From contig NZ_LT608328.1 in the NCBI RefSeq assembly GCF_900095795.1, forward strand, positions 2,845,001 through 2,909,000: a stretch of DNA of 64,000 bases. The letters are read 5' to 3'. Positions 1-64,000 of this stretch are shown in pieces. Within the stretch, counting starts at the first letter, position 1; every line of letters starts with the position of its first letter. Source of the stretch: Petrimonas mucosa (GTDB taxonomy: Bacteria > Bacteroidota > Bacteroidia > Bacteroidales > Dysgonomonadaceae). The notes under the pieces are model-generated. The model was not told the origin of the DNA. It saw only the letters and a program-made list of their open reading frames with translations, and did not search any database. The position numbers and the translations under genes are program-made.

Positions 1-154
1 ATCCTTCGAGCGAAGAAAGCAAAATACGGCGCAGTGCATTACCGATGGTAATACCATACCCCGGCTCCAGCGGACGGAATTCGAACTTTCCAGAGAACGC
101 GTTCTCCTGGATCATGATTACTTTATCGGGTTTCTGGAATGTTAATATAGCCAT
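1..154 (-). CDS. rpoA: RNA polymerase alpha subunit, N-terminal fragment (cut by window edge)
   Basis: The first 51 codons of the RNA polymerase alpha subunit are present; the rest lies beyond the left edge. The translated start [14 protein letters not shown] and the motif [19 protein letters not shown] are the alpha N-terminal dimerisation and core-assembly region. The ATG lies 4 bases after the rpsD stop, as in a typical alpha operon (rpsM-rpsK-rpsD-rpoA). Assignment is secure; only completeness is unknown. Confidence 0.95.
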
Positions 155-158
155 GAAA

Positions 159-767
159 TTATTGTTTAGAATATAACTCTACGATCAACTGCTCCTTAAT
201 ATTTTCAGGGATATCTGCTCTCTCGGGCAAATGCAGAAACTTGCCGCTCATAGATGCCTTGTCCCACTCTAACCAAGGATATTTGCTGTGATTGAAACCG
301 GCAAGTGCATTTGACACGACTTCCAAAGATTTCGATTTTTCCCGCACACCAACAATCTCTCCAGCTTTAACGCTATAAGAGGGGATATTTACCACCTTGC
401 CGTTTACAGTGATATGACGGTGCGAAACCAGCTGACGGGCAGCGGCTCTTGTAGGTGCAATGCCTAGGCGGAATACTACGTTGTCTAAACGTGATTCCAA
501 TAACTGAAGCAATACTTCACCAGTAATTCCGCGGCTGCGGGCAGCTTTTTCGAAAGTTAAGCGGAACTGTTTCTCCAACACTCCGTACGTATATTTTGCA
601 CGCTGTTTCTCACGCAACTGAATTCCGTACTCCGACGTTTTACGTCTGCGCGTATTCCCGTGCTGTCCCGGAGGATAGTTCTTCTTGGAAAGAACCTTGT
701 CGGGACCGAAAATGGGTTCGCCAAATTTACGGGCGATTTTTGTTTTTGGACCAGTATATCTTGCCAT
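159..767 (-). CDS. rpsD: 30S ribosomal protein S4 (uS4)
   Basis: Primary 16S rRNA binder that starts 30S assembly around the five-way junction and, in many bacteria, represses its own operon. 202 residues, normal length. The S4 RNA-binding domain is about residues 92-150 ([11 protein letters not shown], then [13 protein letters not shown]). There are no cysteines, so this is the zinc-free form. It sits between rpsK and rpoA. The 185-base gap upstream of its start is unusually long for this cluster and is treated separately as a possible autoregulatory leader. Confidence 0.98.
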
Positions 768-952
768 TTTTACAAATTAAACTTTTTTCTACTGAAGCCT
801 AAACTGTGTCAGCCGCGATTACAGAGAAGTTAGTGTTGTAATCAAAATCACAGCTCAAGTTTCTGTATGATTGAAACTTATGATTATTTACTACTTTTTT
901 GAATTCATTTAGGTCTACGGTTATCTTTCAACAACAGATCCTTACCGACAGA
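768..952 (-). promoter_or_regulatory. 185-base rpsK-rpsD intergenic region, candidate S4 leader
   Basis: No ORF is credible here. In the transcript sense it holds a perfect 7-bp hairpin (AAGTTTC/GAAACTT, positions 857-863 and 873-879, 9-base loop) in an A/T-rich setting, directly before rpsD. S4 is a known autoregulator and S4-associated leaders have been described computationally in Bacteroidia, so a leader is plausible. I cannot fold the whole region or test a covariance model, so this is only a candidate. Confidence 0.35.
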
Positions 953-1342
953 TTATACCCTCCTGGCTTTGGGTGGACGGCAACCGTTGTGCGGAATTGG
1001 CGTAACATCAATGATCTCCGTCACTTCAATCCCTGCACCGTGAATGGTTCTGATAGCCGATTCGCGACCATTACCCGGGCCTTTCACATAAGCTTTCACT
1101 TTGCGGAGACCAAGATCGTATGCCACTTTTGCACAGTCTGACGCTACCATTTGAGCTGCATAAGGAGTGTTCTTTTTTGAACTTCTGAAGCCCATTTTCC
1201 CCGCAGACGACCAGCTAATCACCTCTCCGTTATCGTTGGTTAACGAGATGATGATGTTGTTGAACGACGAAGAGATATGAGCCTGACCTTCGGCGCTGAC
1301 TTTAACGTTTCTCTTTTTTGCTGCAACTGTTCTTTTTGCCAT
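953..1342 (-). CDS. rpsK: 30S ribosomal protein S11 (uS11)
   Basis: Platform protein of the 30S subunit near the mRNA exit, contacting 16S rRNA and S18. 129 residues. The family signature is at the C-terminus ([11 protein letters not shown], then [18 protein letters not shown]). The N-terminus is the usual lysine-rich tail. It follows rpsM by 12 bases. Confidence 0.98.
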
Positions 1343-1354
1343 ATTCCTTATCTA

Positions 1355-1735
1355 TTATTTAGTAGCTTTTTTCTTGTTAGCAACGGTTTTCTTTCTTCCT
1401 TTACGTGTACGGGCATTGTTTTTGGTGCTTTGTCCACGTACAGGCAGTCCGAGGCGGTGACGGATTCCGCGGTAGCAACCGATATCCATCAACCGTTTAA
1501 TATTCAACTGCACTTCAGAGCGAAGATCACCTTCCACCTTGTATTCGGTTGAAATGATTTCGCGGATGCGCGCAGCCTGATCATCTGTCCAATCTTTTAC
1601 TTTAATATCCCTGTCAACTTCGGCTTTTTCCAATATACTGTTTGCCGAGCTGCGTCCGATGCCATAGATATAAGTTAACGCTATCTCGCCTCGCTTATTT
1701 TGCGGCAAATCGACCCCTACAATTCTTATAGCCAT
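1355..1735 (-). CDS. rpsM: 30S ribosomal protein S13 (uS13)
   Basis: Head protein of the 30S subunit that bridges to 50S L5 and touches the P-site tRNA through its basic tail. 126 residues. The start [15 protein letters not shown], the helix-two-turn-helix [11 protein letters not shown] and the motif [14 protein letters not shown] are diagnostic. The last 25 residues are almost all K/R/N/T, the tRNA-contacting tail. First gene of the classical alpha operon block. Confidence 0.98.
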
Positions 1736-1765
1736 ATGATTTTTTTAAATTGTTATTTTCTAAAC

Positions 1766-1882
1766 TTATCCCTGACGTTGTTTGAACTTGGGATTCTTCT
1801 TGTTGATAATGTATAAGCGGCCTTTTCTGCGAACGATCTTGCAGTCTGCCGTACGTTTTTTTAAAGATGCTCTTACTTTCAT
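1766..1882 (-). CDS. rpmJ: 50S ribosomal protein L36 (bL36)
   Basis: Small 38-residue L36: [20 protein letters not shown] then [19 protein letters not shown]36 binds 23S rRNA near the base of the L7/L12 stalk. Only one of the zinc-ligand cysteines of the Cys4/CCCH form remains, so this is the zinc-free version. The ATG sits 73 bases downstream of the infA stop. The 72-base gap holds the inverted repeat at 1893-1945. Confidence 0.95.
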
Positions 1883-1892
1883 ATTTCTATTT

Positions 1893-1945
1893 TTTAGATG
1901 TCAGATATCAGATCTCAGTGCAATGACCGATATCTGATGTCTAAA
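1893..1945 (-). repeat. Inverted repeat between infA and rpmJ
   Basis: Two 17-base arms (1893-1909 and 1929-1945) match as an inverted repeat at 15 of 17 positions, with a 19-base spacer. The arm core is TCAGATATC. In the transcribed strand the two mismatches are A-C/C-A, giving an internal 2-base bulge in an otherwise strong stem. There is no U-run, so it does not look like an intrinsic terminator. An RNA processing, stabilising or translation-control element inside the operon is possible. Confidence 0.7.
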
Positions 1946-1954
1946 TGTCTGTTT

Positions 1955-2173
1955 TTATTTGTACCTGAATGAAATTCTTCCTTTCGAAAGATCGTAAGGC
2001 GACATTTCCACACGCACCCGGTCTCCGGGTAATATCCGGATATAATGCATACGCATCTTTCCGGAAATGTGTGCGGTAATTTCGTGCCCATTCTCCAATT
2101 CTACACGGAACATGGCATTGGACAATGCTTCCACTATTGTTCCGTCTTGTTCAATTGCTGCCTGTTTCGCCAT
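1955..2173 (-). CDS. infA: Translation initiation factor IF-1
   Basis: Binds the 30S A site during initiation and helps IF-2 and IF-3. 72 residues, the standard length, with an S1-like OB fold: [20 protein letters not shown], then [19 protein letters not shown] and GRISFRYK at the end. The start is preceded by AAAAGGA (2180-2186), a recognisable Shine-Dalgarno motif. The map stop lies 11 bases upstream. Confidence 0.98.
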
Positions 2174-2184
2174 TGTAGTTCCTT

Positions 2185-2970
2185 TTAATTGTTGCTAGTT
2201 TCCTGAATAAATTCAAATGTTGATAATATTTCAGCCTTCCCGTTCCGGATTGCGACAGTGTGCTCGAAATGGGCAGAAGGCTTGCGGTCTTTGGTCCGCA
2301 CTGTCCATCCGTCGTTTTCAAACACCACATTCTTGCTACCCATATTGATCATCGGTTCGATGGCAATGCACATACCGTTTTTCAATAACGGTCCTGTTCC
2401 CCTTCTGCCGTAGTTTGGCACCTCCGGAGCTTCGTGCATGTTTCTGCCGATCCCGTGACCTACCAACTCCCTGACAACCGAATAACCGTGTGATTCGCAG
2501 TAGGTCTGGATAGCCGAAGCGATATCTCCTATCCGTTTATCCTGGCACGCCTGCTCAATTCCCTTGTAAAGAGCTTCCCGGGTAACGTCGAGCAATCGTC
2601 TGACCTCCGCCTTCACCTCACCCACGCAGAACGTGTATGCCGAATCACCACAATATCCCTGCAAGCATGTACCGCAGTCGATTGAAACGATATCTCCCTC
2701 TTTCAGGGGGAGGTTATTGGGAATTCCATGTACTACCTGCTCATTTACAGAAGCACAGATGGAATTTGGAAAACCGCCGTATCCTAAAAAGGTGGGAATA
2801 GCTCCATGATCCCTGATAAACTCCTCAGCAATCTTGTCGAGCTGAAGTGTCGTCACTCCCGGCTTGATGTGTTTGGAAAGCTCACCCAGAGTCATTCCAA
2901 CCAAACGGTTGCTGTGACGCATCAGTTCGATCTCTTCGTCAGTTTTCAGTATGATCGTTTTACTATTCAT
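2185..2970 (-). CDS. map: Type I methionine aminopeptidase
   Basis: Removes the initiator methionine from nascent proteins using a dinuclear metal centre. 261 residues. Metal ligands are visible in order: two Asp in [19 protein letters not shown], His in [19 protein letters not shown], Glu in AIEPMIN and the final Glu in the FEHTVAI region. It lies between secY and infA, the position common in Bacteroidota and Gram-positive spc operons, linking export and N-terminal processing to the ribosomal genes. Confidence 0.97.
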
Positions 2971-2991
2971 TCCAATTTACCCACAAGAAAC

Positions 2992-4314
2992 TTAATAAGC
3001 CGCAATTGAGCCGGTCCTACCTTTGATCCGGGCTCCCGATTTCAGGAAGCCGTCGTAATGACGCATCAGCAGATGGCTCTCGATCTGTTGCAAGGTGTCG
3101 AGAACAACGCCGACAAGAATCAGCAACGAAGTTCCCCCGAAGAATTGCGCAAACTGCGAATTGATCCCGGTCATTCCGGCAAAAGCGGGCATGATGGCAA
3201 CCAGTGCCAGGAAAAGAGAACCGGGAAAGGTTATTCTTGACATGACCAGGTCGATATATTCTGCCGTTTTTTTACCAGGTTTGATGCCCGGGATAAAGCC
3301 GTTGTTCCTCTTCAGGTCTTCAGCCATTTGAACGGGATTAACCGTAATGGCCGTATAGAAATAGGTGAAAGCAATGATAAGCAATGCAAAGATAAAATTA
3401 TACGAAAAACTTGTATAATTCATCAATGAAGCCCAAAAACCGCCTCCATCCTTAACCGAGAACTGGGCAACTGTCAACGGGATAAACATGATAGCCTGTG
3501 CAAAGATGATAGGCATTACGTTTGCTGCATTCACTTTCAGGGGAATATACTGACGAACGCCTCCATATTGCTTGTTTCCGACAATACGTTTTGCATACTG
3601 TACAGGTATCTTTCTTGTGCCTTGCACCAGCATGATGGCACCAGCTATAACAACCATCAGGAAAATGATCTCCAAAAGGAAGAGCACCAGTCCACCAGGG
3701 GCGTTCAGTAACCGGTCAACCTCAGCCACCAGGGCGTGGGGAAGACGGGCGATAATACCAATTAGAATGATGAAGGAGATACCATTTCCAACACCTTTGT
3801 CGGTAATCCTTTCACCGAGCCAGAGTACAAACATACTACCACCGGCAAGAATGATCGTGGATGGAATAACCCAATCGAACAGACCACCCGGAATTGCTGA
3901 TCCCAAAGCACCATAAATATAGGCGGGACCCTGGAAGAGCAAAATGGCAACCGTCAGGTAGCGGGTGTACTGGTTCATCTTCGTACGTCCGCTCTCACCC
4001 TCACGTTGCAACTTCTGAAATGCAGGAACTGCAATGCCCAACAGCTGCATCACGATGGATGCAGAGATGTAGGGCATGATTCCCAACGCAAAGATTGAGG
4101 CGTTTGCAAACGCACCTCCCGAGAACATATCGAGCAATCCGAGCAAACCTGAACTGGCATTCGCCTGCAGGGCCTGGAGTTCCAACGGATTAACACCCGG
4201 GAGTACGACAAACGAACCAAACCGGTAGATGGCTACAAAACCCAACGTGATGAGTAACCTCATCCGCAAGTCTTCAATTTTCCAAATATTTTTTACAGTC
4301 TGTACAAATCCCAT
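2992..4314 (-). CDS. secY: Protein translocase subunit SecY
   Basis: Channel-forming subunit of the SecYEG inner-membrane translocon. 440 residues with about ten hydrophobic segments. Characteristic stretches are LPGVNPLELQAL near the N-terminus, the GERITDKGVGNGIS loop and GFIPGIKPGKKTAEYID, the cytoplasmic loop that contacts SecA and the ribosome. The stop of rplO is 4 bases before its ATG, so translation is probably coupled. Confidence 0.98.
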   Translation of the reverse strand: MGFVQTVKNIWKIEDLRMRLLITLGFVAIYRFGSFVVLPGVNPLELQALQANASSGLLGLLDMFSGGAFANASIFALGIMPYISASIVMQLLGIAVPAFQKLQREGESGRTKMNQYTRYLTVAILLFQGPAYIYGALGSAIPGGLFDWVIPSTIILAGGSMFVLWLGERITDKGVGNGISFIILIGIIARLPHALVAEVDRLLNAPGGLVLFLLEIIFLMVVIAGAIMLVQGTRKIPVQYAKRIVGNKQYGGVRQYIPLKVNAANVMPIIFAQAIMFIPLTVAQFSVKDGGGFWASLMNYTSFSYNFIFALLIIAFTYFYTAITVNPVQMAEDLKRNNGFIPGIKPGKKTAEYIDLVMSRITFPGSLFLALVAIMPAFAGMTGINSQFAQFFGGTSLLILVGVVLDTLQQIESHLLMRHYDGFLKSGARIKGRTGSIAAY

Positions 4315-4318
4315 CTTT

Positions 4319-4765
4319 TCAGAGTTTTACGGCTGTTCCTCCTGCAGAGGTGATCGCCTGTTCAGCAGACTTGGAGAAAGCATGAGCTTCTACTTCCAGT
4401 TTTGCAGAAAGTGTTCCTCTACCAAGAATTTTAACCAAGTGTTTTCTGGAAATAAGGCCGGCGTTGACTAAAACCTCCGGAGAGATCTTTTCAATTTTCA
4501 GAGAGTCTGCCAACACCTGAAGCGTTTCAATATTGATCGCTTTATATTCAACTCTGTTGAGCGGATTAAATCCAAATTTGGGCAGACGACGCTGCAATGG
4601 CATCTGTCCACCTTCAAATCCTGTCTTTCTGGAATAACCCGATCTTGATTTTGCACCTTTATGTCCTCTTGTTGAAGTACCTCCTCTGCCCGATCCCGGA
4701 CCACGTCCAATTCTTTTGCGGGTTTTGGTTGCGCCTTCAGCAGGTTTTAAGTTCGATAAATTCAT
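4319..4765 (-). CDS. rplO: 50S ribosomal protein L15 (uL15)
   Basis: Late 50S assembly protein at the central protuberance base. 148 residues. The basic glycine-rich N-terminal arm (GRGPGSGRGGTSTRGHKGAKSRSG) followed by GGQMPLQRRLPKFGF is diagnostic. It precedes secY, as in nearly all spc operons. Confidence 0.98.
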   Translation of the reverse strand: MNLSNLKPAEGATKTRKRIGRGPGSGRGGTSTRGHKGAKSRSGYSRKTGFEGGQMPLQRRLPKFGFNPLNRVEYKAINIETLQVLADSLKIEKISPEVLVNAGLISRKHLVKILGRGTLSAKLEVEAHAFSKSAEQAITSAGGTAVKL

Positions 4766-4796
4766 TATTATCTATTTTTTATCGTTATAAACTAAA

Positions 4797-4973
4797 TTAT
4801 TCTACAATCGTTACCAAGTGATGAACTTTACGGATAAGACCTCTGATGGCGGGAGTATCTTCATGTTCAACAACTCTGTTCATTTTTGTCAATCCCAACG
4901 CATCCAACGTTCTCTTCTGAACCTTCGGGCAGTTAATTCTGCTGGTTGTCTGTTTTACTTTTATTGTAGCCAT
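4797..4973 (-). CDS. rpmD: 50S ribosomal protein L30 (uL30)
   Basis: 58-residue L30: MATIKVKQTTSRINCPKV, then KRTLDALGLTKMNRVVEH and IRGLIRKVHHLVTIVE. It binds 23S rRNA near the 5S region. Context rpsE-rpmD-rplO is canonical. It is preceded by a clear Shine-Dalgarno motif. Confidence 0.96.
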   Translation of the reverse strand: MATIKVKQTTSRINCPKVQKRTLDALGLTKMNRVVEHEDTPAIRGLIRKVHHLVTIVE

Positions 4974-4981
4974 TTCAATAT

Positions 4982-4986
4982 CCTCC
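4982..4986 (-). promoter_or_regulatory. Shine-Dalgarno site of rpmD
   Basis: On the coding strand GGAGG lies 8 bases before the rpmD ATG, inside the 17-base rpsE-rpmD gap. It is notable because most genes in this window have A-rich leaders with no such motif. Confidence 0.7.
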
Positions 4987-4990
4987 AGGT

Positions 4991-5509
4991 TTATCCTTTA
5001 AATACTTTTTCCAAACTTACACCACGATTCTGGGCAACAGTGATGGGATCTCTCAATTCACACAAAGCAGCTATGGTAGCTTTCACCAAGTTATGAGGAT
5101 TGGACGATCCTTTTGATTTTGCCAGAATATCGGTAATTCCTGCACTTTCAAGAACGGCACGCATGGCACCACCTGCTTTTACTCCTGTTCCGGTAAAGGC
5201 CGGTTTCAGGAACACTTCAGCTCCACCGAAGCGGGCAGTCTGCTCGTGAGGAATGGTTCCTTTGTAGACGGGTACCTTCATCAGGTTCTTTTTTGCCGCT
5301 TCAACACCTTTGGCGATAGCGGTAGTGACCTCGCCGGCCTTACCTAATCCCCAACCGATGATACCATCCTCGTTCCCAACTACAACCATAGCAGCAAACG
5401 TAAACGTGCGACCTCCCTTAGTCACTTTGGTCGTACGATTGATCGCCACTAACCTGTCTTTCAATTCTAAATCGTTTGTCGATTTTACTCTTTTATCTGT
5501 TCCTGCCAT
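4991..5509 (-). CDS. rpsE: 30S ribosomal protein S5 (uS5)
   Basis: Protein at the mRNA entry of the 30S subunit, involved in decoding accuracy. 172 residues. The dsRNA-binding-like N-terminal domain carries [20 protein letters not shown] and [10 protein letters not shown]; the C-terminal half carries [15 protein letters not shown] and [12 protein letters not shown]. Neighbours rplR and rpmD are as expected. Confidence 0.98.
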
Positions 5510-5515
5510 AGTTGT

Positions 5516-5860
5516 TTAAAATTTAAGTCCTCCTTTACGAGCGGCATCTGCCAATTCTTTTATACGTCCGTGATACAGGTAACCGTTCCTGTCGAAAGCA
5601 ACCTTTTCGATACCGGCCTCCAGGGCATTCTTGGCAATCATCTCGCCAACTTTTGCAGCCATCTCTTTCTTAGGAAGTTTCTCCTCAAGTTTCAATGAGG
5701 AGGCCGATGCCAGTGTTACACCGCTAACATCGTCGATAACCTGCGCATATATTTGTTTGTTGCTCCTGTACACGGAGAGACGTGGACGCTCCTTGGTCCC
5801 GCTGATCTTACCGCGAACACGAGTTTTGATCTTTAGTCTTCTTTCAGTTTTTGTTAACAT
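5516..5860 (-). CDS. rplR: 50S ribosomal protein L18 (uL18)
   Basis: Binds 5S rRNA and, with L5, docks it into the central protuberance. 114 residues. The basic start [33 protein letters not shown] and the end [25 protein letters not shown] match the family. It lies 6 bases upstream of rpsE. Confidence 0.98.
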
Positions 5861-5881
5861 AGCGATTTCTGTTTACGTAAA

Positions 5882-6436
5882 TTATTTACCTGCTGTCTTG
5901 CCCGACTTGCGACGGATCTGTTCACCAACAAACTTAACACCTTTACCTTTATAAGGTTCGGGTTTGCGGAACGAACGGATTTTTGCACAAACCTGTCCGA
6001 GCAGCTGTTTGTCGGAAGACTCCAGAATAATAAGCGGATTCTTGTTCCTCTCCATTTTGGTTTCCACTTTAATCTCCTGGGGTAACTGCATAAATATACT
6101 ATGGGTATAACCCAGCGACAGCTCCAGAATTTGTCCGTTGTTGGCTACACGGTACCCAACACCCACAAGTTCCAGTTCCTTACGAAATCCTTCAGAAACA
6201 CCAATCACCATGTTATTGAGCAACGAACGGTAGAGACCGTGCATGGCTCTGTGTTCTTTGTCGTCGGTAGGTCTTTCGACGGTTAAAACGCCATTTTCCA
6301 CTACCACTTTAATATCAGGATTTACACGCTGTGTCAGTTCCCCTTTCGGGCCTTTCAACGTAACCACGTTGTCTTCTCCTACCGCTACTGAGACGCCGGC
6401 AGGCAATGTTATGGGCAATTTTCCTATTCTTGACAT
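5882..6436 (-). CDS. rplF: 50S ribosomal protein L6 (uL6)
   Basis: L6 sits by the sarcin-ricin loop and L7/L12 stalk base, supporting factor binding. 184 residues from the chosen start MSRIGKLPITLPAGV. The open frame continues 14 codons upstream, but that stretch covers the Shine-Dalgarno site and runs into rpsH, and family members start at MSRIGK. Tandem L6 repeats are seen; the C-terminus has GKGVKFVGEQIRRKSGKTAGK. Confidence 0.97.
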   Translation of the reverse strand: MSRIGKLPITLPAGVSVAVGEDNVVTLKGPKGELTQRVNPDIKVVVENGVLTVERPTDDKEHRAMHGLYRSLLNNMVIGVSEGFRKELELVGVGYRVANNGQILELSLGYTHSIFMQLPQEIKVETKMERNKNPLIILESSDKQLLGQVCAKIRSFRKPEPYKGKGVKFVGEQIRRKSGKTAGK

Positions 6437-6442
6437 ACTGTT

Positions 6443-6450
6443 CTCCTCCT
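6443..6450 (-). promoter_or_regulatory. Strong Shine-Dalgarno site of rplF
   Basis: AGGAGGAG on the coding strand, ending 6 bases before the rplF ATG at 6436. It fixes the start at MSRIGK rather than the longer open frame. It is nearly a full anti-SD complement, rare in this phylum. Confidence 0.8.
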
Positions 6451-6452
6451 GA

Positions 6453-6848
6453 TTAATAAACGTAACACAATACTTCACCGCCGATCTTCTGAACAGCAGC
6501 TTCTTTATCCGTCATTACTCCTTTTGAAGTAGACAATATGGCAATACCCAAACCGTTCAGTACCCTAGGCATATTCCTGTAGCCGGTATACTTACGTAAC
6601 CCTGGTGTTGATACACGGATCAGTTTCTTGATCGCATTCACTTTATTAACCGGATCGTACTTCAAGGCGATCATAATCGAGCCTTGCGGTCCGTCGTCTA
6701 CAAACTTGTAATTAAGTATGTAGCCTTTGTCGTAGAGAATCTTGGTGATATCTCTTTTTAAGTTTGATGCGGGAATTTGTACCACGCGATGTTTCGCCTG
6801 GATCGCATTTCTCAACCGCGTCAAATAGTCTGCTATTGGATCTGTCAT
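6453..6848 (-). CDS. rpsH: 30S ribosomal protein S8 (uS8)
   Basis: Central-domain 16S rRNA binder; in E. coli it is the spc operon repressor through a site near rplE. 131 residues: MTDPIADYLTRLRNA at the start and the C-terminal GLGIAILSTSKGVMTDKEA followed by GGEVLCYVY. The start lies 120 bases after rpsN, an A/T-rich gap with only a weak 5-bp hairpin (TCCCG/CGGGA). Confidence 0.98.
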   Translation of the reverse strand: MTDPIADYLTRLRNAIQAKHRVVQIPASNLKRDITKILYDKGYILNYKFVDDGPQGSIMIALKYDPVNKVNAIKKLIRVSTPGLRKYTGYRNMPRVLNGLGIAILSTSKGVMTDKEAAVQKIGGEVLCYVY

Positions 6849-6968
6849 TATTAAAAAATTTAAATTGATCCCGACTGCCGGGACAATATTTATCTCTTAT
6901 TTTCTTCAATCAAGCTTGAAAAGCGAAGTAAAACGTTTTCAATCCTGATATTATATTCACCGATTAAA

Positions 6969-7238
6969 TTACCAGCTTGCTTTTTTCACTCCGGGAATAA
7001 GCCCTTTTGAAGCCATTTCCCTGAATTGAATACGCGATATGCCAAACTGACGCATATATCCTTTCGGACGTCCAGTGATGCTGCAACGGTTGTGCAGACG
7101 CACCGGCGACGCATTCTTAGGGATGGTCTGAAGTGCTTCATAATTGCCTTCTGCCAGATATTTCGCTCTCTTTTCGGCATAACGGGCAACCATTTTAGCT
7201 CTTTTCACCTCGCGGGCTTTCATTGATTCTTTTGCCAT
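6969..7238 (-). CDS. rpsN: 30S ribosomal protein S14, zinc-free form (uS14)
   Basis: 30S head protein needed late in assembly. 89 residues, the long form: [20 protein letters not shown], then [20 protein letters not shown] and the end [11 protein letters not shown]. Only one cysteine remains, so this is the zinc-independent type. It lies 3 bases after the rplE stop. Confidence 0.98.
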
Positions 7239-7241
7239 CTC

Positions 7242-7883
7242 TTACTTGTTTTTTTCGTTTCTAAATGGTAATCCAAATTCTCTGAGGAGTGCGTAGCCCT
7301 CTTCATCGGTTGCGGCGGTGGTTACGAACGTAATGTTCATACCGAGCAACCGGGAGATGCTGTCGATATTGATCTCCGGGAAGATGATCTGCTCCTGGAT
7401 TCCCAAGGTGTAGTTTCCTCTTCCGTCGAGTTTACCTTCAATTCCCCTGAAGTCGCGGATACGCGGTAAAGCAACACGGATAAGTCTTTCGAGAAACTCA
7501 TACATCTTGTCGTGACGCAGCGTGACACGGGCACCGATGGCCATCTTTTTACGCAGCTTGAAGTTTGAGATATCCTTTCTCGAGTAGGTTGCTACTGCTT
7601 TCTGACCGGTTATTGCCGTCAATTCATTAATCGCAGTCTCGATGATCTTCTTGTCGGCTACTCCGATACCCAATCCCTGGTTGATAACAATCTTCTCAAG
7701 TTTTGGAGCCTGCATGACCGACTTGTATCCGAACTCCTTCATCAGAGCAGGGACGATCCTTTCGGCATACTCTTTCTTGAGCGTAACGGTACTTACACCC
7801 TGGCCATCTTTTTGGGGAGCAGCCTGAGCCTCGTTCTGAACTGCGGCTTTTGCCGCTTTTTCCTTATTTACTTCTTTAGCCAT
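7242..7883 (-). CDS. rplE: 50S ribosomal protein L5 with N-terminal extension (uL5)
   Basis: Binds 5S rRNA and forms the intersubunit bridge to S13. 213 residues, about 30 more than the usual 179-185. The canonical part begins near residue 34 ([20 protein letters not shown]) and includes KIVINQGLG and [19 protein letters not shown]. The extra N-terminus is rich in Ala, Lys, Gln and Glu ([20 protein letters not shown]). The start looks genuine: the ATG overlaps the rplX stop as TAATG and a GGGGAGG motif sits upstream, and no in-frame ATG lies closer to the conserved part. Confidence 0.96.
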
Positions 7884-8203
7884 TACTTAATTACCTCCCC
7901 TGATTTTTTTGCATAACGTACTAACTTACCTTTACTGTCCAGTTTTCTACCAATGCGAGTAGGCTTGCCGGTCTTCGGATCTATCAGATTCAGTTTCGAG
8001 ATATGAATGGAAGCCTCTTTCTTTTCAATGCCTCCGTTAGGATGCTGTGCATTGGGTTTTGTATGCTTCGACACGATGTTGACACCTTCGACAATGGCGC
8101 GGTTCTTGGCTACGATTACCTCGAGCACACGTCCCGTCTTGCCCTTGTCCTCACCGGAGTTCACATAAACCGTATCTCCTTTTTTGATATGTAATTTACT
8201 CAT
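7883..8203 (-). CDS. rplX: 50S ribosomal protein L24 (uL24)
   Basis: Assembly initiator that binds the 5' end of 23S rRNA; later near the exit tunnel. 106 residues with a KOW motif at the N-terminus ([20 protein letters not shown]), then [18 protein letters not shown]. Its stop overlaps the rplE start by one base. Confidence 0.98.
7894..7900 (-). promoter_or_regulatory. Shine-Dalgarno site of rplE
   Basis: GGGGAGG on the coding strand, 10 bases before the rplE ATG and inside the end of rplX. It supports the extended L5 start. Confidence 0.65.
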
Positions 8204-8224
8204 TGTGTGTGATTGTTTAATAGA

Positions 8225-8590
8225 TTAAAGTACTTCGGGCGCTAATGAAACAATCTTCATGTTCGTAGCACGCAATTCGCGTGCGACCGGCCCAAAGATA
8301 CGGCTTGCTCTCAACTCGCCGGCATTGTTCAACAACACGCAGGCGTTATCGTCGAAACGGATATATGAACCATCGGCACGGCGAATCTCTTTTTTCGTAC
8401 GAACAATGATAGCCTTTGATACGGCCCCTTTTTTAATGTCACTCGAAGGGATTACGCTTTTGATTGCCACAACAATTACATCCCCAACAGACGCATAGCG
8501 TCTTCTTGTTCCGCCTAATACGCGAATGCAAAGGGCTTCCTTGGCTCCGCTGTTATCGGTCACGTTCAATCTTGATTCCTGCTGTATCAT
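8225..8590 (-). CDS. rplN: 50S ribosomal protein L14 (uL14)
   Basis: Subunit-interface protein contacting 16S helix 44 and the site bound by silencing factor RsfS. 121 residues: [20 protein letters not shown] at the start, [14 protein letters not shown] in the middle, and [25 protein letters not shown] at the end. It is tightly packed after rpsQ (1 base). Confidence 0.98.
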
Positions 8591-8591
8591 C

Positions 8592-8849
8592 TTACTTGGC
8601 CCTTTCTATTATTTCAACCACTCTCCATCTCTTTGTTTTGCTCAAAGGACGCGTTTCCATTATACGCACTGTATCTCCGATATTACAGTCGTTCTTTTCA
8701 TCATGGGCGTGAAATTTTTTCGTTTTATTAACGAACTTCCCATATATAGGGTGTTTCTCTTTCCATTTTACAGTAACTGTGATGGTTTTATCCATCTTGT
8801 TGCTGAAAACGACCCCGATTCTTTCTTTTCTTAAATTTCTCGTTTCCAT
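8592..8849 (-). CDS. rpsQ: 30S ribosomal protein S17 (uS17)
   Basis: OB-fold 16S rRNA binder. 85 residues: [20 protein letters not shown], then [19 protein letters not shown] and [20 protein letters not shown]. The order rpmC-rpsQ-rplN is canonical. Confidence 0.98.
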
Positions 8850-8858
8850 TATTGTTTA

Positions 8859-9059
8859 TTAATCTTTTTTCAATTCACGAGCGCGCAATTCGGTCTGAAT
8901 ACGTGCAATATTTCTTCGTTTTTCTCTTATCGAACCCGAATTGTCGAGCGGAGTCGTGCTGTGATAGATCTTTGTCTGAATCAGGTCTAACTGCTCAGCT
9001 TCCAATCTCTCCCTCAAGTCCTTATCGGACAATTCTTTGTATTCTTGATTTTTTTTCAT
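8859..9059 (-). CDS. rpmC: 50S ribosomal protein L29 (uL29)
   Basis: Small helical-hairpin protein beside the tunnel exit, part of the docking area for SRP and trigger factor. 66 residues: YKELSDKDLRERLEAEQLDL in helix one and REKRRNIARIQTELRARELK in helix two. It lies between rplP and rpsQ. Confidence 0.96.
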   Translation of the reverse strand: MKKNQEYKELSDKDLRERLEAEQLDLIQTKIYHSTTPLDNSGSIREKRRNIARIQTELRARELKKD

Positions 9060-9069
9060 ACCTTACGAA

Positions 9070-9498
9070 TTAGTTTTGAGGTTGTTCATAATCTCTTCTG
9101 ACAATAAATTTTGTCGTAACCGGCAATTTCTGAGCTGCCAGGCGGAGAGCTTCCTTTGCTACATCGTAGGGTACCCCTTCAATCTCGAACAGTATTCTAC
9201 CGGGAGTAACAGGTGCCACGTATCCTTCAGGGTTACCTTTTCCTTTACCCATACGTACTTCAGCAGGTTTTTTGGTAATTGGCTTATCGGGGAAGATGCG
9301 TACCCAAACTTGTCCTTGGCGTTGCATATATCGTGTAACGGCCACACGGGCAGCCTCGATCTGGTTACCGGTGATCCATTTTGATTCTAACGACTTAATC
9401 CCGAACGAACCGAATGCCAACTGATTACCGCGACTGGCAAGGCCTTTCATACGACCTTTCTGCTGTCTTCTAAATTTTGTTTTTTTCGGTTGTAACAT
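9070..9498 (-). CDS. rplP: 50S ribosomal protein L16 (uL16)
   Basis: Essential for A-site tRNA accommodation. 142 residues: [19 protein letters not shown] at the start, [16 protein letters not shown], and the loop [22 protein letters not shown]. The arginine that YcfD-type oxygenases hydroxylate in E. coli falls in the [10 protein letters not shown] loop region. It follows rpsC by 6 bases. Confidence 0.98.
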
Positions 9499-9504
9499 AT
9501 TGGT

Positions 9505-10266
9505 TTATGCGTTTTTGTTGTTATTTCTTCTGTTTCTTCTGGCTCTGCCTCCTTCGGGACGGTTACCTCTGTCGCTGCGTCCAGCACCGCCTTGTGAGCG
9601 GCTCTCCTTTGCCGATGCAAACGAGGGTGCCAGATCTTTCTTGCCGTAAACCTCTCCCTTGCAGATCCAGACTTTGATACCGATCAACCCGACTTTGGTC
9701 AGCGCTTCAGCGTGTGCGTAATCGATGTCGGCACGGAAGGTATGAAGCGGAGTTCTTCCCTCCTTGTACATCTCCGAGCGGGCCATTTCAGCACCGTTCA
9801 ACCGGCCTGAGACCTGAATCTTTATACCTTCAGCTCCCATTCTCATGGCAGAAGCAATAGCCATCTTCACCGCACGGCGGTAAGCGATCTTTCCTTCAAG
9901 CTGACGAGCCACGTTATTGGCAACGATAACCGCATCGATTTCAGGTTTCTTTATCTCAAAGATATTGATCTGGACATCCTTGTCGGTAATCTTCTTCAGC
10001 TCTTCCTTCAGTTTATCCACCTCCTGGCCGCCTTTACCGATAATAATCCCCGGGCGGGCAGTGCATATAGTGATGGTAACCAGTTTCAGCGTTCTTTCAA
10101 TGACAATGCGAGAAACACTTGCTTTGGCCAGACGAGCGTTCAAATAAGTGCGAATCTTGCTGTCTTCCAGCATCATTTCGCCGTAATTATCTCCACCGTA
10201 CCAATTAGAGTCCCATCCTCTGATGATACCCAAACGATTTGCAATCGGATTTACTTTTTGTCCCAT
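9505..10266 (-). CDS. rpsC: 30S ribosomal protein S3 (uS3)
   Basis: Head protein lining the mRNA entry channel, with a KH domain ([20 protein letters not shown], then [17 protein letters not shown]) and the C-terminal S3 domain ([18 protein letters not shown]). 253 residues. The last 30 form a basic Gly/Arg/Asn-rich tail that looks disordered. Between rplV and rplP as usual. Confidence 0.98.
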
Positions 10267-10275
10267 CTGCCTCTA

Positions 10276-10686
10276 TTAATTTTGTTCTTGTTCTTTTTTA
10301 TAAGTATCTACCACAATTGTCACATGATTCGAACGTTTGCGGATTCTGTAACCGCGGCCTTGCGGTGCGGGACGAAGTCTTTTCAGCGTAGAACCTTCGT
10401 CTACAGAAATTGTTTTGATAAAAAGTTCGCCTGTTTCGGCTTTACGTTCGTTTTTCTGTTCCCAGTTGGAAATAGCCGAAAGCAACAGTTTTTCAACTCT
10501 TCTCGAAGCCTCCTTGGTGGAGAACTTCAAAACACCCAATGCTTTAAACACTTCCATTCCACGCACCATATCTGCAACATATCGCATTTTACGGGGCGAT
10601 GAAGGGGCATTTTTCAACACAGCCAAAGCAACCTCTTTGCGGCTCTCTTTGCGTCGTTCTGCTGATATTCTTTTTCTTGCACTCAT
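10276..10686 (-). CDS. rplV: 50S ribosomal protein L22 (uL22)
   Basis: Its beta-hairpin lines the peptide exit tunnel. 136 residues. The helical part has [20 protein letters not shown]; the hairpin tip region is [20 protein letters not shown]. No insertion or deletion typical of macrolide-resistant variants is evident. Confidence 0.97.
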
Positions 10687-10719
10687 CTCTTTACTATTTT
10701 TTATTCAGTTAAGCCCCGA

Positions 10720-10989
10720 TTATTTCTTCCTGTTGCCTGAATGTCCACGGAATGTGCGTGTCAGCGCAAACTCTCCTAACTTATGCCCTACCATGTTTTC
10801 GGTAATGTACACCGGTATGAACTTGTTTCCGTTGTGTACGGCAATCGTGTGGCCCACGAAATCGGGGGAAATCATTGAAGCACGTGCCCAAGTTTTCACG
10901 ACAGCTTTTTTACCGCTTTCGTTCATCTCGATCACTTTCTTCTCCAATTTTATGTTGATATAGGGACCTTTTTTTAATGATCTGCTCAT
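10720..10989 (-). CDS. rpsS: 30S ribosomal protein S19 (uS19)
   Basis: 30S head protein partnering S13. 89 residues: [19 protein letters not shown], then [20 protein letters not shown] and [19 protein letters not shown]. It lies between rplB and rplV. Confidence 0.98.
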
Positions 10990-11012
10990 AGTCTTTACTT
11001 ATTAGTCAGGGA

Positions 11013-11840
11013 TTACTTTTTCTTTCTTCTTTCAACGATATATTTAGAAGAATGCTTCTTCGGAGCTCTTGTTTTCAAGCCCTTAGCATAGATGCCTTTT
11101 GCCGAACGCGGATGACCTCCCGATGCACGTCCTTCACCACCACCCATGGGGTGATCAACCGGGTTTTTAACAACCCCGCGCGTGTGCGGACGACGTCCGA
11201 GCCATCTGGAACGACCGGCTTTACCTGATTGTTGCAGAGCATGGTCTGAATTACCAACACTTCCTATAGTAGCTTTACATGTAGCAAGAATTTTACGAAC
11301 CTCACCCGACGGCATTTTGATGATCGCATAGTTTTCTTCACGCGAAACGAGCTGGGCGAATGTTCCGGCTGAACGTACCATCTTTGCTCCCTGTCCAGGA
11401 CGCAACTCGATATTGTGAATTACAGTACCGAGAGGTATGTTTGCCAGCGGCAGCGTGTTGCCAACTTCGGGAGCGGCTTCCGGTCCCGACATCACTGTGG
11501 TTCCTACTTCCAGTCCATTGGGAGCAAGGATATATGTCTTTTCTCCGTCGGCGTAATAGAGCAACGCGATGCGTGCGGAACGGTTGGGATCATATTCAAT
11601 GCTTTTTACAACGGCAGGAATTCCATCTTTTGTTCTCTTGAAATCGATAAAACGAAAGCGCTTTTTGTGTCCGCCGCCAATGTAACCGATAGTCATCTTA
11701 CCGTAATTGTTGCGTCCACCTGTACTTTTTTTACCAACTACAAGAGACTTTTCCGGTTCTGTTGCAGTGATATTATCAAAAGAACCGATAATCTTGTGTC
11801 TTTGCCCCGGTGTTGTGGGCTTTAATTTACGTATTGCCAT
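11013..11840 (-). CDS. rplB: 50S ribosomal protein L2 (uL2)
   Basis: Large primary 23S binder close to the peptidyl-transferase centre. 275 residues. It includes [20 protein letters not shown] and the hallmark loop [20 protein letters not shown] with its conserved histidine. The start [15 protein letters not shown] is standard. Confidence 0.98.
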
Positions 11841-11848
11841 TTTTTAAA

Positions 11849-12142
11849 CTAGATATTGCTGAATAAATCGATTGTCTCACCTTTTCTCAAGGTTACGATT
11901 GCCTTTTTATAGGCCGGCGTGCTGCCGGTTACTACCCCCGATTTGGTATAGCGGTTTCTTATCTTGCCATCGTATTTCATCGTGTTTACCTGTTCTACGT
12001 GAACATTGTAAAGGGACTCGACGGCGTTCTTGATCTCTACCTTGTTAGCACCGGGCACAACAATGAAACCGTACCTGTTTTCGAATTTTTCGGTAAGGGC
12101 GGTCTGCTTTTCTGTAAATATTGGCTTTATTATTACTCCCAT
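11849..12142 (-). CDS. rplW: 50S ribosomal protein L23 (uL23)
   Basis: Tunnel-exit protein that docks trigger factor and SRP. 97 residues: IIKPIFTEKQTALTEKFENR, then VPGANKVEIKNAVESLYNVH. It starts 12 bases after rplD and has its own Shine-Dalgarno site overlapping the rplD stop. Confidence 0.97.
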   Translation of the reverse strand: MGVIIKPIFTEKQTALTEKFENRYGFIVVPGANKVEIKNAVESLYNVHVEQVNTMKYDGKIRNRYTKSGVVTGSTPAYKKAIVTLRKGETIDLFSNI

Positions 12143-12150
12143 TGTTTTCT

Positions 12151-12156
12151 CTCCTT
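12151..12156 (-). promoter_or_regulatory. Shine-Dalgarno site of rplW
   Basis: AAGGAG on the coding strand, 8 bases before the rplW ATG and overlapping the rplD TAA stop, suggesting translational coupling. Confidence 0.6.
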
Positions 12157-12784
12157 ATGCTTTAAGTAAATCATCAATCACCGCAACAGACGACTCTGTA
12201 AGCACCAGGCTTGCACAGTTCATAATTTTGTATGTGTTTATATCTGAGGCAGTTATAATTTCAACTCCCGGCAAATTTCGAGCCGACAAATATACATTTT
12301 TATTTTGACTTGGCAAAACGAAAAGTAGCTTTTTATCAGCCACTTGCAGTTTTTTTGTCAACTCTACAAAACTCTTGGTTTTGGGTGCATCAAAACTGAA
12401 GTCCTCCACTACCAGAATTGCTTCATTTTTAGCCTTTAACGAAAGTGCCGAGCGACGTGCCAGCGCTTTTACCTTCTTGTTGAGTTTGAAGCTGTAATCG
12501 CGAGGTTTGGGGCCGAATACCCTTCCACCACCTACCATCACTGGCGATTTGATATCACCACGACGGGCTCCACCGCTACCTTTCTGGCGAATGAGCTTGC
12601 GGGTACTTCCGGTTATCTCGCTTCTCTCCTTCGATTTGTGTGTACCTTGACGTTGGTTGGCCAGATATTGCTTTACGTCTAACCAGATAACATGATTGTT
12701 AGGTTCAATTCCGAAAATGGAATCGTTGAGTGTCACCTTTTTATCTGTTACCTCTCCGTTGATATTGTATATGCTTAATTCCAT
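12155..12784 (-). CDS. rplD: 50S ribosomal protein L4 (uL4)
   Basis: Tunnel-constriction protein; in E. coli also the S10 operon repressor. 209 residues. The extended loop holds [20 protein letters not shown], then [20 protein letters not shown]. The start [12 protein letters not shown] and rplC-rplD-rplW order are typical. Confidence 0.97.
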
Positions 12785-12785
12785 T

Positions 12786-13403
12786 TTATTTCTCTATTGC
12801 TACAATTGAACCTTTACATCCCGGAACCGAACCCTTTAACAGCAAAAGGTTGTGTTCGGGTATAACTTTAATCACCTGAAGATTTTGAACGGTCACCCGT
12901 TTGTTTCCCATTTGTCCGGCCATGCGGGTTCCCTTGAATACTTTTGCGGGATAAGAACAGGCACCGATTGAACCCGGAGCACGCAAACGGTTATGCTGAC
13001 CGTGGGTAGACTGTCCAACCCCACCGAAACCGTGACGTTTTACTACACCCTGGAAACCTTTTCCTTTCGATGTACCGATTACATCCACGTAAACGGCATC
13101 GCTAAAAAGATCAACAGTGATTTCAGACCCCAACTTGTAGTCGTTTCCAAATCCTTTGAACTCGGCCAAGTGTCTCTTCGGGGTAACTCCGGCTTTTTTG
13201 AAATGACCCTTTTCTCCACTCGGTGTGTGTTTGTCCTTCTTATCTTCAAACCCGAGCTGAATAGCGTCATAACCATCTTTTTCAACGGTTTTTACCTGAG
13301 TAACCACGCAAGGACCTACTTCGATAACAGTGCATGGAATATTTTTTCCCTCGGCACTGAAAACGGATGTCATTCCGATTTTTTTTCCAATTAATCCTGG
13401 CAT
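12786..13403 (-). CDS. rplC: 50S ribosomal protein L3 (uL3)
   Basis: Primary 23S binder reaching toward the A-site crevice. 205 residues: [20 protein letters not shown], the central [20 protein letters not shown] and [18 protein letters not shown]. It is preceded by a 92-base gap containing an inverted repeat, the largest break between rpsJ and rplD. Confidence 0.98.
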
Positions 13404-13438
13404 TTCTCTGTTGTTTAATTAATTAATATTTAGATGCA

Positions 13439-13482
13439 AGAGCCAGGAGCTGAGATTCACGAAAATCGGTTTCCCTGGCTCT
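13439..13482 (-). repeat. Inverted repeat between rpsJ and rplC
   Basis: Perfect 9-bp arms AGAGCCAGG (13439-13447) and CCTGGCTCT (13474-13482) around a 26-base spacer, which itself holds a GATT/AATC mini-stem. It lies inside the 92-base rpsJ-rplC gap. No U-run follows in the transcribed direction, so it is not a typical terminator. It may be a processing site or an attenuation/binding element. Confidence 0.7.
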
Positions 13483-13495
13483 CTTCTCCTGTTTA

Positions 13496-13801
13496 TCACA
13501 CTTTAATCTCTACCTCTACTCCACTCGGCAACTCAAGCTTCATCAATGCATCAACGGTCTTGGCTGTCGAACTGTAGATATCGATCAACCGCTTGAATGA
13601 TGAGAGTTCGAATTGCTCGCGCGATTTCTTGTTTACAAATGTAGAGCGGTTCACGGTAAATATGCGTTTGTGCGTGGGCAACGGAATGGGTCCGCTAACA
13701 ACTGCACCCGTAGCTTTTACGGTTTTTACGATCTTCTCTGCCGATTTATCAACCAGGCTGTAATCGTAAGACTTCAGTTTAATTCTGATTTTTTGGCTCA
13801 T
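13496..13801 (-). CDS. rpsJ: 30S ribosomal protein S10 (uS10)
   Basis: 30S head protein, also the NusB partner in antitermination. 101 residues: [20 protein letters not shown], then [20 protein letters not shown] and [19 protein letters not shown]. It directly follows fusA (15 bases), with no tuf between, joining the str and S10 operons. Confidence 0.98.
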
Positions 13802-13816
13802 ATTATTTTAATATTG

Positions 13817-15946
<2,130 letters not shown>

Positions 15947-15970
15947 CTTTTTTACCTATCCGTCTTTAAA

Positions 15971-16447
15971 TTAAAATCTGAAGTGAGCAAAAGCCCTATT
16001 TGCTTCTGCCATTCTGTGCATGTCCTCTTTACGTTTGTATGCTCCACCCTGATTGTTGAAAGCGTCAACAATCTCGGCAGCCAATTTGTCTGCCATCGTT
16101 TTTCCTCCTCTTTTGCGAGCATAAAGAATGAGGTTTTTCATTGAAATGGATTCTTTCCGTTCGGGACGAATTTCAGTAGGAACCTGAAAAGTTGCTCCGC
16201 CAACACGGCGTGACTTAACTTCTACTTGCGGTGTAATATTGTCGAGTGCGGCTTTCCAGATTTCGAGAGCCGATTTTTCTTCGTTGGGCAATTTAGCCTT
16301 TACTGTGTTCAATGCGGAATAGAAGATATCATAAGAGATACTTTTCTTTCCGTCATACATAAGGTGGTTAACAAACTTTGTCACCCTTACATCACCATAT
16401 ACAGGATCTGGAAGAACCTGTCTTTTTTTAGGTTTTGTTTTTCTCAT
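15971..16447 (-). CDS. rpsG: 30S ribosomal protein S7 (uS7)
   Basis: Nucleates 30S head assembly and lines the E site. 158 residues from [19 protein letters not shown]. An upstream in-frame ATG would add 17 residues unlike any S7, so it is rejected. Conserved segments: [20 protein letters not shown] and [19 protein letters not shown]. The 160-base gap to rpsL holds only a small GGTTC/GAACC hairpin (16500-16513). Confidence 0.97.
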
Positions 16448-16607
16448 TGTTTTTACTGATTTGTGTTGTGTTTGGTTGCCGTTTTTATCTGTCTTCAACG
16501 GTTCCTCTGAACCATTTACTCAACCTATAGTAGCTTTTCCCAAAAATTCCAACAGCGATTCTACATGAATTTAACGATAAATTAAAGCGTACTTCTATTG
16601 AGCGGAA

Positions 16608-17015
16608 CTATTTTTTCTTTGCTCCCGAGTTGGCAGCAGCTCCCGGCTTAGGACGCTTAGCCCCGTACTTGGAACGACGCTGAGTACGGCCGTTTACTCC
16701 GGCAGTATCCAATGTTCCACGAACAATGTGATAACGTACACCGGGAAGATCCTTTACACGACCGCCACGCACCAATACGATTGAGTGCTCTTGCAAGTTG
16801 TGCCCTTCACCCGGAATGTAAGCATTCACCTCCTTAGTGTTAGTTAAACGCACACGGGCCACTTTTCTCATTGCTGAGTTAGGTTTTTTCGGAGTGGTAG
16901 TATAAACCCTAACGCATACACCGCGTCTTTGCGGACACGAATCAAGCGCGCGGGATTTACTCTTCTCTTCAATAACCGTACGGCCTTTTCTTACTAATTG
17001 TTGAATTGTAGGCAT
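16608..17015 (-). CDS. rpsL: 30S ribosomal protein S12 (uS12)
   Basis: Decoding-centre protein and classic streptomycin target. 135 residues: [40 protein letters not shown], and [20 protein letters not shown]. The lysine of PKKPNS and the VKDLPGV loop are wild type, so no resistance substitution is seen at these sites. First gene of the supercluster; the leader is A-rich with no Shine-Dalgarno motif. Confidence 0.98.
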
Positions 17016-17336
17016 TTTTCTACTTTCTTTTTGTCTTTTATTTTACTGATGAATTAAATCCTATACACAATCCCCCTTTAATTATAACTAAAATATAATC
17101 AAATAATTAATATCGAAAAACGACATTTCTGGGGTTAAAAACGGCACAAAATTACAAAGAATCAATATGATATGCAAATTATAAGGGGTGTTTTTTCAAC
17201 TATTTTTACAGATGAGGGCCAATCCATATACCGAAACCTCCTCGCTAAAAAAATCATCAAACCGGAAAAAATGAGAAAAAAAAACTATTTTCGCAAAACT
17301 GTGTAACTTTTTCAGTACTTAACCGTCATCCTTGTA
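17016..17336. other. Divergent intergenic region between rpsL and the ECF sigma gene
   Basis: 321 bases, A/T-rich, no credible ORF. On the minus strand it contains the rpsL promoter at 17147-17178 and a leader of about 125 nt with no strong hairpin that I can see. On the plus strand there is only a weak TAACTTTT at 17304-17311 for the sigma gene, without a TTTG at the right distance; the sigma gene may use an alternative, self-recognised promoter. Confidence 0.7.
17147..17178 (-). promoter_or_regulatory. Promoter of the rpsL supercluster
   Basis: Read on the minus strand: a -33 element TTTG (17175-17178), 20 bases, then TAATTTTG (17147-17154), a perfect TAnnTTTG Bacteroidota -7 element. Predicted transcription start near 17140. 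This is probably the main promoter for all genes from rpsL to rpoA. Confidence 0.75.
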
Positions 17337-17846
17337 ATGAGTCGCGATAAATTCCATCGGATCATTCTACCGCTAAAGGATAAACTCTTCCGCCTTGCGT
17401 GGAGCATTGTGAGAGATTCCGCCGAAGCAGAAGACATTGTGCAGGACATGTTTGTCAAGCTTTGGTCAAAAATTGACGAATGGGATAACATCGAAAATCT
17501 GGAAGCCTATTGCTTCCGCGCCACAAAGAATTTGGCGCTCGACCGGATGGAGTCGCTGGAGATTCGAAAAACTGAGAACATTTCACCCGAGCTGGAGAGT
17601 TCAACCTTTACCGATCGTGTAACGCCGTTCAACAAACTGGAGGAGACTGAAAGATACACATTATTATATAACTGTATCGATCAGCTCCCTGAAAAGCAGA
17701 AGATGGTGTTCCAACTCCGGGAGATTGAGGGGATGAGCTACAGGGAAATTGCCGACACCCTCCAGATGAGCGAGGAGATGGTAAAAGTCAGCCTCTTCAG
17801 GGCGCGGGGGAGATTAAAAAAACAATTATCGGGCAGACGAGAATGA
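17337..17846 (+). CDS. ECF-family RNA polymerase sigma factor
   Basis: Directs RNA polymerase to a small set of promoters, usually in response to envelope signals. 169 residues. Region 2 spans about residues 8-75 (FRLAWSIVRDSAEAEDIVQD is the core-binding/-10 part); region 4 about 105-160 (LPEKQKMVFQLREIEGMSYR then EIADTLQMSEEMVKVSLFRA, the -35 helix-turn-helix). Region 3 is absent, as in all ECF factors. The stop overlaps the next ATG as ATGA, so the partner is translationally coupled. Regulon unknown. Confidence 0.92.
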   Translation: MSRDKFHRIILPLKDKLFRLAWSIVRDSAEAEDIVQDMFVKLWSKIDEWDNIENLEAYCFRATKNLALDRMESLEIRKTENISPELESSTFTDRVTPFNKLEETERYTLLYNCIDQLPEKQKMVFQLREIEGMSYREIADTLQMSEEMVKVSLFRARGRLKKQLSGRRE

Positions 17847-18406
17847 ATAACGGAAGAATAACTGAATTACTTGATAAATATTGGGCTTGCGAGACCTCGA
17901 TTTCGGAGGAGATGGAGCTGCAGGAGTTCTTCAGGTCGGGCAATGTTCCCGAAAAGTTGCAGCCATATGTCACGCTCTTTACATACAGACGTAATCTACA
18001 GGCCCTTAAACCGGGGGATGGCTTCGAAGAGAGGCTAGTCGGATCGATCCGCAAGGCAGAGCGTCAAAACCGGTACATCACCATCAGGATATTTGAACCC
18101 CTCCTGCGTATCGCAGCATCGGTACTCCTTGTGACGGGGATCGGAATCTCGGTTTATCTCTTTTCCAGACAGAACAGCCAGGTATTTGCCGAGACATACA
18201 ACGACCCGGAAGCTGCCATGCAACAGGCTACTTTGGCGCTCGACAAGCTATCGAGGGCCATTCAGGCCACCGAAGAGGCATCACTCAAATCGCTGGAACA
18301 GCTGGACAACCTGGAGCTGGACTGGTCTGAAATTGACTCCCTGAGTACCGAAATTGTGCCAATAGATCCCGATTTCAACAAGGATGTCAAACCCGGACGA
18401 CTGTAA
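17843..18406 (+). CDS. Probable membrane anti-sigma factor
   Basis: 187 residues with one transmembrane helix at about 86-108 (PLLRIAASVLLVTGIGISVY). The N-terminal cytoplasmic part (MNNGRITELLDKYWACETSI) resembles the short helical, zinc-free anti-sigma domains found after Bacteroidota ECF genes. The C-terminal part (about 80 residues) would be periplasmic: acidic, helical (AMQQATLALDKLSRAIQATE), with no enzyme motif. The ATGA overlap with the sigma gene is the best evidence for function. No ZAS Cys/His motif is seen. Confidence 0.7.
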   Translation: MNNGRITELLDKYWACETSISEEMELQEFFRSGNVPEKLQPYVTLFTYRRNLQALKPGDGFEERLVGSIRKAERQNRYITIRIFEPLLRIAASVLLVTGIGISVYLFSRQNSQVFAETYNDPEAAMQQATLALDKLSRAIQATEEASLKSLEQLDNLELDWSEIDSLSTEIVPIDPDFNKDVKPGRL

Positions 18407-18462
18407 GGCTGGCCTGCAAAAAAGCGAGTTTCATTAAAAAGAATTGAAAAGAGTATAATTGC

Positions 18463-18990
18463 ATGAAAAGAATCTTTTTGTTCCTGTTAACGCTGTTTAT
18501 GGCATCTTCCGCCTTTGCCGGCGATTTTATCACGAGATTCCTTAAGGAGTGCGTCGAACCGGAACGCCCCGTTAGCAATGTCAACATCGGAAAGGCAATG
18601 CTCGACAAGATGGCGGCAAACACCAGCGATGAAGAGCTGAAAGCGACCTTTCGTGAACTGAAGAGCATACGCATTATTACAACGGAAAACAGGTCAGATT
18701 CAAGACACTATTACGACAAGGCAAAGGAGATGGCAGCCGCCGAATTCAGCGATTTCGAGGAGCTGGCTTCGATCAACGAGAAGGGATCGCAAATAAATAT
18801 CCTGTTAAGGAAGAGCGATGAGAAGATGCAGGACCTGATTCTTATTGCTTTGGATAATGAGAGCAAACTGACCATCATTACCGTTTCGGGCAATATAGAT
18901 CTCAATTCGATCTCTAAACTCTCCGACTCATTGCAGGAGAAGAGGGCGGAAGAACCGCTGTTGAATAAGGACAACGATAGAGAAAACTGA
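18463..18990 (+). CDS. Secreted DUF4252-family protein
   Basis: 175 residues. Signal peptide 1-19 (MKRIFLFLLTLFMASSAFA) then GDFITRF. The mature part has the DUF4252 pattern: SVRIITTEN-type strand (IRIITTENRSD), a helical stretch KAKEMAAAEFSDFEELASIN and strand DLILIALDNESKLTIITVSG followed by GNIDLNSISKL. Molecular role is unknown. Proteins of this family commonly follow ECF sigma/anti-sigma pairs in Bacteroidota, as here (56-base gap), suggesting an effector or sensor of the same regulon. Confidence 0.8.
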   Translation: MKRIFLFLLTLFMASSAFAGDFITRFLKECVEPERPVSNVNIGKAMLDKMAANTSDEELKATFRELKSIRIITTENRSDSRHYYDKAKEMAAAEFSDFEELASINEKGSQINILLRKSDEKMQDLILIALDNESKLTIITVSGNIDLNSISKLSDSLQEKRAEEPLLNKDNDREN

Positions 18991-19052
18991 TCCGGTTTAA
19001 TCCAAGCGGATAAACACAAATAACTTTTTTCTTTTTTATATTTAAACGATGA

Positions 19053-19093
19053 GCAGGCGGCGGAACGTGAGTTTAGCCGCCTGCAACATTTTT
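19053..19093 (+). terminator. Hairpin terminator after the sigma/anti-sigma/DUF4252 operon
   Basis: Perfect 9-bp stem GCAGGCGGC (19053-19061) / GCCGCCTGC (19076-19084), 14-base loop, followed by AACATTTTT. It sits upstream of the carAB promoter, so it closes the preceding operon rather than attenuating carAB. Confidence 0.65.
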
Positions 19094-19116
19094 GGAGGTG
19101 CAAAAATACCGCATTT

Positions 19117-19150
19117 TTTGAATCAGAATGAAAGAGAATTTGTAAATTTG
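19117..19150 (+). promoter_or_regulatory. Promoter of the fused carbamoyl-phosphate synthase gene
   Basis: TTTG (19117-19120), 22-base spacer, TAAATTTG (19143-19150), a perfect -7 element. Predicted start near 19157 gives a leader of about 54 nt to the ATG at 19211. The promoter position also argues against the longer 19049 start. Confidence 0.65.
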
Positions 19151-19210
19151 CCAAACTTTTTGATACGGCGGGTTGTTCAGCTCAAGTATCGGATCCACAT
19201 CAGACAATAT

Positions 19211-22200
19211 ATGTATAACAAATCACTCCACCTCATTTTAGAAGACGGAACAGTATTTAAAGGAAAATCATTTGGTTACGAGGCCCCGGTTGCCGGTGAA
19301 GTTGTTTTTAGCACCGGAATGGTCGGGTACACCGAAAGTCTTTCAGACCCGTCTTATCTCGGACAGATTTTAACGCTCACTTACCCGCTGATTGGTAATT
19401 ACGGCGTACCGAAAGAGGAAACAACGCAAGGTATTTCCACTTTTTATGAATCGGAAAGAATACAGGCAAGCGGTCTTATTGTTTCCGATTTTTCTTTTGA
19501 ATACAGCCATTGGAACGCGGCAAAAAGTCTTAGCGACTGGCTGAAGGAGAACAAAGTACCGGCAGTATACGGCATCGATACCCGTGAACTTACCAAACTG
19601 GTAAGGGAGAAGGGGACAATGCTCGGCAAGCTGGTCTTTCCGGATGAGCCCGACATACCGTTTGTCAATCCCGATGACGAGAACCAGGTAGCAAAGGCCA
19701 GCTGCAAGGAGGTGATTGTATACGGCAACGGGAAACACAAGGTGGTCCTTGTTGATTGTGGCGTGAAAAACAACATCATCCGCTGTCTGCTCAAACGCGA
19801 CACTACGGTCATTCGCGTACCCTGGGATTACGATTTCAACAGCATGGAGTTCGACGGATTGTTCATCTCCAACGGTCCCGGCGATCCTGCGTACTGTACA
19901 GCAACCATAGACAACATCCGCAAGGCGATGCAGAACGGCAAGCCGATATTCGGTATCTGCATGGGGAACCAGTTGCTGTCGCTGGCAGGAGGAGCAAAGA
20001 CATATAAACTGAAATATGGTCACCGCAGCTGCAATCAGCCGGTGCAGCTTGCAGGGAGACAACGGGCCTTCGTCACCTCACAAAACCACGGCTTTGCAGT
20101 AGACAATGAGTCGTTGGGCTCGGAGTGGGAGCCTCTCTTTGTAAACATGAACGACGGCACGAACGAAGGTATCCGGCATAAGAGCAAGCCTTGGTTTTCA
20201 TGCCAGTTTCACCCCGAAGCATCGGCAGGGCCAACCGATACCGAGTTTCTATTCGATGTCTTCATCCGGACACTTGAGGAGGAAAACGTTTCGATCCCGA
20301 AACTGATCGAAGATGAACTCGATGCTAAATTGGTCGCCAAGCAGATCTATCAGGGGGTAGAAAAAGGGGAGGTTAAAAAAGTACTTCTGCTGGGTTCGGG
20401 AGCCCTCAAGATAGGTGAGGCCGGTGAATTTGACTACTCCGGCTCGCAGGCCCTGAAGGCACTTAAGGAGGAGGGTATCGAGACCGTGCTGGTCAATCCG
20501 AACATCGCGACCGTTCAGACATCGGAAGGTATTGCCGACAAGGTCTACTTTCTGCCGGTAACACCTGAATTTGTAGAGCGAGTGATTGCAAAAGAGCGTC
20601 CCGACAGCATTTTCCTCTCGTTTGGTGGACAGACGGCACTCAACTGCGGTGTGGCACTCTACAGAAAGAAGATACTCGAAAAATACAACGTCCGCGTGCT
20701 TGGCACGCCGGTCCAGGCCATTATCGATACGGAAGACCGGGAAATCTTCAACCGGAAGCTTTCTGAAATCGGGGTGAAATATATCAGCAGTGAAGCGGTC
20801 ACCACACTGGATGATGCCATAAAGGCTGCCGACAACCTCGGATATCCGGTGATCGTACGTGCCGCTTATGCATTGGGAGGCTTGGGCAGCGGATTCTGTG
20901 ACAATGAGGAGGAGCTCAGATCACTCGTTACGAAAGCCTTCAACTACTCCCCGCAAGTATTGGTGGAAAAATCGCTGAAGGGCTGGAAAGAGATTGAATA
21001 TGAGGTGGTGCGCGACCGGTACGACAACTGTATCACGGTCTGCAACATGGAGAACTTTGATCCGCTGGGCATACATACAGGTGAGAGTATCGTAGTAGCC
21101 CCCTCGCAGACGCTGTCCAACAGCGAATATTACAAACTGCGCGAACTTGCGATCCGCATCATTCGCCACATCGGTATTGTGGGCGAATGCAATGTCCAAT
21201 ATGCACTGGATCCGGTTTCGGAGGATTACCGGGTAATTGAAGTGAATGCACGCCTGAGCCGCTCTTCGGCACTGGCTTCAAAGGCAACCGGATACCCGCT
21301 CGCCTTCGTCGCCGCAAAACTGGGTCTAGGTTACGGACTTCCCGAACTGAAGAACTCTGTGACCAAAGAGACCACCGCATTCTTTGAACCTGCCCTCGAT
21401 TATATCGTCTGCAAAATTCCGCGCTGGGACCTTGCAAAGTTCCATGGCGTAAGCCGTGAAATCGGCTCCTCGATGAAATCGGTCGGCGAAATCATGGCGA
21501 TCGGCAGAAGTTTCGAAGAGGCATTCCAGAAGGGACTGCGGATGATTCAACAGGGGATGCACGGTTTCACCGGAAACAAACAACTGGTCACCGACGAACT
21601 GGACAAGAACCTGAATGTGCCCACCGACAAACGGGTCTTCTTCCTTTCACAGGCATTTGAGCAGGGATACACGGTGGAGAAGATCTACGGGCTGACAAAA
21701 ATCGACCGCTGGTTCCTCTATAAATTGAAGAATATTGTAGACATTGCCCACTCCATCGAGCAATTTGGAAACAAGGAGGAGGTTCCAACCGAACTGTTTA
21801 TCCGGGCAAAGAAAAGCGGCTTTTCAGATTACCAGATAGAAAAGCTGATATATAAGAAACCGATGCCCAAGGATACCATTCGCGACGAACGTGTCAAACG
21901 GGGAATCCTGCCGGTAGTGAAACAGATCGATACCCTGGCGGCCGAATATCCGGCCCAGACCAACTACCTCTATCTGACCTACAACGGAATCGCCAATGAT
22001 GTCAAATATCTGGGCGACCGTCGCTCGGTGATCGTACTGGGCTCGGGAGCATACCGCATCGGTTCGTCGGTCGAGTTCGACTGGTGCTCAGTTAACGCCC
22101 TCAACACCATCCGGGAAAGGGGGTTACGCTCGGTAATGATCAACTATAATCCCGAGACGGTCTCAACCGATTACGATATGTGCGACCGGCTCTACTTTGA

Positions 22201-23566
22201 CGAGTTGAGCTACGAACGGGTGAGAGATATCATTGAGCTCGAAAATCCGAAGGGCGTGATCGTCTCCACGGGTGGTCAGATACCCAACAACCTTGCAGTA
22301 CGGCTGGATCAATCGGGAGTAAAGATACTGGGCACTCAGGCAGTAGACATTGATAATGCCGAAGATCGCCACAAGTTCTCGTCCATGCTCGACCGTCTGG
22401 GAATAGATCAACCACGCTGGAAAGAGTTGACGACACTCGAAGATATCCATCAATTTGTAAAGGAGGTGGGCTTCCCGCTGCTGGTACGTCCCTCCTATGT
22501 CCTCTCTGGGGCAGCAATGAACGTCTGCTCCAATACAAGCGAACTGGAGCGCTTCCTGACATTGGCCACGGAAGTCTCCAAAGAGTACCCGGTGGTTGTT
22601 TCTGAATTCATCGAGGGAGCAAAAGAGATTGAGATCGATGCCGTGGCACAAAAAGGGGAGCTGGTGGTCTATGCGATCTCGGAACATGTGGAATTTGCCG
22701 GCGTCCATTCGGGCGATGCTACCATCCAGTTCCCGCCGCAGAAGATCTACACGCAGACCGTCCGCAGGATCAAGCAGATCGCACGTCAGATCGCACGCGA
22801 ACTGCACATCTCCGGACCCTTCAATATCCAGTTCCTGGCAAAGGACAACGATATCAAGGTGATCGAGTGCAACCTCAGGGCTTCGCGCTCATTTCCGTTT
22901 GTCTCCAAAGTACTCAAGATCAATTTTATTGAACTGGCTACCCGTGTCATGCTGGAAGAAGAGGTCCAACGGCCCGAAAAATCGGCATTCGACTTGGACT
23001 ATGTGGGAATCAAAGCATCTCAATTCTCGTTCACCCGTCTGCAGAAAGCCGACCCTGTATTGGGAGTTGACATGGCCTCTACCGGTGAGGTGGGCTGTAT
23101 CGGAACCCATTTCGACGACGCACTGCTTACCGCCATGCTTTCGGTGGGATACCGGATACCGGAAAAGAATATCGTCGTATCATCAGGAAGCACCAAATCG
23201 AAAGTGGCGCTGCTGGATGCCTGCCGGCTGCTGGCAGACAACGGTTACAACCTCTTTGCCACCAGCGGCACACAGAAGTTTCTTGAAGAGAACGGCGTTA
23301 GGTGCAGCTATGTCGCATGGCCCGACGAAGAGGGGGCACCGAAAGTAACTGAGATGATTGCAGGAAAGGAGGTAGATCTGGTTATCAATATACCCAAAAA
23401 CCTGACCGAAAGGGAATTAACAAACGGCTACAAAATCCGTCGGGGAGCTATCGATTTCAATATTCCGCTCATCACCAACGCACGGCTGGCCAGTGCCTTT
23501 ATCAAGGCATTCTGCAATATGAAAGCAGAAGATATCGAGATCAAGCACTGGGGAGAATATAAGTAA
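19211..23566 (+). CDS. carAB: Single-chain glutamine-dependent carbamoyl-phosphate synthase (CarA-CarB fusion, CAD-like)
   Basis: Makes carbamoyl phosphate from glutamine, bicarbonate and 2 ATP for pyrimidines and arginine. 1451 residues. Residues 1 to about 375 are CarA: the class I glutaminase triad is Cys250 (FGICMGNQ), His334 and Glu336 (FHPEAS). CarB starts near 388: first ATP-grasp half (LLGSGALKIGEAGEFDYSGS), second half (VIVLGSGAYRIGSSVEFDWC; PETVSTDYDMCDRLYFDEL), and a C-terminal MGS-like allosteric domain from about 1315. The two subunits are one polypeptide with a short linker. The CarB sequence looks closer to the CPSase of animal CAD than to E. coli CarB (ALGGLGSGF, KGWKEIEYEVVRD, PAQTNYLYLTY). 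The upstream in-frame ATG at 19049 adds 54 unrelated residues and lies before the promoter, so MYNKSLHLILEDGTVFKGKS at 19211 is chosen. Confidence 0.95.
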   Translation: MYNKSLHLILEDGTVFKGKSFGYEAPVAGEVVFSTGMVGYTESLSDPSYLGQILTLTYPLIGNYGVPKEETTQGISTFYESERIQASGLIVSDFSFEYSHWNAAKSLSDWLKENKVPAVYGIDTRELTKLVREKGTMLGKLVFPDEPDIPFVNPDDENQVAKASCKEVIVYGNGKHKVVLVDCGVKNNIIRCLLKRDTTVIRVPWDYDFNSMEFDGLFISNGPGDPAYCTATIDNIRKAMQNGKPIFGICMGNQLLSLAGGAKTYKLKYGHRSCNQPVQLAGRQRAFVTSQNHGFAVDNESLGSEWEPLFVNMNDGTNEGIRHKSKPWFSCQFHPEASAGPTDTEFLFDVFIRTLEEENVSIPKLIEDELDAKLVAKQIYQGVEKGEVKKVLLLGSGALKIGEAGEFDYSGSQALKALKEEGIETVLVNPNIATVQTSEGIADKVYFLPVTPEFVERVIAKERPDSIFLSFGGQTALNCGVALYRKKILEKYNVRVLGTPVQAIIDTEDREIFNRKLSEIGVKYISSEAVTTLDDAIKAADNLGYPVIVRAAYALGGLGSGFCDNEEELRSLVTKAFNYSPQVLVEKSLKGWKEIEYEVVRDRYDNCITVCNMENFDPLGIHTGESIVVAPSQTLSNSEYYKLRELAIRIIRHIGIVGECNVQYALDPVSEDYRVIEVNARLSRSSALASKATGYPLAFVAAKLGLGYGLPELKNSVTKETTAFFEPALDYIVCKIPRWDLAKFHGVSREIGSSMKSVGEIMAIGRSFEEAFQKGLRMIQQGMHGFTGNKQLVTDELDKNLNVPTDKRVFFLSQAFEQGYTVEKIYGLTKIDRWFLYKLKNIVDIAHSIEQFGNKEEVPTELFIRAKKSGFSDYQIEKLIYKKPMPKDTIRDERVKRGILPVVKQIDTLAAEYPAQTNYLYLTYNGIANDVKYLGDRRSVIVLGSGAYRIGSSVEFDWCSVNALNTIRERGLRSVMINYNPETVSTDYDMCDRLYFDELSYERVRDIIELENPKGVIVSTGGQIPNNLAVRLDQSGVKILGTQAVDIDNAEDRHKFSSMLDRLGIDQPRWKELTTLEDIHQFVKEVGFPLLVRPSYVLSGAAMNVCSNTSELERFLTLATEVSKEYPVVVSEFIEGAKEIEIDAVAQKGELVVYAISEHVEFAGVHSGDATIQFPPQKIYTQTVRRIKQIARQIARELHISGPFNIQFLAKDNDIKVIECNLRASRSFPFVSKVLKINFIELATRVMLEEEVQRPEKSAFDLDYVGIKASQFSFTRLQKADPVLGVDMASTGEVGCIGTHFDDALLTAMLSVGYRIPEKNIVVSSGSTKSKVALLDACRLLADNGYNLFATSGTQKFLEENGVRCSYVAWPDEEGAPKVTEMIAGKEVDLVINIPKNLTERELTNGYKIRRGAIDFNIPLITNARLASAFIKAFCNMKAEDIEIKHWGEYK

Positions 23567-23602
23567 CGGGTGGCATGGAGACGGTTCAAATATTCACTCC
23601 TC

Positions 23603-25252
<1,650 letters not shown>

Positions 25253-25270
25253 TTATATACATTTTCCTGG

Positions 25271-25278
25271 CAAAGATA
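25271..25278 (-). promoter_or_regulatory. Possible internal promoter for pyrG (-7 element)
   Basis: TATCTTTG on the minus strand matches TAnnTTTG, in the 94-base gap between asnB and pyrG; a second match, TATTTTTG, lies at 25289-25296. No TTTG is at the ideal distance, so strength is uncertain. It would let pyrG be expressed independently of nitrogen genes. Confidence 0.4.
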
Positions 25279-25301
25279 CGCATTTCGTCAAAAATATCGG
25301 G

Positions 25302-26984
25302 TCAATCCACCGCTGAAAATGTGTAACCCATTTCATGCACCGAACCTACAGCACGTCCAGATGGATCTGCATTTTTTCTGAAAGCCTCATCCCATTCCAG
25401 CGCCACAGGAGTACTGCAGGCAACCGAAGGTACTGACGGCACACACTGGGCAGCCGAGTCGGAGGGAAACAGTTCGGAATAGATGCTGCGGTAGACGTAC
25501 TCTTCTTTTGTAAGTGGAGGATTTATCGGAAAACGGTACTTCACATTTGCCATCTGTTCATCGGTGACCGTCTCGCTTGCAATGATCTTCAGCGTATCGA
25601 TCCAGTTGTACCCCACCCCGTCCGAGAACTGCTCCTTCTGGCGCCAAGCCACCTCTCTTGGCAGGTAATCTTCAAATGCCTTACGCAGGATATACTTTTC
25701 CACCTTTCCGTTTCCTGCCATCTTATCCTTCGGGTTGAGCCGCATGGCCACATCCAGAAACTCCTTGTCGAGAAAGGGCACACGCCCCTCTACACCCCAG
25801 GCAGCCAGCGATTTATTTGCCCTCAAACAGTCATACTGATGCAGTTTGCCCAATTTCCGAACGGTCTCCTTGTGAAACTCTTCCGCATTGGGGGCCTTGT
25901 GAAAATAGAGATAACCTCCGAATACTTCATCGGCTCCTTCACCCGAAAGCACCATCTTGACTCCCATTGAACGGATATAACGGGCCAGCAGGTACATCGG
26001 AGTACTGGCACGTACGGTGGTCACGTCATAGGTTTCAATATGGTAGATCACATCCCTTAAGGCATCCAGTCCCTCCCGCACGGTAAAATGTATCTCGTGG
26101 TGAATGGAACCGATATGGTCGGCTACCCGCTTCGCGGCAGCCAGGTCAGGTGAACCCTCCAGCCCAATGGCAAACGAGTGGAGCCTGGGCCACCATGCAT
26201 CCTCCCGGTTTCCGGTCTCGATCCGTTTGGCTGCAAATTTTCTAGCTATTGCCGAGATGATTGAACTGTCCAATCCGCCCGAAAGCAAGACCCCGTACGG
26301 CACATCCGACATCAGCTGGCGCTCTACCGCATCCTCCAGCGCCTGGCGCAACTCTTCAATATCCGATCGATTCTCCTTTACATTTTCATACTCCATCCAG
26401 TCGCGCTCATACCACCTGCGCGGCTCATCGTCGAGACTGTAGTAGTAATGTCCGGGCAGAAACTCCTCAATCTTGCTGCAGTAACCCTCCAGCGCCTTCA
26501 GTTCGGAGGCTACGTAGTAGGCACCATCCTTGTCCCACCCCTGATATAGTGGAATGATCCCGATATGGTCTCGCCCGATCATGAAACGGTCGTTTTCAAT
26601 ATCGTAGAGGGCAAAAGCGAAAATTCCATTCAAATCTTCCAGGAAGTCTACACCCTTTTCCCGGTATAGGGCCAGTATCACCTCACAATCCGACTGGGTT
26701 GTGAACTCATACCTGCTCTCAAACCGCTTACGGATCTCCCTGTGATTATAGATCTCGCCGTTAACGGCCAGAACCAGTTTGCCGTCTTTGCTGTAGAGCG
26801 GTTGTCCACCCGACTTCGGGTCTACGATAGCCAATCGTTCATGTGCCAGGATGGCCTTATCCGAAACGTAGATGCCCGACCAGTCCGGACCACGGTGCCG
26901 GACCGTCTTTGACATCTTCAGGATCTGTTGCCGCAGACTCTCTGCGGGCTTCTTTATATTAAATGTACCTACAATACCACACAT
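25302..26984 (-). CDS. asnB: Asparagine synthase (glutamine-hydrolysing), AsnB type
   Basis: Converts aspartate, glutamine and ATP to asparagine. 560 residues. Class II glutaminase with the N-terminal nucleophile Cys2 (MCGIVGTFN) and RHRGPDWSG, AVNGEIYNHREIR; synthetase domain PP-loop is VLLSGGLDSSIISAIARKF near residue 235. Length and the MCGIVGTFNIK start match the E. coli AsnB family. Downstream of gltD in the same direction, 75-base gap. Confidence 0.96.
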   Translation of the reverse strand: MCGIVGTFNIKKPAESLRQQILKMSKTVRHRGPDWSGIYVSDKAILAHERLAIVDPKSGGQPLYSKDGKLVLAVNGEIYNHREIRKRFESRYEFTTQSDCEVILALYREKGVDFLEDLNGIFAFALYDIENDRFMIGRDHIGIIPLYQGWDKDGAYYVASELKALEGYCSKIEEFLPGHYYYSLDDEPRRWYERDWMEYENVKENRSDIEELRQALEDAVERQLMSDVPYGVLLSGGLDSSIISAIARKFAAKRIETGNREDAWWPRLHSFAIGLEGSPDLAAAKRVADHIGSIHHEIHFTVREGLDALRDVIYHIETYDVTTVRASTPMYLLARYIRSMGVKMVLSGEGADEVFGGYLYFHKAPNAEEFHKETVRKLGKLHQYDCLRANKSLAAWGVEGRVPFLDKEFLDVAMRLNPKDKMAGNGKVEKYILRKAFEDYLPREVAWRQKEQFSDGVGYNWIDTLKIIASETVTDEQMANVKYRFPINPPLTKEEYVYRSIYSELFPSDSAAQCVPSVPSVACSTPVALEWDEAFRKNADPSGRAVGSVHEMGYTFSAVD

Positions 26985-27059
26985 TTCGATTAAACTTTTA
27001 AGATTATGGTTTTTAAATAAGAGTTTCGGATAATTTTGCTTTTTCAGGTCAGGAGTATC

Positions 27060-28490
27060 TTAAACCGTTGCTTCTACCAACATCCGGTGAACACTTTCGG
27101 CCACCTTCCGGCCCGAAGCGATCGCTTTTACAACCAGGCTGGCACCCATCACTGCGTCGCCGGTAGCAAACACTTTTGCCACCGAACTGCGACTCTCCTT
27201 GTCTACTGCAACGTTTCCGCGGACATCATACTCCAAGCCAAGTTCGTCAAGCAATCCCTCGTGTACAGGGTGAACAAATCCCAGTGCGAGGAAGACAATA
27301 TCTGCCTTGATCACCTCGATATTGCCCGTACCCACCATGGTTAATCGTCCGTTATCTGCTTTCTGCCAGCTGATCTCCTCCACTACCGCCTCCTTTACAT
27401 TACCGTTTTCGCCCCTGAACTCAAGGGTGTTCAGCAACCAGCGGCGTTCACACCCCTCCTCATGCGAACTGGATGTCTTCAATACATTTGGATAGCTGTG
27501 GGGCCACGGCGTGGCTGGATTTTTCCCGACGGGCGGCTTGGGCATGATCTCTATCTGGGTCACCTTTACTGCGCCTTGCCGTATGGAGGTTCCTACGCAA
27601 TCTGAACCGGTATCGCCGCCTCCAATTACCAGAACATGCTTCCCTCTGGCCGAAATCCTCTCGGAATGACTCATCGGTTCACCCATGACAAGCTGATTCT
27701 GCTGCGAAAGAAAATCCATTGCAAAATAGATTCCTTTCAGGTCGCGTCCTACCGGTGTGATATCCCTCGGCTTGCCTGCACCTACCGCCAGGCAGACGGC
27801 ATCGTAGTTCCTCATCAACTCCTCTCCGGATACATCCTTCCCAATCTCGGTATTGGTTCTGAAGAGGACCCCCTCCTCCACAAGCTGATTCAACCTTCTG
27901 TCGATCACCTTCTTGTCGAGTTTGAAGTTGGGTATGCCATACCGGAGCAGGCCACCCGGACTCCTATCCTTTTCGAAAACCGTCACGGTATGTCCCTTCC
28001 TGTTGAGCTGCTGGGCAATGGCCAGTCCTGCCGGGCCGGAGCCCACGACTGCCACTCTCTTTCCTGTCCGGTGACGGGGAGGGATAGCCTTGATCATGCC
28101 TTCCAAAAAAGCGACCTCCGTAACCGATGCTTCATTTTCGCGTATGGTAACCGGCGCCTCGTGTAAAGCCAGCACACACGATTTCTCGCAGGGAGCCGGG
28201 CAGACCCTTCCCGTAAAATCGGGGAAGTTGTTGGTCTCATGCAGGATCTCCACCCCCTCTTTCCATTTTCCCTTGTAAATCATATCCTGCCATTCAGGCA
28301 TTCGGTTGCCCAGCGGGCAGGCCCAATGACAAAAAGGAATTCCGCAATCCATGCACCGGGATGCCTGCACTTTCCGTTCTTCCTGATTCAGAGTCAGTTC
28401 AACTTCCTCGAAGTCTCCGGTTCTCTCCTCGACCGGTCTGTATCCCGCCTCTTTGCGGGGAATAGTTATAAATGCTTTCGGATTACCCAT
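27060..28490 (-). CDS. gltD: Glutamate synthase (NADPH) small subunit
   Basis: Passes electrons from NADPH through FAD and iron-sulfur centres to GltB. 476 residues. N-terminal cysteine clusters CMDCGIPFCHWACPLGNRMP and CPAPCEKSC hold 4Fe-4S centres; FAD-binding VVGSGPAGLAIAQQLNRKG and NADPH-binding VIGGGDTGSDCVG follow. It lies 46 bases after gltB (49 residues more than enough for coupling is not needed here), forming the GOGAT enzyme with it. Confidence 0.97.
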   Translation of the reverse strand: MGNPKAFITIPRKEAGYRPVEERTGDFEEVELTLNQEERKVQASRCMDCGIPFCHWACPLGNRMPEWQDMIYKGKWKEGVEILHETNNFPDFTGRVCPAPCEKSCVLALHEAPVTIRENEASVTEVAFLEGMIKAIPPRHRTGKRVAVVGSGPAGLAIAQQLNRKGHTVTVFEKDRSPGGLLRYGIPNFKLDKKVIDRRLNQLVEEGVLFRTNTEIGKDVSGEELMRNYDAVCLAVGAGKPRDITPVGRDLKGIYFAMDFLSQQNQLVMGEPMSHSERISARGKHVLVIGGGDTGSDCVGTSIRQGAVKVTQIEIMPKPPVGKNPATPWPHSYPNVLKTSSSHEEGCERRWLLNTLEFRGENGNVKEAVVEEISWQKADNGRLTMVGTGNIEVIKADIVFLALGFVHPVHEGLLDELGLEYDVRGNVAVDKESRSSVAKVFATGDAVMGASLVVKAIASGRKVAESVHRMLVEATV

Positions 28491-28536
28491 CTTATCTCAA
28501 TTTGTTACAGCTCCATGCCTGGCGGCAATGAAATCA

Positions 28537-31500
28537 TCAAACTTCTGCTTTAGAGGTTACTTGTCTCTTCTTGTCTAACGCCATCAATTTCTCCTCCTGC
28601 AATACCTTCTTGTATTCAATCGGAACCACCTTGATGAACCTCTCCACATTTTCACTCCAGTTGTCCAGAATACGTTTTGCCAACGGACTCCCGGTATGGC
28701 TATAGTGCGTCGATATGAGCCTGTAAAGCTCTTTCTCGTCCTCCTTATCCTCAATAAGCGCAAGCTCTGACATCTCCATGTTGCAGAAATAGTCGAAATT
28801 TCCCTTTTCATCGAAAACATAAGCGATCCCTCCGCTCATACCTGCAGCAAAATTTCGCCCGGTTGGGCCCAGCACCACAGTCCGGCCACCGGTCATATAT
28901 TCGCAGCAATGGTCGCCTGCCCCTTCTACAACGGCTATCGCACCAGAGTTCCGCACGCAGAAACGTTCTCCGACCACTCCATTGATGTAGACCTCGCCCG
29001 ATGTGGCACCGTAAAGCAGTGTGTTTCCGCAGAGGATATTCTCTTCGGGCTTGAAGCTGCTTCCGGCTGGGGGAACAACAACGATTTTTCCGCCGGAGAG
29101 TCCCTTACCCAGATAATCGTTGGCATCACCCTCGATGCGGAAAGTGACCCCTTTGGCCAGAAATGCTCCAAAACTCTGACCTGCGGAACCTTCGAATGTC
29201 ACCTTGATGGTATCTTCCGGCAATCCCGCCTGACCGTAGCGCCTGGCTATCTCTCCGGAAAGCATGGCGCCTGTTACCCGATCGGTATTCCTGATCTTCA
29301 TTCTCATCTCTACAGGTATAAGCAGATCCAGTGCGGGTGCTGATCTGCCAATCAGTTCCCTGTCGAGGATATCGTATATCTTGTGCTCCTGTTTTGCTAC
29401 GTTGCGCAACGCATTTGTGGTGAGATTGCCTGGGAAGAAGGTGATTTTCGAAAGATCGGCTTTTTCCGTTTTCGGGAAATCTGGAAAGTGTCGCCTCTCC
29501 AACAGGTCGGACCGTCCGACAGCCTCCTCCAATGTCCTGAATCCCAGTTGTGCGAGATGCTCACGGGTCTCTTCGGCCAGAAACCTGAAGAAATTGACCA
29601 GGTATTCGTACCTCCCAACGAACCGCCTGCGAAGCTCCTCGTTTTGAGTGGCAACTCCCACTGGGCAGGTGTTGAGGTGACACTTGCGCATCATCACGCA
29701 ACCCAGCACGATCAGCGCACTGGTGGCGAATCCGAACTCCTCGGCTCCCAGCAATGCGGCAAGAATGATATCCCGTCCGGTTTTGAGCTGTCCATCGGCC
29801 TGTAACCTGACCACACCGCGCAGGTTATTCATCACAAGGGTCTGCTGTGTCTCTGCAAGACCGATCTCCAACGGCAAGCCGGCATGCTTGATGGAACTTG
29901 CAGGGCTTGCGCCTGTTCCCCCTTCGCTTCCGCTTATCAGGATCAGATCGGCCTTCGCCTTGGCCACGCCGGCCGCGATGGTCCCTACTCCACTCTCCGA
30001 GACCAGCTTGACACTCACTATCGCTTCCGGATTGATGTTCTTCAAGTCGAAAATCAGTTGAGCCAGGTCCTCGATGGAGTAGATATCGTGGTGCGGCGGC
30101 GGTGAAATCAATGAGATACCTGGAATGGAGTGTCTGGTTTTGGCAATGATCTTGTCCACCTTAAATCCGGGGAGCTGCCCTCCCTCACCTGGCTTTGCGC
30201 CCTGGGCGATCTTGATCTGGAGCTCATCGGCATTCACCAGGTATTCGGCGGTAACACCAAAACGTCCTGAAGCGACCTGTTTGATTGCTGAACGGGTACT
30301 CAAGCCATCTTCTCGCTTTTTGTACCTTTCGGGATCCTCTCCACCCTCGCCGGTATTGCTTCTTCCACCAATGATATTCATGGCAATTGCCATTGCTTCA
30401 TGCGCCTCCCGGCTGATGGAGCCGAACGACATGGCTCCGGTACAGAACCGTTTCATGATCTTTTCGACCGGTTCCACCTCCGAGATATCGATCGGGTTAC
30501 GCTTGTAGTCGAGCAGGTCTCTGATAAAGGCAGGATTGGGCTTGTCGTCCACCATTCGGCTATACTCCTTGAACAGCCCGTAATCATTGGTCTTGGTTGC
30601 AATCTGCAACCTGTAGATCGTCTCGGGATTCCAGGCATGGTACTCCCCGTCGTTGCGGTAGGCATACTGACCCAGGTTTTTCAGCCGTAACGAATCGCCG
30701 GTCTCGCGATATGCTTCAAGAAATGGATCCAGCACTTCCCTGGCAATATCGTCCAGATCGATCCCTTCAATCTTCGACGAGATACCCTTGAAATAGGCAT
30801 TCAGTACAGATGAAGAGATACCGATGGCTTCAAAAATATGCGCACCGCGATAGCTTCTCAGTGTTGAATTTCCCATTTTTGAGAGGACCTTGAGCAGTCC
30901 CTTGTTGATCGCCTTGATATAGTTTTTCTTAGCCGTATCGAAGTCGAGCTGGATGTCGCCAGTTTTCACCTTTCTTGCCAGCAGGGCAAAGGCGAGATAG
31001 GGATTTACGGCATTTGCCCCGAAACCGAACAACAGTGCAAAATGCATCACCTCCCGGGGTTCGGCACTCTCTACAACAATATCGATCTGGATCCTCTTCC
31101 TCTTCTCCACCAGGTAATGGTGTACGGCCGACACGGCCAGGAGGCAAGGAATGGGAGCATGATTCCGGTCCACTCCGCGATCGCTCAGCACAATATAATT
31201 CTTCCCTTCATCAACTGCCTTTTCTACCAGAAGGCACAATTCGTCAATAGCTTTTTTCAAGCCGTCAGTACCCTCTTCAGGGTTGAAAAGCATCGGCAGA
31301 ACAGCAGCAGAAAATCCTTTATACCGCAGATTCAGCAGAATATCAAACTGCGTGTTGGTCAAGATCGGGCTCTTCACCTTCACAATCCTCGACAGGCGTG
31401 GAATCTGATCCAACAGGTTCTGGTGGATAGCACCCACATATCCGGTCAGCGACATCACCAACTCCTCCCTGATCGGATCGATGGGGGGATTGGTAACCTG

Positions 31501-33069
31501 TGCAAACTGTTGACGGAAATAGTTGAAGAGACGCTGCTGTTTCCGGGAGAAGAGAGCCAGCGAAACATCATTACCCATGGAGGAGACAGGCTCCTTGCCC
31601 TCGGCAGCCATAGGAACAATCAGATTATCTACATCTTCCACCGAATAGCCGAAGGCGGTCAGCAACGTATCCAGGTGAGGGATCTCATTGTTCACACTCC
31701 TTCCCGACGAGATCTGCTCGAGGTTGCTGCAGTTCTTGTTTAGCCACTCCCTGTACGGAAAAGCATCGGCAAGCGTCTTCTTCAGCTCGTCGTCGGAGAA
31801 GATACGTCCGGTCTTGGTATCTACCATCAACATCTTTCCGGGACGGAGACGTCCACGCGCTTTGATCTTCTCGGGAGCAATCTCGAGCACCCCGGTTTCG
31901 GAAGCGATGATCAGCTGGTCATCGTGTGTCACCGTATATCGCGCCGGCCTGAGTCCGTTCCTGTCCAGCAGACCGCCGGCAAACCGTCCGTCACTGAAAA
32001 GCAATGCAGCCGGTCCGTCCCATGGTTCCATCAACATGCTGTGGTACTCGTAAAACGCTTTCAGGTCGCCCGAAATCGGGTTCTTGTCGTTGAAACTCTC
32101 CGGCACGAGCATGGCCAGGGCATGGGGAAGCGTTTTACCCGACATGACGAGAAGTTCCAAAACGTTATCCAGTGATGCGCTGTCGCTCATGCCTGGCTGC
32201 ACGATGGGAAACAACTCACTCATATCGCCCAGGAGTTCTGATTTCAGGACGCTTTCGCGGCTCTCCATCCATTGGCGGTTACCCCGGATGGTATTGATCT
32301 CGCCATTGTGTCCCAGCATCCGGAAAGGCTGTGCCAGGTCCCATGTAGGGAAAGTGTTGGTACTGAAACGGGAGTGGACCAGTGCTACCCTACTGGTAAA
32401 ATTGGGGTTTGAAAGGTCGGGAAAATAGTCCCGCAACTGTAATGAGGTCAGCATCCCCTTGTAGACCATCTGCCGCGTAGAGAGGGTTACGATGTAGAAA
32501 CTGCGATCGCCCGCCTTACCTGACTCCAAAACGGCTTTCTCGATCTTCTTGCGCAGGATGTAGAGTTTCCGCTCCAGTTCATCCTGAGGGTACCCCCCCG
32601 TAATAAAGATCTGCTTGATGTCGGGCTCGCTGGAGCGTGATATCTCACCCAGACAGGCTGAATTGACGGGAACATCTCTTACCGCGAGCAGATTCAGGTT
32701 CTCTTTTACCGTATAGTCCCGAATCAGCTTGAGGTATTCATCTGCTCTTTGCTTATCCTTGGGAAGAAAGACAAGGCCTGTCCCATATTTACCTTTGGAT
32801 GGGACGGCAATTCCCTGCAAGAGGATAAATTCGTGTGGGATATGAACAAGAATACCCGCTCCATCTCCAGTTTGGTTGTCGGCGCTTTCTGCCCCCCGAT
32901 GTACCATATTCTCGAGTACCTGGAGGCCACACTCAACCGTTTCGTGTGATTTGTCCCCGTTCAACGAAACCACCAGTCCCACGCCACAGGCATCGTGTTC
33001 GTTCTGAAAGGAATAAAGCGACTTTTGCTCGTATTCAGCAATATGCTGGAAAGGATTATCGTTAATCAT
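28537..33069 (-). CDS. gltB: Glutamate synthase (NADPH) large subunit
   Basis: GOGAT large chain: glutamine plus 2-oxoglutarate gives two glutamates. 1510 residues from the chosen start. The class II glutaminase nucleophile is Cys28 (NEHDACGVGLVV), exposed after propeptide removal, as usual for GltB. The FMN/synthase domain has GEGGEDPERY and AKPGEGGQLPGFKVD; the 3Fe-4S cluster is CVMMRKCHLNTC; the C-terminal GXGXG helix domain includes ANDYLGKGLSGGKIVVVPP. An in-frame ATG at 33102 would add 11 residues (MTSGFKKETDR); the shorter start is preferred for a normal propeptide length. Confidence 0.96.
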   Translation of the reverse strand: MINDNPFQHIAEYEQKSLYSFQNEHDACGVGLVVSLNGDKSHETVECGLQVLENMVHRGAESADNQTGDGAGILVHIPHEFILLQGIAVPSKGKYGTGLVFLPKDKQRADEYLKLIRDYTVKENLNLLAVRDVPVNSACLGEISRSSEPDIKQIFITGGYPQDELERKLYILRKKIEKAVLESGKAGDRSFYIVTLSTRQMVYKGMLTSLQLRDYFPDLSNPNFTSRVALVHSRFSTNTFPTWDLAQPFRMLGHNGEINTIRGNRQWMESRESVLKSELLGDMSELFPIVQPGMSDSASLDNVLELLVMSGKTLPHALAMLVPESFNDKNPISGDLKAFYEYHSMLMEPWDGPAALLFSDGRFAGGLLDRNGLRPARYTVTHDDQLIIASETGVLEIAPEKIKARGRLRPGKMLMVDTKTGRIFSDDELKKTLADAFPYREWLNKNCSNLEQISSGRSVNNEIPHLDTLLTAFGYSVEDVDNLIVPMAAEGKEPVSSMGNDVSLALFSRKQQRLFNYFRQQFAQVTNPPIDPIREELVMSLTGYVGAIHQNLLDQIPRLSRIVKVKSPILTNTQFDILLNLRYKGFSAAVLPMLFNPEEGTDGLKKAIDELCLLVEKAVDEGKNYIVLSDRGVDRNHAPIPCLLAVSAVHHYLVEKRKRIQIDIVVESAEPREVMHFALLFGFGANAVNPYLAFALLARKVKTGDIQLDFDTAKKNYIKAINKGLLKVLSKMGNSTLRSYRGAHIFEAIGISSSVLNAYFKGISSKIEGIDLDDIAREVLDPFLEAYRETGDSLRLKNLGQYAYRNDGEYHAWNPETIYRLQIATKTNDYGLFKEYSRMVDDKPNPAFIRDLLDYKRNPIDISEVEPVEKIMKRFCTGAMSFGSISREAHEAMAIAMNIIGGRSNTGEGGEDPERYKKREDGLSTRSAIKQVASGRFGVTAEYLVNADELQIKIAQGAKPGEGGQLPGFKVDKIIAKTRHSIPGISLISPPPHHDIYSIEDLAQLIFDLKNINPEAIVSVKLVSESGVGTIAAGVAKAKADLILISGSEGGTGASPASSIKHAGLPLEIGLAETQQTLVMNNLRGVVRLQADGQLKTGRDIILAALLGAEEFGFATSALIVLGCVMMRKCHLNTCPVGVATQNEELRRRFVGRYEYLVNFFRFLAEETREHLAQLGFRTLEEAVGRSDLLERRHFPDFPKTEKADLSKITFFPGNLTTNALRNVAKQEHKIYDILDRELIGRSAPALDLLIPVEMRMKIRNTDRVTGAMLSGEIARRYGQAGLPEDTIKVTFEGSAGQSFGAFLAKGVTFRIEGDANDYLGKGLSGGKIVVVPPAGSSFKPEENILCGNTLLYGATSGEVYINGVVGERFCVRNSGAIAVVEGAGDHCCEYMTGGRTVVLGPTGRNFAAGMSGGIAYVFDEKGNFDYFCNMEMSELALIEDKEDEKELYRLISTHYSHTGSPLAKRILDNWSENVERFIKVVPIEYKKVLQEEKLMALDKKRQVTSKAEV

Positions 33070-33118
33070 TCTGTCTGTTTCTTTTTTAAAGCCGGATGTC
33101 AAATGAGAAAAAATGGTT

Positions 33119-35314
33119 TTAGCTGATAAAGAGCAGCTCCCTGTACTTGGGAAGCGGCCACATCTGGTTATCCACTATCAGCTCCAACTTGTCGATGTGA
33201 TAACGGATAACATCGAAATAGGGCAGCACGGTATCGTGGTAGGCAATCGCTTTTTCGCGCACATTCTCAATCTTATTGGCCACTTTCCTGGCCTCGACCA
33301 TCGCATCCACGTTGGTTTTGATTCCTGAAATGTGTTTCGCGATATCCACGATCAAGGCAATATCGTCCTTGTTGAGCTCCTCTGCCTCCTTTTCGCTAAA
33401 TACCCCGCGCAGCTTATATACATTGTCCAGTAGCATTGTCTGGTACTTTGTAGCCACCGGAATGATATGATTGATGGAGAGGTCGCCAAGAACGCGGGCT
33501 TCGATCTGGATCTTCTTGGTGTAAGTTTCCCATTTCACTTCGTTCCGGGCATGGAGCTCCCGTTCGCTCAATACTCCAATGGTCTCAAAAAGTTCGACCG
33601 ACTGCTTGCTGAGATAGTTGTCATAGATCAACGGAACACTTGTTTCGCAATCCAGACCGCGTCTTTTGGCCTCAGCTTTCCACTCGTCGGAATATCCGTT
33701 TCCGTCGAATCGGATATACTTGCAAGCCTTGATATAATGACGGAGCGTATCGTAGATCGCCTCCTCCTTTTTCATTCCCGATTTCATCTTCTCGTCAATC
33801 TCTTTTTTGAACTCGATCAGCTGCATCGCTACCGCGGCATTCAATGCCGTCATCGCCGAAGCGCAGTTTGCCGACGAACCTACGGCACGGAACTCAAAGC
33901 GGTTGCCCGTAAATGCGAACGGTGATGTACGGTTACGGTCGGTATTGTCGATCAGCACCTCGGGAATATGGGCAACACCCAGTTTCATCTTCTGAAACTC
34001 ATCTACCGATATCTCGTCATCCTCTGAGCTCTCTTCAATCTTGTCGAGAACGGCAGAAATCTGTGTTCCGAGAAAAACGGAGATAATGGCGGGCGGAGCT
34101 TCATTTGCACCAAGACGGTGTGCATTCTGAGCCGACATGATTGACGCCTTGAGCAGCCCGTTATTCTTGTAAACGGCCATCAACGTATTGACGACAAACA
34201 CGATAAACTGCAGGTTTTCACGCGGGGTCTTGCCGGGAGTAAAGAGACCGACACCGGTATCGGTTCCCAGCGACCAGTTGTTGTGCTTGCCCGATCCGTT
34301 GATTCCGGCAAACGGTTTTTCGTGAAGGAGCAACCTGAAATGATGCTTGGCCGCTATCCTGTCCATCAACGACATAACCAGCAGGTTCTGATCGACGGAG
34401 AGGTTGGTCTCACCGAAAACAGGCGCCAGCTCAAACTGATTGGGTGCCACCTCGTTGTGCCTGGTCTTCAACGGAATGCCATATTTATATGCTTCAAACT
34501 CCACCTCCCTCATGAATGCTGCTACCCTGGGCGGTATCGATCCAAAATAGTGATCCTCCAGCTGCTGGTTCTTGGCACTCTCGTGCCCCATCAATGTCCT
34601 GCCGGTGAGGTGAAGATCGGGCCGGGCATCATAGAGGGCTTGGTCGACAAGGAAGTACTCCTGTTCCCAACCCAGGTAGGAATAGACCTTTTTCACTTTC
34701 GGGTCGAAGAGCCGGCAAACCTCTACTGCAGCCTTGTCAACAGCCGACAGCGCTTTCAACAACGGGGTCTTGTAATCGAGAGCTTCACCCGTATAGGAGA
34801 TGAAAACCGTCGGGATACAAAGGGTATCGTCTACAATGAAGGCGGGCGACGAAGGATCCCAGGCGGTGTATCCCCTGGCCTCAAAGGTATTCCGGATACC
34901 TCCGCTGGGGAAACTCGACGCATCCGGTTCCTGCTGTGCAAGCAATTTACCTGAAAACTTCTCGATGATATCTCCGCCGGGGGCTCCGGCATAATCAATA
35001 AAGCTGTCATGCTTTTCCGCCGTACCGTCTGTCAGCGGTTGGAACCAGTGCGTATAATGGGTTGCACCCATCTCCATTGCCCACATTTTCATCCCCGCCG
35101 CAACATGTTCAGCAATTTCGCGGGGTAGCGTTACTCCTTCATCAATGGCATCCACAATAACTTTAATCGTATCCTTGGACAGGTATTTGGCCATCTGCCT
35201 GCGATTAAAGACATACTTGCCATAATAATCCGACGGTTGTCCCTTGGGAGTCTCTCCCATCACCGGAAGGCGCTTCGATGCCTCCACAATTGCACTGAAT
35301 CTCAAAGTTGACAT
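33119..35314 (-). CDS. glnN: Type III glutamine synthetase
   Basis: ATP-dependent ammonia assimilation to glutamine. 731 residues, the large GS III form typical of Bacteroidales. N-terminal GSIII domain FVFNRRQMAKYLSKDT region; catalytic signatures NEVAPNQFELAPVFGETN and GKHNNWSLGTDTG (ATP-binding). It is the first gene of the run glnN-gltB-gltD-asnB-pyrG, 49 bases before gltB, so the GS/GOGAT cycle is encoded as one unit. A good promoter lies upstream. Confidence 0.97.
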   Translation of the reverse strand: MSTLRFSAIVEASKRLPVMGETPKGQPSDYYGKYVFNRRQMAKYLSKDTIKVIVDAIDEGVTLPREIAEHVAAGMKMWAMEMGATHYTHWFQPLTDGTAEKHDSFIDYAGAPGGDIIEKFSGKLLAQQEPDASSFPSGGIRNTFEARGYTAWDPSSPAFIVDDTLCIPTVFISYTGEALDYKTPLLKALSAVDKAAVEVCRLFDPKVKKVYSYLGWEQEYFLVDQALYDARPDLHLTGRTLMGHESAKNQQLEDHYFGSIPPRVAAFMREVEFEAYKYGIPLKTRHNEVAPNQFELAPVFGETNLSVDQNLLVMSLMDRIAAKHHFRLLLHEKPFAGINGSGKHNNWSLGTDTGVGLFTPGKTPRENLQFIVFVVNTLMAVYKNNGLLKASIMSAQNAHRLGANEAPPAIISVFLGTQISAVLDKIEESSEDDEISVDEFQKMKLGVAHIPEVLIDNTDRNRTSPFAFTGNRFEFRAVGSSANCASAMTALNAAVAMQLIEFKKEIDEKMKSGMKKEEAIYDTLRHYIKACKYIRFDGNGYSDEWKAEAKRRGLDCETSVPLIYDNYLSKQSVELFETIGVLSERELHARNEVKWETYTKKIQIEARVLGDLSINHIIPVATKYQTMLLDNVYKLRGVFSEKEAEELNKDDIALIVDIAKHISGIKTNVDAMVEARKVANKIENVREKAIAYHDTVLPYFDVIRYHIDKLELIVDNQMWPLPKYRELLFIS

Positions 35315-35393
35315 AATGATTCTATTTTAATGAGTTAGCTTCAATATTTTTTATCAGGCCAATATTTTATATCGTTTTGCCAAATTAAACACA

Positions 35394-35425
35394 CAAAGAT
35401 AAACACTTTGATTTTTTTACACAAG
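35394..35425 (-). promoter_or_regulatory. Promoter of the glnN-gltBD-asnB-pyrG run
   Basis: On the minus strand: CTTG (35422-35425, 3 of 4 to TTTG), 20-base spacer, TATCTTTG (35394-35401), a perfect -7 element. Start near 35388 gives a leader of about 74 nt. An imperfect AAAG/CTTT dyad overlaps the -7 region and could be an operator, but this is weak. Confidence 0.6.
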
Positions 35426-35538
35426 ATTTGCGACACTTTTCTTTTATTTTAACTAAAATATATCGTTTTGTTAGTGTCAGCCATCGATTTATTTTATGGA
35501 GAGGAGCCGCTGCCGGTCGTTTACAACCACACCATATC

Positions 35539-35578
35539 AAAAAGGGGCGTGCCGGTAAAAAGTGACACGCCCCCTTTT
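35539..35578 (-). terminator. Intrinsic terminator after dapL
   Basis: Stem built from AAAAAGGGGCGTG (35539-35551) and CACGCCCCCTTTT (35566-35578), 14-base loop, one bulged base. On the minus strand it ends in a U-rich run, so it terminates dapF-dapL; the A/T-flanked symmetry would also work in the other direction. Confidence 0.8.
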
Positions 35579-35597
35579 GCAAAACGCAGATATGAAA

Positions 35598-36812
35598 TCA
35601 GCGCAGCAACCTTCGGGTCGCCTCCACAATCCGCTCCTTCTCCCCAAATGCGGAGAATCTCACAAAGCCTTCGCCTGAGGCGCCAAATCCGGCCCCGGGC
35701 GTGCAGACAATCCCCTTTTCCTTCAGCAGATAATCGAAATAATCCCAACTCCCCATCCTGTCGGGTGTTTTCACCCAGATATACGGAGCATTCACTCCGC
35801 CATAGACACTCATCCCTATCGACTGAAGCGCTTGGCGGATAATACGGGCATTGTCCATATAATAATCAATAAGCGATCTGACCTGTCTCTTCCCTTCCGG
35901 GGTATAGGTTGCTTCTGCAGCACGCTGCACGGCGTAGGATACTCCATTGAACTTGGTGGTCTGCCTCCGGAGCCAGAGTTTATTCAGGGCTACACGCTCC
36001 CCGTTTTCAGAAAGCGCCTTGACAGATTTGGGGACAACCGTATAACCGCATCTGGTTCCGGTAAATCCTGCAGTCTTGGAAAAGCTCCTGAATTCGATCG
36101 CAACCTCTTTGGCCCCATCAATCTCATAAATGGTGTGTGGTACATCCTTCTCCGAGATAAAGGCCTCATAGGCGGCATCGAAAAGGATAACTGCTCCCTT
36201 GTCACGTGCATAATTGACCCAGACAGCCAGCTGCTCCCTTGTAAGCACAGTACCGGTCGGATTATTGGGATAACAGAGATAGATGATATCCACTTTCCCG
36301 GCAGGTAACTCCGGAACAAAACGGTTAGACTCGTTACAGGGCAAATATACCAGGCCGCTCCACTGCCCGTTCAGAAACTGGCCGGCACGTCCACCCATGG
36401 CGTTGGTATCCACATATACCGGATAACTCGGATCGGTAATGGCCACCTTGTTGTCCCGGCTAAAGATATCGCCAATGTTACCAGTATCGCTCTTGGCTCC
36501 ATCGCTAACAAAGACCTCGTCCTCCTCAATTCCAAACGCTTGAAAATCGTTCTCCACAATTGCCTTACGAAGGAAATCATAACCCTGCTCGGGACCGTAT
36601 CCCCTGAACGTGGCCACACTCCTCTGCTCTTCGGCAGCTTTTATCATCGCATCCACGCAGACATCCGGCAGGGGCAGTGTCACGTCTCCGATTCCCATGC
36701 GGATAATATCGACATCTGGGTGTTCAGACCGGTATGCCGATACCCGCCGGGCAATCTCTGAAAAAAGGTAGGTAGCGGGAATTTTAATAAAGTTCTCGTT
36801 TATAGTAGGCAT
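35598..36812 (-). CDS. dapL: LL-diaminopimelate aminotransferase
   Basis: PLP enzyme converting tetrahydrodipicolinate directly to LL-diaminopimelate, bypassing the succinyl or acetyl steps. 404 residues. Family features: IPATYLFSEIARRV at the N-terminus, GIGDVTLPLP, FRGYGPEQGYDFLRKAI, CYPNNPTGTVLT, and the PLP lysine in EFRSFSKTAGFTGTRCGY. An ATG at 36845 would add 11 residues overlapping dapF; MPTINENFIKIP at 36812, 4 bases after the dapF stop, is preferred. It pairs with DapF, the next enzyme. Confidence 0.95.
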   Translation of the reverse strand: MPTINENFIKIPATYLFSEIARRVSAYRSEHPDVDIIRMGIGDVTLPLPDVCVDAMIKAAEEQRSVATFRGYGPEQGYDFLRKAIVENDFQAFGIEEDEVFVSDGAKSDTGNIGDIFSRDNKVAITDPSYPVYVDTNAMGGRAGQFLNGQWSGLVYLPCNESNRFVPELPAGKVDIIYLCYPNNPTGTVLTREQLAVWVNYARDKGAVILFDAAYEAFISEKDVPHTIYEIDGAKEVAIEFRSFSKTAGFTGTRCGYTVVPKSVKALSENGERVALNKLWLRRQTTKFNGVSYAVQRAAEATYTPEGKRQVRSLIDYYMDNARIIRQALQSIGMSVYGGVNAPYIWVKTPDRMGSWDYFDYLLKEKGIVCTPGAGFGASGEGFVRFSAFGEKERIVEATRRLLR

Positions 36813-36816
36813 AAAA

Positions 36817-37659
36817 TCAGTTTTCCAATTCAGTCTCTCCTTCAAATACAGTCACTGCATCTCCAGTCAGGTAGACCCTATTACTCTCTTCGTTCCACTC
36901 AATCTCCAAGCTGCCACCCCTCAATTGCACAGTTGTTTTCCGGTCGGCCACTCCGTTAAGAACGGCCGCAACCACCGCAGCACAGGCTCCGGTACCACAA
37001 GCCATCGTCTCGCCGGCCCCGCGCTCCCAAACGCGCATCTTCAAACCGCCCGGCACCACCTCCACAAATTCGGTATTGGTCCGGTTGGGGAAAAATGGGG
37101 AGTGTTCAATGATCGGCCCGATTACGGGAAGATTGAGCTCATCAATCTTCTCAAGAAAGAGCACAGCGTGCGGGTTCCCCATTGAAAGAGAGGTAACCTC
37201 ATAGATACCATCTTCACCAACCGGCAACGGATATCTTATTACAGGCCACTGTTCAAACGTAGCGGGGATGGAGGGTGCATCAAAAACGGGAACGCCCATA
37301 TCCACAGTTACTTTTTCCACCTTCTTCCTCTCATTCAACCAAAGTCTCAACACCTTGGTGCCGGCCAGGGTTTCCAGCGTAATCTCGGTCTTGTCGGTCA
37401 ACCCCTTCTCGTAAACATACTTCCCGACACACCGCGATGCATTGCCGCACATCTCCGATTCAGACCCGTCGGAGTTGAACATGCGCATCCTGAAGTCACA
37501 TTTTTCAGAAGGCAATATCATGACCAAACCATCGGAACCTACCCCCTTGTGCCTGTCGCTCAACTTCCTCGAGAGCTCCGATGGATTCTCTATCTTTTCC
37601 ACGAAACCGTTGACATAGATATAGTCATTACCGGTTCCATGCATCTTTGTAAATTTCAT
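36817..37659 (-). CDS. dapF: Diaminopimelate epimerase
   Basis: Converts LL- to meso-diaminopimelate for lysine and peptidoglycan. 280 residues. The two catalytic cysteines are Cys71 (EMCGNASRC) and the one in [12 protein letters not shown]-type motif ([15 protein letters not shown]). The start [16 protein letters not shown] is standard. First gene of a two-gene operon with dapL. Confidence 0.97.
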
Positions 37660-37973
37660 AATGTCTTGTTGATACTTTCTTTTGCTTCACCCATCTCAAT
37701 TATCGCGCAAAATTAATCATAAAGATGAAACTTCACGTTATTAGTGACATTTTTCTTTTTCAATAATACATATTCCAACCATTATTGCGAAAAAAAAATG
37801 CAAAAGAGAGCGATGAGAGCCGTTTTTCACTCGGGAAGAGAAGAGCTGAGCAGAGAGGCTTTGTCAACCCAGCTGCTTTCATTGCTGCATTCGTATGAAC
37901 TTTGAGAAAATTGTGCTACTTTTAATGGCAAAAAATGACCTTGGAGAATAAAACAGCGAGATATACTGATGTC
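37660..37973. other. Divergent intergenic region between dapF and an unknown secreted protein gene
   Basis: 314 bases, no credible ORF. The dapF side has a perfect -7 element, TAATTTTG on the minus strand (37708-37715), without a good -33 match. The plus side has only near matches (TACTTTTA at 37917-37924, TTTG at 37901-37904, too close together), so I cannot name a promoter for the 37,974 gene. Confidence 0.6.
37708..37715 (-). promoter_or_regulatory. Probable -7 element for dapF-dapL
   Basis: TAATTTTG read on the minus strand fits TAnnTTTG; the transcript would start about 40 bases before the dapF ATG. The -33 region has no clear TTTG. Confidence 0.45.
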
Positions 37974-40328
37974 ATGAAGAGAGAAATTGTACTCTGCTTG
38001 CTTTTTTCGGCACTTTGTCTGGGAACCTATTCCCAACCCGTTGAACAGCCTGAGCTCCCGGGGGATCACTCCCCGATTCCGGCCATTGAGTTTACACATT
38101 TCCCCAGCAGGATGCATGCATTCATCTGGCGTAACTGGACAACGGTTCCTGCTCTGCGGCTGGCAGAGGTGTTGAATACGACTGTGGAGAATGTAGAGAA
38201 GATAGCCCTGTCCATGGGACTGGAGAGACAGAAGGGAATTGACCCGATATGGAGCGGTCCCAAAGGCTACATTACTGTATTGAGGCACAACTGGCACCTG
38301 TTGCCCTATGAACAGTTGCTGGTCTTGCTGGGGATGAGCCGACAGGAACTTGCCTGGAGACTGATTGAGGATGACTTTCTTTTTGTAAAGCTGGGTCAAT
38401 TGAAACCTTACTGCACCCCGTTGTATTACCGTGAACCCTCGCTGCAGATGCAACAGCAGGCAGCCAGCATCTCGAATTGGCTAAGGGAGCTTGACAAGGT
38501 CATCGTCCCCGAAACGGCACGTTTTGCATTTACCAGGGATATGTCGTCGGAGGAGAGTGGATGGGAAATGAGAGAAAAGAGTAACCTCGCAATACGGATG
38601 GTCTTCTCCTATTTTGCTGAATTCGGCGATCCGCTGAAAGATCCGGAGATCTCCTCCTATCCCGATTTCCTGTTGAAACGACTCTCCGAAAAGGGAATCA
38701 ATGCCGTATGGGTTCATACGGTACTGCGAACGTTGGTTCCCCCTTCCGGTATCCTTCCCGGAGATGAAGATTATGCAGAGAGGATCGGGAACCTCAACAA
38801 GCTGGTTCAAAGAGCCGACAGATATGGCATAAAAGTCTATCTATATGTAAATGAGCCTCGGGCGATGCCTGAAGAGTTCTTTGACAGCCAGGAGAGAAAA
38901 GAGCTGATCGGAGTAAAGGGAGGACAGGGTGGAGACCTCTACTCCCTTTGCACCTCAAACAGGATCGTTCACGATTGGCTGAGAGATTCGTTTGAAAAGG
39001 TATTCAGCTCCGTACCCGGTTTGGGAGGAGTGTTTACCATCACGGCATCTGAAAACCTGACCAACTGTGCATCGCACGGAAGACATACCCAGTGCGGAAG
39101 GTGCAAGGAGCTCCCCTACGACAAGATTATTGCCGAAGTCAATCGGGCCATATTCGAAGGGGTCAAAAAGGGTAATCCCGCCGCCAATGTGCTTGTATAT
39201 GATTGGGGATGGGACGACAATCAGGCAGAAAAGATTATCCGCCAATTGCCCAAGGATGCCTGGCTCATGTCAGTAAGCGAATGGTCTCTGCCAATTGAAC
39301 GGGGAGGCATTGAATCAAGAGTGGGCGAATACTCCATATCCTCTGTCGGCCCGGGGCCCCGTGCGCTGCAATATTGGAAATGGGCCAGAGAGGCCGGATT
39401 GAAGATTGTCGCCAAGATTCAGGTCAATACAAGCTGGGAAGTGGGTTCTGTGCCCCTGATACCGGCCATGGATCTGATTGCAGAACATGCCGGGAACCTG
39501 TCGGACGAATCGATCGACGGTATCATGTTCAGCTGGAGTGTTGGCGGATATCCTTCCAAGAACATGGCACTGTTTCAGGAGGTGTTCAATAATCCGCAGC
39601 AAGCCGATTTGGTCCGGTTTGCCGCCCGGTACTACGATAAAAAATCTGCTCCCCATATCCGAAATGCATGGCACTGTTTCTCATCCGGATTTGCAGAATA
39701 CCCTTACCATATTGGTACATTGTATAACGGACCTCAACATATGGGGGCAGCCAACCTGTTTCATACCCGGCCAACCGGCTATAAAGCCACGATGGTTGGT
39801 CTTCCTTATGACGACCTGGCATCGTGGCGCGCCATCTACCCTACCGATACCTGGATCGGACAGATCAGGAAGGTGGCTGAAGGATTTGAGCAGGGTTATC
39901 ATGAGTTGGGAGAAGCGTTGAGTCTCTGTGAGAGAAAAAACCGCACATCCATCCGGAGGGAGATGGAACTGGCCAAAGTGATCCATCTTCATTTCTCGTC
40001 CGTTGCAACTCAAGCGACATTTATCAGGGAGCGCAACAAATACCTCGAGGCGACAGAAGAGGCCCGCCGGCTGAACAGCCTCAAGATCATGGAAGAGTGT
40101 GTAAGGGATGAGATGCTCCATGTGAAGGAGCTGCTCCCCCTGGTTCTACGCAATCCTGCCATCGGGTACGAAGCGTCTAACCAATATTTTTATATTCCAC
40201 AAGATCTGAAGGAGAAATACATAAACCTCAACTACACCCTGAAGTGGATAGAAAAGGAGCGAGAAGTTCACTCATATACCGACAGCGACACCGGACCGAT
40301 CAGTCCGGCTCCGGGATCTCCACGATAA
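37974..40328 (+). CDS. Large secreted protein of unknown function, possible glycosidase-like TIM barrel
   Basis: 784 residues with a signal peptide (MKREIVLCLLFSALCLGTYS, then QPVEQPELPG). I do not recognise the family with confidence. The N-terminal 150 residues look helical. The middle has alternating strand/helix segments ending in aromatic or acidic residues (GINAVWVHTVLRTLVPPSGI, KVYLYVNEPRAMP, NVLVYDWGWDD, WLMSVSEWSLP, IVAKIQVNTSWEVGS, IDGIMFSWSVGGYPS), the rhythm of a TIM barrel as in glycoside hydrolases. A tight C365-x2-H368-x2-H371-x2-C374-x2-C377 cluster follows GVFTITASENLTN and could bind metal. The C-terminal part is helical. The start at 37974 (signal peptide) is preferred to the ATG at 37935. 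Its last 61 bases overlap the opposite-strand GH106-like gene, suggesting a carbohydrate context. Confidence 0.5.
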   Translation: MKREIVLCLLFSALCLGTYSQPVEQPELPGDHSPIPAIEFTHFPSRMHAFIWRNWTTVPALRLAEVLNTTVENVEKIALSMGLERQKGIDPIWSGPKGYITVLRHNWHLLPYEQLLVLLGMSRQELAWRLIEDDFLFVKLGQLKPYCTPLYYREPSLQMQQQAASISNWLRELDKVIVPETARFAFTRDMSSEESGWEMREKSNLAIRMVFSYFAEFGDPLKDPEISSYPDFLLKRLSEKGINAVWVHTVLRTLVPPSGILPGDEDYAERIGNLNKLVQRADRYGIKVYLYVNEPRAMPEEFFDSQERKELIGVKGGQGGDLYSLCTSNRIVHDWLRDSFEKVFSSVPGLGGVFTITASENLTNCASHGRHTQCGRCKELPYDKIIAEVNRAIFEGVKKGNPAANVLVYDWGWDDNQAEKIIRQLPKDAWLMSVSEWSLPIERGGIESRVGEYSISSVGPGPRALQYWKWAREAGLKIVAKIQVNTSWEVGSVPLIPAMDLIAEHAGNLSDESIDGIMFSWSVGGYPSKNMALFQEVFNNPQQADLVRFAARYYDKKSAPHIRNAWHCFSSGFAEYPYHIGTLYNGPQHMGAANLFHTRPTGYKATMVGLPYDDLASWRAIYPTDTWIGQIRKVAEGFEQGYHELGEALSLCERKNRTSIRREMELAKVIHLHFSSVATQATFIRERNKYLEATEEARRLNSLKIMEECVRDEMLHVKELLPLVLRNPAIGYEASNQYFYIPQDLKEKYINLNYTLKWIEKEREVHSYTDSDTGPISPAPGSPR

Positions 40329-43300
40329 GGGGTGGGAATGGTCTGATAGTGGTTCGAAAGGGTACTGTATACCAGTACCTCGATCTCGTTTGCACCCTCT
40401 TTCACCATTTCGGTAACATCCAATTCGTATGGAGGACTGATCAGGACCCCGGCCGACTGGCCGTTGACCGTCACTTCACAGGTGGCTATCACATCGCCCA
40501 GACTTAGCATCACCTGCCTGGCCCCTTCTATCTTCTCCAGTTCATACGACTGACGATAACGGATCCCGCCAGAGTAGTGGCGAAGCGCCCCCTCCTGCGA
40601 CCAATCACCGCTCTTCATCAGTCCCGTAGATGTCTTCAGCTCTATCGGGCCACACAAAACAGCCGTGCCTTGATATCCGATCTCCGTACGCACCCGGAAG
40701 GCGACTGTTGCAGTTCGTTCTCTCTTCTCACTCAATACCACCCGGTAACGGTGATCACCCATATGGTGGATCCGGCTCTTTGCAACCGGTTCCCCATCAA
40801 TCCAGAGGTCGGTCAATTCACCATGCAACGCCATGGTCATCTCCTCCAGTCCCGGCACCGCTTTAAAGCGATAGATCCACTTGTGGTAAGCACCGCCGTA
40901 AGGGTCGTACATCAAATGGCCTCCGGCACCCCAGCGCGACGACACCGCTTCAGCATAACGGGACGGCTTCTCCGGTATTGGCACCCCTTCAGGGTAGAGA
41001 AGCACCATTCCCCGCCGACGTGTATCGTTATACAATCCTGTACGGGGCTTATACTCCACCTGTTCCGATCGGTCGTATTGAACCTCCAGAAGGTGCCACC
41101 CCTTCTTCAGGTGGACAACTCCGTTGACCTCCCGGCTATCGATCCGTATTTGGCTGGGTATAACCCCCTCGGAAACGATCCGGTAGGAGCCCTTCTCAGG
41201 AGCGTAGAGATGGGTTTTGAACCGTTGATTCTCCCCCTTGTCCAGGATAAGGAAGCGGTCGTCCACCTTTCCTTTCAAACCGTGATACCCCTGTGCGCCC
41301 GGATTATCCCATACTCCATACTGCCAGGAGAAGGAGAGCGGTATCCAGGGAGTTCCATCTGCACTTGTCATGAATTGGGGACCGTAACCGTAGATACCTT
41401 CCTCCCACTTGCTGTCATCATAGTCGGGTTTCATCCAGTCACCGGCGACGCCGTTGTCCGGTGTAAAGCGGAAGGTCCGGGCTTCGGCCCCAATCATACC
41501 GTCAAAAGCCGGGAAGCGGAAATCTCCCCACTTGTTCTGAAGAGTAGGCAGCAGTTCAGTCTGCCACTCCTTTTCCAGGGCAACCGTTTGTCTCAGCTGC
41601 AAGGTTTTACTCTCCTCATCCGCCATCAGCGGCTCACCGGGCGAGAAAACAATCAGGTAGGAGTTTCCCGTCTCCCGGTTCATCCGGATGCGGGTTCCAC
41701 TCTCATCCTGCGACAATACGGGACAGACCTGTGCGGTACCGTTGTGGGCGTCCCACAACTCGACACGACCGGTAGCCCGGAAAAAAGATTCACTTCCCTT
41801 CTCCACATCCTTCACCATATAGATATCCTTGTCGCCTACCCTGCGGTGCAGCACCTTACCGGCACCATGCTCCGGCTGGAAGTCGGGAGTAATCAGACCG
41901 GCAATTTCCCGTTCCGGTGCATCTGGAATATACCACCCCACACCGCCGGCACCATTCACCTGTTTCTTTCCCGCTTTTCCTTCAGCAGCTTCGGCGGCAG
42001 TGAGACCAAACAGTTCGCGGAGTATCGTCTCCACCTCTGGATCATCCTCCCCTTTTGAAGTGGTGGCCTTGGGCAGCTTACCCGTAGCCAGCACGATCCC
42101 CCCTGCACGGTAGAATGCCAATGCCTGTAGAAGTGAGGAGTGATGCATCGCCTGCATATCGGCCATGATCAATATCTTGTAGCGTTCGTCTGCCATCTGC
42201 AGTTCGCGACCGATGATATTGGCCTCCCTCAGGGAGCGGAAATCGACAAAGTCGAAATCCAGTCCTCCATTGCTCAATTTCAACGCCAGATCGAACACAC
42301 TGTCGGGTTTCATTGAGGGATAGGCCTGTATTGCCTCAGTGGGATAGATCAGTGCAATATCACACACATGCGAACCCTGGCTCAGCAGGAAGCTCATCCG
42401 TTCGGTATAGTCGAGCCAACGTTTCATGTGGGACCAGTATGGCATCCGGAAATGGAAATCGGGTGGAGCCCACTCCCACCATCCTCCATGGGTGGAGTAG
42501 TAAAGTCCATGCATGCAGACCAGGTTTCCGCCGGCAATAAAATGGTGGTCGATCTGGTCTGTCAGCCACGCCCCCGAACTGCCCCAGCCCATGCTATGAA
42601 ACGCCTCAAGCCAGGTACGGGGACGACGGTAAAGGTGGGCAATGGAGCTGGAGACTTTAGTTTCAAGGAAGCTCGACCCTCTGGCAGGCGCATCGTTTCC
42701 GGGTGCGGTGAACCACGACATTGCCCTAAAATAGTCGATATACGCCACCGGCTCTTTTCCCCTGCCCAGGTTATCGCAACCGTACATCAACCCCCTGTCG
42801 GCATGCCACTGGTAGATCGGTTTATAGTAACGCTCCTCGGAGAGGTCCATCAACACTTCACAATAATCCATCCGGATACGGGGGGTGACGGGACCTATCC
42901 ACGCTTTCAATGCCGGCAGGTAGGGAACGATGTCGTACCCTTTTCTGCGAATAAACTCCTCGCTGAAATCGTCCGACCAGGTGAGCACACGGATGGGATA
43001 TGCAAGTTCATCCTGGAAAAAATAGTTCATCCCCGCACGGCCTGCATCATCCATTTTCTGTTCAAAACGGTTGAAATATACATCCAGCAGCTTATTGCCA
43101 TGTTCGGGATGTATCACGTAGCCCGGGGCGGTAGTGATGGTATAGACCTGGCTGACTCCTTTACCCGGGGCACTCCACCGGATGCGTCCTCCCTGGATGT
43201 TGTCGGAGAGCACCACCTTGCCTGGCCACGCCACGACAGTCAAGAGATTATCTGGAACAGGCATATCGTAGGTTTCGCCTCCCCTGAGAGTGTCCACCTT

Positions 43301-43834
43301 GATTACCAGTTCACCCTTGTAGTTCCGGAAGAGCGCCACTGTGTCCAGTTCATCCGGATAGTAGCCATTGCCGTGCCAACCCACCGTATAATCGTCGAGA
43401 CCGGCACCCAGACCGCGTCGACCTGCTTCACCCGAGAACCAGTTCCAGATCTCCCACCACTCCTCGGAGAAGACCGGCGGTACTCCCGGCTCGGTCATAC
43501 CAAAAAGGCCGTACCCATTTTTGTTCTCCAGTGTATCGATACGCGGGGAGGTGTGGATATAGCTGACCGCAAAACCGTCGACTGCAGCCGAGGAGAGAAT
43601 CTCCAACTGCTCCTGCAGTCGCTCTCTCCTGAGCGAATCGCCGTTCCACCAGTAGAAGGGGACATTGCCGTAGCCGGCAGGTGGCGAAGCAAAGTGTTTC
43701 AACAGGTCCCGGTCGTAAGTTTTATCCGGATAACCTTTCCATCTTTGCGATTGTCCGGAAACCGGAAAATAGAGTGTCATCAGCAGCAATACAACAAAAG
43801 ATCTCATTTGCCTGCTTTTTTTGTCTCTATTCAT
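40268..43834 (-). CDS. GH106-like glycoside hydrolase (probable alpha-L-rhamnosidase)
   Basis: 1188 residues, secreted (hydrophobic RSFVVLLLMTLYFPVSG followed by QSQ). Near the N-terminus NVPFYWWNGDSLRRERLQEQ and a long TIM-barrel region (EEWWEIWNWFSGEAGRRGLG, MNYFFQDELAYPIRV, RGLMYGCDNLGRGKEP, FHSMGWGSSGAWLTDQIDHH) match the large GH106 architecture; the C-terminus has jelly-roll domains (VMLSLGDVIATCEVTVNGQS) and ends GAGLIGPVSLSVYE, as in GH106. Substrate is inferred only from the family. An alternative start is Met10 (43807). It lies 33 bases after the beta-barrel gene in the same direction. No SusC/SusD pair is visible in the window. Confidence 0.7.
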   Translation of the reverse strand: MNRDKKSRQMRSFVVLLLMTLYFPVSGQSQRWKGYPDKTYDRDLLKHFASPPAGYGNVPFYWWNGDSLRRERLQEQLEILSSAAVDGFAVSYIHTSPRIDTLENKNGYGLFGMTEPGVPPVFSEEWWEIWNWFSGEAGRRGLGAGLDDYTVGWHGNGYYPDELDTVALFRNYKGELVIKVDTLRGGETYDMPVPDNLLTVVAWPGKVVLSDNIQGGRIRWSAPGKGVSQVYTITTAPGYVIHPEHGNKLLDVYFNRFEQKMDDAGRAGMNYFFQDELAYPIRVLTWSDDFSEEFIRRKGYDIVPYLPALKAWIGPVTPRIRMDYCEVLMDLSEERYYKPIYQWHADRGLMYGCDNLGRGKEPVAYIDYFRAMSWFTAPGNDAPARGSSFLETKVSSSIAHLYRRPRTWLEAFHSMGWGSSGAWLTDQIDHHFIAGGNLVCMHGLYYSTHGGWWEWAPPDFHFRMPYWSHMKRWLDYTERMSFLLSQGSHVCDIALIYPTEAIQAYPSMKPDSVFDLALKLSNGGLDFDFVDFRSLREANIIGRELQMADERYKILIMADMQAMHHSSLLQALAFYRAGGIVLATGKLPKATTSKGEDDPEVETILRELFGLTAAEAAEGKAGKKQVNGAGGVGWYIPDAPEREIAGLITPDFQPEHGAGKVLHRRVGDKDIYMVKDVEKGSESFFRATGRVELWDAHNGTAQVCPVLSQDESGTRIRMNRETGNSYLIVFSPGEPLMADEESKTLQLRQTVALEKEWQTELLPTLQNKWGDFRFPAFDGMIGAEARTFRFTPDNGVAGDWMKPDYDDSKWEEGIYGYGPQFMTSADGTPWIPLSFSWQYGVWDNPGAQGYHGLKGKVDDRFLILDKGENQRFKTHLYAPEKGSYRIVSEGVIPSQIRIDSREVNGVVHLKKGWHLLEVQYDRSEQVEYKPRTGLYNDTRRRGMVLLYPEGVPIPEKPSRYAEAVSSRWGAGGHLMYDPYGGAYHKWIYRFKAVPGLEEMTMALHGELTDLWIDGEPVAKSRIHHMGDHRYRVVLSEKRERTATVAFRVRTEIGYQGTAVLCGPIELKTSTGLMKSGDWSQEGALRHYSGGIRYRQSYELEKIEGARQVMLSLGDVIATCEVTVNGQSAGVLISPPYELDVTEMVKEGANEIEVLVYSTLSNHYQTIPTPYRGDPGAGLIGPVSLSVYE

Positions 43835-43867
43835 CTCAAGTATTGTTAAGGATATGAGCCTCTCTGC

Positions 43868-45568
43868 TTAGAACTTGAATGTGAATCCCCCCATCACGTT
43901 AAATCCCTGCGCCGGATATCCGTACCAGATATCATACTTCTGGAGCAACAGATTATTGGCCTTCAACTGAATAGAGAACGATTCATTGATATTGTAATGG
44001 GCTCCGAGATTGAGGTCGTTGATGTTGTCCATCTTCACGTTGTCGTCGTTGAAGTAAGACCATCTGTCGCCGGCAAAATAATAGTTGAGCAAGAGCTCCA
44101 GGTTGCTCATGACAGCATATGTGGCCTGAATGCCGGCTTCGAATCCCGGTTTGCCGTAAGCTTTTGCATCGGTGATGCCGGTCTCCTCAACAGTGTAGAT
44201 ACTCTTTTTTACCCGTACCGATAGATCGAGAGGCGACCAGATATTGGAACGGATCATTCCTCCAACATGGGTATGCGCCAGGTTTGTGTAAAGAGGCTTC
44301 AACGACTCTCTGAACAGAACCGGCATATCTGCTGCTCCGTTATAGATCCATCCATCCATGATCCACAAATGGTCGTCGTCGGTTTTCCTGAATCCGCCAA
44401 AAAGATCAAACCTGAATCCGCTGACCTCGCCTATCCTGGCTCCGGCCTCGAGATCGACAATCGAGAATGATGATCTCACCTGTGTCATCGGTGTCACGTA
44501 ACGCACCTCGCTCATCACATCGAGAAAACTGTTATCGTCGATCCCCCCCTTTATGTTTGCGTAGAGGGAAGAGTGGTCGGCCACCTTCAGGTCCAGCTCA
44601 ACATTCGGTGCAACCCTGAATTTTGTGCCTCCAGACATCTGGAACTGCAGGTCGGCTCCCAAACGGGCTTTCCAGCTCAATCCGCTGAATGCGACAAAAG
44701 GATTGGCACTCAAGATGGAGAGGTTGTCAAACTCTCCCGAATAGAAAACGCCGAGGAACTTACCGTCAACCCCTACCCGGGTGTCACCCTCCTGGTATGG
44801 CTTGTCGATTCCTATTCCCAAATCGATATAATTTCCCTTCAGTCCGTCACTCGTCGGTGTGAGACCATAGCCGGTGGCGAAGTTCCGGTAATCGAAAGAT
44901 CCGCTGTAATTGACACGGTCCGATCTGTCCGACTCCATCCCCAATCCCAGGTTGAAAACGCCCAGCGTCTGGTTCTCATTGTCGTAATGACGGTCGTTCC
45001 CGAAAGTATTGCCGTAATAGTTGAACGCGGTGTGCGAATAGGCTGCCTTGAGATCAAGCTTGAATGTACTGAGAAGATGTCCGTATCGGAGCTGTCCCGC
45101 ATTCTCCATAAAAAAGGCCTTGTTGTCGGCCGGCTCACTCTCCTGCACGTAGGAGATGTCACCTCCGGTTGAACTGTGCAGAAAATTGACTGTCAGACTG
45201 TTCTTTTCGTTTTCCACCAGCCGGTATCCAAGGACTCCGTCGATATTGGCATAATTTCCGGCACCAAGCGAAACATATCCCCTTTTCGTATTGTAAGGGA
45301 TAGCCGTCATTATATCGGCCGGATTGGGAACAGCAATTTCCAACGGCGGGGTAGTTCTGCCTGCCCATGATGAATAACCGGTATTGGCCTTCTTGATTGC
45401 AGGTTGCGGAACTGCCGGCAATGAATTGATCTTGTTGGCATCCTGCAGTGTGGGGTTGAACTCACGTTGCAGCTCCATCTGACGGCGCAACAACGAATCC
45501 TGTTGTTGTGCAAAAACCCCGGTCGAAACCAGTAACAGGGCTATACTGTATATTGTCTTTTTCATCAT
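43868..45568 (-). CDS. Outer-membrane beta-barrel protein, TonB-receptor-like without plug
   Basis: 566 residues. Signal peptide MMKKTIYSIALLLVSTGVFA then QQQDSLLRRQMELQREFNPT. The rest alternates amphipathic strands with frequent aromatic ends (RGYVSLGAGNYANIDGVLGY; LDLKAAYSHTAFNYYGNTFG; FSIQLKANNLLLQKYDIWYG) and ends in GFTFKF, a C-terminal aromatic typical of Omp85/BamA-inserted barrels. No plug domain or TonB box is seen, so it is not a full TonB-dependent transporter. It is 17 bases downstream of the TPR gene, and the two are likely to work together at the outer membrane. Substrate unknown. Confidence 0.65.
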   Translation of the reverse strand: MMKKTIYSIALLLVSTGVFAQQQDSLLRRQMELQREFNPTLQDANKINSLPAVPQPAIKKANTGYSSWAGRTTPPLEIAVPNPADIMTAIPYNTKRGYVSLGAGNYANIDGVLGYRLVENEKNSLTVNFLHSSTGGDISYVQESEPADNKAFFMENAGQLRYGHLLSTFKLDLKAAYSHTAFNYYGNTFGNDRHYDNENQTLGVFNLGLGMESDRSDRVNYSGSFDYRNFATGYGLTPTSDGLKGNYIDLGIGIDKPYQEGDTRVGVDGKFLGVFYSGEFDNLSILSANPFVAFSGLSWKARLGADLQFQMSGGTKFRVAPNVELDLKVADHSSLYANIKGGIDDNSFLDVMSEVRYVTPMTQVRSSFSIVDLEAGARIGEVSGFRFDLFGGFRKTDDDHLWIMDGWIYNGAADMPVLFRESLKPLYTNLAHTHVGGMIRSNIWSPLDLSVRVKKSIYTVEETGITDAKAYGKPGFEAGIQATYAVMSNLELLLNYYFAGDRWSYFNDDNVKMDNINDLNLGAHYNINESFSIQLKANNLLLQKYDIWYGYPAQGFNVMGGFTFKF

Positions 45569-45585
45569 CCGTTTTCAATTGAAAG

Positions 45586-48579
45586 TTATAGATTGCTTAA
45601 TCGCTCGTTGATCATTTGCTGAATATCAGCCTCGGCACCTTTATAATTGTTCTTCAGGCTTTCAAGGTATTGTTTGGCCTGGAATTCATCACCCTTTGCC
45701 CTGTAGGTATCCGACAGGACAATCAGTGCACGGGCCATCCAGTACTGATGGGGCGTGCCCTTCTGCATGAACGCCTTCACCTGCGATTCGGCCCTGTCGT
45801 ACGACTTCCACCGGTAGTAGGTATCGGCGAGGATAAATTGCGCCTCGGCTCCATATACGTTTCGGGTATCCTGTGCGAGAAGCTGGAAATCCTCCATCGC
45901 TTTCTCCACCTCGTTGACCTGCTGTAGCGATTTTCCTCGCAGGTATCTTGCCTCTGCAGACACTTCGGGCGAAAGGTTGGCATTGGCCAGCAGGGTTGTT
46001 GCCGCTCGTGCCGCCTCGTGGTAGCTGCCTAACCGGTATTGTGTGCGGACAATACCCATCTGTCCCGTTTGCTGGCTATTCTGGTTCCGACCGGAGTTTG
46101 CCAGCCTGGAGTAATCGGCCAGCGCCTGATTAAGGTTCCCGTTGTTATATTCGTAAGCTGAGAGATAGATCAACGCATCGTCGAGGTATTTGACACTGTT
46201 GGCATCGGCCACTTTTCTGAAATAGGATGCAGCCTGTTGCTTGTTGCCATTCCCGTCGGCAATGAGTCCCAGGTAGTAGTTGGCATCTGTATGGTAAGCT
46301 CCGTTGGGATAACTTTGCAGGTAACGCAGCATGGCCGATTCGGCTTCTGACTTGGACCCGCGCATGTAGACACTTTCGGCAGCCAGGTAAGTGAGGGAAT
46401 CCTGGCGCGACACCGTGATACGCATTCCTCCCGGCAACGAGTTGGCGTAGTTGACATATGACTCGATGTCATTGAGTTCACTGTAGACAGTTTCGAGCGA
46501 CAACAGGGCGGTTTTGGCATCGTCCGTACCGGGAAATTTGGAGATCACATTCTTGTATGCAGTGATGCTGTTCTGGTAATTTCCGGTATTATAATAGAGT
46601 TGACCCAACTGGATGCCGGCCTGGCTCGACAAGGCACTGTTGGGATAGTTCGAGACCAGCTGTTGCAATACGTTTATCGCTTCACCTTCACGGTTCATCA
46701 TCACCAGTGCGCGACTCTTTTCGTAGAGGGCATCATCGATATACTGGGAGTTGGGATAACGACGCATCAGATCGTCCAGCGCATCTACCTTGCCCTGGTA
46801 ATTGCGTTGCAGTCCCATCACGAATGCCTTCTGGTAAGCTGCATAATCGGCCGCAGCGGGGTTGGCCGCAGCGGCTACACTGTAAAAACGCTCTGCTTCC
46901 GCAAAATTGCGGTTATAGTAGTAGCAGTCGCCTATCCGGTTATGGGCATCGGCAAATTCAATCCGGCTCTTGTTGTTCTCGGCAGCAACATATTGCTGAA
47001 ATGCAGCGACTGCCGATGAGAACTGGTTTTGCTTGAATCGGGCGTAACCGAGGTTATACCAGCCCATGGCATAGTTTTCATCGGCCGGTGATGCCTTTTG
47101 GGTGAAAACCTGAAAATCGGAAGCAGCATTCGGATAATTGCCCATACGATAATGTGCCTCACCACGCCAGTAATAGGAGTTGTTCCGGGCTTTAAGATCA
47201 TAATCACCCATGCCAATGGCATTGTTGAAATATTGTACCGCCCCGTTCATGTCGCCATTGATAAACTCCTGAGCTCCCAGCTGGAAAAGGACCATCTGTT
47301 TTGCCTCCAGGATACGGCGACCGGGTCGCGATATGCGGTTTATGGCCGCAAGGGCTGCCTGGTAATCCTTGGTGGTGAGAAAAGTCTCCGCCAGAATATC
47401 GTTTACCTGATCGGTATATGGTGAAGCGGGAAACTCCTTGAGGAAATTTTCGAAAAGCGTGATAGACTCGCTGAAGACCGAAAAGTTGGTTTCATGTGCC
47501 AGCAGAGCATAATTGAACATGGCGGTTTCACGGACCTTCGGATCGAAATTGTCGCGTGAAGCAGCTTCAAAAGCCATTTGCGCCTGCTGCTTCTCTCCCA
47601 GCTTCAAACGGGTTTGTCCTATTTGCAACAGAGCGTTTTGGGTAAGCGCATCCCGTTCGCCAACCGCCTTTTGAAACATTTGTACCGCTTCGTTATACTT
47701 TCTGGCCTCCACGTAGGAGAGTCCCATGAAATAGGCATCCCCCCGCAACGGTTGGGCAGTGGCGGCAAAATAGTTCTCGTAATAGGGGATGGCAGTAGTT
47801 GTCTTTCCCTGACGATAGAGACTGTTGCCCAGTATGCGGTACATCTCGGTAGCGTGTTCACTGCGCGGATAGCTGTTCAGAAACGATTCCGCGAGACGGA
47901 CAGCTTCATCCAGTCTGTTATTGAAGAAGGTGGATTGCGCAGAGTAGAAAGCTACCTGCTCCCCGAACTCGGGATGGTTGCGCAGTGACTCGAAACGGCT
48001 CAGGGCTGCTTCATATTTACCGGTAGAATAATCGATATACCCTGCGTAGAAATTGCCGGCATCACGATATTTTCTGCTGTTCTTCGAGAGCAGGCCAAAG
48101 AGCCGGTAGGCCTCCTCCCTGTTGCCCAGTTGCAGATTGGCATAGGCGCTCCGGAAACTGAACTCCTCCTGTTCTGCCGGTATCAGGTAATCCAGATCGG
48201 CCTGATCGAACCAGAAACGGGCCAGTTTCCACTCTTTTTTATCAAAATGAGAAGAGCCAATCAAAAATTTCAATCTATGGTGGTAGATAGATTCAGGATA
48301 CTCGTCCAGGAACTCCTTCATCCGGTCACCGCTATTCTCCACCCCCTTGTAGAAGGATGAAACGGCAATCATATATTTCGCCTCCTCCTTAAGCAGACGG
48401 TCGCTGCTTACCGGAACATACTGCAATAACAACTCCTGGGCACCGGTGTAGTTTCCCTCCAGAAACATCTCCTTTCCCTGGTTGAATAGCTTCAGGGGCT
48501 GGTGGTGGTAAACTGTCCGCTGTGCCATTGTCAGGTGTATTGCAAGGACAAATGATAACAGGAAGATCGTTTTTTTCAT
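45586..48579 (-). CDS. Periplasmic tetratricopeptide-repeat protein
   Basis: 997 residues. Signal peptide (MKKTIFLLSFVLAIHLTMAQ). Nearly the whole mature protein is TPR and TPR-like helical pairs: GKEMFLEGNYTGAQELLLQY, KTTTAIPYYENYFAATAQPL, RFKQNQFSSAVAAFQQYVAA, GQLYYNTGNYQNSITAYKNV, GLIADGNGNKQQAASYFRKV are examples; I count more than a dozen. Such scaffolds bind partners, as YbgF/BamD-like proteins do. The gene-pair with the beta-barrel suggests a periplasmic partner of that outer-membrane protein. An ATG 8 codons upstream is rejected because the signal peptide begins at 48579. Confidence 0.75.
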   Translation of the reverse strand: MKKTIFLLSFVLAIHLTMAQRTVYHHQPLKLFNQGKEMFLEGNYTGAQELLLQYVPVSSDRLLKEEAKYMIAVSSFYKGVENSGDRMKEFLDEYPESIYHHRLKFLIGSSHFDKKEWKLARFWFDQADLDYLIPAEQEEFSFRSAYANLQLGNREEAYRLFGLLSKNSRKYRDAGNFYAGYIDYSTGKYEAALSRFESLRNHPEFGEQVAFYSAQSTFFNNRLDEAVRLAESFLNSYPRSEHATEMYRILGNSLYRQGKTTTAIPYYENYFAATAQPLRGDAYFMGLSYVEARKYNEAVQMFQKAVGERDALTQNALLQIGQTRLKLGEKQQAQMAFEAASRDNFDPKVRETAMFNYALLAHETNFSVFSESITLFENFLKEFPASPYTDQVNDILAETFLTTKDYQAALAAINRISRPGRRILEAKQMVLFQLGAQEFINGDMNGAVQYFNNAIGMGDYDLKARNNSYYWRGEAHYRMGNYPNAASDFQVFTQKASPADENYAMGWYNLGYARFKQNQFSSAVAAFQQYVAAENNKSRIEFADAHNRIGDCYYYNRNFAEAERFYSVAAAANPAAADYAAYQKAFVMGLQRNYQGKVDALDDLMRRYPNSQYIDDALYEKSRALVMMNREGEAINVLQQLVSNYPNSALSSQAGIQLGQLYYNTGNYQNSITAYKNVISKFPGTDDAKTALLSLETVYSELNDIESYVNYANSLPGGMRITVSRQDSLTYLAAESVYMRGSKSEAESAMLRYLQSYPNGAYHTDANYYLGLIADGNGNKQQAASYFRKVADANSVKYLDDALIYLSAYEYNNGNLNQALADYSRLANSGRNQNSQQTGQMGIVRTQYRLGSYHEAARAATTLLANANLSPEVSAEARYLRGKSLQQVNEVEKAMEDFQLLAQDTRNVYGAEAQFILADTYYRWKSYDRAESQVKAFMQKGTPHQYWMARALIVLSDTYRAKGDEFQAKQYLESLKNNYKGAEADIQQMINERLSNL

Positions 48580-48710
48580 ACGACTAAAATTATTTATTTT
48601 CAACGGTTCGCATAAAACCCGATATGCTCTCTACCGGAATGAACAGGCACTCCTTTCATTTCATGCGTCAATCAGATTCACTTCAATTTTTTTTACAGAC
48701 TCATTAAATT

Positions 48711-49232
48711 CTAAATATCTGCCAATATCTTTTCAATTCCCTTACGGATTGAGACCAGTCCGAAATCGGCCGGATGAAGTCTCTCTTTTTTGATAAAGAA
48801 GAGGTCCGACACATCATCCATCGGCTTCATCTCACTTACATCCGACACCCTGCATCGAAAGAAAAGATCCATCGTGTGCACTTCGAATCCCGAATATAGG
48901 TAAATATTCGGAATGGAGAAAAGGTAGTGTGGCGCAGAGATCAACAATCCCGTCTCTTCCTGGATCTCGCGGACAACAGCCTCTTCCGCCGTCTCATACA
49001 TGTCCACAAATCCGCCAGGGAGATCGAAGGTTCCCTTTGCCGGCTCTTTTGCTCTCCTGGCGATCAACAGTTCACCCTTTTCATTTTCAATCAGCGCCAC
49101 AACTGCCGCAGACGAATTGAAGTAGTAGGTGAATCCGCACTCCGCACACCTCTTCGACTTCATGTTGTTCTCGAAAAAGTGCGGTGAACCGCACTTGGGG
49201 CAAAAATTAAACTGTTGCAGGGGGTGTTTCAT
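48711..49232 (-). CDS. Nudix hydrolase with N-terminal zinc ribbon
   Basis: 173 residues. A zinc ribbon (CPKCGS and CAECGF, residues about 11-34) is followed by a Nudix domain; the Nudix box is GGFVDMYETAEEAVVREIQE then ETGL, with the REIQEE metal-binding core intact. Zinc ribbon plus Nudix is seen in NudC-type NAD/RNA decapping and ADP-sugar hydrolases; exact substrate cannot be told. The start overlaps the mrp stop as ATGA. Confidence 0.85.
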   Translation of the reverse strand: MKHPLQQFNFCPKCGSPHFFENNMKSKRCAECGFTYYFNSSAAVVALIENEKGELLIARRAKEPAKGTFDLPGGFVDMYETAEEAVVREIQEETGLLISAPHYLFSIPNIYLYSGFEVHTMDLFFRCRVSDVSEMKPMDDVSDLFFIKKERLHPADFGLVSIRKGIEKILADI

Positions 49233-50344
49233 CTTGTCGTTACCTCCACAATTCCTGTTTTAGGCAGTTCCCGGTTGCGTTTTTCAACCGCCTCCACCAC
49301 ATTATCGGCCAGATGGGCAAAAGCCATGCCTGTAATGGTATCGGGATTAAGCGCCACCGGTTGTCCGTCGTCGCCCCCCTCCCTGATGGACTGTACGATG
49401 GGAATCTGACCCAGCAGGGCATATCCGTTCTGTTCGGCCAACTGCTTACATCCATCCTTTCCAAAGATATAGTATCTATTTTCGGGCAATTCGGCAGGAG
49501 TAAACCATGCCATGTTTTCTACCAGCCCCAAGATGGGCACATTCACCTTCTCCCCCGTGAACATGCTGATCCCCTTACGGGCATCGGCCAAGGCCACCTC
49601 CTGCGGAGTACTTACTATAACGGCTCCGGTAATGGGAAGAGTCTGAACCAGTGTCAAATGGATATCACTCGTCCCCGGAGGGAAGTCGATCAGAAAATAG
49701 TCCAGTTCGCCCCAGTCGGCATCGGCAATAAGTTGTTTCAGCGCATTGCTCGCCATGGCACCGCGCCATACCACGGCATCCTCCTTCTTGACGAAAAATC
49801 CGATGGAAAGCATCTTGATTCCGTAATTCTCAACGGGAACTATCAAATCCCGACCGTCAACATTCTCAGTATAGACGGGAACATCTTCAACACCAAGCAT
49901 CCGGGGGACAGATGGGCCGAAAATATCGGCATCGAGCAATCCCACCTTGTAACCCTTCTGGGCAAGTGCAATGGCCAGGTTCGTGCACACGGTGCTCTTC
50001 CCCACTCCTCCCTTTCCAGATGCCACGGCAACAATGTTCTTCACTTCAGGCAACAGTTCGGGCAGAGCTGGCCTCGGCGGCTGTTTCGACTTCACCGAGA
50101 TGTTGCCCTTAATCTCGATATCGGGATCGGCATAAGTTAGAATTGCCTGTTCAGCCATCTTGACCAGCGACTTGATGAACGGGTCGTGCTGTTTTTCGGT
50201 GACAAGCGAAAAACTGACCTTCATTCCGTCAATACGGATATCATCTTCCACCATTCCGGCAGATACGATATCCTGTCCCGTTCCCGGGTAGCGCACATGT
50301 TTGAGTGCGTCGATAATCAATTGAGGATATATAGCCATATGCAT
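49229..50344 (-). CDS. mrp: Mrp/NBP35-type P-loop ATPase for iron-sulfur cluster delivery
   Basis: 371 residues. An N-terminal MIP18/DUF59-like domain (about 1-90) precedes the ParA/Mrp ATPase: deviant Walker A in VASGKGGVGKSTVCTNLAIA, DADIFGPSVPRMLG, LIDFPPGTSDIHLTL, and GLVENMAWF. The usual CxxC cluster-binding motif after that segment is absent: the sequence reads FTPAELPENRYYIFGKDG. So cluster transfer by the classical mechanism is uncertain. An alternative start is Met3 (50338). Between trmB and the Nudix gene. Confidence 0.85.
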   Translation of the reverse strand: MHMAIYPQLIIDALKHVRYPGTGQDIVSAGMVEDDIRIDGMKVSFSLVTEKQHDPFIKSLVKMAEQAILTYADPDIEIKGNISVKSKQPPRPALPELLPEVKNIVAVASGKGGVGKSTVCTNLAIALAQKGYKVGLLDADIFGPSVPRMLGVEDVPVYTENVDGRDLIVPVENYGIKMLSIGFFVKKEDAVVWRGAMASNALKQLIADADWGELDYFLIDFPPGTSDIHLTLVQTLPITGAVIVSTPQEVALADARKGISMFTGEKVNVPILGLVENMAWFTPAELPENRYYIFGKDGCKQLAEQNGYALLGQIPIVQSIREGGDDGQPVALNPDTITGMAFAHLADNVVEAVEKRNRELPKTGIVEVTTR

Positions 50345-50350
50345 TTTTAT

Positions 50351-51091
50351 CTAGAGACGGGCATCACGGCCAAAGCTTCGGTATTCATCTTTTTCAATCT
50401 TGATATCCGGCTCCTTCCAGTTTTCCTTCTTCTGGCTCAGGAATCGGAGATATTTGATGGTTAAACCGCGCGCACGCCACTGTTGTTCATAAAAAGTTTG
50501 AATAGTTAATACTTTATCGCAGATTCCTGATCCATACAGATCATCGGTGTCCGTTAAAACCGTCAGGCCGTTCTCTTCGATCATGGCTTTGGTATAGGTA
50601 TAAAGGAAGTTGCTGTCGGTCTTCAGATGGATCTCACCACGCTCCCCCAGGATCTGACTGTAGGTTCTCATGAAGCGGGTGGAAGTAAGCCGCTTGTTGA
50701 CCTTGGACATCTGCGGATCGGGAAAGGTAATCCAGATCTCCGACACCTCGTTCTCTGCAAAGAAATGGTGGATCAGCTCGATATGGGTACGCAGAAAAGC
50801 CACATTGGCCAGTTTTTCATTCAACGCCTGAGTGGCACCGGTCCACATCCGGGCCCCTTTTATATCGATCCCGATAAAGTTCTTTTCGGGAAACAGCTGT
50901 GCCAGTCCCACCGTGTATTCTCCTTTTCCACATCCCAGTTCGAGCACGACCGGATTGTCGTTCCTAAAATAATCGGTTCTCCACTTCCCCTTGAGCGGAA
51001 AGCCTCCTTGTTGCAATGTAGAGAAGGTATATTGAAAAACATTCGGATAGGTGGCCATATCCGCAAATTTCGACAACTTGTTTTTTCCCAT
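50351..51091 (-). CDS. trmB: tRNA (guanine-N7)-methyltransferase
   Basis: SAM-dependent methylation of G46 in tRNA. 246 residues from [23 protein letters not shown] motif I is [19 protein letters not shown]; the later motif [20 protein letters not shown] is the family-specific substrate part. The open frame extends upstream only to a GTG at 51118; the ATG at 51091 is preferred. First of three genes trmB-mrp-nudix. Confidence 0.93.
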
Positions 51092-51117
51092 TTCCGGTTT
51101 ACTACATATTCTGTACA

Positions 51118-51133
51118 CAAAAATACAAATTTA
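51118..51133 (-). promoter_or_regulatory. Two candidate -7 elements for trmB-mrp-nudix
   Basis: On the minus strand TATTTTTG (51118-51125) and TAAATTTG (51126-51133) both fit TAnnTTTG, giving a leader of about 20-27 nt. No well-spaced TTTG is seen upstream. Confidence 0.45.
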
Positions 51134-51277
51134 CTTTAAATATGGCACATATACCCTGCAAACAACACGGTTTTTGGAGGGCAGATTGTTACTTCAGCTG
51201 CATTTTGAACATCCTCCATCCCTTTATTATAGAGTTGGTTATTAGGCTTGCCATTCTCTCTATTTTTTTGGCGATTC

Positions 51278-51310
51278 TTTGATAAAGTTTCAATTTATTA
51301 CTTACCTTTG
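51278..51310 (+). promoter_or_regulatory. Promoter of gdhA
   Basis: TTTG (51278-51281), 21-base spacer, TACCTTTG (51303-51310): both elements are perfect. Start expected near 51317, about 27 bases before the ATG at 51344. Confidence 0.75.
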
Positions 51311-51343
51311 TCAAGTGAATCACACTAAAACACTTTTAATATT

Positions 51344-52681
51344 ATGAAAGTAAATGACATAATGACACAGCTCGAGGCCAAACATCCCGGGGAGAGTGAA
51401 TACCTACAGGCGGTTAGAGAGGTATTGACCTCAATCGAAGAGGTTTACAATCAGCACCCGGAGTTTGAGAAGGCGGGAATTGTGGAACGGATGGTGGAAC
51501 CCGACAGGATTTTCACCTTCAGGGTACCTTGGGTAGACGACAATGGAAAGGTTCATGTAAACATCGGCTACCGTGTTCAGTTCAACGGGGCCATCGGTCC
51601 CTACAAGGGGGGCATTCGCTTCCACCCTTCAGTAACCCTCTCCACCCTTAAATTCCTGGGGTTTGAGCAGACATTCAAAAATGCACTGACCACACTACCG
51701 ATGGGTGGAGGAAAAGGGGGATCGGACTTCTCGCCCAAAGGTCGTTCAGATGCAGAGATCATGCGTTTCTGCCAGGCCTTTGTCACCGAACTCTGGCGCG
51801 ATCTGGGTCCCGACACCGACGTTCCTGCCGGCGATATCGGAGTAGGTGGACGCGAAGTGGGTTATATGTTCGGCATGTACAAGAAGCTGGCCCGCGAACA
51901 TACGGGTACTTTTACAGGAAAGGGACGCTCATTTGGAGGATCACGGCTTAGACCGGAAGCCACCGGATTTGGAGCCCTCTACTTTGTAAACCGGATGTGC
52001 GAGACCCACAACATCGATCTGAAAGGCAAAACAGTAGCGGTATCCGGTTTTGGTAACGTTGCCTGGGGTGCCACCATGAAGGCGACCGAACTGGGAGCCA
52101 AAGTGGTCACCATCTCCGGTCCCGACGGCTATATATACGACGAAGAGGGAATCAACACTCCCGAAAAATTCAATTACATGTTGGAGCTCAGGAATTCGGG
52201 GAACGATGTGGTAGCCCCATATGCCGACGAGTTTCCGAATGCGGAGTTCTTTCCCGGCAAGAAACCATGGGAACGCAAAGTAGATATTGCACTGCCCTGT
52301 GCCATCCAGAACGAGCTGAACCTGGAGGATGCCAGGAAACTGAAAGAAAATGGGGTAATGCTTGTGGCAGAAGTATCCAACATGGGTTGTACGGCAGAGG
52401 CGGTCGATTTCTTCATCGAGAACAAGATTCTGTTCGGCCCCGGCAAAGCTGTAAACGCAGGCGGGGTAGCATGCTCCGGACTGGAAATGACCCAGAACGC
52501 CATGCATATCTCCTGGAGCAATGAAGAGGTGGACAGATGGCTGCATCAGATCATGAACGATATCCATGAACAGTGTGTTGCTCACGGGAGGGAAGGAGAT
52601 TATATCAATTACGTCAAAGGTGCCAACATTGCAGGCTTCATGAAAGTGGCCGATGCCATGATGGCCCAAGGCGTATTGTGA
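51344..52681 (+). CDS. gdhA: NADP-type glutamate dehydrogenase
   Basis: Interconverts 2-oxoglutarate plus ammonium and glutamate. 445 residues, the 50-kDa hexameric form. Signatures: GYRVQFNGAIGPYKGGIRFH, LPMGGGKGGSDFSPKGRSDA with the catalytic lysine, PDTDVPAGDIGVGGREVGYM, and the Rossmann motif VAVSGFGNVAWGA. The motif pattern fits NADP-dependent biosynthetic enzymes; cofactor is inferred. Monocistronic: a perfect promoter before it, a strong terminator after. Confidence 0.95.
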   Translation: MKVNDIMTQLEAKHPGESEYLQAVREVLTSIEEVYNQHPEFEKAGIVERMVEPDRIFTFRVPWVDDNGKVHVNIGYRVQFNGAIGPYKGGIRFHPSVTLSTLKFLGFEQTFKNALTTLPMGGGKGGSDFSPKGRSDAEIMRFCQAFVTELWRDLGPDTDVPAGDIGVGGREVGYMFGMYKKLAREHTGTFTGKGRSFGGSRLRPEATGFGALYFVNRMCETHNIDLKGKTVAVSGFGNVAWGATMKATELGAKVVTISGPDGYIYDEEGINTPEKFNYMLELRNSGNDVVAPYADEFPNAEFFPGKKPWERKVDIALPCAIQNELNLEDARKLKENGVMLVAEVSNMGCTAEAVDFFIENKILFGPGKAVNAGGVACSGLEMTQNAMHISWSNEEVDRWLHQIMNDIHEQCVAHGREGDYINYVKGANIAGFMKVADAMMAQGVL

Positions 52682-52716
52682 GAGATATCGCTAATACTAT
52701 TGAATGAAACCACAGA

Positions 52717-52750
52717 AGAGCCGTAAGGATGATTGCCTTGCGGCTCTTTT
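52717..52750 (+). terminator. Intrinsic terminator of gdhA
   Basis: 12-bp stem AGAGCCGTAAGG (52717-52728) / CCTTGCGGCTCT (52736-52747) with one wobble pair, 7-base loop, then TTTT. Located 36 bases after the gdhA stop. Confidence 0.88.
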
Positions 52751-52795
52751 CATGAAAACCGGTTGACCCTTCCTGCCCCTTGTCGTTATTTTTCT

Positions 52796-52803
52796 TACCT
52801 TTG
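52796..52803 (+). promoter_or_regulatory. -7 element of the addB gene
   Basis: TACCTTTG fits TAnnTTTG and lies 26 bases before the addB ATG, just after the gdhA terminator. The -33 region (CCTG at 20 bases) is weak. Confidence 0.5.
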
Positions 52804-52828
52804 CATATCTTGAAATTTGCAGCCTGTA

Positions 52829-55696
52829 ATGATCCCTTTCCTCTACCGAGTAGCAGAAACATTCTATTCTGAATACCTAAACGAGGTATACAGACTGACA
52901 TTTGTCTTCCCCAACAAACGTGCCGGCGTTTTCTTCCAGAAGTACCTGGCAGAGATTGCCGGAAAACCGGTTTTCTCTCCCCGCATCATTACCATCCAGG
53001 AGCTGTTCGAGTCTCTCTCCGTCTACCGGATCGCCGACAGGACAGAGATGCTGGTGATGCTGTACGGGGAGTACATCCGCATTAGCCGTTCGGAAGAGTC
53101 TTTTGATGACTTTCTCTACTGGGGGGAGATATTGCTGAACGACTTCAATGACCTCGACAAACACCTGGCAGATGCCCGGCAACTTTTCAGGAACATCCAC
53201 AACCTGAAGTCGATGGATGACGATCTCTCCTACCTCACCCCAGAGCAGGTGGATGCCATCCGCCGGTTCTGGGCAAGTTTCATGCCTTATGAAGGGAATG
53301 AGACCAAACAGGAGTTCCTGGAGATGTGGCAGATCCTGTTCGAACTCTACACCGCGTTGCGGGAGGCCCTTCAGTTGAAAGGGCATGCTTATGAGGGAAT
53401 GATGTTCCGGGAAGTGGCCGAGCGGGCCAGGAGGAAGGAGGAGATGGAACTTCCCTTTTCAGAACTGGTGTTCGTCGGCCTGAATGCACTCACTCCCTCC
53501 GAAACGGCACTGATGAACTATCTGAAGGGAATGGGTGTAGCCGATTTCTATTGGGATTACGAATCACCGCTGGTCCGCGACAAAAAGAACCGTGCTTCCC
53601 GTTGGATCCGTGAGCATCAGCTCCACTTCCCTTCAAAACGGGAACTCGTCCCCGACAAACCGGAGAGTGGAAAGAGCGCCATAAGCCTGATAGGAATCCC
53701 TTCCGGGGTGGGACAGGCAAAGATCGTAAACCGTTTGCTGACGCAGCTGCTCTGCGAAAATAAGATTGGCGGATCCGACGCTGCTCTGAACACGGCGATC
53801 GTGTTACCTGATGAGAAGCTGCTGTTGCCCGTTCTCTATTCCATCCCCCAGGAGATTGAAAAGATCAACGTTACGATGGGCTATTCGCTGCAACACTCAG
53901 CCATAGCCAGCCTGACGGAAAACCTGGCCAAGCTCCATCACAATACCAGGGAGATGGATGGTGAGACGGCGTTCTATTTCAGGTTCGTGCTGGCGGTGCT
54001 CAATCATCCGCTGGTGACTCTCATCGCAAGAGCTGAAATTGAAGAGCTGAAATACTTTATCCAACAGCACAACCGCGTTCTCATCAAAGCCTCGGAACTG
54101 GCTGTGCACCCTTTCCTGAAGCATATCTTCTCACCTATCTCAAACTGGCAGGAGACCAGCGAATACCTCAAGATAATTTTGTCTGAAATTTACCGTCACC
54201 TCACATCCGAAAAAGAGGCTGACAAGGAAGAAGTTGCAGGCGACACACGCTCTATCGACCTGGAACGGGAATTTGTTGTCCAGTATTACAAGTCGATAAT
54301 CCGACTGCAAGAGACACTCACCCCGGTACGGGAGATATCGGTCGACACCTTTTTCCGCCTGTTCAAGCGACTAACCCAAAACCTCAGCGTTTCGTTCTCG
54401 GGAGAACCGTTGTCGGGCTTACAGGTGATGGGGGTGCTGGAAACGCGCGTGATAGACTTCGAGAACCTGATCATCCTATCGATGAACGAGGGAGTTTTTC
54501 CGCTCAAGAATGGTTCAAATTCGTTTATTCCCTATACCCTCCGCAAGGCTTTCGAGCTGCCAACCTACGAACATCAGGAGAGCACCTACGCCTACCATTT
54601 CTACCGGATGATAAGTCGCGCCAAACGGGTATATATGCTCTACGACACACGTAACGAGGAGATACAGAGTGGGGAGGTAAGCCGCTATTTCCATCAGTTG
54701 AAATACCTCTACGGCGATTACTTCCGGATTGAAGAGCGAACCGTATCGTATGATGTATCGGCACCACAGGTTTCACCGGTCTCGGTTGTGAAGAGAGCCG
54801 AAGTGATGAGCAAGCTGCAGAAGTTTCGTGCCGGCGGGGATGCCTGCCTCTCCGCCTCACTTGTCAACAACTACATCAACTGTCCCCTGCAGTTCTATTT
54901 CTCGGCCGTTGAAGGATTGTCGGAAGAGAAGGAGGTGCAGGAGTCGGTGGAGGCGGACGTGTTTGGAACCATGTATCACGCCATCATGCAGCAGATATAC
55001 AACCGGTACAGGAACAAAACGGTAGTGCCAGACACATTGAATGCCATCGCCCAGAATGACGAATATCTGACCGGGCTGATCGAACAAGCTTTTGCCGAAC
55101 ACTATTTCAGGCAGAAAGAGAAACCGCGTGAGCTCACTGGACACCACTACCTGATCGGGGAGATTCTGCGGGATTATGTTAAACAGACCCTCCGATTCGA
55201 CACCGCCTTCACACCGTTTGAATATATCGATTCCGAGCACCGGTTTCGCTCGGTCTACCAGGTTAGCGATGAGTTGTCGGTAAACGTGAAAGGGAGTATC
55301 GACAGGATAGACAAGGTAGCCGGGCATATTCGCATCATCGACTACAAATCGGGAAAAGGTGAGCTCAAGTTCAAGGATATCGACCAGCTTTTCGACGGCA
55401 GCAGGGCAAACCGCCCCTATCAGCTGCTCCAGGTTTTCTTCTATGCACTTTTCTACAACAGCTCCTTCCCAGTTTCCCCCGCCGTCTACTACCTGAGGAA
55501 CATTTTCCGGGAACACAACCCTACCGTCACCTTCGAGGGGGAGCCTGTCACCGATGCTTCGGTTCATCTCCCCGCTTTTACTGAAAAAATGAATGCTGTT
55601 CTGCTGGAAATTTTCGATCAGAATATCCCTTTTACCCAGACGCAAAACGAGAAGAATTGTGAATGGTGTGCCTTTAAGGAGATTTGCAGGAGGTGA
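52829..55696 (+). CDS. addB: AddB-like PD-(D/E)XK exonuclease subunit
   Basis: Nuclease and inactive-helicase subunit of the AddAB double-strand break resection complex. 955 residues. The N-terminal helicase-like region has FVFPNKRAGVFFQKYLAEIA and no Walker A lysine motif. The C-terminal RecB-type nuclease shows D838 and K840 in RIIDYKSGKGELK, followed by QLLQVFFYALF. Four cysteines, C685 (INCPLQFYF), C944, C947 and C953 (NCEWCAFKEICRR), fit the AddB 4Fe-4S latch. AddA is not adjacent; it must be elsewhere or the partner differs. The TTG at 52817 is rejected in favour of the ATG. Confidence 0.85.
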   Translation: MIPFLYRVAETFYSEYLNEVYRLTFVFPNKRAGVFFQKYLAEIAGKPVFSPRIITIQELFESLSVYRIADRTEMLVMLYGEYIRISRSEESFDDFLYWGEILLNDFNDLDKHLADARQLFRNIHNLKSMDDDLSYLTPEQVDAIRRFWASFMPYEGNETKQEFLEMWQILFELYTALREALQLKGHAYEGMMFREVAERARRKEEMELPFSELVFVGLNALTPSETALMNYLKGMGVADFYWDYESPLVRDKKNRASRWIREHQLHFPSKRELVPDKPESGKSAISLIGIPSGVGQAKIVNRLLTQLLCENKIGGSDAALNTAIVLPDEKLLLPVLYSIPQEIEKINVTMGYSLQHSAIASLTENLAKLHHNTREMDGETAFYFRFVLAVLNHPLVTLIARAEIEELKYFIQQHNRVLIKASELAVHPFLKHIFSPISNWQETSEYLKIILSEIYRHLTSEKEADKEEVAGDTRSIDLEREFVVQYYKSIIRLQETLTPVREISVDTFFRLFKRLTQNLSVSFSGEPLSGLQVMGVLETRVIDFENLIILSMNEGVFPLKNGSNSFIPYTLRKAFELPTYEHQESTYAYHFYRMISRAKRVYMLYDTRNEEIQSGEVSRYFHQLKYLYGDYFRIEERTVSYDVSAPQVSPVSVVKRAEVMSKLQKFRAGGDACLSASLVNNYINCPLQFYFSAVEGLSEEKEVQESVEADVFGTMYHAIMQQIYNRYRNKTVVPDTLNAIAQNDEYLTGLIEQAFAEHYFRQKEKPRELTGHHYLIGEILRDYVKQTLRFDTAFTPFEYIDSEHRFRSVYQVSDELSVNVKGSIDRIDKVAGHIRIIDYKSGKGELKFKDIDQLFDGSRANRPYQLLQVFFYALFYNSSFPVSPAVYYLRNIFREHNPTVTFEGEPVTDASVHLPAFTEKMNAVLLEIFDQNIPFTQTQNEKNCEWCAFKEICRR

Positions 55697-55701
55697 GCGG
55701 G

Positions 55702-57648
55702 CTACCAACCGCCTACCCTGCCGCCTCCGCCGCCCATCCCAGAGAATCCGCCCCCGAAAGAGCCGCTGCTCCAGTTTCCACCGCCCGAACTGGAGGAGTG
55801 GGGAGGAGTAGCCGCATGGTTGACGGTGTTTGACAGGGTGCTGCTGAGCATATGTCCGAAACGGGCAGGCGGCATGACCGTCCCTGCGAACCAGGGCGGC
55901 TGATAGGGTTGCGGCTGCTGCATGGAACCCAGCAGCCTCTTTTCAAACTTCTCTCCCCAGATATCTTCCATCCCCAATGCGATGGCATAAGGGAGTAGCT
56001 GTTCAAATACTTCAGGAGTAATCGTCGGCGGATTAAAAAACTGCAACAACTTCTCTTCAGCTGTATCCATATAGATTTTCAACCCCTCAATCTGCGATTG
56101 CAGGTAGAGTTTTCTCTCGTCGGGCCGCCTGATCAGGAAACTGTATGCCATAAATCCAATGACTATCAACGGAAAGCCCACAATAAAGCCGATTGCATTC
56201 ATGGAGAGGCTATCTCCCCTGAAAATCAACAGCAGACTCAGTGAACTTATACCCAAAGCAACTCCCAACGCGCAACTGAACCACCCTATTCTGGATCTTC
56301 CTACTCTTTTCCGCAGGATCAGCGACAGGAGTATCACAACCGGAAAGGAGAACAGCGCCACTACAATGTAGAGACCCACCTGTCGTACCGGTTCAAATCT
56401 CACAAAATAAAACAGTAGACAAAGATAGAAGATCAGGATGATCCAGGGCAGCACCATGAATTTTCGGTTGGCACCCTCCCTCAACAGGGGCCTGAACTGA
56501 CGGTTGAGCTCTCTCCTGAAATGGTCCATCAGCTCCGCAATTGCGGCGTTGTACTTCCCGTCAAGCACCACTTCATTGTCTTGCTTAAAGAGACGTTCCA
56601 ACACCAGGCTCTCCTCCTGGGGAAGCGTATCATCCTTCTCCTTTAGCCTGACAAGTGTATATACCCTATCCTTCCTGCGCAGCAGGGACGGGCGTTCGCT
56701 CTCGCTGATACGCAAAAACCCCTTCACTGCAAGGTTTACGATGGCAGGCGTTATCAGATCGTTCCAGTACTTCTCTTTGTGGAGCATCCCCACACTTGCG
56801 GGAGAGAGCCCTTCCGGCGGTGAGAATTGAGGAATTACCACCGGTCTTGGCGGGTCGACCCCATATCTCCTCCAGGTAAAAAAGTAGTAGGTCAGAAGCA
56901 ACAGAAAGAGGATCGCACTTGCGATCGGCAACCCATTCCTGTCGAAAAAAGTTGACGGAACCGGTCCGGAGTAGAGGTTCCGGCCCGTTGCCGGCGGGGT
57001 GACAACACCCTTAACAAAACCTACTGAGAGGGTCAACATCTGCTGCGGGGCAACCGATACTGCTTCCAGATAGAGCGACCCGTCGGGTAGCGTTTCGGCC
57101 CTGCAATCCTCTTTTGTCGACCCGTATTCTCCCACATAACACCTGTAGCTCACTATCTCTGCCCCTTCGGGAAGCCGGACAACAACAGTGACGGTATCGA
57201 GCGTATGGTCGGACAATCCATTTACGTTCCAGCTCAACTCGTCGTACTCCTCTAAAAAAACGATCTGGCCGGAAGTGATATAATCGAGGGTGTAGGTGTA
57301 CCAACCGGCATCGAGGAGACGATCACTCTTCCCGACGTAGACTATCCGGTCGTCTCCTTCACGTTCGGAGAAAAAGGGTTCAGGCTCTCCATTCTTTCTG
57401 GCGCTCACGATATCGTACTCCACAGCCACTCTGTTACCGTCCTTGTCTGAACGGGTCAGCGGCAAGGCACGGGTAATTCCCCGTTTGAAAATCTTGCCTC
57501 CTGCAAAGATGCCGATCTCTTCCCGAACCGAAATATAACCGGAAACATCAACCGTCACCTGGGAGCGGAATGTATATACCTTCTCCTCCTGGGCAAAGCC
57601 CGGGAAAAGAATGCATAGGGAAAAAAGAAAGAATAGCGCGCGTTTCAT
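55702..57648 (-). CDS. DUF2207-family membrane protein with glycine-rich tail
   Basis: 648 residues. Signal peptide MKRALFFLFSLCILFPGFAQ, then an extracytoplasmic DUF2207 domain (YTFRSQVTVDVSGYISVREE; GQIVFLEEYDELSWNVNGLS), about five membrane helices (PIASAILFLLLLTYYFF; FMVLPWIILIFYLCLLFYFV; VGLYIVVALFSFPVVILLSL; others) and a C-terminal Ser/Gly-rich tail GGGFSGMGGGGGRVGGW. Role unknown. It abuts lemA with no gap (TGA then ATG), a pairing seen widely. It converges with addB, 5 bases apart. Confidence 0.85.
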   Translation of the reverse strand: MKRALFFLFSLCILFPGFAQEEKVYTFRSQVTVDVSGYISVREEIGIFAGGKIFKRGITRALPLTRSDKDGNRVAVEYDIVSARKNGEPEPFFSEREGDDRIVYVGKSDRLLDAGWYTYTLDYITSGQIVFLEEYDELSWNVNGLSDHTLDTVTVVVRLPEGAEIVSYRCYVGEYGSTKEDCRAETLPDGSLYLEAVSVAPQQMLTLSVGFVKGVVTPPATGRNLYSGPVPSTFFDRNGLPIASAILFLLLLTYYFFTWRRYGVDPPRPVVIPQFSPPEGLSPASVGMLHKEKYWNDLITPAIVNLAVKGFLRISESERPSLLRRKDRVYTLVRLKEKDDTLPQEESLVLERLFKQDNEVVLDGKYNAAIAELMDHFRRELNRQFRPLLREGANRKFMVLPWIILIFYLCLLFYFVRFEPVRQVGLYIVVALFSFPVVILLSLILRKRVGRSRIGWFSCALGVALGISSLSLLLIFRGDSLSMNAIGFIVGFPLIVIGFMAYSFLIRRPDERKLYLQSQIEGLKIYMDTAEEKLLQFFNPPTITPEVFEQLLPYAIALGMEDIWGEKFEKRLLGSMQQPQPYQPPWFAGTVMPPARFGHMLSSTLSNTVNHAATPPHSSSSGGGNWSSGSFGGGFSGMGGGGGRVGGW

Positions 57649-58215
57649 TCAAAACCTTACTTGCGGCACCGTTTTCTCCTCCTCATTCTCCAATTCGAAA
57701 AAAAGCGACTTGGAAAAACTGAACATTCCTGCAATTATATTGCTCGGGAAGGTATCGATCACGATGTTCTTTTCGCGGACAAGACCGTTGTAGAACCTGC
57801 GTGACTTCTCGATATCCGATTCAACAATGCTGAGTTGATGCTGCAGCTGCATGAAGTTCTCATTGGCTTTCAGCTCGGGATATTGTTCGGCAACAGCAAG
57901 CAGACTTATCAATGCCTTGTTTAGATCATTTTCGGCCGCCTCCCTCGATTTCAAATCATTGACTCTCATCGCATTGGCACGGGCTCGCGTCACCCGTTGA
58001 AAGGTCTCGCTTTCATGCGTGGCATATCCCTTAACGGTTTCAACCAGGTTCGGAATAAGATCGTACCGCTTTTTCAATTGTACATTTATCCCGCTCCAGG
58101 CCTCTTCTACAATTGTTCTCAACTTGACTAGCCTGTTATAGGTTGATATACTGTAAAGCAAAAAGATTACCGCTACTGCAAGGATGACTATTAATACGAC
58201 AAATCCTGTTCCCAT
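57649..58215 (-). CDS. lemA: LemA family protein
   Basis: 188 residues from MGTGFVVLIVILAVAVIFLL, an N-terminal membrane helix, then a helical-bundle LemA domain: IVEEAWSGINVQLKKRYDLI, PNLVETVKGYATHESETFQR, NFMQLQHQLSIVESDIEKSR. The family is widespread, function unknown, membrane-anchored with a cytoplasmic or periplasmic coil. Longer open frame upstream to 58251 lacks a sensible start context. It precedes the DUF2207 gene. Confidence 0.92.
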   Translation of the reverse strand: MGTGFVVLIVILAVAVIFLLYSISTYNRLVKLRTIVEEAWSGINVQLKKRYDLIPNLVETVKGYATHESETFQRVTRARANAMRVNDLKSREAAENDLNKALISLLAVAEQYPELKANENFMQLQHQLSIVESDIEKSRRFYNGLVREKNIVIDTFPSNIIAGMFSFSKSLFFELENEEEKTVPQVRF

Positions 58216-58343
58216 AATTGAAAAATTTAATAAGCGGATGTGAAAATGCAATATATCAACACAATCCGACCAAAATTGATACTATCTTAAAAACAAAAAA
58301 TAAATTACACTTGTTCAACCTGTAACAGTAAATTATTTTTGCT

Positions 58344-58351
58344 TACTTTTG
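58344..58351 (+). promoter_or_regulatory. -7 element of the alcohol dehydrogenase gene
   Basis: TACTTTTG fits TAnnTTTG, about 80 bases before the ATG at 58433. The -33 region is a poor match (CCTG at 21 bases). Confidence 0.45.
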
Positions 58352-58432
58352 ATAGGCGACGGTCAACCCGTTGCGGTGAACGATCGAGGGAAAGCAATTG
58401 AGTAATAACAAAATAAAAGAAGTATACATTTT

Positions 58433-59575
58433 ATGAAGAATTTTATTTTTCAAAATCCCACCAAACTGGTGTTTGGGAAAGGAGAAATTGCCAGGTTAAA
58501 TGAACTGATTCCCCAATCGGTCAATCTGATGGTTACCTTCGGCGGCGGCAGCGTAACAAAAAACGGGGTATACGACCAGGTGAAGGCCGCATTGAAAGGT
58601 CGCAACTTCATCGAATTCTGGGGCATTGAACCCAATCCGCATGTCGAGACGTTGCGCAAAGCCATTGAGTTGGGGAAAAGCAACAATATCGACTACCTAC
58701 TGGCGGTAGGTGGCGGTTCGGTGCTGGATGGTACAAAACTGGTCGCCGCAGGCATCGCATCGGATGAAGATGCATGGGATATTGTACTGAAAGGGTTCGC
58801 TGAAAGACAGATACCCTTCTCGTCCGTACTGACAGTTCCGGCAACCGGTTCGGAGATGAACGGTGGAGCCGTGATTACCCGTGCCGAAACCAGGGAGAAA
58901 TTTGCTTTCGGCGGCAATTATCCCCACTTCTCCATCCTCGATCCGGAGGTAACCTACTCACTCTCCAGCCACCAGATTGCATGCGGTCTTGCCGATGCCT
59001 ACACCCATGTGCTGGAGCAATATCTCACCACCCCGGGCCAATCGAGACTGATGGACCGATGGGCAGAGGGCATATTACTCTCCATCATTGAGATTGCACC
59101 ACAAATAAAGGAGAACCCGCACAATTACGATCTGATGGCCGACTACATGCTGGCGGCCACCCTGGCACTGAACGACTTCATCCGCATGGGTGTTACACAG
59201 GACTGGGCAACCCATCAGATCGGTCACGAGCTTACGGCACTGCACGGCATCACACACGGACATACCCTTGCAATAGTAATGCCCGGCACAATGCGTGTGC
59301 TGAAGGATCAGAAAGAGGGAAAACTGCTGCAGTATGGCGAACGGGTTTTCGGAATCACCGAAGGGACTGTAGAGGAACGGGTGGAGAAAGCCATCGAGAA
59401 GACCGAAGCATTCTACCGCTCGCTGGGTTTGACCACCCGGTTGTCGGAAGAGAAGGTCGGCAATGAAACTATCGAGATTATTGCAAACCGGTTCAACACC
59501 CGCGGTGTTGCGTTCGGTGAAAACCGCAACGTGACGGGAGATGTTGCACGAAAAATCCTACATGCATGTCTGTAA
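58433..59575 (+). CDS. yqhD: Iron-type NAD(P)H-dependent alcohol dehydrogenase, YqhD-like
   Basis: Reduces aldehydes (broad range in YqhD) with NADPH. 380 residues. MKNFIFQNPTKLVFGKGEIA at the start, LLAVGGGSVLDGTKLVAAGI nucleotide-binding part, and metal ligands in GLADAYTHVLEQY and TQDWATHQIGHELTALHGIT then HGHTLAIVMPG. Very similar in layout to E. coli YqhD. It likely detoxifies aldehydes or serves fermentation. Followed after 11 bases by the tricorn-like gene. Confidence 0.88.
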   Translation: MKNFIFQNPTKLVFGKGEIARLNELIPQSVNLMVTFGGGSVTKNGVYDQVKAALKGRNFIEFWGIEPNPHVETLRKAIELGKSNNIDYLLAVGGGSVLDGTKLVAAGIASDEDAWDIVLKGFAERQIPFSSVLTVPATGSEMNGGAVITRAETREKFAFGGNYPHFSILDPEVTYSLSSHQIACGLADAYTHVLEQYLTTPGQSRLMDRWAEGILLSIIEIAPQIKENPHNYDLMADYMLAATLALNDFIRMGVTQDWATHQIGHELTALHGITHGHTLAIVMPGTMRVLKDQKEGKLLQYGERVFGITEGTVEERVEKAIEKTEAFYRSLGLTTRLSEEKVGNETIEIIANRFNTRGVAFGENRNVTGDVARKILHACL

Positions 59576-59586
59576 CTACTGCAGTA

Positions 59587-62500
59587 ATGAAGAGACACCT
59601 CATCTCCCTCTTTTTGGTCGCCACCCTTTCAATTCCGGGGATTTCGGCGGCAGACGACACCCGAATGTTGCGCTATCCCGACATCAACGGAGATCTGATC
59701 GCTTTTGTCTACGCCGGCGATATCTGGACGGTCAAGGCCTCCGGCGGTGAAGCCAAACGACTCACCTCTCATGCGGGAATTGAACTTTTCCCTAAGATTT
59801 CACCCGACGGAAAATGGATCGCCTTCTCGGCAGAATACTCCGGTAACCGTCAGATCTGGGTGATGCCTGCCGAAGGCGGTACAGCGCGTCAACTGACCTT
59901 CTACAATTCAGAAGGAGTGATGCCTCCACGTGGAGGATTCGACAATGTGGTGCTCGACTGGACACCCGACAGCAAACGGATTCTCTTCCGTGCAAACCGC
60001 ACCTCTTTCGGGGAACGCAACGGTAAATATTTCACGGTAAGTATCGATGGCGGGATGGAAGAGCCACTTCCCCTGGTGAATGGGGGGTTTGCCAAATTTT
60101 CCCCCGACGGGTCACAACTCTGTTTCACTCCGGTCGACCGTGAATTTCGCACTTGGAAACGTTATAAAGGTGGTCGCGCCACCGAACTGTGGACCTACGA
60201 TCTAAAAAGCAATACCTCCAAACAGATTACTCACTGGGCAGGCAGCGATCAATGGCCCACATGGCATGGAGATTATATCTTTTATGCCTCCGACCGGGAT
60301 ACGCGGCTGAACATCTGGCGCTACAACAGGGTAAACGGGGAGAATGTGCAAATAACCCACCACAAAGAGTTCGATGTGATGTGGCCATCGGGACGAAACG
60401 GAAAACTGGTATATGAGAATGGCGGATACCTCTATCTGCTCAATCTCGATTCGGGAACCTCCGAGAGAATCACTGTCTCCATCAGCTACGACAATCCCAA
60501 TTTATTGCCCTATTTCCGTAACGTAAAAGATTTCATCGGGAGCTACTCCCTCTCACCATCAGGTAAGCGAGCCCTGTTTGATGCCAGGGGCGACATCTTC
60601 TCCGTTCCGGTGGAGAACGGCGAGATCGAGAACCTGACCCGTACACAGGGCATTCGGGAGATTTTCCCGGCATGGTCGCCCGACGGTAAAAACATTGTCT
60701 ACTATTCCGATGCTACCGGTGAGTATGAAATCTATCTGCTCGAAAACAGGAAAGGGGCACAACCCAGACAACTTACAAAGGGGTCGAAAGCCTGGAAGTA
60801 TGCTGCGGAATGGTCGCCCGACAGCAAATATCTGCTATATAGCGACCGTACGCTAAAGCTTTGGCTGGTTGATGCAGCATCCGGCAAGCAAACCGTGATA
60901 GATGAAGCTACGGCCGAGGAGATTCGCGACTACTCCTTTTCGCCCGACGGGGAGTGGATAGCTTACAGCAAATCATCACCCAACTACCAGTCGGCCTTGT
61001 GGCTATACCGGATCTCGACCGGCACCAGGCATCAGATCACCGATGCCTCATTCTCCGACATGCAACCGAGATTCAGTCGAGACGGAAAGTTTCTCTTCTT
61101 CACTTCAAACAGGGATTTCAATCTTGCTTTCAGCAGTTTTGAGTTCGATTACCTCTATAACAACGCCGGGCGCATCTATGCCCTGCCATTGCGAAACGAC
61201 GGTACAACACTGACCCGCTATAAGAACGATACCGAACCTTCCGACAGCAGCAAAAACGATTCCATTCAGGCTTCAGCGAAGGGCAAGACACCGTTGAAGG
61301 TGGAGATCGATCTGGAGAACATCGAGAGCCGCATTGTGGCGCTTCCTGTCGAACCGGGAGATTATCTCATCATCGGAGCAGTGGAGGAAGGGTTGCTCTA
61401 TGCCTCGGGCAACAAGATCATGCGTTACAATATCAACAGTGAAAAGAGTGAAGAGATTCTCGACGGGGCTGGTAACGGAAGTTTGAGCGCTGACGGAAAA
61501 TCGCTTATCTACCGTATCGGCAATGATTATGCCGTAGCGAAGAACCAACCGGGCCAAAAGGGGGGAGCGGACAAGATTGAGCTGACCAACCTGACGATGA
61601 AGATTGAACTGCGCAAGGAGTGGAACCAGATCTACGCCGATGCATTCCGCATTTTCCGAGACTATTTCTACGTGAACAACCTGCACGGCGTCGATTGGGA
61701 AGGGATAAAAAAAACGTACGGAGCCCTGCTGCCACACGTTCCCAGCCGCTTCGACCTGGATTACATCCTGAACGAGATCGTGAGTGAGACCAATACCGGT
61801 CACGCTTACGTGGATTGGGGCGATATCGGCAAGGTGGCCCGGGTAGATGGCGGTCTGCTCGGAGCCGAACTGGAGGCCGACCTGTCGGCAAAGAGATATA
61901 TCATCCGGAAGATTTATGCGGGTGAGAACTGGAATGAAAGCCGGCGCTCGCCGCTTACCGAAAACGGTATCGATGTGAAAGAGGGAGATTACCTGATCAG
62001 CATCAACGGGAAGGAGCTCACCACCGACACCAATCCGTATGAACTGCTCGAGAACTGGGGCAACAGGCATGTTGAACTGGCCGTCAACAGCACCCCTTCG
62101 GCTTCGGGAGCGAGGAGCTACACCGTAAAGACCATCACTTCCGAACATGAACTGCGCTACCTCGACTGGGTCAACGAGCGCCGGAAAATGGTAGATAACC
62201 TCTCGAACGGCAAGATAGGTTACATCCATGTGCCCAACACAGCCGTTGAGGGGAACCGGGAACTCTTCAGGGGAATATACTCCTATAACGACAAGGAGGC
62301 CCTTATCATCGACGACCGCTATAATGGTGGCGGTTTTATTCCCGACCGGATGATCGATCTGCTCAACCGGCGCACATTGGTTTACTGGCATCGCAACGGA
62401 CTGCCCCAACCGATGAAATCGCCCGGAATAGCACACGACGGTCCAAAAGTGATGCTCATCAACGGTTACTCATCTTCAGGGGGTGACGCCTTTCCCTACT

Positions 62501-62835
62501 TTTTCAGAAAGACCGGGGAGGGAAAACTTATCGGCACGCGCACCTGGGGGGGACTGGTGGGTATTTCCGGAAATGCCCGTCTGGTTGACGGCGGTTATAT
62601 ATCCGTGCCCAGGTTCGGTATTTACGACAACGGCGAGTGGATCATCGAAGGGGTCGGGGTATATCCCGACATCGAAGTGGTGGACCGTCCCGAAGCATTG
62701 GCCAAAGGAGAGGATCCCTGCATTGAAAAGGCAGTTGAGGTACTACTCGACGAGTTGAAGGAGAATCCACGCAAACCGGTTACGGGGCCTGCGCCCCCAG
62801 ACAGGTCGAAATGGATTGAGAAGGAGATCAAGTAA
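59587..62835 (+). CDS. Secreted tricorn-like serine protease
   Basis: 1082 residues. Signal peptide MKRHLISLFLVATLSIPGIS then AADDTRMLRYPDINGDLIAF. Residues about 25-570 form beta-propeller repeats with recurrent FSPDGKWIAF/WSPDGKNIVYY motifs (a TolB-like/tricorn propeller), then a C1 domain, PDZ (GDYLISINGKELT), and an S41 peptidase core. Triad positions: His739 (NTGHAYVDWG), Ser964 in GYSSSGGDAFPYFFR, Glu1021 (IIEGVGVYPDIEV). It likely degrades peptides in the periplasm. The ATG at 59587 gives the signal peptide; the one at 59566 is rejected. Close behind yqhD. Confidence 0.9.
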   Translation: MKRHLISLFLVATLSIPGISAADDTRMLRYPDINGDLIAFVYAGDIWTVKASGGEAKRLTSHAGIELFPKISPDGKWIAFSAEYSGNRQIWVMPAEGGTARQLTFYNSEGVMPPRGGFDNVVLDWTPDSKRILFRANRTSFGERNGKYFTVSIDGGMEEPLPLVNGGFAKFSPDGSQLCFTPVDREFRTWKRYKGGRATELWTYDLKSNTSKQITHWAGSDQWPTWHGDYIFYASDRDTRLNIWRYNRVNGENVQITHHKEFDVMWPSGRNGKLVYENGGYLYLLNLDSGTSERITVSISYDNPNLLPYFRNVKDFIGSYSLSPSGKRALFDARGDIFSVPVENGEIENLTRTQGIREIFPAWSPDGKNIVYYSDATGEYEIYLLENRKGAQPRQLTKGSKAWKYAAEWSPDSKYLLYSDRTLKLWLVDAASGKQTVIDEATAEEIRDYSFSPDGEWIAYSKSSPNYQSALWLYRISTGTRHQITDASFSDMQPRFSRDGKFLFFTSNRDFNLAFSSFEFDYLYNNAGRIYALPLRNDGTTLTRYKNDTEPSDSSKNDSIQASAKGKTPLKVEIDLENIESRIVALPVEPGDYLIIGAVEEGLLYASGNKIMRYNINSEKSEEILDGAGNGSLSADGKSLIYRIGNDYAVAKNQPGQKGGADKIELTNLTMKIELRKEWNQIYADAFRIFRDYFYVNNLHGVDWEGIKKTYGALLPHVPSRFDLDYILNEIVSETNTGHAYVDWGDIGKVARVDGGLLGAELEADLSAKRYIIRKIYAGENWNESRRSPLTENGIDVKEGDYLISINGKELTTDTNPYELLENWGNRHVELAVNSTPSASGARSYTVKTITSEHELRYLDWVNERRKMVDNLSNGKIGYIHVPNTAVEGNRELFRGIYSYNDKEALIIDDRYNGGGFIPDRMIDLLNRRTLVYWHRNGLPQPMKSPGIAHDGPKVMLINGYSSSGGDAFPYFFRKTGEGKLIGTRTWGGLVGISGNARLVDGGYISVPRFGIYDNGEWIIEGVGVYPDIEVVDRPEALAKGEDPCIEKAVEVLLDELKENPRKPVTGPAPPDRSKWIEKEIK

Positions 62836-62848
62836 CATCAGGATAACA

Positions 62849-62887
62849 GCCCGGGAACCAGATCATGAACAGGTCAGGTACCCGGGC
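62849..62887 (+). repeat. GC-rich hairpin between the tricorn-like and sugar dehydrogenase genes
   Basis: 11-base arms GCCCGGGAACC (62849-62859) and GGTACCCGGGC (62877-62887), one mismatch, 17-base loop. No U-run follows, so it is not a standard intrinsic terminator; it may protect mRNA or attenuate weakly. It lies in the 78-base gap. Confidence 0.6.
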
Positions 62888-62913
62888 AGTTAACATTAAG
62901 AAATCACAGCAAT

Positions 62914-64000
62914 ATGAAAATCATTAGAATTGCAGCGCTCATTCTGCTGACATGGCTCTTTGTATCGGCCTCCTGCATCGAACAGCAGGAGAGTGTCGAG
63001 CAGCCTACTGAACAGGAACCGCAGGCAGGAAACCTGCCCCCGGTGGAGACAGGAAAAGCCAATACCGGCTATAAGCCTGCATTTGAGGGACAGACCCGGA
63101 TTGCAGGGGTGAAAACGACAACCCCCTACGAAGCGACAGTTATAGCAGAGGGGCTGTCGAGACCTTGGGCCGTCACGGCCCTACCCGACGGTAGATTGGT
63201 CATCACGGAGAAGAGTGGTACCATGCGCATCGCCACTACCGAGGGGATCGTCACTCCCCCAATCACCGGATTCCCACCCGTTGACGACCGGAACCAGGGA
63301 GGGTTACTCGATGTGGCACCGGCTCCCGACTTTGAGAGCAGCCGGATACTATATTTCACTTTTGCCGAAAAGGGAGCGGAAGGGTCACTTACAGCGGTGG
63401 GCAAAGGAAAGCTTTCCGCCGACGAAACGATTATCGAAAACTTTCAAGTCATCTTCCGGGCAATTCCCTATTTCGACAACAGCATGCATTTTGGCAGCCG
63501 CATTGCCCTCGACAGTGAAGGAAACATTTTTGTCTCCACCGGCGAACGTTCAGATCTGCGCACAAGACCCAATGCGCAACTACTCAATACAGGGCATGGG
63601 AAAGTGATCCGCATCACCGCCGAAGGGCAACCGGTTGCAGACAACCCCTTTATTCATACGGCAGGAGCTTTACCCGAAATATACTCCTACGGTCATCGGA
63701 ACCCGCAAGGAGTGGATATCCATCCGGTCACCCGGGAGCTCTGGTTGTCGGAAATGGGACCACGTGGAGGAGATGAGATCAACCTGATCAAACCTGGCAA
63801 AAACTACGGATGGCCCGAAATCACATATGGCATTGAGTATAGCGGAGCCCCCATCAGTGAAGGAGCTACGCAAAAAGAGGGGATGGAACAACCTGTCTAC
63901 TACTGGGATCCGGTCCTCTCACCCAGCGGAATGGCCTTTTACACCTCCAATGAGATCCCCGAATGGCAAAACAACCTGTTTATAGGGGGATTGAGCAGCA
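62914..64000 (+). CDS. Lipoprotein PQQ-dependent sugar dehydrogenase-like protein (cut by right edge)
   Basis: About 362 residues are present with no stop before the window end. Lipoprotein signal: MKIIRIAALILLTWLFVSAS then Cys21, the likely acylation site, followed by a Glu/Gln-rich linker. From about residue 75 it is a beta-propeller of the soluble glucose dehydrogenase/Asd (YliI) family: GLSRPWAVTALPDGRLVITE, the HxGxR-like NSMHFGSRIALDSEGNIFVS, SYGHRNPQG with the PQQ-contact Arg, and GPRGGDEINLI with acidic calcium ligands. It would oxidise aldose sugars on the outer surface or in the periplasm if PQQ is available. Same direction as the tricorn-like gene. Confidence 0.85.
   Translation, partial: MKIIRIAALILLTWLFVSASCIEQQESVEQPTEQEPQAGNLPPVETGKANTGYKPAFEGQTRIAGVKTTTPYEATVIAEGLSRPWAVTALPDGRLVITEKSGTMRIATTEGIVTPPITGFPPVDDRNQGGLLDVAPAPDFESSRILYFTFAEKGAEGSLTAVGKGKLSADETIIENFQVIFRAIPYFDNSMHFGSRIALDSEGNIFVSTGERSDLRTRPNAQLLNTGHGKVIRITAEGQPVADNPFIHTAGALPEIYSYGHRNPQGVDIHPVTRELWLSEMGPRGGDEINLIKPGKNYGWPEITYGIEYSGAPISEGATQKEGMEQPVYYWDPVLSPSGMAFYTSNEIPEWQNNLFIGGLSS

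Follow-up and report, generated by a model that had tools for sequence, protein, structure and literature searches.

A single-chain carbamoyl-phosphate synthetase of Petrimonas mucosa probably owes its animal likeness to shared CarA and CarB ancestry and not to its fusion

Carbamoyl phosphate feeds both pyrimidine and arginine synthesis. In Escherichia coli its synthetase (CPS) consists of separate CarA and CarB chains, and human mitochondrial CPS1 (PDB 5dot, 6uel) is a single chain. CAD and fungal Ura2 are glutamine-dependent CPSs in which the glutaminase is fused to the synthetase; CAD additionally holds dihydroorotase (DHOase) and aspartate transcarbamylase (ATCase). The main text accompanying a 171-taxon CPS tree that includes bacteria (PMC7542463) describes animals, fungi, stramenopiles and red algae in one eukaryotic clade, apart from a bacterial clade in which green algae and plants also fall, their CPS being of cyanobacterial origin; that text has no word beginning 'Bacteroid'. 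Fused bacterial CPS II appears as a class in a published passage which gives no lineage and no tie to the eukaryotic clade. Here we describe a fused carA-carB gene in a 64,000-nucleotide stretch of Petrimonas mucosa DNA (NZ_LT608328.1, positions 2,845,001 to 2,909,000; hereafter the window). We hold with high confidence that it encodes a one-chain CPS II of a clade that also contains human CPS1, for which we coin the name E-type (eukaryote-type), that its fusion is a recent, scattered trait independent of the eukaryotic one, and that its animal likeness reflects E-type ancestry.

The gene translates into 1451 residues followed by a stop codon (Table 1). The NCBIfam CarA model (TIGR01368) matched residues 7-356 with 444.7 bits (cut-off 307) and the CarB model (TIGR01369) matched in the same frame with 1538 bits (cut-off 1027), whilst Pfam detected CPSase_sm_chain, GATase, two ATP-grasp, D3 and MGS domains. 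The original prediction of a glutaminase and synthetase in one chain with an intact Cys250/His334/Glu336 triad was thereby borne out, the triad being complete in the alignment. An upstream ATG at 19049 also lies in the open frame and would give a product of 1505 residues; 19211 is the better start, because the frame of Petrimonas sp. IBARAKI (L034) begins just 16 codons ahead of the match. Sixteen columns known to be catalytic in E. coli (R129, R169, E215, E217, H243, Q285, E299, N301, R303, R306, R715, E761, Q829, E841, N843 and R848) are conserved in all alignment rows or all but one.

Table 1. Features of the fused gene and its neighbours (window positions)
Feature	Position	Strand	Basis or remark
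Fused carA-carB gene, 1451 codons + stop	19211..23566	+	translation, Pfam, NCBIfam
CPSase small-chain domain, residues 8-140	19232..19630	+	PF00988
Class-I glutamine amidotransferase domain, residues 179-353	19745..20269	+	PF00117
Catalytic Cys250 codon (human CPS1: Ser)	19958..19960	+	alignment
Triad His334 + Glu336	20210..20218	+	alignment
Fusion linker, residues 357-384	20279..20362	+	similar in Petrimonas, Paludibacter, G532 and G297 fusions
CarB part, residues 385-1434	20363..23512	+	TIGR01369
First ATP-grasp domain, residues 509-712	20735..21346	+	PF02786
Oligomerisation domain D3, residues 800-879	21608..21847	+	PF02787
Second pre-ATP-grasp domain, residues 937-1048; second ATP-grasp next	22019..22354	+	PF25596
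MGS-like allosteric domain, residues 1334-1422	23210..23476	+	PF02142
pyrG, CTP synthase (glutamine-dependent)	23603..25207	-	NF003792/TIGR00337
asnB, asparagine synthase B (glutamine-dependent)	25302..26984	-	NF006949
gltD, glutamate synthase small subunit	27060..28490	-	TIGR01317
gltB, glutamate synthase large subunit	28537..33102	-	NF008730

With both models above cut-off and the triad and two ATP-grasp sites intact, the protein classes by sequence as a glutamine-dependent CPS (CPS II), with CarA and CarB in one predicted chain. Its N-terminal part would hydrolyse glutamine at the triad, an internal passage would deliver the ammonia to the first ATP-grasp, where carboxyphosphate would become carbamate, and the second would yield carbamoyl phosphate for ATCase and an arginine-type transcarbamylase, steps proposed from the conserved residues and established CPS biochemistry. 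Glutamine should be the substrate because Cys250 is kept; human CPS1 has serine here, and the window protein lacks this CPS I-type loss of the catalytic cysteine. Unlike CAD, the protein stops after the MGS domain, with no DHOase or ATCase domain in its 1451 residues, and the ATCase of the genome lies elsewhere (G000:C1:2139761).

Human CPS1 was the sole eukaryotic sequence in all comparisons. The window protein matches it over its full length with 1680 bits, as against 814 for E. coli CarB and 256 for E. coli CarA; it shares the reaction, the domains and the conserved catalytic columns with E. coli CarAB, at a CarB identity of about 39% to the latter and about 54% to human CPS1. Across the alignment, CarB identity to human CPS1 is 49.3-57.8% in 118 E-type rows and 37.2-42.2% in 30 conventional rows, with a gap between (a few genes, refetched, are present twice, and the dividing line of 0.47 was chosen after inspecting the identities). 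Three indels absent from E. coli are common to human CPS1 and the window protein. The first is a 2-residue deletion in CarB, found in human CPS1 and 117 of 118 E-type rows and in none of the 30 conventional ones. The other two lie in CarA, where one stretch spans 17-20 residues in human CPS1 and 96/97 E-type rows (8-9 in 14/14 conventional rows) and another spans 12 residues in human CPS1 and 93/97 (14-15 in 14/14). The CAD-like motifs predicted in both ATP-grasp halves also proved real and shared with human CPS1, SSVEFDWC being present there and in 114 of the 118 E-type CarB rows. Eight motifs common to human and E-type sequences, SSVEFDWC among them, are missing from all 30 conventional rows; four are those originally noted (exact, shortened or loosened) and four were picked after viewing the alignment, which makes the latter an illustration and no test.

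Phylogenetic trees united human CPS1 with the window lineage with support of 100 for CarB, 100/100 for CarA and 100/100 for the joined subunits (all starred), upholding the predicted kinship with eukaryotic CPS over ordinary CarAB; in the CarB tree the window protein did not fall inside ordinary bacterial CarB. Rooting on the internal duplication likewise put human CPS1 inside the E-type clade in both CarB halves. Besides human CPS1, the clade comprises the CPSases of Bacteroidales and of some Ignavibacteria-like families. Bacteroides, Parabacteroides, Prevotella and other Bacteroidales have E-type CarB at about 68-80% identity to that of the window, but as two adjacent genes and not one chain. 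Judged from these sequences, the animal likeness comes from a shared descent of the E-type CarA and CarB parts and not of the fusion.

How eukaryotes and these bacteria came to share the E-type form admits several readings. It is possible, though we lean against it, that E-type is an old CPSase form kept or inherited by eukaryotes and a few phyla, with patchy loss and transfer and no special event between Bacteroidota and eukaryotes. Both internal halves recover E-type as a clade; the distribution of E-type is patchy (31/247 phylum genomes, 8/149 class genomes); three genomes (G184, G066 and G160) bear signs of transfer, standing at 68-71% where others of their families (f35, f17) stand at 58-61%; and L132, a stand-alone CarB frame on an unplaced viral contig, branches below human CPS1. 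Against this, all close E-type bacteria found are Bacteroidota in the wide sense, albeit with other phyla thinly sampled. Five of 131 plasmid records lie at 60-80%, three among the matches listed being Bacteroidales, and the best from other phyla among the plasmid matches listed reaches about 43%. Furthermore, conventional rows form no clade under the internal root (Bacillus-type sequences lie outside in the C half, 90/73, and the N half does not resolve this), so a simple two-form split is unsupported.

The L132 frame is 50% identical to the window protein, 47.6% to human CPS1 and 46% to Bacillus. Since it is intermediate, the gap between E-type and conventional sequences may narrow with sampling, which outside Bacteroidota is thin and consists of plasmid-borne and viral-contig loci. 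A join of human CPS1 with L132 in a single-rate-model tree was flagged for long branches and set aside. A search of viral contigs for relatives of human CPS1 found none, and two alignments together with L132, used as queries for further eukaryotic sequences, returned no eukaryotic-looking locus. In a phage collection, conventional-looking CarAB occurred among the matches listed, with one record at 60-80% outside those.

The human branch is long (about 1.05-1.5). Human CPS1 is nested in bacteria in the CarB trees (98 and 95, both starred) and, with weak support, when both subunits are joined (86/92, unstarred), whilst the C-half tree puts it outside the other E-type bacteria (97/87, starred). 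An approximately unbiased (AU) test did not reject human CPS1 as sister to all E-type bacteria (p 0.249; p 0.362 without L132). This placement, and the C-half tree in particular, would suit an early transfer of the gene from a eukaryote to bacteria followed by its split into carA and carB. We regard such a history as improbable: it needs a basal defusion, for the deep lineages L063, L120, L144 and L151-L154 have separate carA and carB, and L132, outside human CPS1 and the other E-type rows, is itself a stand-alone CarB frame.

The fusion has a different distribution from the clade. By tblastn, fused genes occur at 12 of the 80 best loci; 7/87 family genomes with CarA (all seven in two genera) and 3/80 order genomes with CarA have them. 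In the phylum sample, the CarB frames of the 30 further E-type genomes listed span 655-1108 codons and are therefore unfused. Parsimony required at least five changes of the fused state among bacteria and at least six with human CPS1, gains and losses not being told apart. Fused chains cluster neither together nor with human CPS1, and a tree forced to unite the fused bacteria was rejected (AU p 4.7e-72). Their linkers vary from group to group, save that those of the Petrimonas group resemble those of the Paludibacter group. Unfused Proteiniphilum and Fermentimonas genes fall among these two groups (at open forks); because the linkers are alike despite the unfused genes between them, some splits may be secondary.

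It is very improbable that this fusion and the one in eukaryotic CPS II/CAD are homologous through the movement of a fused gene between eukaryotes and the window lineage. The single chain with the same domain order and the high whole-length identity to human CPS1 would agree with it. Conversely, a clade of human CPS1 and fused bacteria had a log-likelihood 374 lower (AU p 3.5e-9), unfused bacteria surround the fused ones in the tree, the bacterial linkers are unlike the human linker as well as one another, and the deep E-type lineages in the sample are unfused. The AU test thus separates the window fusion from that of human CPS1 and, this being its sole eukaryotic sequence, gives no support to a single event shared with CAD. 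The fusion had been put forward as a mark of common ancestry with eukaryotic CPS II; the shared E-type ancestry stands, but the fusion fails as its marker, most E-type loci being split. From the sequences at hand, the fusion is a recent trait that occurs sporadically within Bacteroidales and has an origin separate from that of the eukaryotic one.

We also considered a fusion-prone state, as many split carA/carB pairs among the 80 best loci share a reading frame and are separated by just one stop. Since tblastn ranking favours in-frame loci, frames were rechecked in 40 unfused genomes from the order list (80 with CarA, fused ones excluded). Both genes were found in 25 of the 40 stretches; ten pairs shared a frame, seven of these having only one stop, and 15 did not, among them L177, whose two genes lie in different frames. 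As ten of 25 is near the expected one in three, this reading was dropped. An apparent fusion in G072 (open-frame length 1631) proved to be two separate frames.

Where a eukaryotic metabolic gene derives from bacteria, a mitochondrial (alphaproteobacterial) ancestor is the default expectation, and the likeness described here would then be convergence. This is scarcely credible: human CPS1 with three alphaproteobacterial CarB was rejected (AU p 1.6e-64), as was human CPS1 with conventional rows other than Firmicute-like ones (p 3.4e-61), and three indels and eight motifs, the motifs absent from conventional CarB, are shared. An assembly error joining two genes that are adjacent and unfused in many relatives is practically out of the question, the same single frame recurring in independent assemblies of relatives (L034, a complete genome; G488 and G489, single contigs; G485, G487, G531 and G532).

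Likeness to human CPS1 extends in part to regulatory positions. The column of E. coli Lys993 holds Trp in human CPS1 (Trp1410 by count), a contact of the activator NAG, and Trp in 88/104 E-type rows. By contrast, the column of E. coli Lys954 holds Arg in human CPS1 (Arg1371 by count), needed for NAG, but Gln or Ser in most E-type bacteria. Glu892 of E. coli is replaced by Ala in 100/104 rows (CarB2, described below, excluded from both counts). In E. coli, Lys993 is reported as needed for UMP binding (PMC6245113).

The fused enzyme was correctly predicted to be the only CPSase in the window, but it does not follow that pyrimidine and arginine branches share its regulation: a search of the genome for a second carA or carB yielded no second CarA and one further E-type CarB (CarB2; G000:C1:1952784-1955984), 65% identical to that of the window, so a single CPSase need not serve both branches. 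CarB2 has lost a Cys that lines the ammonia tunnel. Five relatives (G511, G512, G503, G476 and G230), unlike the window genome, have no CarA; they carry intact CarB2 and ATCase and no carbamate kinase over cut-off. The Cys loss, and CarB2 as the only CPSase found in these relatives, suggest that CarB2 may use free ammonia. Four own-genus genomes (G481, G482, G483 and G486) also hold CarB2 only, and G484 holds CarB2 and a fragment; gene loss was rejected here, as the neighbouring and usually essential pyrG is missing too, pointing to a gap in the genome data at this locus. Two further genomes, G508 and G520, yielded CarB pieces alone (62-63%), without CarA, and were left out of the CarB2-only count.

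As a tentative proposal, rather unlikely as a whole, eukaryotic CPS (the source of CAD and CPS I) may come from a bacterium with E-type carA and carB, fused later in eukaryotes, with the duplicate CarB2 as an ammonia-only counterpart of CPS I. None of the titles and abstract beginnings searched reports that the closest kin of eukaryotic CPS is a Bacteroidota-type enzyme, which is weak evidence of novelty given the many subscription-journal phylogenies beyond that scope. If the proposal were true, the donor would have carried the type of pair that prevails today in Bacteroidales and Ignavibacteria-like families, and would have been neither the mitochondrion nor a bacterium with conventional CarAB, and CarB2, having given up the glutaminase, would be a bacterial parallel of urea-cycle CPS I reached by another route. 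Taken alone, the fused gene is unremarkable within a known enzyme family, and its importance lies in the clade to which it belongs. Both subunits and the indels identify a named set of bacteria in that clade as the nearest relatives of a eukaryotic CPS among the sequences compared here, and the bacterial source of the first eukaryotic pyrimidine step thereby becomes testable apart from a repeatedly changing fusion.

Translation of the fused carA-carB gene yielded 1451 residues without a stop, within which the NCBIfam models TIGR01368 (CarA, residues 7 to 356) and TIGR01369 (CarB, residues 385 to 1434) both scored far over cut-off. Pfam domains comprised the CPSase small-chain domain, GATase, two pre-ATP-grasp/ATP-grasp pairs, an oligomerisation domain and MGS. 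The predicted Cys250/His334/Glu336 triad is intact; the cysteine position is serine in human CPS1. The gene is likewise one uninterrupted frame in Petrimonas sp. IBARAKI (L034, 93% identical), in G488, G489, G485 and G487, and in genus g280 (G531, G532), which rules out an assembly artefact. The gene encodes a fused CPS II, a kind already described in a passage of PMC6022934. It lies in a cluster of glutamine-linked enzymes, being followed on the opposite strand by pyrG, asnB, gltD and gltB; a 731-residue frame adjoining gltB had no NCBIfam match at 1e-10.

Features of the fused gene, the second CarB (CarB2) and related loci
Feature	Location	Strand	Remark
Fused carA-carB	window 19211-23566	+	
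Glutamine-linked cluster	window 19211-33102		carAB to gltB
731-residue frame	window 33119-35314	-	
CarB2 match, window genome	C1:1952784-1955984		1087-codon frame
CarB2 region, window genome (L086)	G000:C1:1945000-1963000		
Short CarA remnant	L093 8922-9020	-	directly upstream of intact CarB2
Short CarA remnant	L091 10046-10165	-	directly upstream of intact CarB2
Intermediate CarB	L132 411-3677		viral contig IMGVR_UViG_3300040931_000028, unplaced host

A search of solved structures aligned the fused protein with human CPS1 over its full length at 1680 bits, against 814 bits (CarB) and 256 bits (CarA) for E. coli. The human sequence was taken from these alignments; no other eukaryotic CPS among the matches listed was of full length. 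When its CarB part was compared with 148 CarB rows longer than 850 residues (a few genes being present twice), 118 showed 49.3-57.8% identity and 30 showed 37.2-42.2%, with none between; we term these eukaryote-type (E-type) and conventional, respectively. The animal-like motifs named in the original prediction were borne out: SSVEFDWC occurs in human and 114/118 E-type CarB, TNYLY.TY in 110/118, GDAT in 117/118 and GWKE[IV]EYE[VI][VI]RD in 99/118 (CarB2 0/14), and none occurs in the 30 conventional rows. Indels agree. Relative to all 30 conventional rows, human and 117/118 E-type rows (exception L132) lack two residues in one CarB stretch. Two CarA stretches also differ in length: the first is 17-20 residues long in human and 96/97 E-type rows (exception L144) against 8-9 in 14/14 conventional rows, and the second is 12 long in human and 93/97 (exceptions L053, L044, L144 and L151) against 14-15 in 14/14. 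Judged on these sequence comparisons, the animal likeness of the window protein is real.

Human CPS1 was placed in the E-type clade, together with the window gene and apart from conventional bacterial CarB, in trees of CarB (68 rows, support 100), CarA (44 rows, 100/100) and both joined (33 rows, 100/100). A tree of the two internal CarB halves, self-rooted on their ancient duplication, placed human within the clade in both halves; under this root the conventional rows do not form a clade. AU tests rejected trees constrained to group human CPS1 with three alphaproteobacterial CarB (p 1.6e-64) or with the conventional rows minus Firmicute-like ones (p 3.4e-61). Human, the sole eukaryotic row and on a long branch, lies inside the bacterial clade in CarB trees (98 and 95) and weakly so in the joined tree (86/92); the C-half tree places it outside the other E-type bacteria (97/87), and a sister position to all E-type bacteria was not rejected (p 0.249; p 0.362 with L132 left outside). 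Transfer from eukaryotes to bacteria would be the less simple direction, since deep E-type bacteria have separate genes. Passages of PMC7542463 are the ground on which this one human sequence can represent the enzyme in animals, fungi, stramenopiles and red algae, though not in green plants.

Fusion is rare and scattered. It was found in 12 of the best 80 loci (a ranking that favours one-frame loci), in 7/87 family genomes with CarA, all within two genera, in 3/80 order genomes with CarA, and in the window genome only among 31 E-type genomes of the phylum sample. A 106-row tree requires at least five changes of fused state among bacteria, and six with human, counts that cannot separate gain from loss. 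Fused bacteria as one clade were rejected (p 4.7e-72), as were fused bacteria plus human (p 3.5e-9); the fusion therefore fails as the proposed mark of common ancestry. The linker varies from one fused group to another. In the window gene it reads IPKLIEDELDAK...KGEVKKVL, similar to the linkers of the Petrimonas, Paludibacter, G532 and G297 fusions and unlike those of L019, L046, L060, L061 and L097. Because unfused Proteiniphilum and Fermentimonas genes fall among this similar-linker group in the 106-row tree, on open forks, fusion took place there either twice, with a similar outcome, or once, followed by a split.

CarB of at least 55% identity to the window CarB was present in 31/247 phylum genomes (families f1, f2, f11, f17, f33, f35 and f39), others among the matches listed being at 44% or lower; 8/149 class genomes had CarB at 54% or more. 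Genes of f17, f35, f39 and f46 cluster with L063, a record titled Ignavibacteriae MAG (support 100, CarB tree), and we label them Ignavibacteria-like. Within f35, f17 and f33, the CarB of G184, G066 and G160 are at 68-71% and hence look like later transfers. Sampling beyond Bacteroidota consisted of plasmid and viral-contig loci: 5/131 plasmid records reached 60-80% (the others <60%), the three of these five among the matches listed all being Bacteroidales, and plasmid CarB of other phyla reached about 43% at most among those matches. The CarB of viral locus L132, intermediate between E-type and conventional, is a useful outgroup for the clade.

The 3.72 Mb, single-contig window genome contains one CarA and two CarB. 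The expectation of a sole CPSase, and so of shared regulation of the pyrimidine and arginine branches, holds within the window; the genome also carries CarB2, which may allow separate supply to the two branches. CarB2 forms a separate E-type branch (support 100, CarB tree) with conserved catalytic columns. At the column of E. coli Cys232, which we take to line the ammonia tunnel, the 14 CarB2 rows carry Val (11) or Ala (3), and Cys is found in 104/104 other E-type rows, human and 29/30 conventional rows; the Asn227 column is His in 14/14 CarB2 rows. Around the window-genome CarB2, seven scanned frames included no arginine or pyrimidine genes; rRNA-methyltransferase-like and transketolase-like neighbours were both under curated cut-offs.

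Some relatives carry a carA-carB1-carB2 tandem (L007, L066, L067), CarB1 being the copy next to carA. CarB2 was the sole CPSase found in G511, G512, G503, G476 and G230, where searches returned no CarA, no CarB1 and no carbamate kinase over cut-off; pyrG and ATCase were present. CarA scraps directly before CarB2 (33 residues in G503, 42 in G476) fit genuine carA loss, and the L093 and L091 remnants look as if a deletion within the tandem had removed carB1 entirely and carA for the most part. The likeliest reading, held at about even confidence, is that CarB2 could use free ammonia.

CarA was absent from 69/149 genomes of the order (e.g. G298, G310, G322, G328, G334, G335, G345). Seventeen of 18 searched with the whole CPSase also lacked CarB (G312 has a CarB fragment), and ATCase was over cut-off in 15 of these 17. 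Carbamate kinase passed cut-off in 14/17 CarA-less genomes tested, against 1/12 with CarA and 0/5 with CarB2 only; it is split in two pieces in G326. In 11 of 15 genomes (the 14 and G326) no more than about 250 bases separate it from a second transcarbamylase match, and it may be the carbamoyl phosphate source where CarA and CarB are absent. In the window's own genus, neither carA nor the adjacent pyrG is present in the sequences of G481, G482, G483, G484 and G486, two of which are 97-99% complete; the locus seems to be missing from these sequences.

Given the intact triad and conserved catalytic columns, the fused enzyme would hydrolyse glutamine, pass the ammonia on internally and carry out two phosphorylation steps, like known CPS II enzymes. 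Its control is probably unlike that of E. coli, to judge from two alignment columns. That of Glu892, presumably an ornithine contact in E. coli, is Ala in 100/104 E-type rows other than CarB2. That of Lys993, which a section of PMC6245113 reports as required for UMP binding, is Trp in human and 88/104 such rows. By residue count along the chain the human residue is Trp1410, which contacts the activator N-acetylglutamate in CPS1 according to part of PMC4655335; Arg1371, also needed there, is not retained in E-type bacteria. What makes the window gene of interest is the E-type clade, with its link to a eukaryotic CPS, rather than the fusion.
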